Shown one piece after another: positions 1-64,000 of a DNA stretch of 64,000 nt (position 1 is its first letter; each line of letters begins with the position of its first letter). The position numbers and the translations under genes were made by a program. The notes under the pieces were generated by a model. The model was not told the origin of the DNA and ran no database searches. It saw nothing but the letters and a program-made list of their open reading frames with translations. The DNA comes from Aquanectria penicillioides (lineage: Eukaryota; Ascomycota; Sordariomycetes; Hypocreales; Nectriaceae), in assembly GCA_003415625.1 (NCBI GenBank), contig PYIU01000006.1, forward strand, positions 3,472,001-3,536,000. Reading direction: 5' to 3'.

Positions 1-2
1 CG

Positions 3-354
3 ATGGATGAGAGCGGCAACGCCTTCGGAGGAGGTATGTTCTTGGACGTGGAGAAGTTGGAGTCATGACTGACTCGGCAGTGTAGATGTTGTCTCCACTA
101 GCGATACTGGCTCGACAGTGCCAATTTCTGCTGGATTCTTCCGCATCGAGAAGGGGAAGCCTTGCGTGTTTACTTATGAATTTGATGAAGCTAAATACTT
201 TACCGAAGGCGAATGCGTTGTTGAAGATGAGACGGGACAGAAGGTCACGGCTAGACCAGGCGACGTGTTCCTCTTTGCAAAAGGCTCAACAATCTCCTTT
301 AGCACGGAAACATATGCCCTGGCCTTTTTCTGTGACCAAAGGGCAAAGCTATAG
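3..354 (+). CDS. EutQ-like cupin protein, 5' end outside the window
   Basis: This is the 3' part of a small cupin related to ethanolamine-utilisation protein EutQ, a family of about 120-140 aa in fungi. A short exon (3-33) joins an exon at 119-354 across an intron with a GTATGT donor at 34 and a CGACAG acceptor ending at 118. The join gives an uninterrupted frame ending in TAG at 352-354. The second exon has the family pattern: SAGFFRIEKGKP, then a Y/F-rich beta strand, RPGDVFLFAKGS and ALAFFCDQR. The cupin barrel is therefore complete on its C-terminal side. The ATG at position 3 is probably internal, because relatives have about 30-40 more N-terminal residues. The substrate is unknown; fungal members are usually annotated only by fold. 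Confidence 0.7.
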
Positions 355-472
355 ATGATACAAGTTTTAAAAGAGAATATTGTAACTAAATTAGGTGTCA
401 TGCATACTCTGGTGTGCAAAGTGCCTCGGCCAAATGTGGGACAAATAAACAACAGTAATATCCGTGTTGTGA

Positions 473-2608
473 CTACCCTAACATAGTTTCCAACCGTTTT
501 TCAGACATGATATCCACCCAGTGCACCTCGTCAGAAAATATTCGATCTTGATGGCCCGTCTCAGTGCCTGACTCCACGGCAATGTCCATACGTGTCCAAA
601 CCTCCTGGAGCATTCTGGCCACGTGTGTTATAGGCTTTAGTTTTATAGACTTGTAAAGAGCCAGAACTCGATCACGCACGAACTTTCTCCATCCTACAAT
701 GTCTTCATTTATGTTCCGGTGATCAGCAGAATCCGTAGGTGCGACCTGCCCTAATGCGCTTCCAGCAATGAGGAGAAGCAGGTTGTGAGTTGAAGTGGTG
801 CCAGAGTCTTCTGGGACAAATTTTAGGATACCGAAAATCCCAAAGCATAGACCTAGGATAAGTTGAGCTTGTTTGCGCAACCCAGCCCGTGGAACGCGTG
901 AGTTCGACTCCAGCTCAGTTTCAGCCTCAACAATATCCGGAAAGGCACGATAAAGCTCAACTAGTGTTGCTAGCCGGTAGCAGCGGGCAATGCCATGGAA
1001 GTGATCTGGCGGTGTACGAGGATCGCCGGTATCCTCAATTAAACTTATAAATGGAGGACGACATTTGAGTACGTCTTTTTCCAGTGCTCGGGCCTCTTCC
1101 ACAAGACCCGAGTATAATTGATCTCGGTGGGAGGCTCCTCCTTTGAAAAGTCGAAGGCTTCTTAATGCTCTCTTTTTCCGTAACAGTGTACCTGTCTTTG
1201 CAAGGCAAATAAAGATTGGAGTCCCAATTCCGGTCCAGGGACATGGGTATGTTATCAGACCCGGGTTGGGACAGAAGAAAATATCGAGATATGACAAGGC
1301 TTCCGTCTCCTGGTCGATGAGAAATGAAATCATGGCTTCCCAGTAAACCATGGACGATACCAAGAAAATTTGGGTTTGGGTTAACGATATCGACATCTTA
1401 AGGCCAACGAGGTTGTTTGCGGCCATCCAGTTTTTGAATAGTGGTCTAGAGCCGTAAAGATGAGACAGCCCGATGGACGAAGGGTCATGCCATGCCTAGA
1501 CGCTAGCAGTGAGAAGAGAACTTGAATAAAATAATCGAAATTATGAGTGAAAGTTACCGAAGTCATGCCTAGGAGGATGATGCCGAGGAGGACGTCATCC
1601 TTTACGGGAGAAAGCTGTGCCAAACCTCCACTACTCTCTGGCTGTGGTCTGGAACTCTTGGTCGGATTTAGAGTCGCGAGCTCGGAAGAAAGATATGATA
1701 TTGCCTCCGTCTGGAATTCAAGCGAGACCGAGGCGGAAGGTTCAGTGTTCTGATACAGATGTGCAGCAGACATGCTCAACACACAATAGTATACCAGCGG
1801 CGATTGAACAATCATGCCACCAACCTCTGATCGGAACGGATTGTGCATCGAATCAAAGGACGAGTTGATCTGGCAGATTAGGGAAAAGTAATGATTTAGT
1901 AAAATGGAAGACTGCTCGGCTGGAACATGAAGCAGCAATGCCGACTCTCGATTCTGTATGAAAGGGAGGAGCGCAAGGCTGTCGTCGGCGATGGGGGTGC
2001 TGTTGACAGGGCATGTAGCGGCAAATTGATCAACTGATTGATCGCTAACAGGACTCCCAGTAAAAGTTGAATTATTTTCATGGGTTTCTTGGCCCGAGGC
2101 TGATGAATTTGGCGTCGAAGATGGGCTTGTTTGGAGTAGCAGTTCCGACGGCGTTGTGGATGGCCGCCGATGATCGACAAGTGCGTTCACTAGGACCTTA
2201 TCCTTGGCCCCTCCTACTCCGGCTGTGGATGAAATAATGTCTGCCATCTTTTTGGCCTCATCTTCAAACCAGGAAGACGACTCTCTAGGGGAATATCGAG
2301 GACTTTGTGACGCAAGAGAATGCTTCTCGTACTTGGTCGACCACTTCATTGGCTTGCTGTATCCCGGGCATTCGAGCCCTGTCTTGACACAGCGCCGACA
2401 GCTCGGAACACCCTCATCACATTTCAACCGCTGGAAATTGTTAGTCAGAGCTATGCCAAGGGAATTCGGCTTATCTGGGACGGACGCGTCGCTTGCATGT
2501 GAGGCAACCACCTGGGCGAGGATTAGCACGGACAGACAGAGGGCATCGCGGGGAAATACTCCGAGACTTCAAGGTCCTGCGAGGATTTGGGCTCGGCTTT
2601 TCCGACAT
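473..2608 (-). CDS. Zn2Cys6 fungal-specific transcription factor
   Basis: Three exons are proposed (2608-2486, 2430-1558, 1495-473), giving 672 aa. Splicing exon 1 to exon 2 rebuilds a zinc cluster at residues 35-62: C-L-T-C, KRRRLK, C, then C-R-R-C and a final Cys. This matches the C-X2-C-X6-C-X6-C-X2-C-X6-C spacing, and neither exon has it alone. The second intron restores the frame across a typical fungal_trans_2 middle region (HDPSSIGLSHLYGSR, NWMAANNLVGLKMS). The C-terminal half is the long regulatory domain seen in acriflavine-sensitivity-control/ARCA-type regulators. It lies between the cupin gene and a permease gene transcribed on the same strand, so it may regulate either, but no operator is obvious. 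The first donor (GTCCGT) is not ideal, so that junction is the least sure. Confidence 0.82.
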
Positions 2609-2989
2609 CGTGCCACCGGCCGTTCTCTCTACTGAGCTGCAATATTGGGAAAATCGAAGAGCACGACTCGATTCAGGATTCAGGGAGGCAGATGTGGTAA
2701 TGCGGGGGTGGAGACGCTAGCCATTCCGCGACTGATCAACGAAGTTCCGGACGATGGTTGGTGCATCGTTATCACCAAGCTAAGCATGCACATGCAAATG
2801 CAAAAATGCAGCAGGGCTCTCGGAAACGTCATAACCGGGTAGATTGGATGGAATAGGCAAAGGCTGACGCGAGATACGGGGCGTTATGAACAGGGGACTG
2901 ATTCAATTTATATGTAGATGGGGTGAGTTATCCGAGATGCGAATCTATCTGTATCGGCTCCCAGGGGGAATCCTAGCTCCCCGCGATCC
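2609..2989. other. Intergenic: promoter of the regulator and 3' flank of the permease gene
   Basis: No gene is seen in this 381-base gap. It holds the upstream region of the Zn2Cys6 gene that starts at 2608 and the downstream region of the permease gene that ends at 2990. Short open frames on the plus strand lack any recognisable domain. Confidence 0.6.
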
Positions 2990-4855
2990 TCAGTCGATCT
3001 TCTTCTCACCCTGGCCTGTTGCAACTGGCACGTCAAGGCCAGAGACGCTCGTGTCGACTCCCTCCATCTCAACCAACGGCCCTGCATACCGCTTACTCGC
3101 CCGGAACGGCCAGTAGAACAACCCAAAGAGAAGCGTGGCGCCCAAAACCAGAGATGCATAATTCATGTTCTCGGGTGTGATGGGTTGGTAGGGCGGAAAG
3201 ACGGAAAACAAGCTGGTAAAGATCAAGTAGAAAATGGCGACGGAGTTGACGGCGATTCCGGCACGCCCTAGCTGCCAAGGCCCCCAGGTAAGCGTCTCTG
3301 GGCATGTGATGCGACGCCACAGGACGAGGATAATCGGTGCCAGGTACGAGATTTCGAGCCCGATTACGGCCAAGGAGATGATGGCGTTGAATGCGGTGGT
3401 CGAGCCGATGTTGATGAGGCCTAGAAGCATCAAGATGACTGTGGTAACAACGACGGCAATCGTCGGAATGCCGCGCTTCTTTTCGACAGATGAGAGAGCC
3501 CTAGAAAATGGCAGGCCTTTATATTGGTTAGTTCTTGTCCAGGCATGGTTTTCTTGAGATGTGATGCGATTTCTCACCCTGGTCTCTCGCGAATGCCCAC
3601 ATTACGCGAGCGGTGGAAGTTAGTAGAGGGATGGTCGACAATGAAGCCATGACGATGATTGCGCACGACATTGCCGTTGCGCCCTGCTTGCTTCCAGTGA
3701 CGCGATAAAATATTTCGATGATGGGGAACCCCGTTTCCGTGGCGAGCGCGTCGGCAATGTCGCCCATGCAGAAAAGGAGGGCAACCAGGAACCCGAATCC
3801 CATCAAACCGTTGATGAAAACAGCACCAACCATAGCGTATGGCACGCCTGTAGCAGCGTTCTGCATCTCCTCACTAAGATGAGTGGCTCCATCGTAGCCG
3901 ATGAGGACATAGCAGGAGCTGAGGAATCCGATGCACCATGCGACGCCGTCGTTGGACCAGCCCGAGTTGTTCTCAAACGTGGTAAAGACAAACTCGGCCG
4001 AGTTCTTTGAGGGAGATAGGACACACATGACGATGACAATGACGAAGAACAATGCGACGTGAAGAAACATCGATATCTTCTCGATCAAGGGCAGAATATG
4101 GCTCCCAAAGATGCTGACACAAGCTGCGATGATAAGGATCGCCCAGTAAAGAAGTGTGCCGTGCCATCGCTCGAATGTGTAGTCTTCTGGCGCGTGATTT
4201 AGGACCAAGAGGCCCTGGATCATAGTACCGGCGAGGAAAGGGGCGCTTGCGGCTACGGCCAGCCATCCAAAGGTGCTATCAAGAGCGTGTCAGTTTTACT
4301 CAGTTAACCGTCAAAATTACTAACCTGATGTATCCTGCAAACCAGCTGCTCACCCCTCGCAGCTTTTCCGGGCTCAGCTTTGCAACAAAATGATATTGGC
4401 CACCTGCAGTAGGATAACTATGGCCCACGGAGGTTAGAATGTGGATGCGTTGCGGTGTCGATGACTTACGCAGAGGCTAGTTCCGCGAGTGACATGGCTG
4501 AACACATGGAGCCGACAAAAGCAACCATGGCCCCGTAGACGAGCGATACTGGGCCTCCGCTGACAAGGCCGGCCGCCATAGTACTGTTTGATGTTGGAAA
4601 CATGATGATTTAAGAGTCGATTGATAAGATATCGAGTGCCTACCTGCACAATGCTTCCCAAGTTGCCATCAAAGAGACACTCAACGACAGCATGGAAGTC
4701 AGTGAGAAATTGCGCTGTCATTCCTATTAGCAATGTTCAACAGTCAAAGTTCGTTTTCCAACCTTGAGTTGCTGGTCATAACCAAGCCTTTCGAGGTTTT
4801 CATCATCTCGATTTGCCGACATAGGCTTTCGTTCGGTATCAGGTGAAAAGGACAT
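2990..4855 (-). CDS. APC-superfamily amino acid/choline/GABA-type permease
   Basis: Six exons (4855-4763, 4714-4644, 4583-4470, 4417-4325, 4275-3578, 3516-2990) join without frame breaks into 531 aa, the usual size for fungal GABA/choline permeases (UGA4/HNM1-like). The first transmembrane unit reads RNFSLTSMLSLSVSLMATWE. It is followed by SGGPVSLVYGAMVAFVGSM, then SLAELASAYPTAGGQYHFVA, the consensus substrate-loop region of the family, and SWFAGYI. About 12 hydrophobic segments can be counted across exons 2-6. The protein should sit in the plasma membrane and import amines or amino acids; the substrate cannot be told from sequence. The permease gene's promoter side faces the 3' end of the channel gene. 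Confidence 0.88.
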
Positions 4856-5402
4856 GGTCGCGATGCACGGATCTTCTACCATGAATGATGTGAAGACAGG
4901 ATTTGAAATGAACTTTGACTCTATTTCATTTTTGAAAAGAGGGCTCTCGTGGTCAAGTATGCTCCCTTATCGACTTATAGACAAGCTCAATCCATCGATA
5001 GCCAGGACTCGATATCACCCTCGAGGTCGGTCTAGATGGCAAGCTTATAACTTTGGTTCAGAGGAGGAGGACACGCTAAACCGCATCCGGATCAAAAGTG
5101 CGAGGTGCAGCTTAGCCCCTGACTCTAAATGTGCCACAATCCTTTGCGGGCGCTGCTGATTGCTGGGCGGAGTTGCATCAGATCAGCTGCTTGTGCCACC
5201 CCCGCAGCAAGCTGTCACAACTGGCACCGGATCGCGCTGCAACCCCGGGTTTTTTGCTAATGTCATTAGATGTCATGCTACTGGACACGCCTTGCGGGAC
5301 TCAAACATGATAAGCGAGCTGTTCTGTTCCATGCTGGGGAGTGGGAGATAGGCTCTGGGGTTTGTGCGGGATTTGATAATTTGCGAACTGGATCAGCAGC
5401 TA
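4856..5402. other. Intergenic: permease promoter and channel-gene 3' flank
   Basis: About 550 bases without a recognisable gene. The permease promoter lies next to 4856. Pyrimidine-rich and GC-rich short stretches occur near 5150-5260, but I see no repeat or RNA gene. Confidence 0.5.
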
Positions 5403-8400
5403 TCACACTGCCCCGGTAGTGGCCTTTTGCTTTCCCTTGCAGGTTCTCCTGTGATTCCTCCAGTCCTCTTTTTGGTGACTCTTTGAGCAGTATGCCACCA
5501 GTTGACATCCTTGACATATGCTCCCCGGTTTGCCACAGACAATGCAAGCCAAGTCATAGAGTCCAAGGATCTCGCTACTGGCGTAGGTTAGGCTTTCAGG
5601 GCGCGCACTGCGTTCTTGACGAGGTCTGTTTCTCGACTTCGTTTGCTTCGACTTTGCTTCAAACTCGTTTAGTAATTCCTCGTCCGACTTGACCCGCATA
5701 TTGAAGTCGTCCTCGTAAGGGAGAGTGGAGTCGCTCACTGGCTCCATTGCCGAGTTGAGTTCCGTGGTTGACTCTCCGTTGTGAATAGCCGGGGGACTCG
5801 ATCTCATCATGTTTGGAGCCTCTTTCACGGCTGCTTTGGTATTTTCGTCGGGTTCTGATGTTTTGGGCACTGCTTGGGTATCTTTCGTTGCTGGTTTATC
5901 CTGGACATCCACATTTGGAGCATGGTCCTTTTCTTCGTCAAAGCTATTTTCTTCCGCCCATTTTAAAGGATTCTTCTCTAAGAAGCTGTTCCATTGTCTT
6001 TGTTCCATTTCTGTCATGCTGTAGCTGAACCACTCGGGGAACCAATCCTTCTGAGCACGCTCGGAGGAGGTAAGCAAACCAAGCTCTATTTCAACCTGCA
6101 GGGATGCCATTTGGAGTTGATAGAGGTTGATTGAGCTGTTGTCGGCATCTCTAATCTTGAGATTTAAAATCGCTGTGAGGGTGTGTAGGAAAAGAATGCT
6201 GATGACAATGATATAGACAGCCCGAAGTGTGCGCACGCCAGCGGATTCGACTTGGAATGGCTGTATTGCATCGTAATCAGAGGACACAAAATACAGCATT
6301 TGAGCCACTGTTAGATGGAAGCTTGAAAATTGATTGACCGATCCGGATTCTGTTTCAATATTTCGAAGCAGGAGAAATGGTACAAACGCGAACCCTGCTA
6401 CATTAATATCTGAATATTTAGATGGACAAGATCTTACATACCAACAATGATGAATATTAGCAAATTCAAGTATAAGAAAACGGCTTTAAAGGTCTCTGTC
6501 AATAGTAGAAGTAATTTTCCAATTGACTCATAAATTCGCAACACCAGAATGACCTCAATCCATATGAAGAGTGTTCCAAAGGCCAAAAATTCTCTGGGAG
6601 GAATTTGCCCCAATACGACAATGAAGAACATTGAGATCCCCAAGGAAAGGGATATGACATCGAAATAATTTGGAACCGATAGAAAGAACATCCTCGGTAC
6701 CCTAGACATCTGACGGGCCTTAGTGGACAGCAGGTAACATGAAAGCGACATCTCGAGGCATGCGAGTAAAAGTATTAGTATCCCGGGCTTCATCGTTTTC
6801 TGTTGCTCAGTTTCCGTGAAGAGAATGCCAATTGCAAGGTGCACAAAGAAGAGCGAAATAATTGGTAGAACAATTCGCGCAAGGTAGACTTTGAGGCCAA
6901 ACTTTTCCATTTTCCAGGCCAACAACTTCTCGATCCACGGAACCTTCAGAAAGGCGAGTTGGGTATCTCGATCCCGCATGATGAGAATCTCCTCCACCAG
7001 CCTGGTAAATGGACTGGCGGGGCCGCTTCCAGAGTTTGTGACGTTGGCAAACATGTTCTGCTCCCATTCGAAGAAGGCATCGGAATCTGGATTGAGAGTC
7101 GTTGCTCGAATAATTTCCCAGATCGCACCCTCTCGTTTCGAAACTGGAGGTGGCCGGTATATCTTTTTGTTGTAGGAACAAAACCCCTGAAGTGGTAATG
7201 TGAAGCTCGCCATGTTGGGCTCCAACTCAGGGCTGGGGTTGAGACCAGATTTCCAAGTCGTGACAAAATCTCGATAGCACTTCTTCGCAAAGCCCTTGAA
7301 TTGGTTCCATCTAACTTCGTACAGCGTCTCCACTGGCCTGCTTGTCACGCCTTTGCGCGCCTTGACGAGAACAGTTTCTTTTAGTGGATGTGGGAAAAGG
7401 ACCAGGTGTCGCACGAGCGAGAGGGTGGCCATTGGCCTGGCTCGGCATGCAAGTGGCAGAGAGTAGCTCAGCGACTGCGAGTTCGCTAGAAGCAGTTTAT
7501 TGCTCTGATGCAGTCGCCTGAAAAATGCATCAACGTGTTGTGTTGCACGAGAGCGGTAATCGACATTGCACACGAGTGCAAAAGTGCTTGGAAAGAGAGA
7601 GTATGTGTCATCGTAGACCTTGTCATCGTAGATGGAGTCGAAATGTTGCCCCATGGCATCCGCATATCTTCCGCCCCCGATGAAGACGTCGTTGGCGTTG
7701 GCATTGGCGATACCTCGTAGCCCATAGTCCTCCCAAAGCAGATACTTTGGTCGCGAATAGACGGAGTTTGCGCGATGACCATACTCGACGAGGTCTAACA
7801 AAGTGAAAACTTTTGGTTTGAAGTAGGCATGGATATTTGCGGTCCGCATCAGCACTGGGTTTGGCCGATGGACCCAATCTGTCGGTGCTGTAACGCTTTT
7901 TGCGCGGTTAATGATGAAAATATCGAACGAAGCATCTGCCTCTAAAAAGTGAGTCGACGCTACGGTCCATCGAGGCAGCGGCACCGGTGCACCAGTGAAG
8001 CCGCTCATGACGCCCTGTACTTCGTAAACATGGAGGACGACCGTATCCTCATCCTGATAAATCTCAATAGATTCCTTGTTGCTGCTACCGCTCCTTACAT
8101 TTGACACGTAGAGAGCGCGAATGATTTCTGAATTGGGAGAAGTCGGCGAACGACTGATGGAAATGATGTAGTACTCATTCTTCATAATGACGCCGAAAAT
8201 ACTAACCACGTCTTCTGGACTCCAAGGATAGCTGAACGAGAAGAGGTGTGGTATCATAAAGTGGTGATTTGATGGTACTGAAGGCATCTCAGAGGTCAAG
8301 CCGGCAAACACTCTGTCATAAAACTCTCTCTGACGGCGAGTATCTATGGCGCTCATGCCTTGAACACGACCGTACTCAAGCTGAAAGGGCCCAGGGTCAT

Positions 8401-9796
8401 CGCGATCAAAAACCCCTGCGCGCCAAGTCAATCGAAAAACTGGAATGCCTGGGTGGATTCTAACGCTCTTGAGCACAGACTCTGCGTTGTCAAAGTAGTC
8501 CTCAATCTTCCTGACGCTTTCGTGGGCGTCTTGAAGCGGGAGAAGCACTGCCATGACACCAACCGTCGCGGGTCGCTGGTTAGGACTATCCAGAGTGAGT
8601 GTAGGAGACATGCCAATGATGTTCAAACCGCAGGAGTCGCTGAAACCAGCATGCAGTGGCACCATTCCTGGCCATGTAGGAAAGCTGACGGCCTCCTGGT
8701 GGATGATTTGAAGATTGAACGTTTGGAATATGTTGATGATTGCGAAGCTGTCGGTGACTGTCACTACAGTGATAACTTTGCACCCGGGAGAATATCGAAC
8801 AAAATGCTTTTGCTCCCTCACAGGTTCCTTGACGGTCGTCTCCTTGCGCATCTCTTCATATTCAACTCCAGGGAGTCGCACACTAGCAATGGGGTAAAAG
8901 GTTGGGTTCCTGAGGTCCCATTGCTGGAGTAACGCCTCGTCTTTGTCGATGTAGAACATCCAAGATCCATCCGAGGAAATGTGTGCATTTTGCTTGTTCT
9001 TGATGCCGGCGACGTGCCAGTTTGTCGTCTTATCCGAGGACGCGATGACTGTTGCACCCACAGACTCATTGCGAGAGGCATAAGCGCGTTCTACCCCCAC
9101 GTACGTTGGTCGTTCTAGGTCGTATGGCCGCAAAAGTGTTGCATGCTTCATACTACCGCCATCGGCAAAAGAAAACGTTGTTGCACTGACCCGTGACAAG
9201 TTTCGTATACTGTAAGCTTCCACAATCTCCTGGTTTTTGCCCAGTGATGCTCCTGGCCGCCGAGTGTAGTATATGTGCTCGCTGCTTTGCGATACTACAC
9301 CTTTGGGTAATGAATAGCTGTTCATCATGGATGCCGGTGGTTTTCGAGATGTGAATCCTTCGGGTGTAGCAGTGTACACGTTTGGGCCGCCCCCTTCTGG
9401 CTGATAGACGACGAAAACGGCCATGCCGTCCTCAGTGATTGCTCCATGCATAGAAACAGGAGTTGGGTACCCTGTCCGCTCATCGGGTGCCAGACCGAGG
9501 TCCGTGTAATCACTCGACCATTTCTCTTTGATGCCTTCCTTTAGTTCGTAGACTGTCACATTGATGGTCCTCTCAGCAGAACTTCCTTCAACAGTCGCAA
9601 GGTGGCTGCCCCCAGCGGAAATGATAACGCAAAAGTCCAATTTTCCACCATCTTTCCGAAATTGAATGGCATGTGATTCGATGCATATCCGGTGAAGGTC
9701 TCGATAATCCCGCAGGTCGCTGGTAAAATGCCATACTGCCTCCCGATCTAGTATCTCACGTGTGTGCAACTCTTCCTGAAATACTAGATCCGTCAT
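5403..9796 (-). CDS. Large TRP-like ion-channel protein with C-terminal MYND zinc finger
   Basis: Two exons (9796-6442 and 6394-5403) joined by a 47-nt intron with a GTATGT donor give 1448 aa. The N-terminal ~900 residues are soluble and beta-rich, with repeated short aromatic strands suggesting a propeller-like region; I cannot assign a named family. Residues ~950-1190 contain at least five or six hydrophobic helices (for example around LARIVLPIISLFFVHLAIG and YFDVISLSLGISMFFIVVLG), in the arrangement of TRP/ion-transport domains. An acidic, low-complexity cytosolic tail of ~200 aa follows. The last ~45 residues form a MYND finger: C-x2-C, C-x2-C, then Y-C-S-K-x-H-Q and H-x3-C. The intron lies inside the last membrane helix. 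The function is probably a membrane sensor or channel with a protein-protein docking finger. Confidence 0.8.
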
Positions 9797-10291
9797 GGCT
9801 GAACCTGATCTAAGGTCGTTGTTCCGTGGACAAACGCGGTGAGGTGTGGATTGTCATGATTTCTGAGGTATAGGCGACGGATGATGTAACAGGCGAGGGT
9901 GCTATCAAACGTACGACACGTGTACAGCCATTGGGCTCCTCACCCCACATGGTAAATGCCCAAAGCAGCACCGAGTCCGAATACGTAAATGAACATCGTG
10001 CGATTTGACCAATTACACGTCGAAAGCCGTGATATGAAACAACCGAGGTATTTTAAAAAGGGATATAAAGATCTGTTCGCTTTGGTTGGAAGTGTAGTGC
10101 ATCATGATAGCAAAAGATGACTTGTCATGAATTTGCCCATTTTTGGCGGCGTCAGAGACTACAACAAAGAAGACGGTTGGCACTTGTACTATTTGTGAGA
10201 ATGGTTTTTTATAAAACAGTAACTATATCCATTGTAATTTTATCTATTGCGTTTCGGTCTCACAGGAAGCAGGTAGGCCACGAGATTCTGT
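9797..10291. other. Intergenic: promoter of the channel gene
   Basis: No gene is recognised in these 495 bases between the channel gene start (9796) and the end of the decayed metalloprotease. The part near 9800-10100 should hold the channel promoter. Short open frames here have no family features. Confidence 0.5.
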
Positions 10292-12004
10292 TCAGCTTCT
10301 TAGATGATGCGCAGCGCGATTGCCTAAGCCTCTCGTAGCAAATGCTTTCCAGAGCATGCACTTGTTTTTTCCACCAGTAAAAACAAATTCTGCGTCAGGA
10401 ATGACATCTTTAGCATGGATTATGGTCGGATTGTAAGGCTGCCGATGATTCGCAGCAAGTTAGTCACCCCCGACCGATTTCATGCTACTCTGGAGAATTC
10501 TGATGCGCTTACAAGGCCATGGCATCCATAACCAGTTTCATAGCCAGGTATCGGCCATCTCTGGCAATCACTGGTTTTGAGACAAATTCTGGGTATTCAT
10601 TATCGTTTCACTCTCAAATCATCCGCTCTTGTCAATGCACTCACATCCATGGGTGTATTCGTGAATGACAATCTCTTGTCGAAAGCGCTGTCTCTCGGGG
10701 GACTAGTGGCATGAAGCGAACCTATTCTCATGACTCATGGGCTACTATCGGAGGGCGTAGAAGATTACGCGTTGGTGGATATGCTTCCGTCCTGGGCCTC
10801 CATAATAACAAAGTCCCTATCTTGACCACCGTGACCACCGTTGTTCAACTGAAAGTTTCCAGCAGCTTCGTTGAAACCAAGAACGTAGAACAGGTCGTGA
10901 CATTTATTGGCTGTACACAACAATTGAGTCGCCGAGGCATCGCGGTAGCTATTTGGGTCACTCATATCGACGTCATAGTCGTATTCAAACTTGAGATTTC
11001 TCTGGCGAGGCCGGTGGCGGTCTAGGAAATTGTCATCGCTTTTGTGGTTGACGACAGCAATGCCGTTATTTCCCCATGTAGCCCAGAAAATGCAACCCAG
11101 CACAGTGCAAAACCCCAATAGTTAAGTGAGCGCGCATGAACTTAAAACCTAATAGGCCATCTGTGGAGAAGTGAGGTCTACGGGAAGTCGATATCAAACT
11201 AAACGCGTGGAAAGAAATCCAAAAAACATCACTTACTAGACTTTGAAGCTCGCCACATTCTTAACCAGGTCACTAGTTCTGAGAATTTCTGTGTTGGTTA
11301 AAACGTCGATCATGGTAATGTACAAGTGGTTCATAGTATTGGTTTCCACTCTCCAGACAAATAGAGAGCTACTCTCTCACCTAGGGTGAGGGTATAATTC
11401 GACCTTCGGTTCAGACCTTGCGCCCTTCACGCCAGAAATAGTGTAAGCCTTGGGTACTTTCTCGTCATATATACTGACGTATTGCACCGGTTGCTCAGTT
11501 ATGACTTGAGCATGCTCTGTCTAGATGGGAAGCGGCAGCATATTCGCAACAGCTTTCAGAGCAGCCAGTGGGTCAAGAGACATGGGAGGGCCAAATGCAG
11601 GTCGGCTATCGAAGAGAGAAATTGGGTGGACTAGGGGGTCAAAGTTATGTCCATGAGTGATCACGCCTCTATCGGGGGCAATCTATGATGGTCATCAGCA
11701 CATTTGCTTACGATAGAGATCCTTTCTGAACATATATTAATATTAAATTCGTTACTGTCATAATCGAAACCATTGATCGTCTGTTTGAAATAAACATGCG
11801 TCGCGCCGTTATCACCAACATATTAGTCGTGCGCGACTTGAAACGTTGCGTTGGGAACCTTCGCACGGACAAATTTGACGGCTGTTTCGACATATGTCTA
11901 ATGTTAATGGCTTCTGGGTTTGATTTGACGTTCATGGGCTCGGAAAATGGTCGAGCAAGAACTACACCGCAGAGGCACCCCAAGATGAGGAGTGGGGACC
12001 GCAT
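10292..12004 (-). pseudogene. Decayed extracellular metalloprotease, peptidase family M36 (fungalysin)
   Basis: Fragments of a secreted fungalysin lie in order on the minus strand. A signal peptide starts at 12004 (MRSPLLILGCLCGVVLARP). Propeptide (FTP) segments follow near 11700-11890, then WRVET near 11340, and a stretch at 10765-11118 with GNNGIAVVNHKSDDNF and NKCHDLFYVLGFNEAAGNFQ. The zinc motif HEYTHG is near 10645-10665, and the C-terminal segment DGRYLAMKLVMDAMAL to KCMLWKAFATRGLG ends at 10292. The propeptide frame is broken by a TAA where relatives have Gln (CAA to TAA). Other stops interrupt several segments, and the region between HEYTHG and DGRYLAMK, which should hold the third zinc ligand, is missing. 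The gene is therefore dead. The transition-type stops suggest repeat-induced point mutation followed by deletion. Confidence 0.85.
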
Positions 12005-13149
12005 GGTAAAGTTTCCAAAGAGGATTCCGCAGAGAAAGGTTGATGGCTAGTATCTTTTGTGTTTATTGGGGATGAAAAAGGAGGTCTCGGGAAGAAGGGT
12101 GTGCTGGGGATGAGAATGCGAACGTACTGTAGTTCTATCTAGATTTTGGTTGTAGTTGGTTGAGTTTGCTTTGCCACTCCCGCTTTTATGGCTGACTTCT
12201 ATAAATTTTTGCTCTCACACGCTTTTGACACAATTTACAACGCCCTAATGCACAAAGAAAGAGAATGAAGCTTAAACAAGGCTAAACCCGTGTCCGTCCT
12301 TGTGACTGGGGCTGGCTGGGAGCTGCGCACATATCACCGAATCCAACACTGCGATGGTTCTGAGACACCATGCTTGCTCGGCACTCTAAACTACAAGCCC
12401 ACCTTCGATTCGAGGCGATTTAATGGAAACCAGTTAGCATCCATGTAGCTACGGAAGCTGCTAAGACTGAACAGTAGAGCCTTGTATTTAGATGCGCGGT
12501 GACCATGCTCTGACAGCTTAGATTACATATTTGTTATCGTCATTCTGTCATTGCGAAAACTGTTGTGATATTCATCGCAGCATGATCACACTTGTCGCCA
12601 ATTCTCTTTAGATTATACATTCCAACCAAATTCTACCATCTTGAGGCCGAATTTCTTTTTCCTCCATCTCCATGTATCCATTAGTTGGCAATATTTGCTT
12701 GCCAAACCGGGGTATGGCATCAGCTGGACACAGGTGATATCAAATTGCCCGAGAAAAGCTTAATTGAGGCTTCTTTTTCCAATTTTTATTATTTGAAAGA
12801 ACCATTTCGCCATAATCTAATTTTTAGATTAGTTGAAAGGTATTTAGACATTTGAAATATTCCATTCCTAACATTTCAATCGAGGAGACGAAATCCGCCC
12901 AACTGTACCATCCGACAGAAGCACCAATAGGTCCAACGACTAGGAATTATGAATCAAGCTTAGATTATAGTGCCTCAGCTCATCTCAATCCTCCTGGGAG
13001 TGTGTCGCTCTCCGAGGACTCGTATAGCAATTTTATTTTCGCTACGCATCAGCCGAACAACGGGAATACCTTTGCGAATGACTTGGGACAGATGGTAATA
13101 TTTCGAATAAAGGTATTGCTGTATTCAGTATGCCGTTGTATTTGATGGC
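12005..13149. other. AT-rich intergenic region
   Basis: About 1.1 kb with no gene I can support. It contains the old promoter of the fungalysin relic and an A/T-rich stretch near 12600-12850. An open frame at 12852-13145 has no ATG near its start and no recognised domain. Confidence 0.5.
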
Positions 13150-13962
13150 TTACATGAACGCGAGATTCATCGATAACCCTTGCACCAAGGAGGGTCCAAC
13201 CCTCCATGCACCCCAACCTGCTAAGAAGAGTGCTCCCCAAGAAAGAAGCCCTCTTGCAATAAGAATCCTCTTGATGATCTCAAAGGTTTTCTTCTCATTC
13301 AACCTTGGAAATGGAGTGTTTGGGACATCTTTGTTCAGAAACTTGCACAGCGGCTCCCACCCGTCTTCCGCCTTGAACTCAAGCACTTCGATGTTGCGTT
13401 TCTTGGCCTCCATTCGCACGTAGTCGTAGTACTTGATATACATTTCTCCTCTAAAGACATGGTCGCTTCCGAGTGTGTTTTTGCTCCAGGTTAGCAGTTC
13501 CTGGACAAGTGCGTACCATAGTCTGTCGGTCTTCCAGAGAAGGCAAGACACTCTGTACCACGGCGTGAAAAAGAACCCTAGGCTATGTCGGGCACTTGCA
13601 ACCCAAACCTCCGGGCTGGGTCGTCCATTCAATACAACCTTGACGTTTGGATACATGTCCATCAAGTCGGGAATAAATCCAAAGGTAGGTAAGTCGCAAA
13701 TGGCGGGATAGCCTTGAATAAGCTCACGCAGTAACTTTTGCCGTCGTTGGTCATCCGTCTCCCTCATTGCCTCCAGCATCAGCTGTTGGAGATCTGCGTG
13801 TGGCAATATTTCTGCCATGTGCATGCAGGGCGTGAAACCGATCTGCTCAAACGCAGCCTGCATTGAGGAAGTGGCACAGCGAGGAAGTCCAGCTCCAATC
13901 ACAATGAGTGGAACCGGCTCGCCGACAGGCTTCCTTCCAGAGTCATGAAGAAATCGAACCAT
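13150..13962 (-). CDS. Sulfotransferase-family P-loop protein
   Basis: A single exon encodes 270 aa, the usual size of the fungal Sulfotransfer_4-type family. The N-terminus has the 5'-phosphosulfate binding loop (IVIGAGLPRCATSSMQAAFEQIG). It is followed by HMAEILPHADL, by the beta-strand YPNVKVVLNGRPSPEVWVASA corresponding to the 3'-phosphate binding element, and by the conserved WYALVQELLTW region. A C-terminal hydrophobic helix (GLLSWGALFLAGWGA) suggests membrane anchoring. The expected reaction is sulfuryl transfer from PAPS to a small acceptor, but many fungal members are uncharacterised. The start is the first ATG of the frame, just before the P-loop. Confidence 0.82.
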   Translation of the reverse strand: MVRFLHDSGRKPVGEPVPLIVIGAGLPRCATSSMQAAFEQIGFTPCMHMAEILPHADLQQLMLEAMRETDDQRRQKLLRELIQGYPAICDLPTFGFIPDLMDMYPNVKVVLNGRPSPEVWVASARHSLGFFFTPWYRVSCLLWKTDRLWYALVQELLTWSKNTLGSDHVFRGEMYIKYYDYVRMEAKKRNIEVLEFKAEDGWEPLCKFLNKDVPNTPFPRLNEKKTFEIIKRILIARGLLSWGALFLAGWGAWRVGPSLVQGLSMNLAFM

Positions 13963-14607
13963 CTTCTCAGGTAAAGGGAAAGTTATTTTGGGTGAAAGTA
14001 AATGGAATTTGAGTTTCCCAGGTCAATAGAAACACCGTGGTTCTTATACTGGTCATTCCGTGGCGCTCACAAGCTGTAAGTACACCAGCCATAAGCTGCA
14101 TGAAAAGCCGGATTTGGGTATTCTCTGCGAGCTCTTTCCATGCAGAAATCATCTGATTGCTTCCATCTTTGCGAAGCTTTATTTTTGTGAGCGCCACAAG
14201 TGACTGCATCGGCGGATGACGTGAGATGGAGACATTCATAGTAAGCGCCACATGAGCAGCTGTTCTCCCAACTTGAACCCGCCGAATCCCAGTTTCTAAG
14301 GCTTATTTAGCTGCTTAATCAATTCTAAAATTCTTGGCTCTGTCGGAAACGCACCATTTTCCCGTCGAATCTGGGGCTGGCTTACATCGACACCAAATAG
14401 CCGGTGGATATGAAAGCCGATGGCCCGATGCGCCGATGGTCCGACACTGTCGATGGCAACTAAGTTGCCTTGGCTGAGTGCCCTGTTATTTGCATGACTG
14501 CATAGAGAACATGTTATTTGGACGATCCACTACATATTGTAGTCTATCGAGTAACTATCTAAAATTAGGGTTGGTTGTTGGGCCTTTCAAAGAGTAGTGG
14601 CCGTGGC
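13963..14607. other. Intergenic: promoter of the sulfotransferase gene
   Basis: About 645 bases between the sulfotransferase start and the 3' end of the next minus-strand gene. A minus-strand open frame at 13967-14251 has coding-like composition, but no family match and no clean splice to either neighbour. Confidence 0.45.
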
Positions 14608-15800
14608 TCAACTATTTCGGGTACCCCAACATGGAGAGGAAGGTGTCACCTTCCTCAATCGGGCCCGAGCAGCGGCGACAATCTCTTCACTCAACTGTGC
14701 TCCTTGATTTCTTATAAAATCTTGATTCAAAACAATCCACTCATCCCCAATTTCCGGCCAATCTTCTCCAATAAGCTTGTGTCGGCTTGGGCGTTCAGGC
14801 GGGAGCTTTCTCTCAAACTTATCTCGGAAGATGTGATAATGAGCCAGAGCATCATATGGATCCCAACGTGGATGGTTGTCTCGAGTTCCGAGTATTGGCA
14901 GAGGACATCTAGCACCCTCATCTTGCGGTGAAAGCAAAAATTGGAGTAAAGAATCAAACTGCTCTGATGTTGGAGGGTAAAGAGTTCCGGGGCCGCGATA
15001 AACAAAGCCATGTATCCACATCTCTTTGCACTGCGTTTCGTCAGTTGGTGAATAAGCAAAGAGCGGAAATGTTTGAGAGAACTGCAGACACATACTTCTT
15101 GTTCGCTTTCGCCTCGGTCAAATACAACCACACCGCCAAAAATCCGTCCCTCTGCCCAATATCCGACAACATCGGCAAGACCTTGAGGATATTGCTCATA
15201 ATACATATATGCTGTATGAAAGAACGCAACGGGTGGTAAGTCATAACCGTGACAATCGACGCCCTCCCGGGACTGCAAAATAGACTCCATGAGTTGTTGT
15301 TGCAGCCAGTCATCATGGACTTTGTGTTTATGTGCCCCGTCATCCAACTTGAATAGGTATACAGCTATTTGATGAGATGCCACAACAACAAGCTCTATCA
15401 ACCGCATATTGAACTCTCTTGAACCAGGAACAGTATTCTGGAATGCTTCCAAAAGCTATTTTGATGAGCTGTCGTTAGTAACACGGACGGTTCTTTCCAG
15501 AATTCTCAACAGAGTTGGTCTTACATCATGTTCAAAACATAATTTAGAAGCGTCGAACTGAGCTTTAAAAGCACGAGTTCTTTCAATAATACCTTCGCAG
15601 AGGCTCGTGTGATCCAGTTCAAAGACAGGATGGCGGTCCATCTTGATGTAGGTCTCCCTCAAGCTCTGTTTTGTTGGTAACCCATCAAGGATCTGAGCAT
15701 ATGTCTCTTCGGCGATATCGGTCGACAACAGGGCTGATAAAGCCCTACGAAAAGGCTCCCGGTGGTTCTTACTCAGATCTTCAATATTTTTAAGGCTCAT
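14608..15800 (-). CDS. Unrecognised three-exon fungal protein
   Basis: Three exons (15800-15525, 15455-15096, 15030-14608) give 352 aa. The first intron has a GTAAGA donor, a perfect TACTAAC branch point and a TAG acceptor. The second has GTATGT and a CGCAG acceptor. Both are phase 0, so the gene model is well supported even though the family is not recognised. The protein is soluble, without a signal peptide or membrane helix. It has an alpha-helical N-terminal ~110 residues, an aromatic-rich centre (VAFFHTAYMYYEQYPQG, GRIFGGVVVFDRGE) and a charged C-terminal part. The combination of W/Y/F clusters with acidic residues does not match an enzyme motif I know. No function is proposed. Confidence 0.7.
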
Positions 15801-16648
15801 TCTTATTCGATTTAAGATATTTTGATGGGAAAGATTGAGGTTCGGTAAGAACGTTGACTTGAATGCCGCAAGGCGGTGTTAGGGAAGAGAGGACTGTGGC
15901 CTGACGAGTGCGGGGTACCGCACAAAGCCAATCAGGGCCGCGGTTCCTTGAAGCGCTGTGCCCGCCAATACAACTATCAACTCTGGCGCCTGAGTGGGTC
16001 GTTGTTGGCTGTGGAATCAAGCCATACTTGACCCAACATCAATCTAGGAGGATCATCATACGCGCGCGCGTAAACTTGAGTAGCGCAGGGGGCGGGCCAA
16101 GCCACACAGCAAGGACTTCCATCGCCTCAAAATGTTGGTGATTACCTTGTTTCAGACTGGGCATGCCAAATCTCTTGGCCAAAGGAATTGTCAAATAAAG
16201 GCGACGCAATAGGCGCAAGGAAACGAAAATAACATTCGAAGGCCCACTGTGTTGGTCTTTGGCCGAAAGGCTGCCCTGAAACAGTGCCCAACCGTGTTGG
16301 TTTGAAGCTTGTGAGTTCTTCTCAGTGGAACATGCGTGCAGGGACCCAAGCCCAAGAAGCGAAGGCGTGATAGAGCCAACATGCAGCATAGCCATCGATT
16401 CGAGTTAAACCTAGAACCAATATGATGGTTTTTTATGATATTGATATACAAATACCAGTTGATGTCCTTGACACTGGGATAAAAGAAAAACCCACAATCG
16501 TACACTCTTCGTCCTCTAGGAGCCTTGGAACGATTTGAGAGCGTCATTCAGCTCAGGGCAGTCAACTTTTTGTTGGCATCATCTATTGCCATTTTTACCC
16601 TATTTCGAAAATCGAAATTCTCTGTTCATTTTTCTCTTATCTTGCTCA
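15801..16648. other. Intergenic region between divergent genes
   Basis: About 850 bases separate the unrecognised minus-strand gene (start 15800) from the plus-strand HExxH-protein gene (start 16649), so it should contain two promoters. A short alternating run of CG dinucleotides lies near 16060. No convincing gene is present; minus-strand open frames at 16039-16547 lack domains. Confidence 0.45.
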
Positions 16649-17057
16649 ATGTCGGGAAGAACTCCCCTTTTCACCAATGCAAATGGGATTAACGGGCTGG
16701 TTATCAATGAACAGAGACGTCGACCCGATGGGCAGGAAGGAACTGTTAGTAAAGAGGAAAATTCTTGGACTTTCACAGCGGTAAGAGCTACTTTCAGTTT
16801 TGTAATTAACCGATGCAGTCTAATCAGTTTCTGATCTTTGTGCCCAGCTTGCGTCAGCAATTAATATTGGCGTAAAAATTCTCGAATCTAACCAAGGCAA
16901 ACGCGCACTTGTTGCACTTGGTAGGTCCGTGATCCAGCAATGGGAGGATTCTGATTCACATCGGTTTGGTGGAGAGATCGGAAGAATAAGCGAATACGTT
17001 GATCATTTTCTCGCCGCATTGAGACGAGACTTCCCACAAGTCACTGTTGCTGAGCTA

Positions 17058-18399
17058 CAGTGGGGCATCAAAAGTTACGACACATTTTCATGTACCCCGC
17101 TTTCCCTCTACCTACACCATAATCAACATTCAACTTCAACAGCTTATTGCACAGCCAAATAAGGTCAGAATGGTATCGCAAGTGCATCATTCACCTCATA
17201 CAAGAACAAGGATTGTTTGGAGGTACAACTCAGGCATATCCGCTGCCTCTATCGCACGCAATAAGGGGCTAAGTCGGCATGCAATTTATAGTGTGGTAAG
17301 GCGATATTATGACCAATAGAGCGGCCAAAATCAACCTAGATCTGGCCGGCCGCGCAAGATAGAAGCCCAGAAAAGGAGACAGATACTATAAGTCATAGGG
17401 CATAACCCTCATATTCAAATCAAGAAATTAATTAAAGAAGCCGGATTAAGCTATTCAAAGAAGACAGTTCTAACATTCCTTAAAAAGGAAGGCATTATGC
17501 ACTTCTAGTCACTTATCCGGCCTTTTATTAATAAGGCTACAGCCAAAAAACAACTGCACTTTGCTAGGCGATACGTACATATATCTACAGATTTTTGGGA
17601 GTCTTGGACCTTCTTAAATAAAGTTATTGTAGCCTAAGGCAAGGGCCAGAGACGCACTTGGTGCTTCTGTAAGCCGGTATATAATCTCTTTATAATTGTG
17701 ACTCCCCTAATAGTTCCTAGCATAAGAGACTATTCAAAAAGAATGTTCAAACCCATATCACTCCAACAAGGCATTCGCAGATATTTTTCAGCGCCTTTAG
17801 CTATCGCAAACGCATTCCAATGGTCCCTCTTTATGGCGATGCAGACTCAAACCGTAGCGGCGTTACGGCGCGAGTTCTGCTTGAATGCCTGCAGCAATAC
17901 CTTCCTCAAATTATCACCAGAAATAGCCGCTTTCAACACAATAATTCCCCTCTTTTTCAATCGCAATTGATGATGAGCTGGCTGCTAGAATGGTATGAGA
18001 ACCGAAGGGCTGAAGTAATAGACTAGCCGCCCTACAGCCCTAATCTCAACCCTATTGAAAATCTATAGGCAATCCTTAAAACAAGGATATGCAAGCGGTA
18101 TCCTAATCTCTCAACCATACCTAAAAATAAGGAATCAAAGCAGCGCCTTATTGAAGCTGCAATTAAGCTATGGGAAGAGATTGAGCCAGAGGTGCTGCAA
18201 AACCTGATCTTTTCAATAAAGCGCAGAATGCAAGCAGTTGTACGCGCGCAAGGCTAGTATACAAAATATTAAAAGGCCATTAGAATCTCCATCTAAAGGG
18301 CTATATATTGATATATATAGATAGTTAATATATATTTATTTGGATTTATTAGAATTATTTGAAAGTGAAGCCTCTTTTGGTGGAGGTATAGTGACACTG
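17058..18399 (+). mobile_element. Tc1/mariner-family DNA transposon, 1.34 kb, inactive
   Basis: The element begins CAGTG directly after a TA (17056-17057) and ends CACTG at 18395-18399. Its length is 1342 bases, typical of Tc1/mariner. It carries a transposase with a helix-turn-helix and DDE-region remains. The terminal inverted repeats are strongly degraded: beyond CAGTG only a CAAAAG block is clearly shared. The right-hand TA is no longer visible. It sits inside the coding region of the HExxH-protein gene. Confidence 0.72.
17170..18272 (+). pseudogene. Tc1/mariner transposase, multiply interrupted
   Basis: The translation starts at an ATG at 17170 with a helix-turn-helix segment (TRIVWRYNSGISAASIARNK). 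It continues through GRPRKIEAQKR, a central catalytic part, and PPYSPNLNPIENL, the classic last DDE block. It ends at about 18272 after VLQNLIFSIKRRMQAVVRA. Several in-frame stops replace Trp (TGG to TAG before PPYSP and after PIENL), and there is at least one frameshift around 17.7-17.8 kb. The expected middle catalytic Asp appears as Asn (FQHNNSP). The copy cannot make active transposase. The pattern of transitions fits RIP. Confidence 0.85.
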
Positions 18400-19379
18400 G
18401 GTTGACTCGGAATGTGTCGGAATTTTTTCACCCCCACTGTAGGCGGCCCTGACACCTTAGCGCACACCAGCCGCATGCCTCCAGTAGCTGGAGTTACGTG
18501 GAATGGGAATCTTTTGGACTACAAGCCAAAGATGTCTGTTGGGCTTTACTTCAACCTTTGTGTAAGTATTGTTTTCTTGAGATACCTGAAACGCCGGCTA
18601 ATTAAGTGCGCTTGCAGAGAGTTGCTGATATGGTTGCAACTGCATGTGACATGTGGAAGAGTAGCCAACAACCTGGCCGTAGGGTCGACCCGACCTCTAG
18701 ACGTCATAAGGGATTTCAATTCATGTTTGCTGTAGCTACTGCGCATGAGCTTTGCCATGCCTTTGTGGCCTATCTTAGCCAGAATCAGCAAGCACTTGGC
18801 GCTTATACCCCGCCAACACTGACTCACCTGGATTATGGAACCCAGTCACCGGATCAAGGAAGGAGAACTGGTGAGTCTGGCCGATGGTTCGAGAATTACC
18901 TTTTCGGTGGCTCTGTGGAGTTTTATCGTGATAAGAAGGAGGGTAATGATCAAGTATGTCCAATTACTACCCAACATTCGACTTTCGTGTTAACGCATAG
19001 CTGTAGGTTGGCATTCCATACATCCTTGACCGGCAAGCGGTCGCTTATAAAATTGATTCTAAATTTGTGAGGAGTATGGTGGAAAGCTCGAGAAGTTAGT
19101 ACCCCATAAACGTGAATATCCCGCAGATAGAAATACTAAACTCGTTTAGACTTTGTATTTCCTTTCCCTGTTGCCAAACGTGGGGTTTCTTCTCGGGAAC
19201 GTGTCGCCGAAGGACTTTCGAGTCTTGGATCCAACAGCACCGGAGGCTCACTCCCCGCCGGACTGTTGTACATGCGAGCACGGCATGAGGGGCCACTCCG
19301 TACTTATAATGTTTCATATGATGAACTGTGCCTAGTTCCTGTTGCACCAAGACCTCTCCGAGCTCAGAGAGTTGCCTAA

Positions 19380-20563
19380 AGTGCAACTTTGGTCATTTAC
19401 AGTGGATAATAAAGAGAAGAGATATGTTAGAACATCTCTCGCTGGCATTATCCCAATGAACATCCGGAAATCTTACCGTGATCGGATCGCGAACATGTTC
19501 TTACATGGTTGATAGGCCAAGTCTTTCTAGTTTATGTTTTGTATTCATGTAGACCGGGATTCTTAGCCGAGTCTCAAAGTTTTGCAACTACGTTGGCTTC
19601 TCGAAATGATAGATAAATAGGCCCAAAAATACAACAGATCGACGCTGAGTGGTTTCGAGGTCTAATCACAGAAGGAAATTTACCGATTGCAAACCAAAAT
19701 TTGATTAGCAACCATGTGGAGTGATGTCATGCATTCCTAAGTCTTGAACGCTGTTGGAGAAGTCAAAATACTTCCTATGTTTTCTCAGTCATCATAAACA
19801 ATAGTTGTTGTTCTCGTCCGCACGATCGCGCGTTACGATTCAAGATCATATCCCTCTGATCTTGGGTCCCAAGTGAGGTTTTCAGACGCAGAATCTCCAG
19901 ACCCTGCATGATGAGGCGAATAATTCGCCGCTCCCACCTCAGAAAGACCATTCACTGAACCAATACTTTCAATATCTTCTCCGTTTGCAATAGTTGTCAA
20001 ATCCATGACGCGTTTGCGGATTGTTACTCCACAGGGAGGAATTCCACAAGAACACTGAAAAGCTCTGAATCAATCCCTGTTGGCCATGTCCTTGCAAACT
20101 TTTCCATGATGTGTTTAGCCTCACGGACCATCAACCAACATAACCTCCACAGCTAAATACTCGCCACTTACCAAGGCAGAGGTTCCTCCCACTTGGTTTC
20201 GCCTTTCGAACTAACTCCCAGCGGACTTTTCTTGAACTTTGTCGTTGTCAATTGCCATAGCAGCTCGTGGATGGGGCCATGTGTTGTTCCATCTTGATAT
20301 TGCGCATCGCCGAATTCGCGAGTCTGATTACACCGTCCGATTTTCCATCGACGTTCATGTCCAAGAAATCATTCATCGTAGTGTGCTGCGACGCTGGTCC
20401 CGGTGCGAACTAACCATTCACCATTCCAGAAGGATTGCCTCTATCAATGTAAAATAACCGAAATCACAAAAGACGCACCCAAGTGCTCAATGATGGCCTC
20501 TCCATTGCCTAAAATTGAAATGCCAACCCCATATGGTGCAGCTCAAAGCAGTTGTCGTTCCCA
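19380..20563. other. Gene-free interval
   Basis: About 1.2 kb between the 3' end of the interrupted HExxH gene and the 3' end of the acyl-CoA dehydrogenase gene. I see no conserved domain, repeat or RNA gene. A plus-strand open frame at 20239-20457 is short and unsupported. Confidence 0.5.
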
Positions 20564-22359
20564 CTACAGCCGCCCCTTTACCCCTTGGTTTGTTTCCTTG
20601 GCGACTTGGGAAGTGATTTTTAGCGCTCGACGCGTCGCCAAATCTAGCAAAATCTCTTCACTCCCACCTGGGACTGTGATAGCCTTGACATCCCGCCAGA
20701 TTCGCTCCACTCGCCCACCGCGGCCTCCCCTCGTCAAGCCAACGCCGCCCATGATCTGGATTGCTTCACGCACCACATTTTCGAGTACTATTCCCGCATG
20801 GGCTTTAAGCTGCGCAGTTGTTCCTGCCAAGAGGAGCTCCCCCTCGGCCGGGGATAACTGAGATAATTGATAAATCAAACTCTAGAGATGAAGTGTGAGC
20901 TACCGTGGTTTGCATCCTAGTACGCACTTACCTCGATCCATGATTGGAGGGCTTCTGCCTCTCGGCTCATATTCGCAAATTTCAGTCTAATGACAGCTAT
21001 GGGGGTTCTTAGTGCCGTTGCAGACCTTGTATTGCCATGTACTCACGGTGATACGTTAAGATCTTCCCGAATGTTTCTCGGTTCATTGCATATCTGTGGA
21101 ATATCTGTTAGAGACGAAAACAAACTACTCTGCTTCGCGTACCTAATGGAATCCTCCAAGCAGACCCTCGCACATCTCAGGGCCTGGAAACCGATGAAGA
21201 GCCTCTGAAGTTGTTAGGATCTGAAATCAATACCAAGCGTTCACCTCACCTCGTGGTTAAAATTAGATACGATGTACTTGAAGCCCTTTCCACGTTCGCC
21301 AACAACCATATCCACTGAGACTCGGACATCTTCTAGATCCACAAATGCGGTTCCCGCAGCAGTAGAGCCGGACATTGTCATATGTCTTGTTGTGACGCCT
21401 TCCGTTCGTGGAATGACTATTAAGGTGAATTCCCCCGTGGTTTCTTTGACTAGGGTAAGAAAATAATCGGCGTACATGCCGGATGTAATCCACTGCTAAT
21501 CTTAACTGACTGTGTACCGTTGTGAATTGGAGCTCGCACGTACTTTTTTCTCGCCGTTGATGATGAAATGTGAACCATCTGGAGTGAGTTGAGCCTCGGT
21601 TTGGAGACCTTGAACATCTGAGCCAGCATCCGGCTCTGTGATAGCCAGAGCTATTCGTCCAAGGCCAGAAAGAATTTCGTGTACAACGCTTGGGATACAA
21701 TCAACAACGAACCTCACATGAGCTCAAGCGGTACTCACGTCTGCTGAAGCTTCTCTGAACCAAACTTCTGAATAGCAGGTACTGCCAACGTCTGAAGGAT
21801 GGAATTAGTGAGATAACGCAAGCAATGTTCCAAGAACTTACTACGCCGCCGACAAGTCCGTTTTCGATACTGCACTCAATTAGTAGGAATTTGAATGGTG
21901 GCCAAGCTCTTACCCTATACCGCCGACTCGCCCGAACTCGTCATGGATGATGAAGTCGTGGAACCCATCCCAATCTTCGGGCGAAATATTGCCGATAATT
22001 GGATATTTTCCTTTCCATGGCTCTTGAATCTTAGATCCCGATGCCATGGGCATTAGTAGACCATCATCGGCTGCTTTTTGGTAAAGAGATTCTGGGAGTG
22101 ACCCAGAGTGCTCCCATTCTTCAGTAAATGGGATCAAATTCTAAACGGGTCAGGTCAATTCATTCTTCAAAATGTTAAAAACATCCAAGAAAAAACATTC
22201 GCTCACCTCTTCAACCCATAACCTCATGGCATGCCGAAGTTGTCGATGGCTATCGCGATAATACGGGCTGGGGCATCCTCGAGCCCATGTTGCTTCAGCA
22301 AATGGAAGCGTGGAGCCATAAAGCCATTTGCTCTTTACTTCCTCAGAGATGATGGACAT
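20564..22359 (-). CDS. Acyl-CoA dehydrogenase family protein
   Basis: The gene starts at the ATG at 22359 and is cut by about nine short introns, all with recognisable GT/AG borders that keep the frame. Signature 1 (ALAITEPDAGSDV) near the middle binds FAD and substrate. It is followed by HFIINGEKK and WITSGMYADYF, the beta-domain. The C-terminal domain has RETFGKILTYHPVIRLKFANM, and signature 2 (QIMGGVGLTRGG) lies close to the end. The enzyme should remove hydrogens from the alpha-beta position of a CoA thioester. The divergent P450 gene starts 371 bases away, suggesting joint control. Together with the CoA ligase at 29.3 kb it suggests beta-oxidation-like processing of an activated acid. 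Confidence 0.88.
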
Positions 22360-22730
22360 GTTGATAGTGACAGTACGATTTAATCATAAACGTATTGGTT
22401 GTGTATATTTTCGCTTGAGAATAATATAATCGCCCTGAGGATTTGTATTTGTTGGGTGGTGTTTCGTGGCTGATGACGCCTGGCCGAGATGGCCGGAAAT
22501 TTGAAGCGGGTTTTCCGTTGCTATTCCGTGAGACACCAAGCACGGAATCCACGACGGACACACCCATGCCGTCATGCCACTGCGCACGACCGAGCCCGGA
22601 GAAAAAACGAACTAAAAGAAAGACAAGAGAGTAAAAGGAATGCGAGACAAAGCAATCATTTGCAAGAGTCATTGTCTTAATTGATTGCTAAGAAGACACT
22701 GACGCAGACTTTGATTCGCCTGCCTTGAAC
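22360..22730. promoter_or_regulatory. Divergent promoter (dehydrogenase/P450) with CGGAAT-type motifs
   Basis: This 371-base region separates two divergent starts. It contains CCGGAAATTTG at about 22493, ATTCCG at 22523-22528 and CGGAAT at 22543-22548. These fit the CGG-triplet sites used by Zn2Cys6 regulators and recur in the other promoters of the cluster. Confidence 0.5.
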
Positions 22731-24457
22731 ATGATTGTGGAACGCATCCTTCCGAATTCTTTCCAAGGAGTGGTGCTGTTGATTGTCGGAGTTATAGCCG
22801 CAAAGATCTTGATGAACAAGTTCGGTGGAGGGTTGAACAAAGTCCCTGGACCATTTCTTGCCGGGTTTACCAACTGGTGGCGCGTTCTTGTGGTCTGGGG
22901 TCGCCGACCGGAGCTGGCGCACATCAAACTTCACGAAAAGTATGGACCCGTTGTTAGACTTGGCCCACGCACAGTCTCGGTAGGTGATGTGCAGGCAATT
23001 AAGACAATATATGCTCTCAGTGCAGGCTTCGTAAAGGTACGCAACAGTTGGCAGCAAGGAATCGATGAGCACTAACCGTGTACCAGTCAGACTTTTATCC
23101 GGTCCAGCAGACAATTGCAAATGGACACTCCCTCCAAAGCATGTTCAATACAACCAACGAAAAGTTCCATGCCAAGCTCCGCCGCGCAGTATCGAATGCC
23201 TACGCAATGAGCACATTGGTCAACTTTGAACCTCTTGTCGATTCGACTACCGAAGAATTTTTGAAGCAGCTCAAAGTTCGATACGCTGATACGCCCGGTG
23301 ATTTGGGAACATGCGACTTTGGATTGTGGCTACAATTTTATGCCTTTGATGTAATAGGAGAGCTCACATACTCGAAGAGACTTGGATTCGTTGACCGAGG
23401 CGTCGATGTGGATAACATTATCAGCAACTTGGAGCGCTTGCTCAATTATGTCTCAGTTGTAGGTTTCGTTCTCTCAAATTACCACTCCAAACAATTAATC
23501 AGAATAGGTGGGACAATTACCTATTCTAGATCGATTTCTCCTCAAGAACCCCATCAAGCTGTGGATGAGCAAGTATAATCTGTGGAACACCACGTCACCT
23601 GTTGTAGAGTTTGCGAAGAAAAGGATGGCTGATCGCCGCGACGACACTGATGAACTCCTCAGAAAAGAGTCGGGAGCAAAACCTTCAAGGAAAGACTTTC
23701 TTTCGCGATTCAGGGAAGCAGGGAAGAAGGATCCAGTATTCATCAGCGGTGAACGAGTTCTCGCACTCACGGTCGCAAACATGTTCGCTGGCTCAGACAC
23801 CACGGCCATTACCCTGAGGGCAATATTCTACTATCTACTCAGGGATCCTACAAAAATGGAGAAACTGATTGTTGAGCTTGGAAGAGAAAGCAAGGCGGGA
23901 AATTTCAGCAGAGATGATGCGCTTGTGCGATGGGACGAGGTAAGAGAGTTGCCTTATCTTGGTGCTGTTATCAACGAGGCTCTTCGCTACCATCCCGCTG
24001 CAGGACTCCCACTCGAAAGAGTGGTACCGCCTCAAGGGATTTGCATTGCAGGTCACCATCTGCCTGGTGGCACGATCGTGGGGTGCTCTGCATGGGTCAT
24101 TCATCGGGACGAAGGTGTGTTTGGGCCGAACCCGACGGAATTTCGTCCCGAGCGCTGGATCGAGGCCTCTGCAGAGCAACAGGCTAAGATGAAAAATGCA
24201 TTGTTCTCGTTCGGAGCTGGGTCACGGACATGTATTGGCAAGAATATTTCGTTGCTTGAAATGTTCAAGCTCGTGCCAGCGATACTCCGAACATTTGAGG
24301 TAAGTTTTCCTGATCCCGAATTCGAACCGTTGGCTAATCTAATATTGCACAGATCGAACTAGTGGATCCAGAATCGTCTTGGGTGCTTCATAATGCTTGG
24401 TTTGTGAAACAGAGTGGCTTTCGGGTCCGCCTGAAGCAGAGGCGGGAGATACTGTAG
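22731..24457 (+). CDS. Cytochrome P450, pisatin-demethylase-like
   Basis: Four exons (22731-23036, 23087-23458, 23508-24299, 24353-24457) give 524 aa. An N-terminal membrane anchor (VVLLIVGVIAAKIL) precedes VPGPFLAGFTNWWR and KYGPVVRLGP, typical of the ascomycete CYP57/pisatin demethylase-like group. The I-helix oxygen motif is AGSDTT, the ExxR motif is in NEALRYHP, the PERF region reads FRPERW, and the haem loop is FSFGAGSRTCIG with the ligand Cys. All catalytic elements are intact. I chose the ATG at 22731 because it directly precedes the anchor. The likely role is hydroxylation or O-demethylation of a plant aromatic or isoflavonoid-like compound; the actual substrate is unknown. Confidence 0.9.
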
Positions 24458-24876
24458 GATCTAACAAATGAAGAATACGAATGTCCTTATATCTAAATGA
24501 AATCAAGTGAATGGATAATAGAAAGAAATTCTCTTTGAAGGGTGCATTAAGAAATCGGTAAAGACTGTATAAATTATTTATTTGACAATAGTAGATATAA
24601 TGATCAATGGACATCATAGGCGCAATTTGAGTGCACAGTGATCAACTAGTTACGAAGGATTGATATCCAGGCAGAATATTTCACGAACGTGACAACATAT
24701 TAAAGATAAAAAGACGTGGAAGCAAAAATGTGTAGAGGAAGCACGTAGGACTAACTATATCATGAAACCCTAGATAAATAGTTAAGATACTGTTTGAAAC
24801 TATGAGAGATCTCAATTTGCTCGTTGGATGGAGCCTAGTCCGCGACTGACTCATTGTAGCATGAAAGATCTGTATC
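24458..24876. other. Intergenic between convergent 3' ends
   Basis: About 420 AT-rich bases between the P450 and MFS genes, which converge. No gene, repeat or motif is seen; it should contain both polyadenylation regions. Confidence 0.5.
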
Positions 24877-26619
24877 CTAGTTGACTGGGCCTGCCTTGAC
24901 CCTAAGAGAGTGCCCAAACCGATGAACAAAAGCGACCAAGATCATGCTAAACGCAACAATACCAGCCTGAGTTCCAAAACTTGCAGCATACCCCACTTTG
25001 GCTCCCCATGGTTGCTGGAAGTATCCAACGCCGAAGCCACCGATCGCGCGCGCAAAGTTCGTCCAGCCAGAAACCTCAGCAGCAGCGGTTGGATACGAAT
25101 CAATCACGTAGGCGGATACAGCGACAGAGGTCGTCATGATTCCGAAACTGTGCAGCCCCCAGCCGACAACAATGGTTGCAGGGGATAGATGATTATACAA
25201 GCCCTGACCTAACAGAACGAGACCGCCAATCATGGTGAGAGAGGACAGGTAGATCATGGAGAGTCTGGCTTCTGGCTCAAACACTCCGTTGTGCTTTCGG
25301 ACATATCGACGAGCGAGATAATCATTGAAGAAGTGGCCAAACACTTCACCGAGAAAGATGCCGACAATTGGTGAGAAATAGAGGTATCCAACCTCGTTGT
25401 AAGTGTATCCATAGCCACCGAAATCTCTCGGGGTAGCAAATAGAATTGCTGTGGTGATGTTGATACCGATTGCCCAGGCAAAGCAGAGAAGGCTATCAAG
25501 CAGTTAGTACATGGATACATATTTTGGCAAAGAATCCACCCACTAAGCGACGAGAATGATGAAAAGCGTTGGCTTGGTGAGCATCAAGAAGAATCTCTTG
25601 AAAGATTCAAAAACGGTCTTGTAGTAGACATCGCGATACTGGAGCTCCCATATGCCGACTATTCGTGAAATTCTTGACGTAAAGCCATTTCCACGAGGTG
25701 GCTGTTCGTCATATGGAATGTCCCGGTTGTACCAAGTCTCGTCGAGGAAGGCAAAGATAAGAACCATGTCGACGCCGCATACCCCGACACAGACCCAAAA
25801 TACATCCTCCCACTTATTCGTACCACCGACAACGAAGTTGCCAACCAGAGGACCCCAGAAGGGCGAGGTGATGTACAGAAGCGCCCAGAGGCCAATCTTT
25901 CGGGCTCGCTCGTGGAAGAAGAACATGTCTCTGATAAAGGCAATTGAGATTGTCTGGGACGATGTGATAAAAAATCCGGTAAGCGCTCGCATCGCATAAA
26001 ATGTAGTAAAGTTGGGTGACACGGCTGTGGCGATGGAGAACACCAGCCCGAAGAAGTTTGACCAAAACAGTGTCGGCGCGCGTCCGATGATGGAAGTCAT
26101 GGGAACCCAAATGAGACCACCAAGAGCCCTGCTATTGTTAGATCACAGAATGACTGCCATCAAGGCGCGGACGTTCTTACATCATCAACACGTTGATACT
26201 GTTGGTTTCATTGACCTTGCCGAGCTCTTGCTGCCACTCCACGGCTTGCAGAATCACGGGAGCACTGCCAGCTGCGGAGGTGAAGTCGGCACAGAAAGCT
26301 CCCCATGCCACGGTGAACAGAATTGCATGCTTCTTCCACGAGGGCCAGTTTAGTGGATCGCGAGTGTCGTCGGTAGGCTGAGGGAGGAGGACGGTCTAGT
26401 GGATGGTTCGTACCCGGTTAGGAAACCAGCCAAAGGCGAAATTGACCAACTTACGTGTCCATCTTTGGCGAGACGCAATGATGAATGTCCTCCTTCATCG
26501 ACGCTGAGGATGACGCCGGCCTCGGTTCGGGCAGCTTCAGGAATTGCTTCAACAACATGATGCTTTCCCACCCGCTCAACATCCTCAGATGAGGCGTGCT
26601 CGACCTCGGGCTTTTCCAT
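24877..26619 (-). CDS. MFS transporter (DHA1-type, 12 TM)
   Basis: Four exons, from 26619 (or the upstream in-frame ATG at 26655) to 24877, encode a ~500-aa major facilitator. The cytosolic N-terminus is charged (MEKPEVEHASSEDVERVGK) and followed by the family lead-in DDTRDPLNWPSWKK. About 12 hydrophobic segments follow. The loop after helix 2 reads ALGGLIWVPMTSIIGRAP, and the segment RALTGFFITSSQTISIAFI is as expected for DHA1 drug-type antiporters. The third intron restores LFIILVAYLLCFAWAIGIN across a membrane helix. The transporter should sit in the plasma membrane or vacuole and move the cluster substrate or product. Several CGGAAT/ATTCCG sites lie in its promoter. Confidence 0.87.
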
Positions 26620-27395
26620 GTCGACAGATGTATGCTTTGTATGCGAGGGTCTCAACTGGTTGAGGGTAAGAAAACTTCAATCGAGAGTCATGTCAAGCTC
26701 CTCATGTAGGTGATACCCAGCATTCAAATACCGAGCATGATCAATCCTCCCATAAACACTAATACACAGGTCGGGCCGTCACAACCCGCACTAGTGCACT
26801 AGGTCCCGAAATTGCGGACCTGGAATCTGGGGATCCGTGGGGAAACGGAGTTCATTTCCACATGGAGGTGGCGCTGGTGGTGACTCCTCCACTTGAGACA
26901 TACAAAAACACTAAACGGCCGTCGAAATTCCGTGTGTTCCGTGAGGGGAATCTAAGCAACGCCCCAAGACCAAAACACTAATTTCAGCATGATAGCATGT
27001 GATTTAATAATTATTGAACGCCCATTAACACTAATTACTGCCAAGTGCCGACGACGGAATCTGGGGTAGACTGGCTACCGATTCGTGGGTGTAGGGGAAA
27101 ATGGAACGCCGCGAGTTCCGGGGTGTTTTCAGCATGCATCACACCGCGAAAATACCGGGTTGGAGTGGGTGATTTGATGCGAAACCCGAGTTCTCAACGG
27201 CGGATATAGACATGGTAGACTTTAGCGTTTAAATCAAGAATGTTGTCACAGACCACCAGTTCGTCCAATAAGTTCAACATAAAGGCTTAATGCTTCGGAT
27301 CAATGAGTACTTGGATTACTTGAATGCTGATAAACGAACAAAGTTTAAAAAGTTGCATAAGATAAAATTTAATGTCAAATACATAATACACTATC
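26620..27395. promoter_or_regulatory. Promoter of the MFS gene with repeated CGGAAT/ATTCCG motifs
   Basis: This 776-base gap contains ATTCCG at 26927-26932 followed by TTCCG, CGGAAT at 27055-27060, and a GTTCCGG near 27110. Only the MFS gene starts here; the reductase gene on the other side ends at 27396. Confidence 0.5.
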
Positions 27396-28857
27396 TCAAG
27401 CATCTACGCTAGCGTCGATGGCCTCGACCGCAAGGCCGTTGGTATGACCATTGATACCATTTGGCTTGTGCCCATTCTCAATCACCTTGGCAAGAGATGC
27501 CACTCGGTCTGCTGGGTGCGGAAGTAACTTAATCAACTTCTCGGGCTTCATGATGCCCTGAAACTCTTGAAGTGGAAGCACTCCAGCATTCTCAAAGGAG
27601 CGGAATGTCTCAATCCAAGCATCATAAGAGTCGTCGTATCGCTTCCACCCAAACTTGCGAGCCTTTGAAACCGAGCCAATGGTGAACCAGGCCTTACCAA
27701 CAGCCCAGTCGAAGAAATCCCAGGTGCCCCATTTGAATGCCTCAGGGTTTCCACCGTATTTTTCAGCCACCTTCTTCCAAACGTGCTCTTTTCCCTTGGA
27801 CCACTCCGTCATGAGAAAATTGTGGGACATGCGTTGCTCCTCTCCATTCGCCGTCCATTCTTGCTCATCGGGAATCTATAACTCGAGTCAGGAAAACCAG
27901 TGATAAGGTAGGGACGGCAATGTACCTCGACGCCGAAATAGCTGGCAAGCTTTGGCCAAAAGTACTTCCAAACAATGACATCGCCGTTTGTGTGGTTGAA
28001 TGCCTCGTTCTTTGTGTGCTCTTCGGTAGCTGCCCAGACGCTCATATCTGCGAGACTTGGAGCATACGACGAGTCATCCACCGAGTTGTAGAAGAACTTG
28101 TTACCTGGGAACACAGGGACTTGTCCGAGTTCACGACAGCAGAGAATATAAATAGCCAAAGTCAGGGCGGCAGACATGCCATTTCCTAGGGTATACTTAG
28201 AATATCCGCTTAATGCCGCGAAACGCAAGGGTAAACATACCAGCTGGTGTAAACCCAATGATGGCATTGGGGCGAATGACATTCCAGTCCCATGACCTCT
28301 TTGCAGCAAGGCTGAAGAGAAAGTCTTCTTGGGGATAGTAAAAGTTCTCACCATGGTCCTCATACCGCGCCATTCCTTCATGGATTGGGACTTCAACAGG
28401 GCCAAGGTGGACACCATAATGCTATTAAAATTAACAATCATGTAACGAAAATTCAAAACGACAACAGTACCTTTCCACCAGTGCTGACGCAAACACGCTT
28501 CAAAGTGTTGGCGGCCACAGTGTCGATTGAGACGAGGAATTTGTTGAATAGTGGGACGTTGTATTCCTTGAGCTTCTTAAAGTCTGCGACGTGGATGTAA
28601 GAGGCAAAGAATGCATGCGTAACGTCGTAGCAAAATGGTGTCATTTTCTCAATAAGCTCTTCGACTGGCTTCAAGAAGTCGAGCGCAACGAATCGAATTC
28701 GCGGGTCTTGCCAGAACATCTGGGTCGGGGTGCGTCTTGATGTGATGATGATCTTGGACCATTCAGTTGCAGGTTGTCTGATGAGATGCTCAACAATGGC
28801 ATTTCCAGTGATGCCATTTGCACCAGTGACAAATGCAACCTTTCCACTTGGAGACAT
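27396..28857 (-). CDS. PRISE/iridoid-synthase-like short-chain reductase
   Basis: Four exons (28857-28471, 28421-28241, 28185-27926, 27875-27396) give 435 aa. The N-terminal Rossmann motif is KVAFVTGANGITGNAIVEHL, with a conserved SRR after the second strand for NADPH. A catalytic segment has HYGVHLGPVEVPIHEG and YYPQEDFLF, followed by RPNAIIGFTPAGNG. The family (progesterone 5-beta-reductase/iridoid synthase-like, common in fungi near secondary-metabolism genes) reduces enones by 1,4-addition, using a conserved Tyr. The gene sits divergently, 404 bases from the CoA ligase gene, and is likely co-regulated with it. Confidence 0.85.
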
Positions 28858-29261
28858 GATGAAAGTGCTTGAAGTAACTGAGATGTATGTGTAAGGTTTG
28901 AGATGACAACAAAAGAATTGAGTTGAGTCGCTTGACACACGGTTAATAATGACGAATCAATTTATCATCTATAGTAGAAAACATACCAAGCGTCTCTCTA
29001 GTGCAGTGTCATGAATTCCGGATGTGAAAATGTTAGTCTGCCGACGGAGCCATTTTCGGAATTGGAGATTTCCTCGCCGGAACCGCAGCATCGACAGGCG
29101 GGGCGGATCCGGCATGAACCCCGGAGCAAGGATGAACCGAAAACAAAATACGATTTTACTATAGGCTACGCTGCTACGCGTTCACTGTATTCGGTAGGAT
29201 AAACAGAAATTTTGTCCAATATCGTGTCTGCCAATCACCTTTAACATTGAAGATTTTCAAG
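28858..29261. promoter_or_regulatory. Divergent promoter (reductase/CoA ligase) with CGGAAT motifs
   Basis: This 404-base region between divergent starts contains ATTCCG at 29015-29020, CGGAAT at 29057-29062 and further CCGG/GGCGG triplets near 29075-29115. It has the same motif type as the other cluster promoters. Confidence 0.55.
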
Positions 29262-31341
29262 ATGATGATTTACAGCAATCCTGAGCCACTGGATTACCCC
29301 CAGGATGTTACCCTCACCGAACTCCTGCTGAACTACAACCTGAACAACACTCCAGCGGATAAGCCAGCGATAATTGATGGAATATCAGGTCAAGTTATTT
29401 TCAACTATGCCAGCTTTAGGTCCGGTGTGAGAAAGATTGCACGGCATCTTCGTGACGAAGTTGGAATTGGACCTAACACGGTGGTTGGGATCCTCTCAAC
29501 GAACAGGGTAAGAAGCACACTGTCATTGTCTATCTTCTTTTTTTACGCGTACTTGCTAACACCTTTTTACTAAGAATTATTACCCCGTTTGTGTGCATGG
29601 CATTCTTGCTACTGGTGCTGTAGTCTCAGCATTGAACCCTCTCTATGAGTCAAATGTGCGATGCTGATCCTCAATCTTGCGAAGATGTCTCCTTTCACGT
29701 CGCTAAATGCCTTAGGAACTTGCACATGCTCTGAATCTGAGTAAACCGGGCCATATTCTTGTGGAAAAGGCACTTCTTCCAAAACTAGCGGCGGCAGTCA
29801 ATTCATTGCAAGACGCGCAAACGAGGCCTACCCTCCACATCTGGGACTCCGATCAGCCTGAGCCGGGTGTTGCGCAATGTTTAAAAGTGGAGAGTATTAT
29901 TCAACATGGCTCAGAAATATTTGAGCCAGCAAAGCTCGCTCCCGGTGTCGCTGCCACAAAGTTGGCCTTCATATGCTTTAGCTCTGGCACGTCAGGAATG
30001 GTCAAGGGTGTTCGGCTTAGCCACGGCAACATCGTTTCCAACATCTTTCAGCAGTCTCAAGGCCTCAGAGGCATGTTTACTGCGAAGACTGTGGTGGCCT
30101 TGATTGTGCCATTCTTCCACATCTTAGGGCTCGCTGGCTTCTCTTGCCAATACGTTTGTCAGGTAGGAGACTTACCTATGCTCTGTCAAAGCGTAATTTT
30201 TTGTCGCTCATCTTCTCATCTTCTTTTAGGGCGCTCCCATTGTTGTCTTTCGGAGATTTGACCTTGGACCATTGCTAGAAGCAGTGAAAAGACACCGAAG
30301 TGAGTATTCTTGCTTACTGCTGCCTGGATAGTAACCAATACCTGCAGTCTCCCACATAAACGTGGTCCCACCCATTGCACTTGAATTCCTAAAGAATCCT
30401 CTTGCTACCTCTGGCGACTATTCTTCCGTTCAATGTTTAATCAACGCCGCTGCCCCGCTAAACCAGCGTCAGGCCGACGAACTGTCCAGACGGTTTGACT
30501 GTGTCGTCACTCAGTGGTATGGGATGACGGAGGCCAGCCCAAGCGTTGCATCTCAACGAGAGGATGAGATAAATGTGCCTGGGACAATCGGGAGGCTTCT
30601 CCCAGGAATAGAGATGCGTGTAGTGGATGAGGACGGAAATGGTAAGTCTGGTATTGTTAAATTCGTCGCGCCAGTCTGACGACGAACCTAGACGCAACAA
30701 CTGGCGAGTTCATCATAAGAGGGCCAAATATCATGCAAGGATATGTTAATGGACTTGAACAAGCTGGAAACCCGATGACTTCTGACGGGTTCCTGAGAAC
30801 TGGCGATATTGGGTACGTTGACGAAAACGGTTACCTTTTCATTGTGGACCGAGCCAAGGAGATGATCAAAGTGAAAGGGTAAGGGTTCGTGCCTCACTCA
30901 AGACACACCGCTTGACTAATTGACTGTGGGCAGACATCAGGTTGCCCCCGCCGAGCTTGAAGCAATCATAATAGCGCACCCCCAAGTCAATGATGCCGCC
31001 GTGTGCGGCGTCTATAATGACGACGGCACATCTGAAATTCCAGTCGCCTACATCACAACAAATGTTCAAGGTATCCAACAGCAAGATGAACTCAAGCTAG
31101 ATATCCTAAACCATGTCAATACAAAGGTCGCAAGATACAAGCGTATCACAGGCGGGATTTGTATTCTGTCGGCTATCCCTAGGAAGTAAGTAAATCAGTC
31201 ATGGTAGAGAAATCCGATCGCTAACATGAATCAAGCCCTGCTGGAAAAATCCTCCGACGCCTGCTCCCTGCGAACCTAAACAAGGCAAAGAATCACCCTT
31301 CAAACAAGACAAAGGAACTGATTTCACGGGCAAGGCTTTAA
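29262..31341 (+). CDS. 4-coumarate-CoA ligase-like AMP-forming enzyme
   Basis: Eight exons (29262-29507, 29575-29655, 29716-30162, 30230-30299, 30348-30641, 30692-30878, 30934-31185, 31236-31341) join to 560 aa with every phase consistent. The AMP-binding loop is CFSSGTSGMVKGVRLSHGN. The adenylation motif QWYGMTEASP, the core TGDIGYVDENGYLFIVDR and the hinge KGHQVAPAELE are intact. The C-terminal catalytic lysine motif reads NPAGKILRR. The enzyme activates a carboxylic acid to its CoA thioester through an acyl-AMP. Fungal 4CL-like proteins act on phenylpropanoids, benzoate-like or fatty acids. Next to an acyl-CoA dehydrogenase and P450, the substrate is probably an aromatic or terpenoid acid. 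No clear peroxisomal tripeptide is seen; the end is RARL. Confidence 0.92.
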
Positions 31342-31464
31342 AGTGGTTCCTCTCGTATAAAATGTATATAGATACTATTAAGAATATTTCATATTATCAT
31401 CTATGGCCAGTCTGCAAAGTCCTTCACCATAATCCCGTCAGTAAAATACATGTGCGCCTTCGAA

Positions 31465-34430
31465 TTAAAACGCTAGATCTGTCGGGTTACAAAGACTCAT
31501 TATAGCTTGTTCCATGTCCACATCGAGATCGAAAAGGTTCCTTGGGCCCACACCTCCAAAGAGTGCTTCATCCATATCTCGGTCTATCTCCATTGTACCA
31601 GAGCGCGAATTCCCTGAAATTCCACCATCAAGCAGTGCAGATGATATCATGGGGGCGATTTTGGAACTCGACCCATCATCTGTGATAATTGCCTCAAAGT
31701 TGAAGTCGGACATGGCCCAGTCGGGAACATCTGGCCGCTGGCTGTCATTGCTCATGGCCCATAGAGTTGCGTCGCCTGTGTCTGGTTTCAACTGCTGCTT
31801 GCTAGGAGGCAAAATATGAAAACCACTGGCTCTAGAGATTACGCTGTCTCGTCTGTTGAGATCTCGCAAATTCTGGGTACCTTCCATGGAGAATTCGCTT
31901 GCCAGGTTCACGTGCCCATTTCTTTGGCTTGCCGTCTGCGCAGCCTCAATGGTATCTGACCGTGGTGTGAGTTGTTGCATGTCATCAAACTGGCCCTCAT
32001 TGTCAAGATCCCGATTAGTGGCGTGGGATCGTTCCTCGACAGAGCTCTCGCCGAGAATCCGCTGCGCCAACGATGATAAACGAGAGACATATCGAATCAT
32101 TTTACCAGAGACCCATATACTATGACAGTATCTAGTCAGTGAACGGGTAGCTGCTAGAGTTATGGCTCGATATCGTCTCTTAAGACTCGGTTCCCTTGTC
32201 ACGAGGCCAATCATGACCATTGTAGCACTAGTAAGGTAGTGACTGAATGGGAAGCAGTACTTCAAACCATCATCCTGGATACTCTCGTGTGACCCTAGGA
32301 TTCTGGCTGCCAAGCTTGCGCATATTGTTGTCGACTCTAGTTCGTCATCCTGTGTCCCCCGTGATTGCGCCATAGTCGAGGAGAAGGGTCGTCGCATAAG
32401 AAGTCTAAGAAATGTGGTACACTTGATACGGGTCAGAACGATGTCAAAATTTTTCCCTATGGGAGAGATACTCACAGTAAACAATAACATCGTTTGTTTT
32501 ACTTGCCACCTCCTCCTGGTACCTAATTGAACTTCTGGTGTCTTGTTTGGATCATATGACAAGTCCGTTGGCAGAGTCTCTAACAGATTGCACAACACCG
32601 TGTCTGCATACTCGATCATTGCTGAAGAAGTTGTACCTGAAGACTTGACGCCGTAGAGAAGCTCCCAGGCCTTTCCCACGACTCGAGAAAATCGAACCAT
32701 GGCAACTAGATAAGGTACAGGTGTGACGGGGTTTTCGGATACCTCAATTGCAATTCTTTGCTGAAGTGCTGCTGTTGTTTCTGGGCTTGACTGGTGCCGG
32801 CTTAGCCATTCTTCGCTGAGATCGATTGGCATGGCGGTGTCAATATTGTTGTCTTGGATCATGTACGGGCGGCCCGATTCAATTGCAAGCCGACGATCGA
32901 GCACGTAAATGGCCCACCACGTCCGGCAATACATCTGACTCTGGAACACCGGCATATTTTCAAACGTTCTCTGTCGATGTAGCCCAATTATGTGTGCGTT
33001 TGAAATACTTAGGGCAAGAAGCCGCGCCGCTCGTTGAGTTGCGTCTAATCGAAATAAGTATAATACCTGGTGTGGTTAGCCATTTCCCTTCGATCAGGAC
33101 AACATACATACCCTCATCACGAGTATTTGGAGAGTTAACAAAGATTTAGACGCAGAGTTGCTCATCTCGACCGTGTCTTGCATCAAACTAATGCCGACGC
33201 TATACAATGTCCAGCCAGCGGAATGCACACCGTTCGCATCCGTCATTCTAGTAGACACGCTACAACGGCCTAGAGCAAGGCAAAAGCAGATCAGCGCCAC
33301 TGACATGCGCTTGTGCTCTCGCTCGGCCGAGTTTGTGAGTGACCATAGAGCGGAATATTCCCAAATCTCGTTGAAAATCTCCCATATTGTCGGTGGGTGG
33401 AGAATAGGATAAAGAATGTGAATTTCGTCCAGGAAGATTTGCATATATCTCCTCCATTCGGCTTCGTCGGCGACCACACCGTGCTGGTCCAGAACAGGTT
33501 CCAGCCATGCCCTTACTTTTCGTCGAGATTTTTCTCCCACTGAATTTGTAGATTGAAGTGGCGATGTAGACAAGTGCAGGCTTCCACAGGTGTTATTGGC
33601 ACCATCTCCGCCCTCATCTACGTCTTTAAATGTAGGTGTCATGGAAATCTCACCAGCGAATGTCTGACCGTCAGACTCGAGTACGTCTTGGAGTTCTGTT
33701 CCATTTGGAGTCGAATTATCATCCACGACAGCTGTATGGGCGTGTGGGTGAGGTTGAGCCTTGTACAAAATGGTTTCTTGCATGGCTGGTGGCATCATGT
33801 TTAATCGACGCTCGACTTCGGCCAAGCGGGCCAAGAGCTCGCTGTTGGAAACACTGCTTTGGGAGATATGTGAGTTGGTGAAAGCATTCTTGAATCGATA
33901 GAAGATCCCAATACCTTGTTTCTGAACGAGCTGTGTAATCCACCTCTCCTGAACTGAATGCTCGGTTTCGTTGATCTTGAGCGGCCCTAAAACCTCTCGG
34001 AGCAGAGATACAGGGCCGTTTCCTTGCAACGCACTGTGCACAGGGCTCCCCACCCTCACACTAATAATATTTAGATTTGACATATGCTATGCGTGGATTC
34101 AGTCCAAACTCACCTTTATCTTTCGTTGTTGGCATGATGTACTGTAGGGAGAGCACAATGAGCACGTCGTTCGTTTAGTAGCGATAATGTTGCAGTGCAG
34201 CCTTACCATGCTCGAGAGATGTATTTACCTCTCTTCATCTTCTTCGCCGGTCTCTTCGATGTCTCTGAGCTTTCGGCTGCATCTTCTTCCCGATCATGGG
34301 TCTTGTCGTTGGTGGCGCTGCCGGAAGCATCGGCTGCGCTGGGCGACATCGACTCCTTTCTTCCATCTTGCTCTATCGCTGTGGAGTTGTTGGCGACCTC
34401 GGCGTCATCTTGGGCGTTTTCTGAGGCCAT
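31465..34430 (-). CDS. Zn2Cys6 transcription factor, candidate cluster regulator
   Basis: Proposed exons are 34430-34207, 34141-34114, 34060-33915, 33856-33112 and 33066-31465. A 54-nt in-frame intron is possible at 32475-32422, so the protein is about 900 aa. The zinc cluster is assembled from the first three exons: RGKYISRA, then C-T-S-C, QQRKIK, C, C-A-Q-C and a final Cys six residues on. A basic linker and a short coiled coil (ELLARLAEVERRLN) follow. The fungal_trans domain contains RTWWAIYVLDRRLAIESGRP, the most conserved block of that family. The start is either the ATG at 34430 (MASENAQDD) or the upstream in-frame ATG at 34559. It lies in the middle of the cluster and is the natural candidate for binding the CGGAAT motifs. 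Confidence 0.85.
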
Positions 34431-34888
34431 TTCCAATGGAAGCTCTACAATTCGATGTCGTGGGCAACGAGTGAGATTGACAGAGGTTGAAGATTTGGAA
34501 GTGGGGTTGAAATCACACGGCGGCTTGCAGGCTCGAATTGGACGTGACACAGCAATCAAGAACTAGGCAAGGAGAACTCGGCGTGATTTGACAGATACTG
34601 GCACACCATACTACGAGCAGCTAGCTAGTCACAAACTCCCACAAGGATTACCTATGGCTGGCAGTCCAGAACTCGGCTTCCCCATACCCCACACACAGAT
34701 GCATTATCCTAGACCCTCCCCCGCATTTCTTAGCTTACTGCTCAATCTCGATCTTGAACTAATACGGCCTGGTCGAACTCAACTCTAAGCGAGGGGCTGG
34801 GACGGAGCGGTGTTCAGGGCGGTGTTCTTACTCCGCTCCCGCAAAACACGGAATTTTGGACGGAAATTCCGTGGTCTCCATCTCGTGC
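34431..34888. promoter_or_regulatory. Promoter of the regulator with a CGGAAT inverted repeat
   Basis: The gap contains CGGAAT at 34849-34854 and ATTCCG at 34866-34871, the arms of a 10-bp perfect inverted repeat (CACGGAATTT / AAATTCCGTG) with a 7-base loop. It is just past the stop of the hydrolase gene and about 420 bases upstream of the regulator start at 34430. It may be an autoregulatory operator or a 3' hairpin. Confidence 0.5.
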
Positions 34889-36286
34889 TCACAGCTTGAC
34901 CTGCGGGGTAAGAGCGCTAAGGTCGGCGATGATACCGCCGAGGATCGTGGCTAACGCCTCCGGATGCGTCATGGGGATCTAGATGAATTGTCAAGGAAAT
35001 AGCCTATTTAGTGGGTTTTTTTAGATGAGTCGGCTTACTAGGTGGTCGGCCCCCGTAATGACCTGTGATGTCAATAGTGGCCGAATCATGCGCTCGACTA
35101 ATGCTCGATTTGGAGCAGATCTTGTGAATGTGTTAACGGCGCTCAATCATATCAATCAATTAGCCCATGGAACACTCACATGACCCTACTCTCGGATCCC
35201 CAGACGAAATGATGTCGCCCCTGAGACTGTTGAATGAGGTCGAGGATCTCAGGGTGTGGTGCAGCGAGATAGGTGGCCTGCATTCATCGTACACCCGGTT
35301 AGATCTCATCTCGTCAAATGAGGGGAGCGAAGCTTGTCCACATACGGCCTCTTGCTCCTTTGGAGTAGTGAGAACCCGCTTCTCCGACTGGGATTTTCCA
35401 TCCTTGGCAGGGCGAGTCCCGTGTTGCTTGAACATGTGTCAGCTGCAATTTCTCTGCCAACTTTGAGGCGCTCTCCACTGACAATGTAGACTTGCAATTG
35501 CCTCCTATCCCAGTCTTTGAGCCCCTTACTCTTTTCAAACGCTTTTGTAACCTCGGCACTTTATTTGTCAGAGTTGAACATTTTCTCATGGGCACAAGTT
35601 TACATACAGTGAGTCCCAGGTGTCTCGCCGTCCCAAGGCGGCCTGCGCAACTGCCTCGGTCTGGGCTTTCATTTGGAAAAGAATCGGCTCAATGAAAATG
35701 GTTGCTACAAACGCACTTGGATCCATCATGGCGGCATGACACCTTTCATAGCCCAGGTTAGCGACATCTCTGTGCATTATGTCGAAGCACTCACATGGCT
35801 CCTCCTCCAAACGAATGGCCAATGCCCAAGACAGGCCTTCCAACATTGAGAAACTTCAAAGTGTGAAGAATGTCTCGAGAATCGTCAGCCCAGCATGCTT
35901 CGTGTACGTCAGCACTCATCATCTAACCTTTCCCACTAGTATTGCAACCCACCCTTCGAAGGTAATTGGCCTTGGTTCAAAACAGCGCTGTCTCCATGAT
36001 TTGCAGCATCAATAGCTATGAGTCTCTTGATGCTATGCTTGGGTCCAGATTGAGACAAGAGGTAGTCTATGATGAGTTCCCAAAAGTATTTGTTAAATGA
36101 TGTGCCATGGGTGAGGATGATGGTAAGCCCATTGTCATTGGACCCAGACACAGAGTAGTCGTGAACCGCCAATTGCAAAGGATTGGAGAAACTCTTTCTA
36201 GCAGAGATATCATCTTGCCGTGGTGTACTAGCTGGGATAATAATTGTGCGCCGCGTACGGCGATAAAATGCTGGGTGATGGTCCAT
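34889..36286 (-). CDS. Alpha/beta hydrolase, AKT2/LPX1-like
   Basis: Seven exons are inferred from 36286 to the TGA at 34889. They read through DYSVSGSNDNGLTIILTHGTSFNKYFWE (with the HG oxyanion region), then IAIDAANHGDSA, DDSRDILHTLKFLNVGRPV, and the nucleophile elbow GHSFGGGAM. Next come FIEPILF, DWDRRQLQVYI and VLTTPKEQEA, and a C-terminal GADHLIPMTHPEAL that supplies the catalytic His. The pattern is that of fungal hydrolases called toxin-biosynthesis protein (AKT2) or peroxisomal lipase LPX1. Each intron restores a family-like frame. One junction near 35183 uses a weak GTCATG donor. The likely reaction is hydrolysis of an ester, lactone or CoA thioester in the cluster pathway. The start at 36286 is preferred over 36340. 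Confidence 0.75.
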
Positions 36287-38093
36287 AGTGATAGTTATCA
36301 GGACAGAGTCGAGAGACCGTGAGGTAGATTGACAGCACACGGGATGCTTCTAATACGAGGGCCAGGGCCCGCAATATGCGGAATTGGGATAATTTTCCCA
36401 CTAGAGCCACGCACTAGTCGGAAGCTGAGTAGCCGCGGTTAGGTCCACCTCGGTCTCAAACGCCATGAGATTCACTTTCAGCACCATCCGTTCGTTGATG
36501 GTTATCTCACTCTTTGTGCATTGCTATTCTCGACATTGCCCTGAAAAATAGCCGTCTGTTGATCTCCGTCTCCGCGATGAGGAGCGCGGAACGACCATTC
36601 AGCCACATTGGGCTGCTTGGCGCTAATTGTGGTGGTATTAAATTCCATCCAATTCTAATCGCATTTTCCCGTCTACCTAAGCTTCTGGTAACGCCTTTCA
36701 TCTGTGGCACTGATAGTGGGAGGGGAGAAAACGTATAGGGTAGCGTTGAGGTTACTGACGGTCACAATTCAGGGTTACACGTAATTCTAATTGATGCCAT
36801 CATAGAAGCATGCGACAAGACTGGTATACGCTGAGATTTAGAAATTAAATACTTTTTAGGGGAAAAAAAGTAATGGAGGTTAGAGCGTGACATGAGAATT
36901 CTTGCATTTTCATCAAACATGCTGAACTGTGATCTTCCATTATCTCCCATCTCCATTCCGAGGACGAAATATTTTAGCGTATTTCATCCAAGAAGATTCG
37001 TCACTTTTCAATCCTAGGCTTCTTTAGACTAAGTTGATCGAGTGGGTTTCTTTTCTATGGCTTAGAAAAAAGGTCGATTATATCCTGACCAGTTTTGTTT
37101 GCCCTTTTCAGTTCCTAAATGCACTTGGTTGCACGATGTTGTTGGTGATACATCCACTATCCACCTTGCTATATACATAATTTAAGATGGATGATAACTA
37201 AACTTATATCAGCGGTATCGGTTATTATTACCAGTGAGTTGGCTAGAATCCGTCATATCGGGGTCCAAATTCTAAATTAGAATCAAGACCATTCCGGAAG
37301 CATTGGCGACCAGGCAAAATTCACAGAAGCCTCCCTTGGCCTACACGCAGGCAAACTGTTGGGAAGAACCTTTACTGCCCCTCGCCGAGAAAACCAACGG
37401 AGGCAGCTTCATCGCACTATTCCCTAAGTTTGAGCTTGTCTGATGACCCAAATCAGACACCTTGTTCCAGGGATCACGGTACTGCATCGTGTCCCCAATG
37501 TGCTTCGGTGAGATCCTATTGATCTAGCCGACTTTAGTAATTATGGCATGTACTTCCAGAATACTGGTATGTTGATACAGATTGGCCAGGGCTGCTCAAG
37601 GGCAATGAAGCCCTTGAAATGAGTTTTATTTTTCTGGAACCGATAATCATCGCAAAGCAATTACGACCACATCTCCGTTGCTAACATTGAAATCGACTTG
37701 CTCACATTGCCTCGGCATACTCAATGCCCGCTTCGATTCGGGCTGCTATTTTTGCGAAGGTGGAGGAGGCACCTAGAGAGACTCTATATTTATTATCAGT
37801 AAATTCGCTCAATCTATAATGCGATAAAAGCAATTACTTTTGTCTAATTTTGGATTTGTCGTCCCTCATTCAAATGTTTACAGCATCTGGTTGAGTGATG
37901 GATTTTGTCACACTATGCTCCAACTAGCTATTCACTTCAAAATGCCGAACCTGCTGCCGTGAAACGGAATTTCCGGGTCCACCCCGCTCATAATTGCCGC
38001 ACAAAGGAAGGCTTTCGTCATCGAGCTCATTACTATAATAATAAAAATAGTAATGAGCAGATACTATTATTGGATTGAAACCGTATTGTAAAC
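36287..38093. promoter_or_regulatory. Long AT-rich intergenic region with CGGAAT sites and a hairpin
   Basis: About 1.8 kb without a gene lies between divergent starts. CGGAAT occurs at 36379-36384, near the hydrolase start. A palindromic CGGAATTTCCG occurs at 37965-37975, about 120 bases upstream of the ABM-like gene. A perfect 12-bp inverted repeat (GCTCATTACTAT at 38025-38036, ATAGTAATGAGC at 38047-38058) sits 36 bases before the ATG at 38094 and could form a hairpin in the leader. The middle part is AT-rich with no recognisable transposon. Confidence 0.5.
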
Positions 38094-38696
38094 ATGAATT
38101 CTACACAAGGTCCAGTGACGGAAATGGTCCAGAATCCCCTTGGGGTGCCTGTTGCCGATTTCATGCGCGTCTTTGCCGCCGACCTGGAGCCTACTTTATT
38201 GGCTCGGCCGGGCATCATCTCCATCATGACGGGAGTTGTCATGAATGCCGGCAATCAACAACAACCAATGGCAATTTCTTTGACCCTGTGGGAAAATATG
38301 GATGCGCATCAAGCTTTCCTTGAAAGCCCATCCGCCCAGCCCTTCTTCAAGGCTGCTGGTCCACTCCTCTCAGGCCCACCAACCGTGGAGCATTACTACC
38401 TTGGAGAATTTCATCCATCAAACCTCAAAAGTCATTCCGCCTCTATTCACAAGTTCTCAACGACAGATTCCTCGCAGTACGAGAAATTGCGTGACCGGCG
38501 CACAGAAAAGTTCGGAAAGGAAAATATGCTGACAGGGAGCTGCATTGAGGTGCCAACTCAAAAGCTTCTAGTCACCTTCGATAATCTCCCTGGAAATGAT
38601 GAAAGTAGAGATCAGGACGGTTCGGATAATAAGGTTCAATATTTCAGGGTTGTATGGCAGAGGATTGGAAAGAAGCGGATTTCACAAAGCTTATAG
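38094..38696 (+). CDS. ABM-like dimeric alpha-beta barrel protein
   Basis: A single exon of 200 aa. Residues ~20-110 show a ferredoxin-like pattern: FAADLEPTLLARPGIISIMTGVVMNAGN, then AISLTLWENMDAHQAF and SPSAQPFFKAAGPLL, with PTVEHYYLGEF closing the barrel strand. This resembles antibiotic-biosynthesis monooxygenase or EthD-type domains, in which two barrels pack as a dimer. A polar C-terminal ~80 residues repeats a degenerate barrel half. Such proteins act as cofactor-free monooxygenases or as small-molecule decarboxylases or isomerases in fungal pathways. The gene is inside the cluster with a palindromic CGGAATTTCCG in its promoter. The family call is by pattern only. Confidence 0.6.
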   Translation: MNSTQGPVTEMVQNPLGVPVADFMRVFAADLEPTLLARPGIISIMTGVVMNAGNQQQPMAISLTLWENMDAHQAFLESPSAQPFFKAAGPLLSGPPTVEHYYLGEFHPSNLKSHSASIHKFSTTDSSQYEKLRDRRTEKFGKENMLTGSCIEVPTQKLLVTFDNLPGNDESRDQDGSDNKVQYFRVVWQRIGKKRISQSL

Positions 38697-38756
38697 AGAA
38701 TGTACAGAGTGATACTCAGCAATAGACAACGAAATACAGTTAGCAACGAAAACTCC

Positions 38757-39914
38757 CTAGACCAATGCCATCATATTTGCGGGACTGGCCACACCTCCAT
38801 GTACATTGAGTGGGCAGGATGATAAGAAAAATGACCAGCGCTTGTTTTCAACGCACCAGCCTGCCAGATCCTCCAGCCAAAGCAGCTCGGCGATGGGGCA
38901 GCCCCAGCCAGCAATAAGAACTTCGTGAAAGCAAAAGTCGGCTGTCTGAACAACTGGGAAAACCTCCCACCCAGGTGCATCGCCTCCCACAGCAGCGAAT
39001 TTGTTGTCCCAGAGCCACTTCAGGAGCCTCTTATCCTGTTGTAACCCGCAAGATGCAGGTGGCCACGCTTCACCGACAAGACGTTCCTCTTCGTCGCTCA
39101 GTTGCCCATACCTCGCAGAGAAGCCTGACCGTATCAGTAAGATGTCGCCGGCTCGCGGTTCAAATGTGCCTGAAGACTGCTGCTGTTGCCATTTGATGCA
39201 TTTCATGAGGTCGTCAAAAGCGATGCCATGAGGGCTAGCGGCGTCGAATGTTTGGCCCGTCTCCACGGCGTATGACCAGTAGTCAACCAGGAATCCTCGG
39301 CCAGCGATTCCACCCGCCTTGTGCCACCAGTGAATACCAAGGCTTCCGCCGCTATCTTTGACAATGTCGTCTTTTGTTGTACCGTTGTAGAAGAGCTGCT
39401 CCTTCTGGTAAGCAAAGTGCCGCAGTCCATCCCATTGTGTGCTCTTTTGCGTGTTGAATGAGAGCTAGACGATGTAAGTCCAAGTGACAATTATTCATCT
39501 GACTTCCAAAACACTGACTGTATCGTCGAGAACATGTCCGTCACCTGTGATGGAGTGTTCAAAGGCATACTCGTGTCTGCGGAACGCCGGTGTTTTTGGT
39601 TGGCTAAGACACCAGCTATTGATATCCGGTTAGGTCTGGACGGGCAGGTTGGGCAATGAAAGTAGCATTACTTTAAACTGAACCTCTCTCCACTGTTTAT
39701 TTCGCATGATGCATTTCTGACCACGGCTGGAGTGAGCAAATTCTTGCTGAAGTTAGTCCATCCATATGCATTACACACAATCGCTGCTCACCAATGTTCC
39801 TAGATGATCTTCACTGCCCCAGAGTCCCCATGCAGAGTAAGGAGGATCTCCTTGTCGGAGTGGGAGGTCGGAAAAGGATGGAGAGCCGATATCGAGTGAC
39901 GTAACTGAAGGCAT
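38757..39914 (-). CDS. Cyclase-family metal hydrolase (PF04199-like)
   Basis: The gene starts at the ATG at 39914 (MPSVTSLDIGSPSFSDLP) and ends at 38757, with introns near 39790, 39500 and upstream of the central block. The characteristic stretch QWDGLRHFAYQKEQLFYNG carries the conserved His and Asp of the fungal branch of the cyclase (kynurenine-formamidase-like) family. IAGRGFLVDYW, ILLIRSGF and the metal-associated GGDAPGWE follow. The C-terminal LLWLEDLAGWC and a Pro/Asn-rich end are typical. The family hydrolyses or cyclises amides and lactone-like compounds with a divalent metal. The promoter faces the short Zn2Cys6 gene. In the cluster it could open or close a lactone ring; that is inference. 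Confidence 0.8.
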
Positions 39915-40295
39915 TGCTGGAATTTTGAAAGTGCAAATATCTAGACAATCAATGTACTTGAGCAATGTAAGATATAGTTCACACAAGACGGAAATACCGT
40001 CTTTGGGTCTCGACGAGGGCGGAGGCTCGGCCGCTAAGTGTGGATGTGGCCGAATTTCCGAAATAGGTCGCCGGCCAAAATTAAACTTCCCGATGCAACG
40101 CATTTAGATATCACTAAATATTTGGTACACAGCTATAGTTTTAATGTAGAGATCTCGTGTCGCCAATTACATATGTCGTCGCTGAGGGCGCATGCCATTC
40201 CAAGCAATCCCAGAGGAAACTAAATTACCCGTACAATTCGAACGAGCCATGTACCATTCTCTAGCTTGATCCCTATCCCCTGCAGAGCTGTCAAA
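39915..40295. promoter_or_regulatory. Divergent promoter (cyclase/short regulator) with CGGAAA/CCGAATTTCCG sites
   Basis: The 381-base gap holds CGGAAATACCG at 39989-39999 and CCGAATTTCCG at 40050-40060, both palindrome-like variants of the cluster motif, plus further CGG and GCCG triplets around 40020-40075. Confidence 0.55.
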
Positions 40296-41139
40296 ATGAT
40301 TCCTTCTCAAAGCGCCCCATGTTGTTTACTAGGGAATACTCGCCGTCTACAACGAGGCCGGCCGTCGAGAGCTCGGAGAACTCGTCGTACTCTACCTGCG
40401 TGTAAGCTCTGCCACACGCGCAAGGTGAGGTGCCTGCAAGGTGAAATCAATGGGCCATGTCTGAACTGCGTACACTTTGGAAGAGATTGCGTATTCCCAC
40501 CTCAAGTAAAGGGACTGTAGGTGAAAATTCCTGGTACATCTTAGCTTTCATTCGCTAATTCTGCATTTCAGGCCGTTTTATCGCGAGCGCCATCGAAAAA
40601 AGGCGCCCATGTTGATACCTCGAATAGCATCACCACCGGTCACACTTCCTACACCAGAGTCAATGGCAGATATTCGAAGCGATATCGAACAGGAAGTGTC
40701 ACAAGATTCTACTCTAGATGCCAATCTGGACTCATGGGAAGATTATACAGAGGGATACTTGGATAATACTTTAGATCCAACACCAGCGAAGCCTGCGTTG
40801 GTATCTGCAACAGAATCGCCCGGGAATGTTCCACCAAGCTTTGATCTCCAGGCGGCCATCCAAGCGCCATTAAGTTCGCCTACCATTGAAACAGTACGAC
40901 TGGAGCATGAATTAAAAGGCCGGCTTCTTATACCTAGCACATCCTTGAAAGATCTAATAATGGCATTGAGAGGTCTCGAGAGTATAGAGTCAACGTTGGA
41001 CCACGGAGCGAGGTACTACTTGGAAATTCTTGAACAACCACAGGACTGCATTGATGAGACTAGTATGAAATGGGATGAAGAGGCTGTGCAGTCACTACTA
41101 GATGCTTGGGATGACATTGGGTTTCTGAATATCGGATGA
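40296..41139 (+). CDS. Short Zn2Cys6 protein, second candidate regulator
   Basis: Two exons (40296-40516 and 40572-41139) with a phase-2 intron give 262 aa. The zinc cluster is at residues 40-67: C-K-L-C, HTRKVR, C, then C-L-N-C and C. The spacing is C-X2-C-X6-C-X8-C-X2-C-X6-C. There is no room for the large fungal_trans domain. After the cluster come a basic patch (YRERHRKKAPM), a proline/acidic region and a possible helical C-terminus. Such short zinc-cluster proteins may act as modulators or need a partner. Its promoter carries the same palindromic CGG motifs as the enzyme genes. Confidence 0.8.
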
Positions 41140-41618
41140 GAATACACCGGTGCGAGGATTATAAAATCATAGAACACAAATCATGACGCAAGTAATTCGC
41201 CAACTACTATGCATTACATCATATCTAATAATTGACATTTCTTCAGACCCAACAGCCTGTCTACGTGCCGTAATTGTCAGCCTCACCACGCCCAATCGCC
41301 TCTTTTGGCATCCCAAATGCGGGGGTTAGTTTGCCGCGGAACCAGCGCGGGGTTCACTCCACCATCTCGGAATCTATCACGGACTTTCTTCCGTCAGAAC
41401 GGCAGTTTATTCGGCGACGCTCGCGCTCGCGTTCTCGCGTCCATTGGCAGACCCATCGTCTGTTGCCGAAATGCGGTCACGCTCTCGCATATATGGAACA
41501 AGCATGCATCGGCCGAGGGTAATTCACATGGCATCAAATACCTGGTGACGCTTCGTACGCAGGGCACGAATCAACAATCAGATCATCTACCGTACAGTAC
41601 AATACTGTCGACTCCAAA
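41140..41618. promoter_or_regulatory. Upstream region of the FAD monooxygenase gene
   Basis: No gene is supported in these 479 bases. CGGAAT at 41368-41373 and nearby CGGAC/TTCCG triplets (41380-41400) continue the cluster motif. An open frame at 41274-41522 shows arginine/serine-rich, unlikely protein. Confidence 0.45.
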
Positions 41619-43065
41619 ATGACCGCGCCATATCAATTGAATGTAGTGATTGTTGGAGCTGGGATTGGAGGGCTTGGAACCGCCATAGCTCTGCGAAACT
41701 CTGGCCATCTCGTCACCGTCGTCGAGCAGGCTGCCGAATTTGTTGAGGTGTGTACACGGATAGCTTCAGAGTCGACCATGCCATTGACAGTTCCGATATC
41801 TAGGTTGGCGCCGGAGTCCAAGTCCCGCCAAATGCTGCGAGAGAATTGATACGATGGGGCCTCGGCGATGAGATGGAAGCCGTCTCCTCAAAGCCATCGC
41901 GCATCAACTACAGATCTTGGGTCACCGCCCTACCTGAAGGCTCTACAGACTTGTCTCGACACAACGAAAAGTATGGCGCGCCATATTGGCAGGTTTACCG
42001 GCCCGACTATCACAACATTCTTGTTGCCGCGGCTACCAAGGCGGGCGCAAACGTCCGAAAAGGCCAGACTGTGGTGGCATACAACCCGAGCGAACCGTCA
42101 GTCGTGCTCGAATCTGGAGAAGTTTTGCGAGGAGACCTCGTGATTGCAGCAGACGGCGTGAAAAGTCTTGCGAGGCGCGCAATGGGCCTCAACATAGAGC
42201 CTCATGAGACCGGAGACACCTGCTTCCGCGTTGTGATTCCTCAAGAAAACCTGACCAACGATCCTGAGCTTGCTCCGCTGAGCCAGAACCCGAACTTTGA
42301 GCAATTCCTGGGTCCAGATCACCACATCATCGGGTAAGAGCACCAGGACTCTCAAGCATTCAGTCTCTCATTATTATAGGTATAATATGCAAAAGGAAAA
42401 GACCTTTAACCTCTTGATGGTCATTCCAGACGACAGGAAGATGAAGGGCTACAAAGCTCCTGCCAATGCATCCGAGGTTCGAAATGCGTACAAAGGATGG
42501 TCTCCCATGTAAGTAATCTCTCTTCTGTCTCTATGAAAATTGAACCTACATTGTACTTACACCACCTAGGGTTCAGAAACTGCTCTCGTTTCTTCCAGAG
42601 GAAGTCGAAAAATGGCGTCTCACGGACCTGCCCACAATCTCGGATTGGGTTCATCCTAGTGGAAAGATGGTCTTGATCGGCGACGCGTCGCATGCAACAT
42701 TGCCTTATCTGGCACAGGGAGCTGCAATGGCAATTGAGGATGCTGCTGTACTTGGGTCGGCCTTGTCTCACATCACCTCCAAGGACGAGCTCCACCCGTT
42801 GTTGCAGTTCTTTTACCGAACCAGAGTAGGAAGGGCGCACGCCATTCAACGAGGCAGTTTCACGAACCGGTTCTTCATCCACATGAAAGACGAAGAGCCA
42901 TTGGCAATGAGACGGGACGTGTTCAAGGCGGGTGACTACCCCAGTAGTCCAAACCTAATGGGCAACACAATTTTTCAGGATTGGTTGTATGGGTACGATG
43001 CGCTTGCGGACGCTGCCTCGAGCTGGAAGAAGGGACACAATCATGACTTGAGCTCCCGATTGTAA
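41619..43065 (+). CDS. FAD-dependent monooxygenase, salicylate-hydroxylase-like
   Basis: Four exons (41619-41747, 41804-42333, 42380-42508, 42570-43065) join to 427 aa. The N-terminal FAD loop is VVIVGAGIGGLGTAIALRNSG and is followed by VGAGVQVPPNA. The middle DG motif is LVIAADGVKS, and the C-terminal FAD ribityl motif is VLIGDASHATLPYLAQGA. This is the complete set for class A flavin monooxygenases. Its closest look is to salicylate hydroxylases, which hydroxylate, sometimes with decarboxylation, an aromatic acid using NAD(P)H and oxygen. It closes the cluster and supports an aromatic or similar substrate. No membrane anchor is visible, so it is probably cytosolic. Confidence 0.9.
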
Positions 43066-43744
43066 TTATAGTACGAACCTGGCTAGCGCAACAGCATAAA
43101 CTGCTACATGTCACGATGACAAGATTTTAACTCGCGAATACGGCGCCCCCAGAGCTCAAGGTGACTATTATCGAGATGCCCTAATAATATGAAGTCAAAA
43201 AGCCAAAGCCAAGTTCTCACCGAGACTGTGGGAGTGCATTTGCGAGTTGAAACTGAGTATAATGGGAAATGCGGGTTTCGCCTACATACCTAGTCTTATA
43301 AAATGTACCTGCTCCACATAGATTGACACCATGTGGGTTGTTACAGTAGAAGGAGACACAGACAAGCCGCCCCCTCGATTTCTATATGGCAAGGTTAATA
43401 TTCAGGCAGTAATGGAGCATTCAGAGGTATCCGTATCCATGAGAAAAATAATGGGCTCTTTAAGTTGTTTAATCGTCTACACATGGCATCTTAGTTGCTC
43501 AATGCCCATTGCTCATATCCGCGCTAGACCCTGGCTCTCGCTTACATAACTCTTATAACAAAGATTGGAATCTATTGGCTTAGGTACGAGCTAATGTTCC
43601 TGTCTAAACTGGGAACATGAGACAAGCGGTGTATTCTCACTGTTTTATTCGCGTCAAGACAACACCTTGCTCCCACCACTTTCCTTCACCAAGGCTGATC
43701 GTTAGCCAATGCAATTGGGTTCTTTTCTTGTCCGCAGTTGCATC
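43066..43744. other. Intergenic region
   Basis: About 680 bases without a supported gene. It separates the putative metabolic cluster from the DUF4246 gene and should contain the latter's promoter. The cluster CGGAAT motif is not seen here. Confidence 0.45.
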
Positions 43745-46200
43745 ATGCAGTCAACCATGGAAATAGATAATCCATGGGTGGATGCGCCCGTATCATTCAA
43801 CTCTAGTGGGGAAGTCCAGGAAGCATTCAAAGCTTGGGTCAAGACGAAATGGACCAAGCCAAACACTTATCATGCACGGCACTGGTTGCAATTGAATTAT
43901 CCTGCAATCACCGTAACGGAAAATTCCCTAGAGCTGGCGATTGACCAGGCTATAGAGGAGTCATTGGAACTTGCGAAAGCAAGGGAAAAGGTGCTGGCCC
44001 GAAATTTGCTCAACATTTTGCTTTTAGATGACAACTAACAAGCTTTGCCAACAATCCAGATATATAGCTCCCTCCAGGTACCTGGGTTCGGCCTTGCTTT
44101 GAATCACATGCCTCCTCCCAATCAGCGGTTTCCTGTGCTCCTCGGACTCGACGGCTGGGACTGGAAGGCAGCAACACTGCTCATCCGCGAAGTTTGCATG
44201 TTCAAAGTCATTGAAGAAATAACCAACAAGCCAGAGTGGTGGATCAAAGTCCACAATCCAGAGATTGCCGATAAGTGGAAGCAAGAGGCCTTGCATATGG
44301 ATTGGGAAGCATACCGCCCGCATGCCGACTTTACTCCCGCAATGGCCGAAGCAGTGAGTTCCGAGTTATCCTTCACCTTGGCGACACGCATTCAACTAAT
44401 ATCAACCAACTAGTGCATAAGTGAAGTCCGCAAAAAGGCTGACCTTTATGAGCAAACTGGTCTTATCCCCATCTTTGACTACTCATCCTGTGTTATAAAA
44501 TCCGACAGCCTTATCCCAGAAGATTTGCGTTCAACCCTTCGGGAAGCTGCCAGCTTACTCGAAGATGTTCCAGAAAAAGAAAAGGACTGGCATCCCGGCA
44601 CAACTCGCAAGGTTCTCAACTTAGTGCACCCCTCCATGTGGCCTTTTGTCTATGGGAGCAGCCGCGTACTGCTTAACAAGAGAATCGGTGTCTCGGATGC
44701 CCTTCAATACTGCGGCACGGGGGTGGTAAGCCCCAAGCCTCAGCCAATTGAGCTCGCATATTCTGGTGACAACTATCTCGGCCATCTTACGGATACTATT
44801 CCTTCTCTGTCGCCCAAATTTCAGTGGCTCCCCTGCGATGTTGCACTCGACGGTCCAACTGCTAAAGTCGATAGCTACATCAACAACTTGCACCCTATTG
44901 ATCACGCCCGTGTCTATCCTGTAATCGAGAGGTTTATTGAAAGAGCCTTGCCTGCCTGGGATATTATTTACCGCTGGCCCAAGGAGTTTCAGACTCAACG
45001 TCTAACTACGAGGAGCGCTGTCATGACATGCTCTACTCAAGACATTTGTCGAGCAAGCTGGGACTGCCATCCTTGGAACCGCCCACTGGAAGAGGATGAG
45101 CAACCACGAGACCAAGATGAGCCATACCAACCAGGATACAAAGAGTCGGAGAGGGGCAAGCGTGATTGGGCATGGCTCAAAGCTACGCACGGCATCAGCC
45201 TCCCCGACCCTGAGCCAGACAGCAACGCTCTTCTCAGACTCTCAGCAACAGATGTTAAGTCTACGGGCTTCTTCAACGATGCCTCTCGCATCCAAGTCAT
45301 TGTCAAGATGGCAAACATCCACCTGACTCCAGAGAATCCAGATTTTACATATGAAGTCTCCAAAGAGTTGGTTGACTTTTGGAACGCAGATTACAAGACA
45401 CAAGGAGGAGAAGGTTCAGAGGGTTCTTCTTTTCACCCCGCGCCTTCCACCGGATCCCCTTCTCTTTCTGATGTATCAACCCCGGAGGTCGTCCGCTCTC
45501 AGTTACACAATCGGACTACCATAGTGTCATTGTTGGCAATGATGCCACAGAATATGAAGGGGGATCCTGGCACACTGAGGGCATGCTCAACGAGCGCATA
45601 TGTTCAACCGCACTTTTCTATTATGATTCGGAGAATGTCACAGATTGCAATTTGGATTTCCGAACTACATCCAACCGCGAGGATCTTTCTGTGGAACTCA
45701 ACTACAGCCAGAGTGTACATTACCCTATCGAGCGCACGTTCGCGATTCCCAATGTCAATCGTGACACCCTTCAGGATCTCGGTGGCGTTCGTACCACCAA
45801 TAGCGCGTCAACGGGAGAAAATGATACCCGAGCAGTCTTTTTCCCCAATCTCCTCCAACACCGTGTATCTCCATTTCGCCTAGCCGACCCTACGCGGCCG
45901 GGGCATCGAAAGATCCTAGCTCTCTTCCTTGTCGACCCAGCTGTGCCCGTTATCTCCACGGCCAATGTTCCCCCACAACAACAACACTGGTGGTATCGGG
46001 AGTCACGAGTCCAGGAGGGGCTATTGCAATACTTATCTCCCGAGTTGATGAGAATGGTAATTGATGACATGGATCAGTTCCCAATTGATGAGAAGGAGGC
46101 CAAGAAAATTCGCCTGGAGCTTATGGATGAGCGGTCGGTTCAGCAGGATAAGACAGAGGATAGGATTCGCTCGATTGACTGGAACTTCTGTGAGCATTAA
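43745..46200 (+). CDS. DUF4246 family protein with an internal frame change
   Basis: Exons 43745-43990, 44060-44353 and from 44414 read in frame with normal introns. The family start block is LQVPGFGLALNHMPP, followed by FKVIEEITNKPEW. The middle has HPSMWPFVYGSSR and FQWLPCDVAL, and then VKMANIHLTPENP. From about 45356 the family sequence shifts frame. It resumes at 45559 as GGSWHTEGMLNERICSTALFYYDSEN in another frame, continues to HRKILALFLVDPAVP and WWYRESRVQEGLLQ, and ends at 46200. Between them lie about 200 bases flanked by an 8-bp direct repeat. The conserved HxEG looks like a 2OG-oxygenase-like metal site, but the function of DUF4246 is unknown. The N-terminal ~80 residues ahead of the family start are unusual. 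Confidence 0.75.
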
Positions 46201-46508
46201 GATTCAGAACAATCACCTTGTTCAAGGACCAAATAGACCCTAGTAAATAGATTTTATTTAAAAATAGTATCGTAGAGTCAGCAAGGAATCCAGCGTGATC
46301 TCGACCAACCCCTCGTCTCAATGCGGTGCTTCATGTAAGTAATTAGCTCACCAAAGTGCTACGACACCGATTGCTGACGGGTTAATCCTCGGAACGTCTT
46401 GTTTGTTCCAAACCCCGCCTGACACGTCTCAGCCTCATCGGATTGCAGCGCAGATCAACATCAGCAAAATAAAAGACGCTCAGAAGTAAGGTTGAATTTG
46501 CGGTAGCC
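46201..46508. other. Short intergenic region
   Basis: About 310 bases between the DUF4246 stop and the start of the pore-former candidate, on the same strand. It should hold the promoter of the latter. No repeat or motif was recognised. Confidence 0.45.
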
Positions 46509-47422
46509 ATGGCAAACCCTGTCTCGTATTTCTTCTATGCTCCGACGTGGGATTGGCCCCCAGAAGGACCCATTCAGCTCGGAAATGTCTTGACGTCAAT
46601 CAAGAAGCCAGAGCTACCGTTATCTACAACGCCGCCGCCAACAGCTGAGGAAGTCTTCTCATCGGAGAAGACTGAGGTTGAATACTCCAACGAGAAGCTT
46701 AGAGAAGGGAGATTCTCCATATTGACCAAATTCCTAAGTGTCCTTGGTGTCGGTGTTGATGTCAGCGTCAACTGGAAGAATAGGTGCGTGCGTGTCACAT
46801 TTGTCCAGCAACATCACTAACTACATCTAGCAATGAAGAGTTATACAGCTTCAAGCAAGTAGAAACAAAACAATTCATCCCCAAGGATGAATATGTTCAA
46901 AAGTGCATTGAGACGCCGGCCGTGCGACGATATTTAGAGAGATCTCGCTATCGCAAGCCAGTCTACATCATCACTGGAATCAAGACTGTATATGGTGCGA
47001 GCGCTAAATCGACTAAGGTTCGATCTCACGGAGGCGATACATCAGTCGAGGTGGACGGCACCGTCTGGAGCGGCGGTACTGCACCCGTTAGTGTCGCACC
47101 TGGGGTCGGGGGTACGGTGGAGACAAAGAAAGGCACATCTTGGGAGGGGAGCAGTGATTTTGTCTTTGCCTTCCGGGTCCGCAAGGTCCGTGTCAATAAG
47201 AAGACTCAAGAGGCAGAAGATAACGACGACTATACCAAGGGCGCAATGCTAGGCGAGGACGGAAGTGAGGGGGTCCGGGAATATGTCCCAGTGATCTCAG
47301 TAGCATCCCAAGAAGAAGCAACGGCGGAAGAGGAAGGCTACGATGAGGAAGAGTTGATGGAAGGCGATGCTGCAGTAACATGCGCATTTCTAATTGATGA
47401 AGACTCTGAAGATGATTATTGA
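46509..47422 (+). CDS. Gasdermin-like pore-forming protein candidate
   Basis: Two exons (46509-46783 and 46831-47422) encode 288 aa. The protein has no signal peptide or membrane helix. Amphipathic alternating strands run through SILTKFLSVLGVGVDVSVNW, then KQVETKQFIP, KPVYIITGIKTVYGA and SDFVFAFRVRKVRV. A Gly/Ser/Thr-rich stretch between strands (about residues 165-205) could be a pore hairpin. Size and this order resemble fungal gasdermins, and the call rests on that resemblance plus the neighbouring subtilisin gene. The last ~45 residues are strongly acidic (EEATAEEEGYDEEELMEG) and about the length of the C-terminal tail removed when fungal gasdermins are activated. The gene converges on the protease gene, 133 bases away. 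If correct, it makes pores in the plasma membrane in regulated cell death. Alternative: an unrelated fungal protein. Confidence 0.5.
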
Positions 47423-47555
47423 TTGGATTTTATGATAGTTATCGCAAGAGCGCCCATGGCTGCGAATATCCTGATGCGTAATGAGATTGATGGTATACAG
47501 ATGTATTATTCGCGGAGATTTCATCACCGTAAGGGTATTAATATGAACCAACATC

Positions 47556-50500
47556 CTAACGCCTCAAAAGTTCCCCAATAGTCTCATCGATAAACGACTT
47601 GTCCTTTCCGAAGAGGTTGTCCTGAGACAGACTCAACGCAACATAATTGTAGCCATCTCGGTTTACAGATTGCTGGGTCTTTTCAGCAATTTTTAACAGA
47701 ACGTTCTTCATCTTTTCCTGACGCTTCAACATGTGTGCCTTATCCGGCAGATGAATTCTCGCATATTGCAAGAGAAATGCGGAAATGCCCACTACGATGG
47801 GTGTCGCGTATGAAGTGCCTGATTTGCATTGGACGCAATCCGGGTTGATATCCTTGTCGCAGAGTGACAATGGCCATGCTGACTGGACCGCCTCGCCAAT
47901 GGTGGCAATGTTGAGGTCATGGGCAAGGGCTGTCGGGCTGAACTTTGATCTATTTCCGTTCGAGTCTGTTGAGTGAACGCAGATAACATGGGGATCGCGT
48001 GCGGGATACGCTCGGTCCTGGTTTGCGCCGCTATTAGAAGCTGCTGCGAAGAGCAGAACACCCTTAGAATAAGCATAGAGAAGAGCATTTTCCAGCTCAG
48101 TGTAGCCGTCGATTTGGTTTGTCGGATATCCAAAAGACATGGAGAGGATGTCAACCTTCCAGTCATCAACAGCAGTCTTTATCGCCTGTGCCACTGGTTA
48201 GCCCTGTCTCGAAGTACATCCACACTATGATAACAGACATACCTCCGCAATGACATTGGGCGGAGATGGTTTCCCTTGGGCAATCTTCGCAATGTATAAT
48301 TCTGCGTCTGGGGCATAGTCTATCAATAGACTAGCCGTAAAGGTACCATGTCCATCATAGTCGTAAATTCTCTTCTTCTTCGCCGGATTAGTCCAGTTCC
48401 GCTTAAGCTTGATCTGTCCGGTATCAAGAGATTCGTGCGTCTCATCTGCCCCAGAGTCAAGGACTGCGATTTTGACAGGATTTTGAGGTGGGTCTGTTAT
48501 ATGAGGCTCGATATATTTTCTGAGGACCGCTTGATATTTTGCTCTCCAATTCAGATAATTCTCAAGTCTATATTCTAAGGTTAGAAGGCATGGTGCTTTA
48601 CCGGCTAGGCTAATATAGAGTACAAACAAGCAGGTTTTGTACTAATGGAAAGGATTTCAAACATACTCTATGCGTGAGTGGTTTTCAGAAGGCTTCTCAT
48701 CGTCGTAGAATTTGGCAGCCTCAAACTCGGAGTCAGAGGCCAAGGCATGTCCTTGTCCAGGACCAGGAGATGCGGCAACACCTGCCATTTTCTGGTTCCA
48801 GGTCGCTAATAAATGGTGATGTAGTGAATCTGGCATTCCGGGAAAATATTGGTGTTGGTATGGGGAAATTGCTTCCAATGAAGGCATGGGTGTCCCCGCA
48901 GACGGAGTACCTTCTGGGTGATTAGAAATGAATTGTCCCCAACTACCAAAGTCCACTTTCTCAGCAATAGTATCGAGTTCTTCAATAGTGATGAAGTTGA
49001 AGGCATCACACAACTCATCCTCTAGTGGCCGAACAACCTCCTCGTACATCCTAACTCTCAGTTCTTGATCATCAAGCTTTTGACCCTCCTCGTCTTGCCA
49101 AGTCCATGGATCAAGACATTTTTCAATTGCATAGTAGAATTGCGAATTTTGAGGAATTTCGCGTTTGTATTCCTTGAATATTGAGTCAACATCAAGCGAC
49201 CTTGTCGGGCTGTCCACCGCTTCTTGGAAGTCGATGTCGCGTTTCTTTGCCAGAACCTTTAACGGTGCTGCAAGGTAAAGCTCCATTAGGACCGCTGCAA
49301 GAGTGACCAATGTTGGAAATGGATGTTGATAATTGTCAGGGTCTATGTCGCTTGTGCACATATCATCGGGATCCATGTCATCTGGATCCATATCGTCTGG
49401 ATCTATGTCGTCTGGATCTATTTCATCTGGATCTATTTCGTCTAGCGCATCATCTGTGTAGACATTATCCGATCCGACACCACCTGAGTTGTGGTTTGAA
49501 GGTTGAGGCTTTCCCTCTTCCCGCCATTCTTTCCCACAGCTTTCACCGTCAGAAACTGTTTGGTCTGCTAGCTGAGTCTGGATAAAAGGGCGCAAAGGAA
49601 TGCTGGAGGACGATGTTTGGAAAAACAATATGTTTGACGCATCCCAGGTAGGTTGAAGCCACGGGGTATCATTTAGATGGAGGACCATGTAGCTTAACAG
49701 TACGGCGAGTATTCTTTTGGTCTTTGCCGTCAAAGAACGAGAGCTTTCTTGAATGAACTGCTTTAGTGAGACAGAGGCCTTTTTCTTATCAATGCGGAAT
49801 TGGCTCTGCTCGGACCGCAGCTTCAGCAGCTTGCCTCTTTCAACTTTCAACTCAAGTCGCTTTGAGGTTGTCTTCTGCATTTTCTGCAGCTGATCGCATA
49901 ACTTCTTAACCGGCATTGGGGTATAGCCCAGCTTCTTCTTCGGCTTTGCCGGCCGGGGATCATCGTCAACAACAAACCGAACAACACTATCTCTAACGGC
50001 GTGCACATGTGCCTCCTGCCAATCCTGGTGAGAGGAGAAGAACATATCAAAGTCATTGACATCGTCTTCTTCTTCGCCGAGATCCATTTTCCGGTATGTG
50101 CGGAGACAGAGTCTGACGTCAAGTTCATGTTTTGGGCAGCATTCACACTTGGTGCTGCGAGCGAGAGCCTTGAAAAGTGATTGCGCGGCACTCTGCACCC
50201 CATACGATGGCTCCGCCCTCCTCTCTTTAGGAAGGTTGTTTTCATCCAAATACCAGTCTGTGCCATCTTCGGGATATCTTGCCAAAACATCTTCATCCCA
50301 GACGTCGAAAAACTCCTCCAGCCGTTGCCCAACTCGCTGCGCAGAAGGCTGCTCGAGGGCTAAACAGAGCGCGGCGAAGTCAAATTTGGCATCGACGTTC
50401 CGGTTTCGCATGGCATCCCATCGTTTATTGAGTGCCTGCTGCCGTGGATAATCATTCCACGAGGTATTCGGCGTAATCTTGGGAGATATGAGTGACTCAA

Positions 50501-50759
50501 ACAATTCTAGGACTCGAATGATGAGCTCATTATCTGGGCCAACTACGGCTTTGATTCGGTGGAGGTGGCGAGAAACCAATGCACAGTGTGCTGGCAAGTA
50601 ACGAAGTAGCTTTTTTAGTTCTTTGCTGGTCTGGCGGCCTTTGAGTAGGATGGCAATCTGCAGGATGGAATTCGAAGTGGCCAATACCAAGTCCACGGCC
50701 CAGTTGTCCGAGCCGTCAGCAGACATTGGCGCCATACCGACCGGCTCTCTTGTGTTCAC
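47556..50759 (-). CDS. DUF7580-subtilisin (S8) fusion protease
   Basis: Three exons (50759-48667, 48609-48243, 48185-47556) give 1029 aa. The N-terminal ~600 residues fit the DUF7580 domain: LRYLPAHCALVSRHLHRI near the start, then KRILAVLLSYMVLHLNDTPW and PFPTLVTLAAVLMELYL. An aspartate-rich linker of five-residue repeats (IDPDD/MDPDD type) is encoded at 49363-49446. The C-terminal S8 domain has the catalytic Asp in IAVLDSGAD, His in YDYDGHGTF, oxyanion Asn in AAASNSGA and Ser in KSGTSYATP, so it should be active. There is no signal peptide, so it acts inside the cell. The fusion fits the HET-Q2-type proteases that cleave fungal gasdermins. The intron at 48666-48610 was chosen because it alone keeps the frame. 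Confidence 0.85.
49363..49446 (-). repeat. 15-bp minisatellite coding for an Asp-Pro repeat
   Basis: Five to six 15-base units (plus-strand form TCGTCTGGATCTATG with small variants) lie inside the protease gene. They encode IDPDD/MDPDD/IDPDE repeats between the DUF7580 core parts. Such tandem repeats can change copy number between strains and vary linker length. Confidence 0.8.
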
Positions 50760-51298
50760 CTCCGTCTAGGCAGCGTACCCCGCAAAGCGCGTAACTTGGT
50801 TCGATCCACGGTTCTTGTGAGTTACAATGATTGCCGTGGATGAGGTTTGAAGAGGCCTAGGCAGCCGTATCATGCAGTAGGCGTTCTCGCCCACTATACA
50901 ACTCACCAGGGCGCCAGGGCGATCATGCTTTTCAGCACAGCATCGCGGTCTCGGAACGGATTGTGGTTTCTCCCTCAGAACACAGAGCTGGGGAGGAGAT
51001 GCATGATGGAAGGCTTTGTCAGCTGTCTTGGGCGAATCGTGTCCAGTTGCTGGGGCTGGGCGTCAGCCGAGGCGGGGTCCGGACAAGGGCCATGGTGATT
51101 GTGCGTGGTTTACGGCTATTGGATACACAGAAAACACTTTCCAACTCCAGCCTCGAGATACACTCGTGAAAAGGACCGAAATCGAAGTAGAGGCTCAAGT
51201 TGGGTGTTTGTTAACTCCTCTTGGATATCCTACCGTCGAAACTCGGTTGCTTCAATTTGTAATCCTGGTCAACGATCCACTCACAGCCCGACACCTAG
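50760..51298. promoter_or_regulatory. Shared divergent promoter of the protease and annexin-like genes
   Basis: The 539-base gap lies between two outward-reading genes, the protease (start 50759) and the C2H2/annexin fusion (start 51299). A common promoter would couple their expression. No conserved motif was recognised. Confidence 0.45.
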
Positions 51299-54200
51299 AT
51301 GATGGATGATGACCAGAATCTTGTCGATTCGACTGACTTAGCTGACCAGGTCGACCAAGGCAACAAGGACAGCCCTCCTGATCAAGCAACTATAGCTGGT
51401 CTTGCCGGACTATGTCTCGGAGCTTTTCAACAATGTCTTGATCTATCGGCTTCACATCACCCACGCGACCTGGCATTAATCGAGGATCAGGTCGCAAGGT
51501 TCTCGATTTGGACATCCAGAATCGGTGTCTTTGCTCGGGGACGAGCTTCCATGGATCACCGCCTCCGAGAAGCAATAGATGTGCACGTTGCTGTCTGTAG
51601 CCTGTTGGAAGCCTTAATAGATAGCATTCAAGCATGTATGTATTTGCTCTTCATCTTAATTCAAACCCACAACTTCCTTGATCGAGTGCAGGAAACACAA
51701 CATTCAGCACTAGGCCCAGGTGAACAGTGGCTACTAGTTACAACCGCTAATGACGAGCAGGTTCATCTACCCTTGGAACATCGGGCAATTCTCATCAGCA
51801 TTCCGCCCAAAGCTCCCCAAGTATCCACAGCGATGATTTTGACTCGTCGGTGGTTTCTATGGCAAAAGAGATAGGTATGCTCTATCGGCTTACGAATACT
51901 ATTCGGAGAGCTAGTAAGGAGATCCAGAATCTCAAGGCAGCAAAGTCATACCAAATCAAGGACGACGACGGAAATGATGCTGAGCCACTTTTGCAATATT
52001 TATATGCCAACTACATCCGTGGGCGATTTCCTAGCATCGCGGACAATCTTCGGCAACGCCTTGCATTCTCAATGGTCTTGAGACGGAAGAGAGTCCTATA
52101 CAGGAGATCTCGCTACGGCACAAATCCTATCAGGGCCAATAAGGTCATCTCACAACCAAAGGTCGAGTTTCCCCAAGCGCAAAATCAAGTTTCTGATGCG
52201 CCAGAACTGCCAGAGGAGCTTGCAGAAGATGTTGGGGCTGCTGTCCCTACTCTGACAAAGAGCATTGTACAATCTCAGGCTGCTAGTGCAACCACATTAG
52301 CGGTCGAGGATTATAAAAACGCGTCAACGCCCTCTGTCATTTCAGCAACAAAAACGATTGCTCTAGGTAATGAGGAGGAACTCGTCTTCCCTCCTGCACC
52401 TAATGGTCGAGTGAAGCAGAGGTACAGAATACTAAAGAAACAACGCGAGCAGGAGCACAATGAACACGTAAAATCTATTCAGAAAACTTCGATTTCCCCA
52501 GCATCTCTCTCAGTGCCAGCTGACTCCTCTGTCCAGCTCCCGCCTGGCGGGGATGCCAGCATTCGGCAATCAGAACTCGACCAAAATCTGTCCGAAGCAA
52601 ATACAAGGCTTGCCACATCATTGAAGTTGGATTGGATTGAATGCAACAAGGCAATACCAGAAGTAATATGCCCCTATTGCTTATATGCCGTTCCTAGTCT
52701 GTCTGTAGCAGACGAAAAGAAATGGAAGTATGTGACCATTCCCTTCATAGACGTGGATCAAGCTTCTCGGTCCAATAATGATCAATTGAATGCTAATAGT
52801 CTGTATAGAGCCCATGTCATACAAGATCTAGACGCGTATGTGTGTCTGTTCGACGAATGTGACAGGCCCGAAGAACTCTTCGCTCACAGCAGCGGCTGGC
52901 TCCGCCATATGCGCGAGCATCTGTTGCGATGGCGCTGCAACTCAAAGTCTCACCGTCCACAGACCTTTCTCACTGAAAAGGACTACCTAAGTCACATGAG
53001 GGAAAGCCATCCGCGCTCTTTATCGGAGCCTCAGCTGCGTGTGCTTGCCGAGAGGAACGCCCGGCCGATTGTACCCATGTTCGAATTTTGCCCCATCTGC
53101 GGCACCGAAGAGGTTACTGATAACCTAGAAGGCCACATTGCGGGGCACTTAAGGCTTCTTGCGCTTAGATCTCTTCCGCCTCACGAGGAGGACGGATCAG
53201 AGAGCTCCGAGAATGGACAGGGCTCAGAAGGGGCCTCTAGACCGGCAAGCAGAAGCACCATCAAAATGGACCCTGAGAGACACATTAGACCGAAGTTTAC
53301 AGATTCTGGAGATGCTTTAAGCTCAAGTCAATTGGATATCAACCTATCCTCATCGAGTGTTTACGCGCCGTGGGGAGGGTACGAGAATTACATTGCTTCG
53401 TGTGCCGCTGGCTCTCTAGATCAACACCCGAAGATGGGTGTGAATCCAGCTGAGCATTTTCCCAGACTCGCTGCCATCCATAGGGAGGAAAATGAAGAAG
53501 ACGAGAGACGGTTTTTTTGGCACAACGATCCGTCGAGACAGTTTGTTGAAGATTTCCTGTTCGATGGGGTCCCGACAAAGGACCGCAGGCATTTCGAGTG
53601 GGGATTTGTCACTTGGTTGAATGACAGACCAGGTGAAGCCCTCCAAAACGACGCCCTTATCCGCGAAATGATTGCACATAAACCGAAGAATCAATTTCTG
53701 CAGGGTAGCCCACAAACTCAACCGAACACTGAAGTGGAATATGCCGATGATGCAATTCGCGGGGCACCTAGGCCTCTCCTTCCGCCTTATCGCGGCAGTT
53801 ATAGTGCTGAGGGGTCGATATCACCTCCACTTTCCCCATCGAATGATCCAAATAACGAATTGGAGCCTCCAGAAACTGCCTCGCCCCTTGATCATGACCA
53901 GGAAAAGCGGAGCAACAGGCGTATCCGTAGTGGGCATCGTGTGTTTTGGTACGATCCCGAGGACATTGCTACTCAATTAGCCAGGGCTATGAAAGGATCG
54001 GGCAGGATCACAAACGTAAAAGTATTTTCGCAAATCCTTCCTGGATTAACACATGAGCAAATAATGGAGCTGCGTATCGAGTACAAGAGGATCGTCAAAA
54101 CGGGACCAGAGCGGAAGGGTGTCAACGTTGCAAAGCACATTCGCGCGCGTCTCAAAGAGGAAGACCCTCTTCTTATGAAAGCATGTTATGCAACCGCTCT

Positions 54201-55157
54201 TGGTATGTGGGAGAGCGAAGCCTACTGGGCCAACCTTTGGTACCAGGGTGACAAGGACCGCCATGAGCTCCTCATTGAGTCGCTCATGGGTCGCACCAAT
54301 GAGGAGATCCGCGCCATCAAGGATTCCTTTTCAGATAAGAAGTACGATAACAGTCTCGTCAAGTATATTAGGACGGAGCTCCCGGAAGGAAAGTTCAAGA
54401 ACGCAATACTTTTTGTCCTCGAGGAGCAGCGCATGGAAGAGCACGATAAGGCCGGGCTTCCACTGGCGATCGATTACGCGCAGGTTGAAAATGACAACCA
54501 AGAGCTGCGAAAGATCATTAATTCAGAGAATGGTGGCGAAACAGCCATGTTAGATATCCTGTTGCAACGTAGCGACGCACACCTTCGGCAAGTACTAAAA
54601 CTCTACGAACAGGAGTTTAATTCAAACTTTGCGAGAGACGCGGTGAAGAAGTTCGACAATTTGGTGGTAAGCATCATTCCTATATTAGCATCTATATTAC
54701 TCTTGTTAGGCTACTCCTTCTATGACTACTACTTCATTGTTCTCTCATCTATCCTCTTCAATAACAGCTACCGCTAACATCCAGTAATCAGGGCGAAGTT
54801 CTTGCACATATTCTCAATGGCGTGATTAACCGCCCTGCACGTGGCGCTCTGTTGCTGCACTATGCAATGACATCACCAAGGACGGACGATCTACGCCGTG
54901 AGCTGTTCATATCACGGCTTGTTCGTTATCATTGGGACAGGAGCCATATGCAGGATGTCATCGACGCGTACTACGAGCGCTATGGAACGAGCCTCTTAGC
55001 AGAATTGGAAGATGCTGTGTCTGGGGATTGGGGCGTGTTTTGCATGGAACTTTGCGCTCCTCAGACTCGATACATGACTGAAGTTCCAGACCCCCACCCC
55101 GTTTTGCACCTTCCGCATCCAACTATCAAGACGATTAGGCTTAAACTAACCGCCTAG
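51299..55157 (+). CDS. C2H2 zinc-finger / annexin-like fusion protein
   Basis: Exons from 51299 to 55157 encode about 1230-1250 aa. A helical N-terminus (AGLAGLCLGAFQQCLDLS) matches fungal proteins of the C2H2/acuF-like group. FDSSVVSMAKEIGMLYRLTN, a basic region and C2H2-like fingers follow (HMREHLLRWRC, HMRESHP, FCPICGTEE..GHIAGHL). The C-terminal ~300 residues resemble annexin repeats: ATQLARAMKGSG, LLIESLMGRTNEEIRAIKDSF, TAMLDILLQRSDAHLRQVLKLY, GALLLHYAM and MQDVIDAYYERYGTSLLAELE. Acidic residues for calcium are only partly visible. Introns at 51640-51860 and about 54667-54786 are needed; the first region is uncertain. The product may bind membranes. Confidence 0.7.
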
Positions 55158-56252
55158 AGGAGCCTGCAGACATTTAAGTCGGGGCCTACCAACACTAAAC
55201 TCCCTAGATGTTGAAGTTGGAATGTGACCCTTGCTCAAAGAGGTTTTGATTGCCTTTAATTGATACTGAAAACATTAGAAACTATTGTTATCACCTCATA
55301 ATGATCGGGTAGGATTACCTGGTTGCCTGGAACTCAAGCTGAAAGCGACCATGACCCGACCATGGCAACTACAGCAATCGGGTTACAAGCACAAGTCTCT
55401 CTATCTCCTGAAAAATGAATATAGTGACAGACATTGTCTGACGCCATGGTCCTTGAGAACTTTCAGTCCTTGTGTACTTTATCGATCGGCGTAGCCCGCC
55501 ATGTTGCATCTAAGACCACCCGAGGCAACAGCATTTTTAGGATTAGATTTCTAGATATAATGCGGTTTCAGACGCCCTCTCGAGGCTTAAGAAGAAAATC
55601 AATTCCGAATTGAATGCCAAGTTGCTAAATAGAACAAACATTGCCAGAAGAATAGATACCACTTCAATATACAGTCAACCAGGTCTATAACGATTTAGCG
55701 TTATAGCGATTTCTCCACTTTTAATCACCGTCAAGTATCTTTTAGCAAAATTGTCATATGTTAGTATCGAAATGGTACTTGAGAGTCTACACCGATACAT
55801 TCTGAGAATTGATTTGCTGATGTAATACATATTAAATCCCACAAATAGTCACGTGAAATTAAGCGAAGTCACGTGTGCTCTTATCATCTTAGCAATTGTA
55901 GGATTATTTCCCCATTAGGCTTATCGTATAACGAAAACCTCTTTATACCGATGCATACCTCTGTACCGCCACTATCGTTATAGACCTGCTTGACTGTATA
56001 GCGAATCAACAAAAGTCTCCGAAGATGATGCTACCAAGCAGCCAAGGCCCACTTTTCATTTCCCAAAACACGCCAAATGAGCCGATGTTTTGATCTAGTT
56101 ACTCACTACACAATCAAGAACCATCGAAGCTCCACTGCCTCAGTACACTAGACCCAAGCATCACAATGGGTGATGAATCTAAACTCGAGTTTATGAGATA
56201 TGCGAGAAGGTAGCCCCTCCGGACCTTGTTGAGCCCATAGTAACTTGAGCAG
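55158..56252. other. Intergenic region containing a MITE
   Basis: About 1.1 kb between the annexin-like gene and the acetyltransferase gene. Apart from the MITE (55672-55996) I see no gene. An ATG at 56164 begins a short frame that could be part of an unresolved first exon of the acetyltransferase. Confidence 0.5.
55672..55996. mobile_element. MITE of Fot1/pogo type (325 bp) with TA target sites
   Basis: The left end CAGTCAACCAGGTCTATAACGA (from 55672) is repeated inverted at the right end (TCGTTATAGACCTGCTTGACTG, to 55996) with one mismatch. TA dinucleotides flank both ends (55670-55671 and 55997-55998). The element has no coding capacity. Sub-terminal ATAACGA and TATAGCG repeats are present, as in fungal pogo/Fot MITEs. 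It carries two copies of AGTCACGTG at 55847-55855 and 55867-55875. Confidence 0.82.
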
Positions 56253-57658
56253 GCCCAAATGAGCAACGCACCATCTGTCGCGAAGATCTCGGCTTCTACC
56301 ATGCCGTCATCATTGGAGCCATTTATGATTTCGAGGGTGGAACTGCCGTTGACTCCCCTGAAACTTTCTTCCGTCCTCTGAGAGGGTGCATCGAGCAACA
56401 TCCTTTCCTCTGTGTTGTGGTTGGTGACATGCACACTGATAAAGCATTTTATCAACGAGTATCTGCGATCAACTTGGAAGATCACATATCCATTCTTGAT
56501 GTGTTCGTGGGCGATGATGCTCAGAACAGCGCCATCGAAAAAGTATTAGAGTCGAATATCGACCGCGAGTTCCGCTCTGGTATCCCACCATGGAGAATCA
56601 CAGTCCTCCCGTCGATTTCCTCCCGGTGCTACATCTCATTCGAATACTCTCACATGATTGGAGACGGACCAACCGGATTGGCATTCCACCAGACATTTCT
56701 GCAAACTTTCAACGCTGCATCGTCGACCAGCCCCGTATCAGCGATTGTCCAGACACCTGTTGCGCCTTTACCAGCTCCGTTTGATACTCCCCAAAGGCTC
56801 CCCATTTCTTGGTCCTATCTGTTCGCGCCGCTTTTTGCGCTTCTTATGCCCCAGTTCATCGCAACTAAGCTTGGATTCCAAATTTCGGCGTCTTCAATCG
56901 ATGCTGGCACTTGGACTGCTACCAACATGTCTTTTGACCCCAACACAACCAAAACCAAAGTCAGAGTCTATGAAATTGAGCAGCATCTTCTTGACAAGGC
57001 CATTCGCGTTTCAAGGCAACACGATTCGAAACTAACAGGCACAATCCATGTGTTGCTTACTCGAGCATTGAGTAAGGTCATTGTTGACCCTTCCATCACC
57101 AACTTTGTCTCCCAAACAGCAGTCAACATGCGAGGCTCTATTGGTGCGCCCAAGGACGAGATGGGAGAGTATGCTTCGGTCTGTTATCTTTCACATCCGC
57201 GTTCTAGCTCGTCACAGCCCTTCTCGGTGGAGGAATGGGAGGCTGCCAGTGGGGACACTAAAAAGCTCGAGACGTGTGCCTCAACTCTCCAGGATCAACC
57301 TATCGGACTGCTCCGATTCCTGCCCAGCATCCGAAAATGGACTCTTGGAAAGCTCGGGCAGCGGCGAGACTGCTCCTATGAGATGAGCAATGTCGGTTTA
57401 TTTGACCCCGTGGGAAACAATAGTGATGGACCCGTCAAAATCACCAAGGTGGTCTTTACGCAGCCCGGTCACGTTACCAGTGCTCCGATTGCATTCAACT
57501 TTGCGAGCCTCAAGGGAGGAAGTCTTCTATATACAATTAGCTGGCATGGAGGAGCGTTGGGTGTTGGAAACGACGAGGACCGTATTGTGGATGAAATGGC
57601 TTCGTCCATACGAGCTGGTTTTGAAGCATTGGGGTTGAATAGTGGTGCATCGAATTGA
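56253..57658 (+). CDS. Alcohol acetyltransferase-like (AATase) enzyme
   Basis: The frame is open from 56253 to the stop at 57658. It reads PNEQRTICREDLGFYHAVIIG, FFRPLRGCIEQHPFLC and WRITVLPSIS, followed by EYSHMIGDGPTG, whose HxxxD is the acyltransferase catalytic motif. The C-terminal part has QTAVNMRGSIGAPKDEMGEY, the ARSG-like region and VGLFDPVGN. This is the pattern of fungal AATase/condensation-like acyltransferases that acetylate alcohols or amines with acetyl-CoA. The 5' part is not clear: the open frame begins next to a splice acceptor (GAGCAG at 56247-56252), and no ATG exon joins cleanly in phase. A start near 56164 with an intron is possible. The MITE upstream may influence expression. 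Confidence 0.75.
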
Positions 57659-57957
57659 TTGCAGTGTGCCTCCAAGATCACATGTTGACACAAAATGGAC
57701 AAATTATGAGCCTTGCTAGCAAATTATTAAATCGTGAGGTATATTCTAGACTCAGATGACATAATGTCCAGGTATCATTCTCACACAACACCGGTATGCA
57801 CCATTTTTATCACGTACAATACTCCTACCTTGAAGGGCATATACAACGGCATTGGTTCAGTACGCCAAACTCCTCGTGAAATCTACAACATTACTTGACA
57901 CAAGGCCGGTCTGTGCGGTTTCGCTATGTATAGGGGATGATGTTGCGGATACATCGA

Positions 57958-59454
57958 TCATGCCTTTGTTGGCAGGAAGTTTTCACGCAGAATCTCCGTC
58001 CACGTCGGGAGAGGACTCTCTGTCTGGTAGAAATCGCGGGGACGGGTTGACCACTCGCGAGCCCATCGATCCCTGCTCCATCCAGACTGCTCCGCAATCA
58101 TGGCCTCGATGTCCAACGGCTCTCCAGTGTCGAAATTACAACGTAGCATCGAGGTCCCGTTGACAAGGTGCCGCATGGCCAGGGGGAAGTCTTTTTGGAA
58201 ATGGCAGGGCGATCTCCTGCGCGTCCTGGGACGGCTGGACTCTTCGATCAGCTTTCGGGAGTAAATCTCGTCCAATACCTGCTGCCAGGCTGCATCCCGC
58301 TGTACAACCTCCTTGAAGATCTGCGAACAGAGTTGGGGCGCTGGATCGCCGTCCAAGACGAACAGCATGGAGCCGGCCGGCATGCCCATCTGCTCCAGTG
58401 CCAACGCCTCGACGAGCCAGTGGGCGACGTGAGGGGAGATCTTGATTGCCCATAGTTGATTGACCGAGTACGACTTGCTCACCTCCTCCCATCGAGAGAC
58501 ATCGTGGTCTTGGAATATGGTCCTCCACATGTTTACGCGGCGCTGAACCCGGAGGAGCGGGTTCTCTTTGCAAAAAGGAATCAGGCCCCGTGCGTGGCAT
58601 GCGGGCTCGGCCACGGCCCGGCGATCTTCATTGACGACGATTTTGCGAATCTGCAGACGGGTCTGGGCAGGGATGGAGTCGAGGAATGAGACGGCAGCAG
58701 CCGCCGCTGAGAAGCGATATTTCCGCCGATCAATTCCCTTTAGCAGCCACTGGTGTCGTGGTTGATAGTAGTCGTCCAGAGCATCGCCCATACGGTCGAG
58801 GTGATTCCAGGACGGGATGGCCCACGGCTCATGGCACACATCCAGGATCTTGAGAGGGTCCTGCTTGATGTTACTCTCGGCATGGCGTTTCATGACCTCT
58901 TCGACATATTCCATGCCGTGTAGCCGCGCAATCTGGCGAAGGGTGTACGTCACGGCGGGGCGATTCGACGAGGGAGCCTCAACCCAGCTGCATCCGACGA
59001 GAGGGACATCGTTGCCCTGGGGCGCCGTGGTGGAGCTGTTGATCTCGTTGCTGGCCACCAGCGTGTCCAAGGTCGGCTTGAAGCGTGGGAACTGGGCAGC
59101 GACGTCGTCACGGATCTCCGGTGTAATAAACCGCCGCGCGTCCAGCAAATGGCGGTGTTCGGTCTGGAAGAGCTCGTTGGTCAGGATGTCGAAGCGGCCG
59201 GCCATTATTCGGACGTCGGCGGTATACACGGTCGAGAAGGTAACGATGTTGAGGTTCAGCGGCATGCCTCTCGTTTCGTGGGCGACGGTTCTGCACGTCA
59301 ACGGCAGGGCGAGGTCGAGGTTGTCGCCATTCACGGCCGTGAGCTTACATGATTCGAAATCAAAGGCGTAGCCGTCTTCGAGAGTGAAGTATTCTTGGTA
59401 TATCAGCTCCCGCACCTCCCGAGGGAGAGCCAAGAGGTAGCATCGATCCGCCAT
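57958..59454 (-). CDS. Unrecognised fungal protein with F-box-like N-terminus
   Basis: A single exon from the ATG at 59454 to 57958 gives 498 aa. The open frame extends 108 codons further upstream to 59778, but that part looks like promoter sequence. The start RCYLLALPREVRELIYQEYF is like the F-box/2EXR N-termini of many fungal proteins (LPxEVRxxIY). The rest is rich in Arg, Asp and Trp, with no enzyme motif, no membrane helix and no signal peptide. The lower-AT, GC-rich third codon positions differ from the neighbours. It may be an F-box-like adaptor or an orphan expanded family member. Confidence 0.6.
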   Translation of the reverse strand: MADRCYLLALPREVRELIYQEYFTLEDGYAFDFESCKLTAVNGDNLDLALPLTCRTVAHETRGMPLNLNIVTFSTVYTADVRIMAGRFDILTNELFQTEHRHLLDARRFITPEIRDDVAAQFPRFKPTLDTLVASNEINSSTTAPQGNDVPLVGCSWVEAPSSNRPAVTYTLRQIARLHGMEYVEEVMKRHAESNIKQDPLKILDVCHEPWAIPSWNHLDRMGDALDDYYQPRHQWLLKGIDRRKYRFSAAAAAVSFLDSIPAQTRLQIRKIVVNEDRRAVAEPACHARGLIPFCKENPLLRVQRRVNMWRTIFQDHDVSRWEEVSKSYSVNQLWAIKISPHVAHWLVEALALEQMGMPAGSMLFVLDGDPAPQLCSQIFKEVVQRDAAWQQVLDEIYSRKLIEESSRPRTRRRSPCHFQKDFPLAMRHLVNGTSMLRCNFDTGEPLDIEAMIAEQSGWSRDRWAREWSTRPRDFYQTESPLPTWTEILRENFLPTKA

Positions 59455-60558
59455 GTCGGGCGCGGCGATCGGACTTGGCACGAAGCCGTTGGGTTGGACG
59501 GAGGGTGGAGGGGGGTAAGGAGGGGAGCTCTGGTGTGTCTTCCTGCGGTGTGATTTATTAGCGAAGGACGCTTTTTCCCACGAGACGGGAGAATGGAATC
59601 TGGACGTCCTAGAGAGAGGTCGGAGCACGTCTGGCGATGCCCTCCCGGTTGATATAAGAATGGCGAGAGCTTTCCCCTCGACCTTGAGCCTGGCCTGGGC
59701 GACTTCGGACAGGCAGTTACCGGCTGCCTTCAGCCGCACACGAAATAGGGCAACGCGGCCTAGCCGTTCAATCCACACTGGTTTGAGGCCCCTTGGCTTA
59801 TTTTGTGGGGTATCATGAGCTCTTTTTCGTCCTAATCAGATGCCATGATCCCTGACTGATCCTACCCTGGAGCCCATGGATCTCGGGACAGGGCATGACC
59901 TCGCCGACTGTCGATTTGCATGCAACCACTACAATACCCAGAACGCCATTCGACAGGCCCATGGCATTTGGAACACTCTGCCATGTGGCTAAAGGCACGT
60001 TATGGTAATTTGAGGTGAGTTTTTGCTATGCCTCGAGTTGTGGCGACACGAGCCCCCACTGTTCTAAGGAGGAGCCTCGTCAATGTAGCGTTACCAGAGG
60101 ATGGGAATAGTTAGTGCGGCACAAAGGTTGGCAATGGTTTCTGAATTACGGACTCCTTTTCTTTCTTTTCTTTTTCCTTTTCTTCTTCTTCTCATTTTCC
60201 TTATCGACCGTTCTCGCACCCTTTGTCGCTCCCGTCATCTGGAACTTGCGACCTGTCCACTATTATGTCGTCCACTGTCGCTCCCGCAGACTGTGTTGGG
60301 CAAAGCGTCATTATGCACGCGACGCCATTTTGCGACCGAGAGAGTCATTCAAACAGTGATCAATATACTCTTTTATACCTCTGTCCATCCCTCATTCAAT
60401 AAAATGCTTTTCTCTCTGTGAAATTTCCATTTCCCGCCCTTTCAAAAGGGAAGCTGAACCATTTATGACCCCCGAAAGACCAGACTTGGCAAACTTCAGC
60501 CCCGCAGCCCAACACAAAACATCACCAGATCTAACCCTCAACTTCAACCATAGCCGCA
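59455..60558. promoter_or_regulatory. Promoter region with a long CT-rich tract
   Basis: About 1.1 kb without a gene between divergent starts at 59454 and 60559. A pyrimidine-rich run (about 60150-60205, CTTTTCTTT-type) is typical of fungal promoters. Shorter CAAT-like and TTC-rich sequences come before the ATG at 60559. Confidence 0.5.
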
Positions 60559-62016
60559 ATGTCTGTGCCGCAGAGATCAGCCCCTAGCTCCGAAGAGCTG
60601 CAGCAATTTTATGTTGGAAAGCTCGTGTCTGAGGTCCCGAAACCCGCGGTCATCATCGATGTAGCAAAAGTCACGCGACACTGCGCTTCCATGCTTGAGG
60701 TCGCCGAGGCTCTTGGCGTTGGCTTTCGGCCACATGTCAAAACCCACAAGGTTAGTTTGTTTGTTTTCTCCGCTCAAGGTATCCGTAAATCCAGATCTTT
60801 GACCCTTGAGCGCTAGACTATTGAAGGGACTCGCTTGCAGGTTGGCTCGGGCACAACCGATGTCAACATAGTCGCCTCAACACTGGCGGAAATTGAACAC
60901 TTGCTGCCACTGCTGCATGAATACAACAAAAATTCTCGGCCCATCAATGTGCTGTACGGAATTCCGCTTCCGCCCTCCCAGGCGTCAAGGCTAGCACACC
61001 TTGGTCGCCAGTTGGGAGAGAACAGCATCTCCGTGCTGGTTGACCATTCGTCGCAACTCAAGGCAGTAAGCGAGTTCTTTAGAATCACCGGTTTTCCAGT
61101 TCAGGTGTTTTTGAAAGTAGACACTGGGTATCATCGAGCCGGTCTTCCTCCGACAAAAGCAAATAAAAATGGTCTCCTGGAAACCATCATCGCGCTGGAG
61201 AAAAGCGGAGAGGCTAGACTTCTTGGCTTATATGCTCATAGCAGCTTGAGCTACAGCAACAAGACTGCTGAAGAGGCCATGGCAAGTCTTCAAGGAGAAA
61301 TCCAAGGTTGCCTGGACACTTTGCGCTTGAATGCACATCTCATTCCCGACAACAAAGAACTTGCCATCAGCGTCGGTGCATCGCCACAGGTGACCTCCAT
61401 TGAGAATTTGACGCGTGGTGACGGACACAAGTCCTATACCGCATTTTCACTCAGAAGAACTCTCAAAGAAGTCATGGATGGAAGTCCGAGCGGCTTTAAA
61501 ACGAAGCTTGAGCTCCACGCGGGAGTCTACTCCCTTCTCGACATGCAGCAACTGTCCACCAACTCTCGAGTCCATCTTGGCAACTACGAAGACGAAATCG
61601 GCATATCAGTGATTTCAGAGGTGTGCAGTGTTTATAATGACGGAGAACGCGCGCAGCCCGAGGCACTCCTGGCAGTGGGAGCGCTTGGTCTGGGTCGTGA
61701 ACCGTGTCCATCCTACAGTGGCTGGGGAGTGGTTCAGCGAACGTCATATGTCGCCGGCGATGAATCAAGAGGACGTTTGATTGTTTCCAGGATTAGCCAA
61801 GAGCACTCCATTATTGCTTGGGAGACTGATGCCTCGTCAGGGGAATCGGTGACACCCCAGCCGGTACCTCTTGAGGTTGGACAAACAGTCCTTATTTACC
61901 CCAACCATGCTTGCATCACCGGCGCTCTATATGGATGGTACCTCGTAGTTGACTCTTCAGACTCATCAAAAGGATCAAAGATTATTGATGTGTGGGTTAG
62001 GGCGAGTGGATGGTAG
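60559..62016 (+). CDS. D-serine dehydratase / D-threonine aldolase-like PLP enzyme
   Basis: Two exons (60559-60750 and 60817-62016) give 463 aa. The N-terminal domain has PKPAVIIDVAKV and GFRPHVKTHK, where the lysine carries PLP in the alanine-racemase-like TIM barrel. VFLKVDTGYHRAGLPP and LYAHSSLSYS follow. The C-terminal D-serine dehydratase-like domain has ALLAVGALGLGREP and YPNHACITG, whose His and Cys are the zinc ligands of eukaryotic DSD1-type enzymes. All expected catalytic parts are present. The enzyme should deaminate D-serine or cleave D-beta-hydroxy amino acids in the cytosol. It starts at the first ATG after a CT-rich promoter. Confidence 0.9.
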
Positions 62017-62126
62017 ACGGAATGGGCATTGCATAGCGCTTAAAACAGCCTAATTTGGTCCAAGACATTCCTTGAAGCCCACAGAAAGTGCACACAATGA
62101 CGATTGATATGATTTCGTGTATTTAT

Positions 62127-64000
62127 TTAGATCGCAAGGCACTTAGAAACTAGGCAACCAGTGACCCTGCATCTCTCATACACTAAAAGCGAGGAGATCC
62201 TCTGGCTGTGGTACGACTCAAATTTACCCTTCCCACCTCCGTCATCCACAGGCTGGAAAACGCCTAATACGTCATAGCCGCTCTTTCGCTCTTGATTTAC
62301 AATCCGGAGGACTTGGAGGATTTGAAGAACAGGGAAACTGCCTTCCTCGAATCCACTGATTCGTTGGCGCTCCTCCAGCCAGTTTTGTATCCAGAGACCG
62401 ACCATTCGGTCTCTGGATTGAATCGCACAGACGAGTAATAGACCTGAAAATCCGATTGTATACATATTGAAGCGGACGCAGTCCTCCCAGTCGATTCCTG
62501 CTGCGATGCGAAGTAGGATAAATACCCAACAGTCCAAATTGCCATCCTGTTGGTTGGAGGTGTCTAGTGCTCCTGCGCGATGAAACAAGTTCTCGGATTG
62601 TTGAATAATCTGTGCTGTTGCATAGTAGGCATAATTCATCGCAGACAAGTGTGAAGTGAAGGATAAAGGCTGAATGACAAAGTTTGCATTGTCCCATGGT
62701 GCCTGTGATCGCATATCCAGGAACGCTTCAATCGGGAGTTCGGAGATGGGCAACTGAGCATGCCAGTCACTCAACTTGTTTGAAACAGAAGAGAGAGATT
62801 CTCGATATGATTTTAAGCGAGAATCATCTTCAATCACCATGTTCGTGGCTTTTTTGGAGCCGTCGCTGGCCTCTTCATGTTTGTTGGAAAGTATGGTTGC
62901 AGCCAGAGACGACTCCCAGAACGCATCCAGAGCCATGGCTGCAATATTCTGTGACTCGCAAAGAATCAAGAGAATAGACACTCTTCGATTATCATAATTT
63001 TTCAAAGCCGTTTCCAACTGAGGATGGAGTGCAATGGGGAGCGGGCTGGCTTGGAATTCTGAAGTGCTGAAGTGAAATCTCCGCCACCAGTTTTGCATCT
63101 GCACCTGCAGCCACGCAGCGAGAAGCTCGGCTTCATAGCCGTCACTCCTGATTCCCCTTTCGATCAATGTTTGAGTCAAAGCCGTGATCCCTTTCGCATG
63201 CAATGCAAATTCCGCAAAGTTGCCCATGGATGATTCCAAATAGCAGAAGAGAATCAACACGGCCACAGTCGAGGTCAAGTCGGAATGCCCGTCGGTCTCC
63301 ACCCATTTCGCAACCCGGAGTATTGCTGAGCGATAATATTGCTGGCTGAGCATCTGATGAGACATGTCAGGTCGAAAAGCGAGTCCTGGGATATCGGAAG
63401 TTGAGAAAGACTTTTTTTGTGGCAGCATTCGGCTTAGGCGGCATGCTGAGAGAGCCATGACTGTGTCGAGCGCGACAGGTGAAAGCATCTCGAGGATACT
63501 AAGGCGTTGAAAAGCCGGATGCAGCGTTGGAAGGCACTCGGTGTCCCAGAAATTAATGTAGAATATTTCCTGGTTCCATTGTTGGTGAAGGTGAATGGGC
63601 ATAGGTATACCGCTAATTGTTAAAATATTTTCAATGTCGATGGCATCTGTCTCTGGTGCTACAAGGCCTATTGGATTGCTTCCTTGGCCTGTTGAAGTCG
63701 ATATGGGGCTGGATGTCGTGAGTTGGCGTTGCCCTGAAAGACTCGCACACGCTGCATCATCCTCGGGAAATAAGTCTGCAGCATGAGATTCTTGAGGCAG
63801 TTCATTGATCAAGAACTCATTGCCAACGCTTAAAATAAGCGGTCCTTTAACTAAGTCCTGTAATCCTAGGTTCGGGCTCTGATGACCCTCGATTTCTCGT
63901 GGTCCATTTGTGGAAGAGAATAAGATCGGTTGGCCCGGACTGCTGTTTAGACTTGTATCTTCGGGTACTGTCCCAACTAGTGAGACAGAAAACGATGCGT
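62127..64000 (-). CDS. Fungal-specific transcription factor, 5' end beyond the window
   Basis: The frame is open from the window edge at 64000 down to the stop at 62127. It contains the fungal_trans_2-type regulatory region: FWDTECLPTLHPAFQRLSILEMLSPVALDTVMALSA, FRPDMSHQMLSQQYYRSAILR, VLILFCYLESSMGNFAEFALHAKG, and a C-terminal GIDWEDCVRFNMYTIGF. The N-terminal zinc cluster should lie outside the window, so the DNA-binding class is inferred. An ATG at 63812 is internal to the frame and is not necessarily the start. It converges on the D-serine dehydratase-like gene, 110 bases apart. Confidence 0.8.
   Translation of the reverse strand, partial: ASFSVSLVGTVPEDTSLNSSPGQPILFSSTNGPREIEGHQSPNLGLQDLVKGPLILSVGNEFLINELPQESHAADLFPEDDAACASLSGQRQLTTSSPISTSTGQGSNPIGLVAPETDAIDIENILTISGIPMPIHLHQQWNQEIFYINFWDTECLPTLHPAFQRLSILEMLSPVALDTVMALSACRLSRMLPQKKSFSTSDIPGLAFRPDMSHQMLSQQYYRSAILRVAKWVETDGHSDLTSTVAVLILFCYLESSMGNFAEFALHAKGITALTQTLIERGIRSDGYEAELLAAWLQVQMQNWWRRFHFSTSEFQASPLPIALHPQLETALKNYDNRRVSILLILCESQNIAAMALDAFWESSLAATILSNKHEEASDGSKKATNMVIEDDSRLKSYRESLSSVSNKLSDWHAQLPISELPIEAFLDMRSQAPWDNANFVIQPLSFTSHLSAMNYAYYATAQIIQQSENLFHRAGALDTSNQQDGNLDCWVFILLRIAAGIDWEDCVRFNMYTIGFSGLLLVCAIQSRDRMVGLWIQNWLEERQRISGFEEGSFPVLQILQVLRIVNQERKSGYDVLGVFQPVDDGGGKGKFESYHSQRISSLLVYERCRVTGCLVSKCLAI

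Follow-up and report, generated by a model that had tools for sequence, protein, structure and literature searches.

A divergent C2H2 gene beside a gasdermin-protease pair in the fungus Aquanectria penicillioides: a likely three-gene regulated-cell-death cassette

The 64,000-nucleotide stretch of contig PYIU01000006.1 of Aquanectria penicillioides analysed here (hereafter the window) carries three neighbouring genes (Table 1) that we consider rather likely to form a regulated-cell-death cassette, composed of a C2H2-X sensor, a kinase-like protease and a gasdermin executioner. The gene anatomy, the homology, the gasdermin-protease linkage, the pairing of C2H2 with DUF7580 genes and the exchange of C-termini in this genome are established here. 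The gasdermin-protease pair is of a known, HET-Q1/HET-Q2-like kind, while the third gene is the new element of the cassette, and, with its copied annexin, it may serve as the sensor of trouble.

Table 1. Features of the three-gene locus (positions in the window)
Feature	Position	Strand	Remarks
Fungal gasdermin gene, 288 aa	46509..47422	+	exons 46509-46783, 46831-47422; one 47-bp intron
Hinge motif YTKGAML, residues 226-232	47231..47251	+	between pore domain and tail
Acidic C-terminal tail, residues 233-288, putative inhibitory piece	47252..47419	+	charge counts
DUF7580-S8 protease gene, 1007 aa	47556..50735	-	exons 50735-48667, 48567-48243, 48185-47556; convergent with gasdermin gene
Peptidase S8 domain, intact Asp-His-Ser triad, residues ~721-970	47670..48476	-	domain match; triad by reading
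DUF7580 region, ~residues 180-600	48936..50198	-	fold probably kinase-like
Divergent intergenic region, 563 bp, protease gene to C2H2 gene	50736..51298		from gene coordinates
C2H2-annexin gene, 1202 aa (as modelled)	51299..55157	+	exons 51299-51635, 51761-54666, 54792-55157; divergent from protease gene
C2H2 zinc-finger region, ~residues 458-590	52795..53193	+	fingers by reading; common to partners of other DUF7580 genes
Annexin part, fast-evolving ANXC4 duplicate	53899..55157	+	Pfam; intron position same as in ordinary copy

Judged by its sequence and by the predicted fold of a close homologue, the 288-aa protein is a fungal gasdermin (fGSDM), as an earlier note on this DNA had proposed. It matched RCD-1-1 in a phmmer search against the PDB of solved structures (E=1.9e-8), and its family profile matched HET-Q1 (E=1.7e-8) as well as RCD-1 and bacterial gasdermins. 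The fold evidence comes from the AlphaFold model of homologue P0001 (mean pLDDT 67.7), which is 69% identical to the window gasdermin and stands in for it; with this model the top 14 Foldseek matches were RCD-1 chains, followed by bacterial gasdermins, at a large rmsd of 7-18 A, and the comparison of structures thereby agrees with the gasdermin reading. In a Pfam scan no model recognised the window gasdermin or four of its homologues, and the hit of NCBIfam prok_gasdermin was far under the cut-off (E=0.0039). The label PF26164, precomputed for three gasdermin homologues, was not reproduced by a fresh Pfam scan and was set aside.

The alignment with RCD-1 and HET-Q1 does not reach residues 233-288, which form a short segment C-terminal to the pore domain. 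The net charge is +6 for residues 1-217 and -24 for residues 218-288, and the last 45 residues, already described as an acidic tail, carry a net charge of -17. In the hinge, G229 and A230 are invariant in all 54 aligned sequences, and the solved pore chain of HET-Q1 ends in the equivalent region. According to the available part of the literature, HET-Q1 loses about 5 kDa through a cut probably at F238 (PMC12881547); the 56-residue tail of the window gasdermin begins after the hinge at the equivalent place.

The convergent gene encodes the protease that had been anticipated, with matches to DUF7580 (E=4e-39) and Peptidase_S8 (E=1e-28), intact motifs by reading (Asp VLDSGAD, His DGHGTFTA, Asn AASNSG and Ser SGTSYATP) and, by reading alone, no signal-peptide-like stretch at the N-terminus. 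Its family profile matched subtilisin structures. The DUF7580 fold is probably kinase-like; in the search of the DUF7580 profile against the PDB, subtilisins dominated the matches because the alignment rows included the S8 domain. Homologues with both domains are present in other species, and for 21 of the 41 listed DUF7580-S8 homologues a gasdermin homologue lies in the same species on a contig of equal size. The two families seem to be linked in 21 species: in 7 the locus numbers are consecutive, and in 14 more the contigs are of equal size. Together with the sequence matches and the predicted fold of the homologue, this linkage strongly supports the proposal that a fungal gasdermin is paired here with a candidate tail-cutting subtilisin. 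In Neonectria ditissima, the sole relative where the locus numbers of annexin and pair were comparable, the pair is g7709 and g7710, and the best ANXC4 homologue is g7376, about 330 locus numbers off.

In the third gene a single uninterrupted frame of 1007 codons covers the C2H2 region together with the bulk of the annexin, therefore the C2H2-annexin fusion that had been read from the sequence is real; its first intron (51636-51760) is uncertain, with two gene models. Pfam Annexin scored 64.9 bits (cut-off 25) with four annexin stretches, and the codon-position pattern indicates a maintained coding frame. The end branch of the fused annexin is 0.98 compared with 0.10 for the ordinary ANXC4 of this genome, that is, about ten times faster evolution. 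In the tree it sits on a long branch with no supported place, and a recent origin from the genome's own ANXC4 consequently has no tree support. GxGT is the classical type II calcium loop of annexins, and by reading none was seen in the fused annexin or in the ordinary ANXC4 copy. The 120 best of 811 annexin homologues have no recognisable C2H2 part, since a BLAST of residues 1-820 against all 343 proteins retrieved returned a single hit, at chance level (E=0.86). For this reason the annexin was rejected as a conserved third partner; the genome's other annexin loci are not close to its gasdermins.

What is conserved as the third member within this genome is the C2H2 protein and not its annexin. 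Of the 15 DUF7580 genes, whether or not they carry S8, 12 have a relative of this C2H2 protein, a type known by the name acuF, no more than 5 kb away, and 11 of these 12 are divergent. Conversely, 12 of 15 C2H2 loci are placed in this way (11 of 14 once the locus found by looking is dropped), whereas in 20,000 random throws the number never exceeded 3. All seven DUF7580-S8 genes adjoin a C2H2 relative, and gasdermins were found beside six of these seven and beside none of the eight DUF7580 genes that lack S8; two of these eight carry PNP_UDP. The C-termini of the C2H2 relatives vary among annexin, RhoGEF-CNH, RasGEF, HBS1/BAG, EF-hands, kinase and NACHT; for the RhoGEF, BAG and EF-hand parts a single further copy of each is present elsewhere, and NACHT-type domains occur in two sister C2H2 genes. 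Domain scans of the three window proteins found neither NB-ARC nor NACHT, therefore the cassette is not filed as an NLR but only as working like one. The functional link among the three genes that the earlier note had suggested is thus supported, with the pairing of C2H2 and DUF7580 replacing the reason given there.

From these observations we infer that the gasdermin is cleaved and forms pores, that the C2H2 protein controls the protease and that the annexin does the sensing. The short acidic tail would keep the gasdermin inactive, and the activating protease would be the DUF7580-S8 protein, a predicted helical bundle with a degenerate kinase-like domain and a cytosolic subtilisin. Once switched on, it would cleave in or just past the YxKGAML hinge and free the pore domain, which would puncture the membrane so that the compartment dies. 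The divergent C2H2 protein would be the partner controlling the kinase-like part, and the sensing surface would be provided by its exchangeable C-terminus, the annexin here; such X domains may serve as sensors or baits. A wider reading, which we put forward tentatively and hold to be possible rather than probable, is a fungal sensor-transducer-executioner immunity outside the classical NLRs. In it, C2H2 proteins would capture copies of cell components that are themselves conserved (annexin ANXC4, Rho-GEF, Ras-GEF, BAG co-chaperone, EF-hand protein, kinase) in order to bait parasites, mycoviruses or rivals, releasing a divergently encoded kinase-like effector, of which the protease form would act on a gasdermin and the PNP_UDP form on nucleotides.

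Three other explanations deserve consideration. The C2H2 protein could serve solely to regulate transcription of the divergent cassette, its C-termini merely tuning stability or location, as its fingers (by reading) and the 563-bp intergenic region common to both genes would allow. We regard this as unlikely, since signalling or NLR-type C-termini (NACHT, RhoGEF, RasGEF, BAG) are unusual for promoter-bound regulators and the DUF7580-PNP_UDP genes are accompanied by the same C2H2 family. The locus might also be a plain two-gene cassette like HET-Q1/HET-Q2 with the C2H2-annexin gene as an unrelated neighbour. Gasdermin-protease pairs are indeed the published unit in fungi, as far as the available part of that work goes (PMC10197012), and the distance of g7376 from the pair in Neonectria ditissima fits such a view; however, the C2H2 relatives beside 12/15 DUF7580 and 7/7 DUF7580-S8 genes of this genome make it quite improbable.

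It is also quite improbable, finally, that the annexin part acts as an annexin, bringing the complex to membranes or repairing them after pore formation. Its four stretches and maintained frame would suit a working protein, but relatives at the equivalent gene position carry unrelated domains, its evolution is about tenfold faster than that of ordinary ANXC4, and by reading no GxGT loops were seen in either copy. The idea of an added membrane-repair gene thus found no support, as the annexin is just a C-terminal extension of the C2H2 protein, whose relatives beside other DUF7580 genes bear quite different extensions, and as the Neonectria ditissima ANXC4 is remote from the pair.

The favoured three-gene cassette resembles HET-Q1/HET-Q2 and the HET-Q2-like (Q2L) pairs in that a short-tailed gasdermin adjoins a multidomain S8 protease. 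Unlike in HET-Q1/HET-Q2, the window protease has DUF7580 and a third gene, encoding a C2H2 protein, is attached to the pair; and whereas in Podospora a single locus holds either het-Q1 or het-Q2, gasdermin and protease stand side by side in the window. Neurospora RCD-1 is similar in sequence and fold, but the window gasdermin has in addition an acidic tail and a protease; RCD-1 kills on the meeting of two allelic forms (PMC12881547, partly available). The head-to-head arrangement, with one partner carrying exchangeable domains copied from cell proteins, is also like plant sensor-helper NLR pairs with integrated decoys (PMC12258605, in the part available). In contrast to those, the window proteins have no nucleotide-binding domain, a zinc-finger protein and a kinase-like protease take the place of the two NLRs, and the cassette is without a known pathogen effector. 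In the same source, Sordariales NLRs have copied in the host kinase CHK-2 as a likely decoy, C2H2 fingers occur in 34 Sordariales NLRs and head-to-head NLR pairs are termed rare; that study covers NLRs, and its main text, as far as available, never mentions gasdermin or annexin.

In the literature searched, which lacked most subscription papers, we found nothing on DUF7580, no publication joining a fungal gasdermin to a zinc-finger or C2H2 partner or describing acuF-like C2H2 proteins in fungi, and no relevant one on gasdermin with decoy and fungal allorecognition. The available part of a recent review names the stimuli activating fungal cell-death sensors as a major open question (PMC12881547). 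If the pairing alone holds, a third component is added to the published two-gene unit. If the host proteins copied into the C2H2 partner are baits, the copied protein names what is watched, and each cassette is a testable hypothesis on fungal attackers, be it of annexin and membranes, of Rho and Ras exchange factors or of chaperones; this would suggest that integrated-decoy pairs evolved with non-NLR partners too.

The gasdermin candidate of the window, which the earlier note had called by texture, holds as a gasdermin because the PDB search, the family profile and the structural matches all lead to this family. With phmmer, its spliced 288-residue product matched Neurospora RCD-1-1 (E=1.9e-8) and RCD-1-2 (1.1e-6) in PDB, and a profile built from 53 homologues (the best 120 of 229 found were listed) recovered RCD-1 (E=8e-16), the HET-Q1 pores (9uv9; 1.7e-8) and bacterial gasdermins (~1e-3). 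Moreover, the AlphaFold model of P0001, a Clonostachys homologue 69% identical to the window protein (mean pLDDT 67.7, pTM 0.66), was searched with Foldseek, where RCD-1 chains took the first 14 places (best E 5.7e-7) and bacterial gasdermins came next; the superpositions are loose (TM-scores 0.27-0.54 with maltose-binding-protein fusion chains left out, rmsd 7-18 Å). The net charge is +6 over residues 1-217, -24 over residues 218-288 and -17 over the last 45 residues, and the motif Y-x-K-G-A-M-L lies at the border between the basic part and the acidic tail. In this hinge, G229 and A230 are identical in 54/54 aligned sequences and Y226 in 50/54. The solved HET-Q1 chain has 232 residues, and the alignment runs to its residue 227, the start of the hinge motif; HET-Q1 is reported to lose ~5 kDa with a probable cut at F238 (PMC12881547). 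Because of these three points, the window gasdermin is predicted to be cut in or just after the hinge, with a tail of about 45-56 residues left.

Pore protein and protease also appear to be linked in other genomes. When the best 120 of 229 gasdermin homologues were compared with 41 homologues of the DUF7580-S8 protease, taking the same species and contigs of equal size in both lists as linkage (a comparison of lists rather than of the loci themselves), the two agreed in 21/41 cases among the matches listed: Clonostachys rosea, Clonostachys chloroleuca, Neonectria punicea, Neonectria ditissima, Diaporthe, Lepidopterella, Purpureocillium, Hypoxylon (three), Cudoniella, Daldinia (two), Hypomontagnella, Scytalidium, Biscogniauxia, Monosporascus, Trichoderma, Penicillium and Xylaria (two). 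Locus numbers are consecutive in seven (Neonectria punicea, Neonectria ditissima, Purpureocillium, Hypoxylon texense, Cudoniella, Scytalidium and Monosporascus). The other 20 had no such partner among the matches listed; Trichoderma barbatum, Biscogniauxia mediterranea and Cylindrodendrum hubeiense, for instance, have the gasdermin match and the protease match on contigs of differing size.

Within the Aquanectria genome (53.8 Mb, 13 contigs), the gasdermin search gave 12 loci, of which 9 reach E<=1e-3 and 3 are weaker; 8 of the 12 have a protease gene within 5 kb (7 S8, 1 CHAT). An extra weak gasdermin on contig C8 (profile E=2.9e-7; no match in the PDB search), seen by looking beside a protease, makes this 9/13; the published share is about 80% (PMC10197012). 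In the CHAT case, a caspase-like protease gene stands 2.8 kb from the gene of a weak gasdermin-like protein; this is the other published kind of pair, and its gasdermin candidate had no PDB match. Around a clear gasdermin relative on contig C1, neither S8 nor CHAT was matched within 70 kb. The DUF7580 search gave 15 loci over the cut-off (one further locus below it was excluded from the counts), seven of them with S8 within 1.1 kb. A gasdermin lies within 4 kb of 6/7 DUF7580-S8 genes versus 0/8 other DUF7580 genes, the latter figure resting mainly on the genome-wide gasdermin search because the flanks of those eight were only partly read. Two of the eight carry PNP_UDP_1 instead of S8 and are divergent from a C2H2 gene, with no gasdermin found near either; they are sister cassettes with another effector. 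The kinase fold of DUF7580 is provisional.

Coordinates of window genes and of further loci in the same genome
Feature	Position	Strand	Remark
Gasdermin candidate, 2 exons	46509-46783, 46831-47422	+	from splicing of window sequence
DUF7580-S8 protease	50735-47556	-	
Asp-rich coding tandem repeat	49340-49460	-	~DPDD/EI/M units, inside the protease's DUF7580 region
C2H2-annexin gene	51299-55157	+	first intron provisional
DUF4246 protein	44414-46197		ordinary neighbour
Alcohol-acetyltransferase-like protein	56249-57655		ordinary neighbour
D-serine-dehydratase-like protein	60817-62013		ordinary neighbour
DUF7580-PNP_UDP_1 gene	C3:1684091-1687800		
DUF7580-PNP_UDP_1 gene	C12:3233200-3236304		
Gasdermin-like protein and CHAT protease	C11:92528-96565		
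Gasdermin relative	C1:8148853		
Third ANXC4-type annexin	C6:6705721-6706273		

The Asp-rich repeat lies in or adjoins a low-confidence insertion of the model, and its length could differ among strains.

The C2H2 gene is a probable third partner in this genome. With the C2H2 part of the window gene as query, 12 loci were found; 11 of these, the window among them, lie no more than 5 kb from a DUF7580 gene. A second member as query added two loci, neither near DUF7580, after four places matching only the query end past the zinc fingers were dropped. Thus 11/14 loci found blind are near DUF7580, and one more was found by looking beside the lone partnerless DUF7580-S8 gene, so that 12/15 C2H2 loci and 12/15 DUF7580 loci are paired, including all seven DUF7580-S8 genes; the remaining three DUF7580 genes count as unpaired by the C2H2 searches rather than by reading of their flanks. 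The orientation is divergent in 11/12 pairs, in one of which (contig C2) the gasdermin sits between; the C8 pair is in tandem, also with the gasdermin in between. When 15 genes were placed at random (20,000 throws), 0.05 on average and never more than 3 fell within 5 kb. Since the pairs may descend from a common ancestor, this shows a stable unit rather than twelve separate events.

The 12 C2H2 genes that are paired have exchangeable C-termini, with these Pfam matches: annexin (window), WH_RGF3-RhoGEF-CNH, HBS1_N-BAG with a weak ubiquitin match, RasGEF_N-RasGEF, EF-hands, NPHP3_N (NACHT-type) and NACHT_N with a weak PNP_UDP match occur in one gene each and Pkinase in two, while three genes had no C-terminal match over the cut-off within the stretch analysed. 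Additional domains may follow in several genes that were followed no further than this stretch. A single open frame spans both the C2H2 part and the domain in four genes (annexin, RhoGEF, one kinase and NPHP3_N); the rest are presumably joined across introns, and in the EF-hand gene it is the preceding frame that ends with the first EF-hand segment. The kinase at C1:7793 looks by its sequence like a pseudokinase, because HLN and DFQ are read where HRD and DFG are expected.

Several of these domains have other copies in the genome: WH_RGF3, BAG and the EF-hand protein occur in two places each, one in a C2H2 gene and one elsewhere, and RasGEF_N in five. Identity between the fused copy and the other one is 69% for annexin, about 50% for RhoGEF, 48% for BAG and 73% for EF-hand. 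The ordinary annexin ANXC4 is 87-89% identical to those of three other Nectriaceae. In a tree of 56 rows it clusters with Dactylonectria and Ilyonectria (support 95/83), which makes a nectriaceous fungus the probable source, and it has an end branch of 0.10 versus 0.98 for the fused copy and 1.06 for a third one (median of all rows 0.044). This third copy has interrupted frames, is apparently broken, and has a linker in common with the C2H2-annexin fusion (38% identity over 89 aa), with no C2H2 part found in the 3.1 kb upstream stretch; it is perhaps the leftover of a second fusion. Third codon positions differ most in 4/4 fused-versus-other comparisons (annexin: 0.23, 0.15 and 0.57 at positions 1, 2 and 3), and therefore the four fused copies are maintained coding sequences. 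An intact, fast-changing copy of a conserved protein on an immune-type gene would be the expected look of an integrated decoy, and relaxed constraint would give the same picture. Among the NLRs of Sordariales, 34 have C2H2 fingers, a kinase derived from CHK-2 probably serves as an integrated decoy, and head-to-head arrangements are reported to be rare (PMC12258605).

Taken together, the C2H2 protein of this genome accompanies DUF7580 whatever the effector, and the gasdermin accompanies S8. The simplest wiring would run from C2H2-X, the zinc-finger protein with its variable domain, to DUF7580 and on to the effector, and where this is S8 the chain would continue to the gasdermin. The published gasdermin-protease unit has two genes, with the protease proteins regarded as sensors (PMC10197012), and the available text of a later review mentions two- or three-gene clusters without describing the C2H2 type (PMC12881547). 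In contrast to the published unit, sensing here may be moved out into the divergent C2H2 partner, which would resemble plant NLR pairs.
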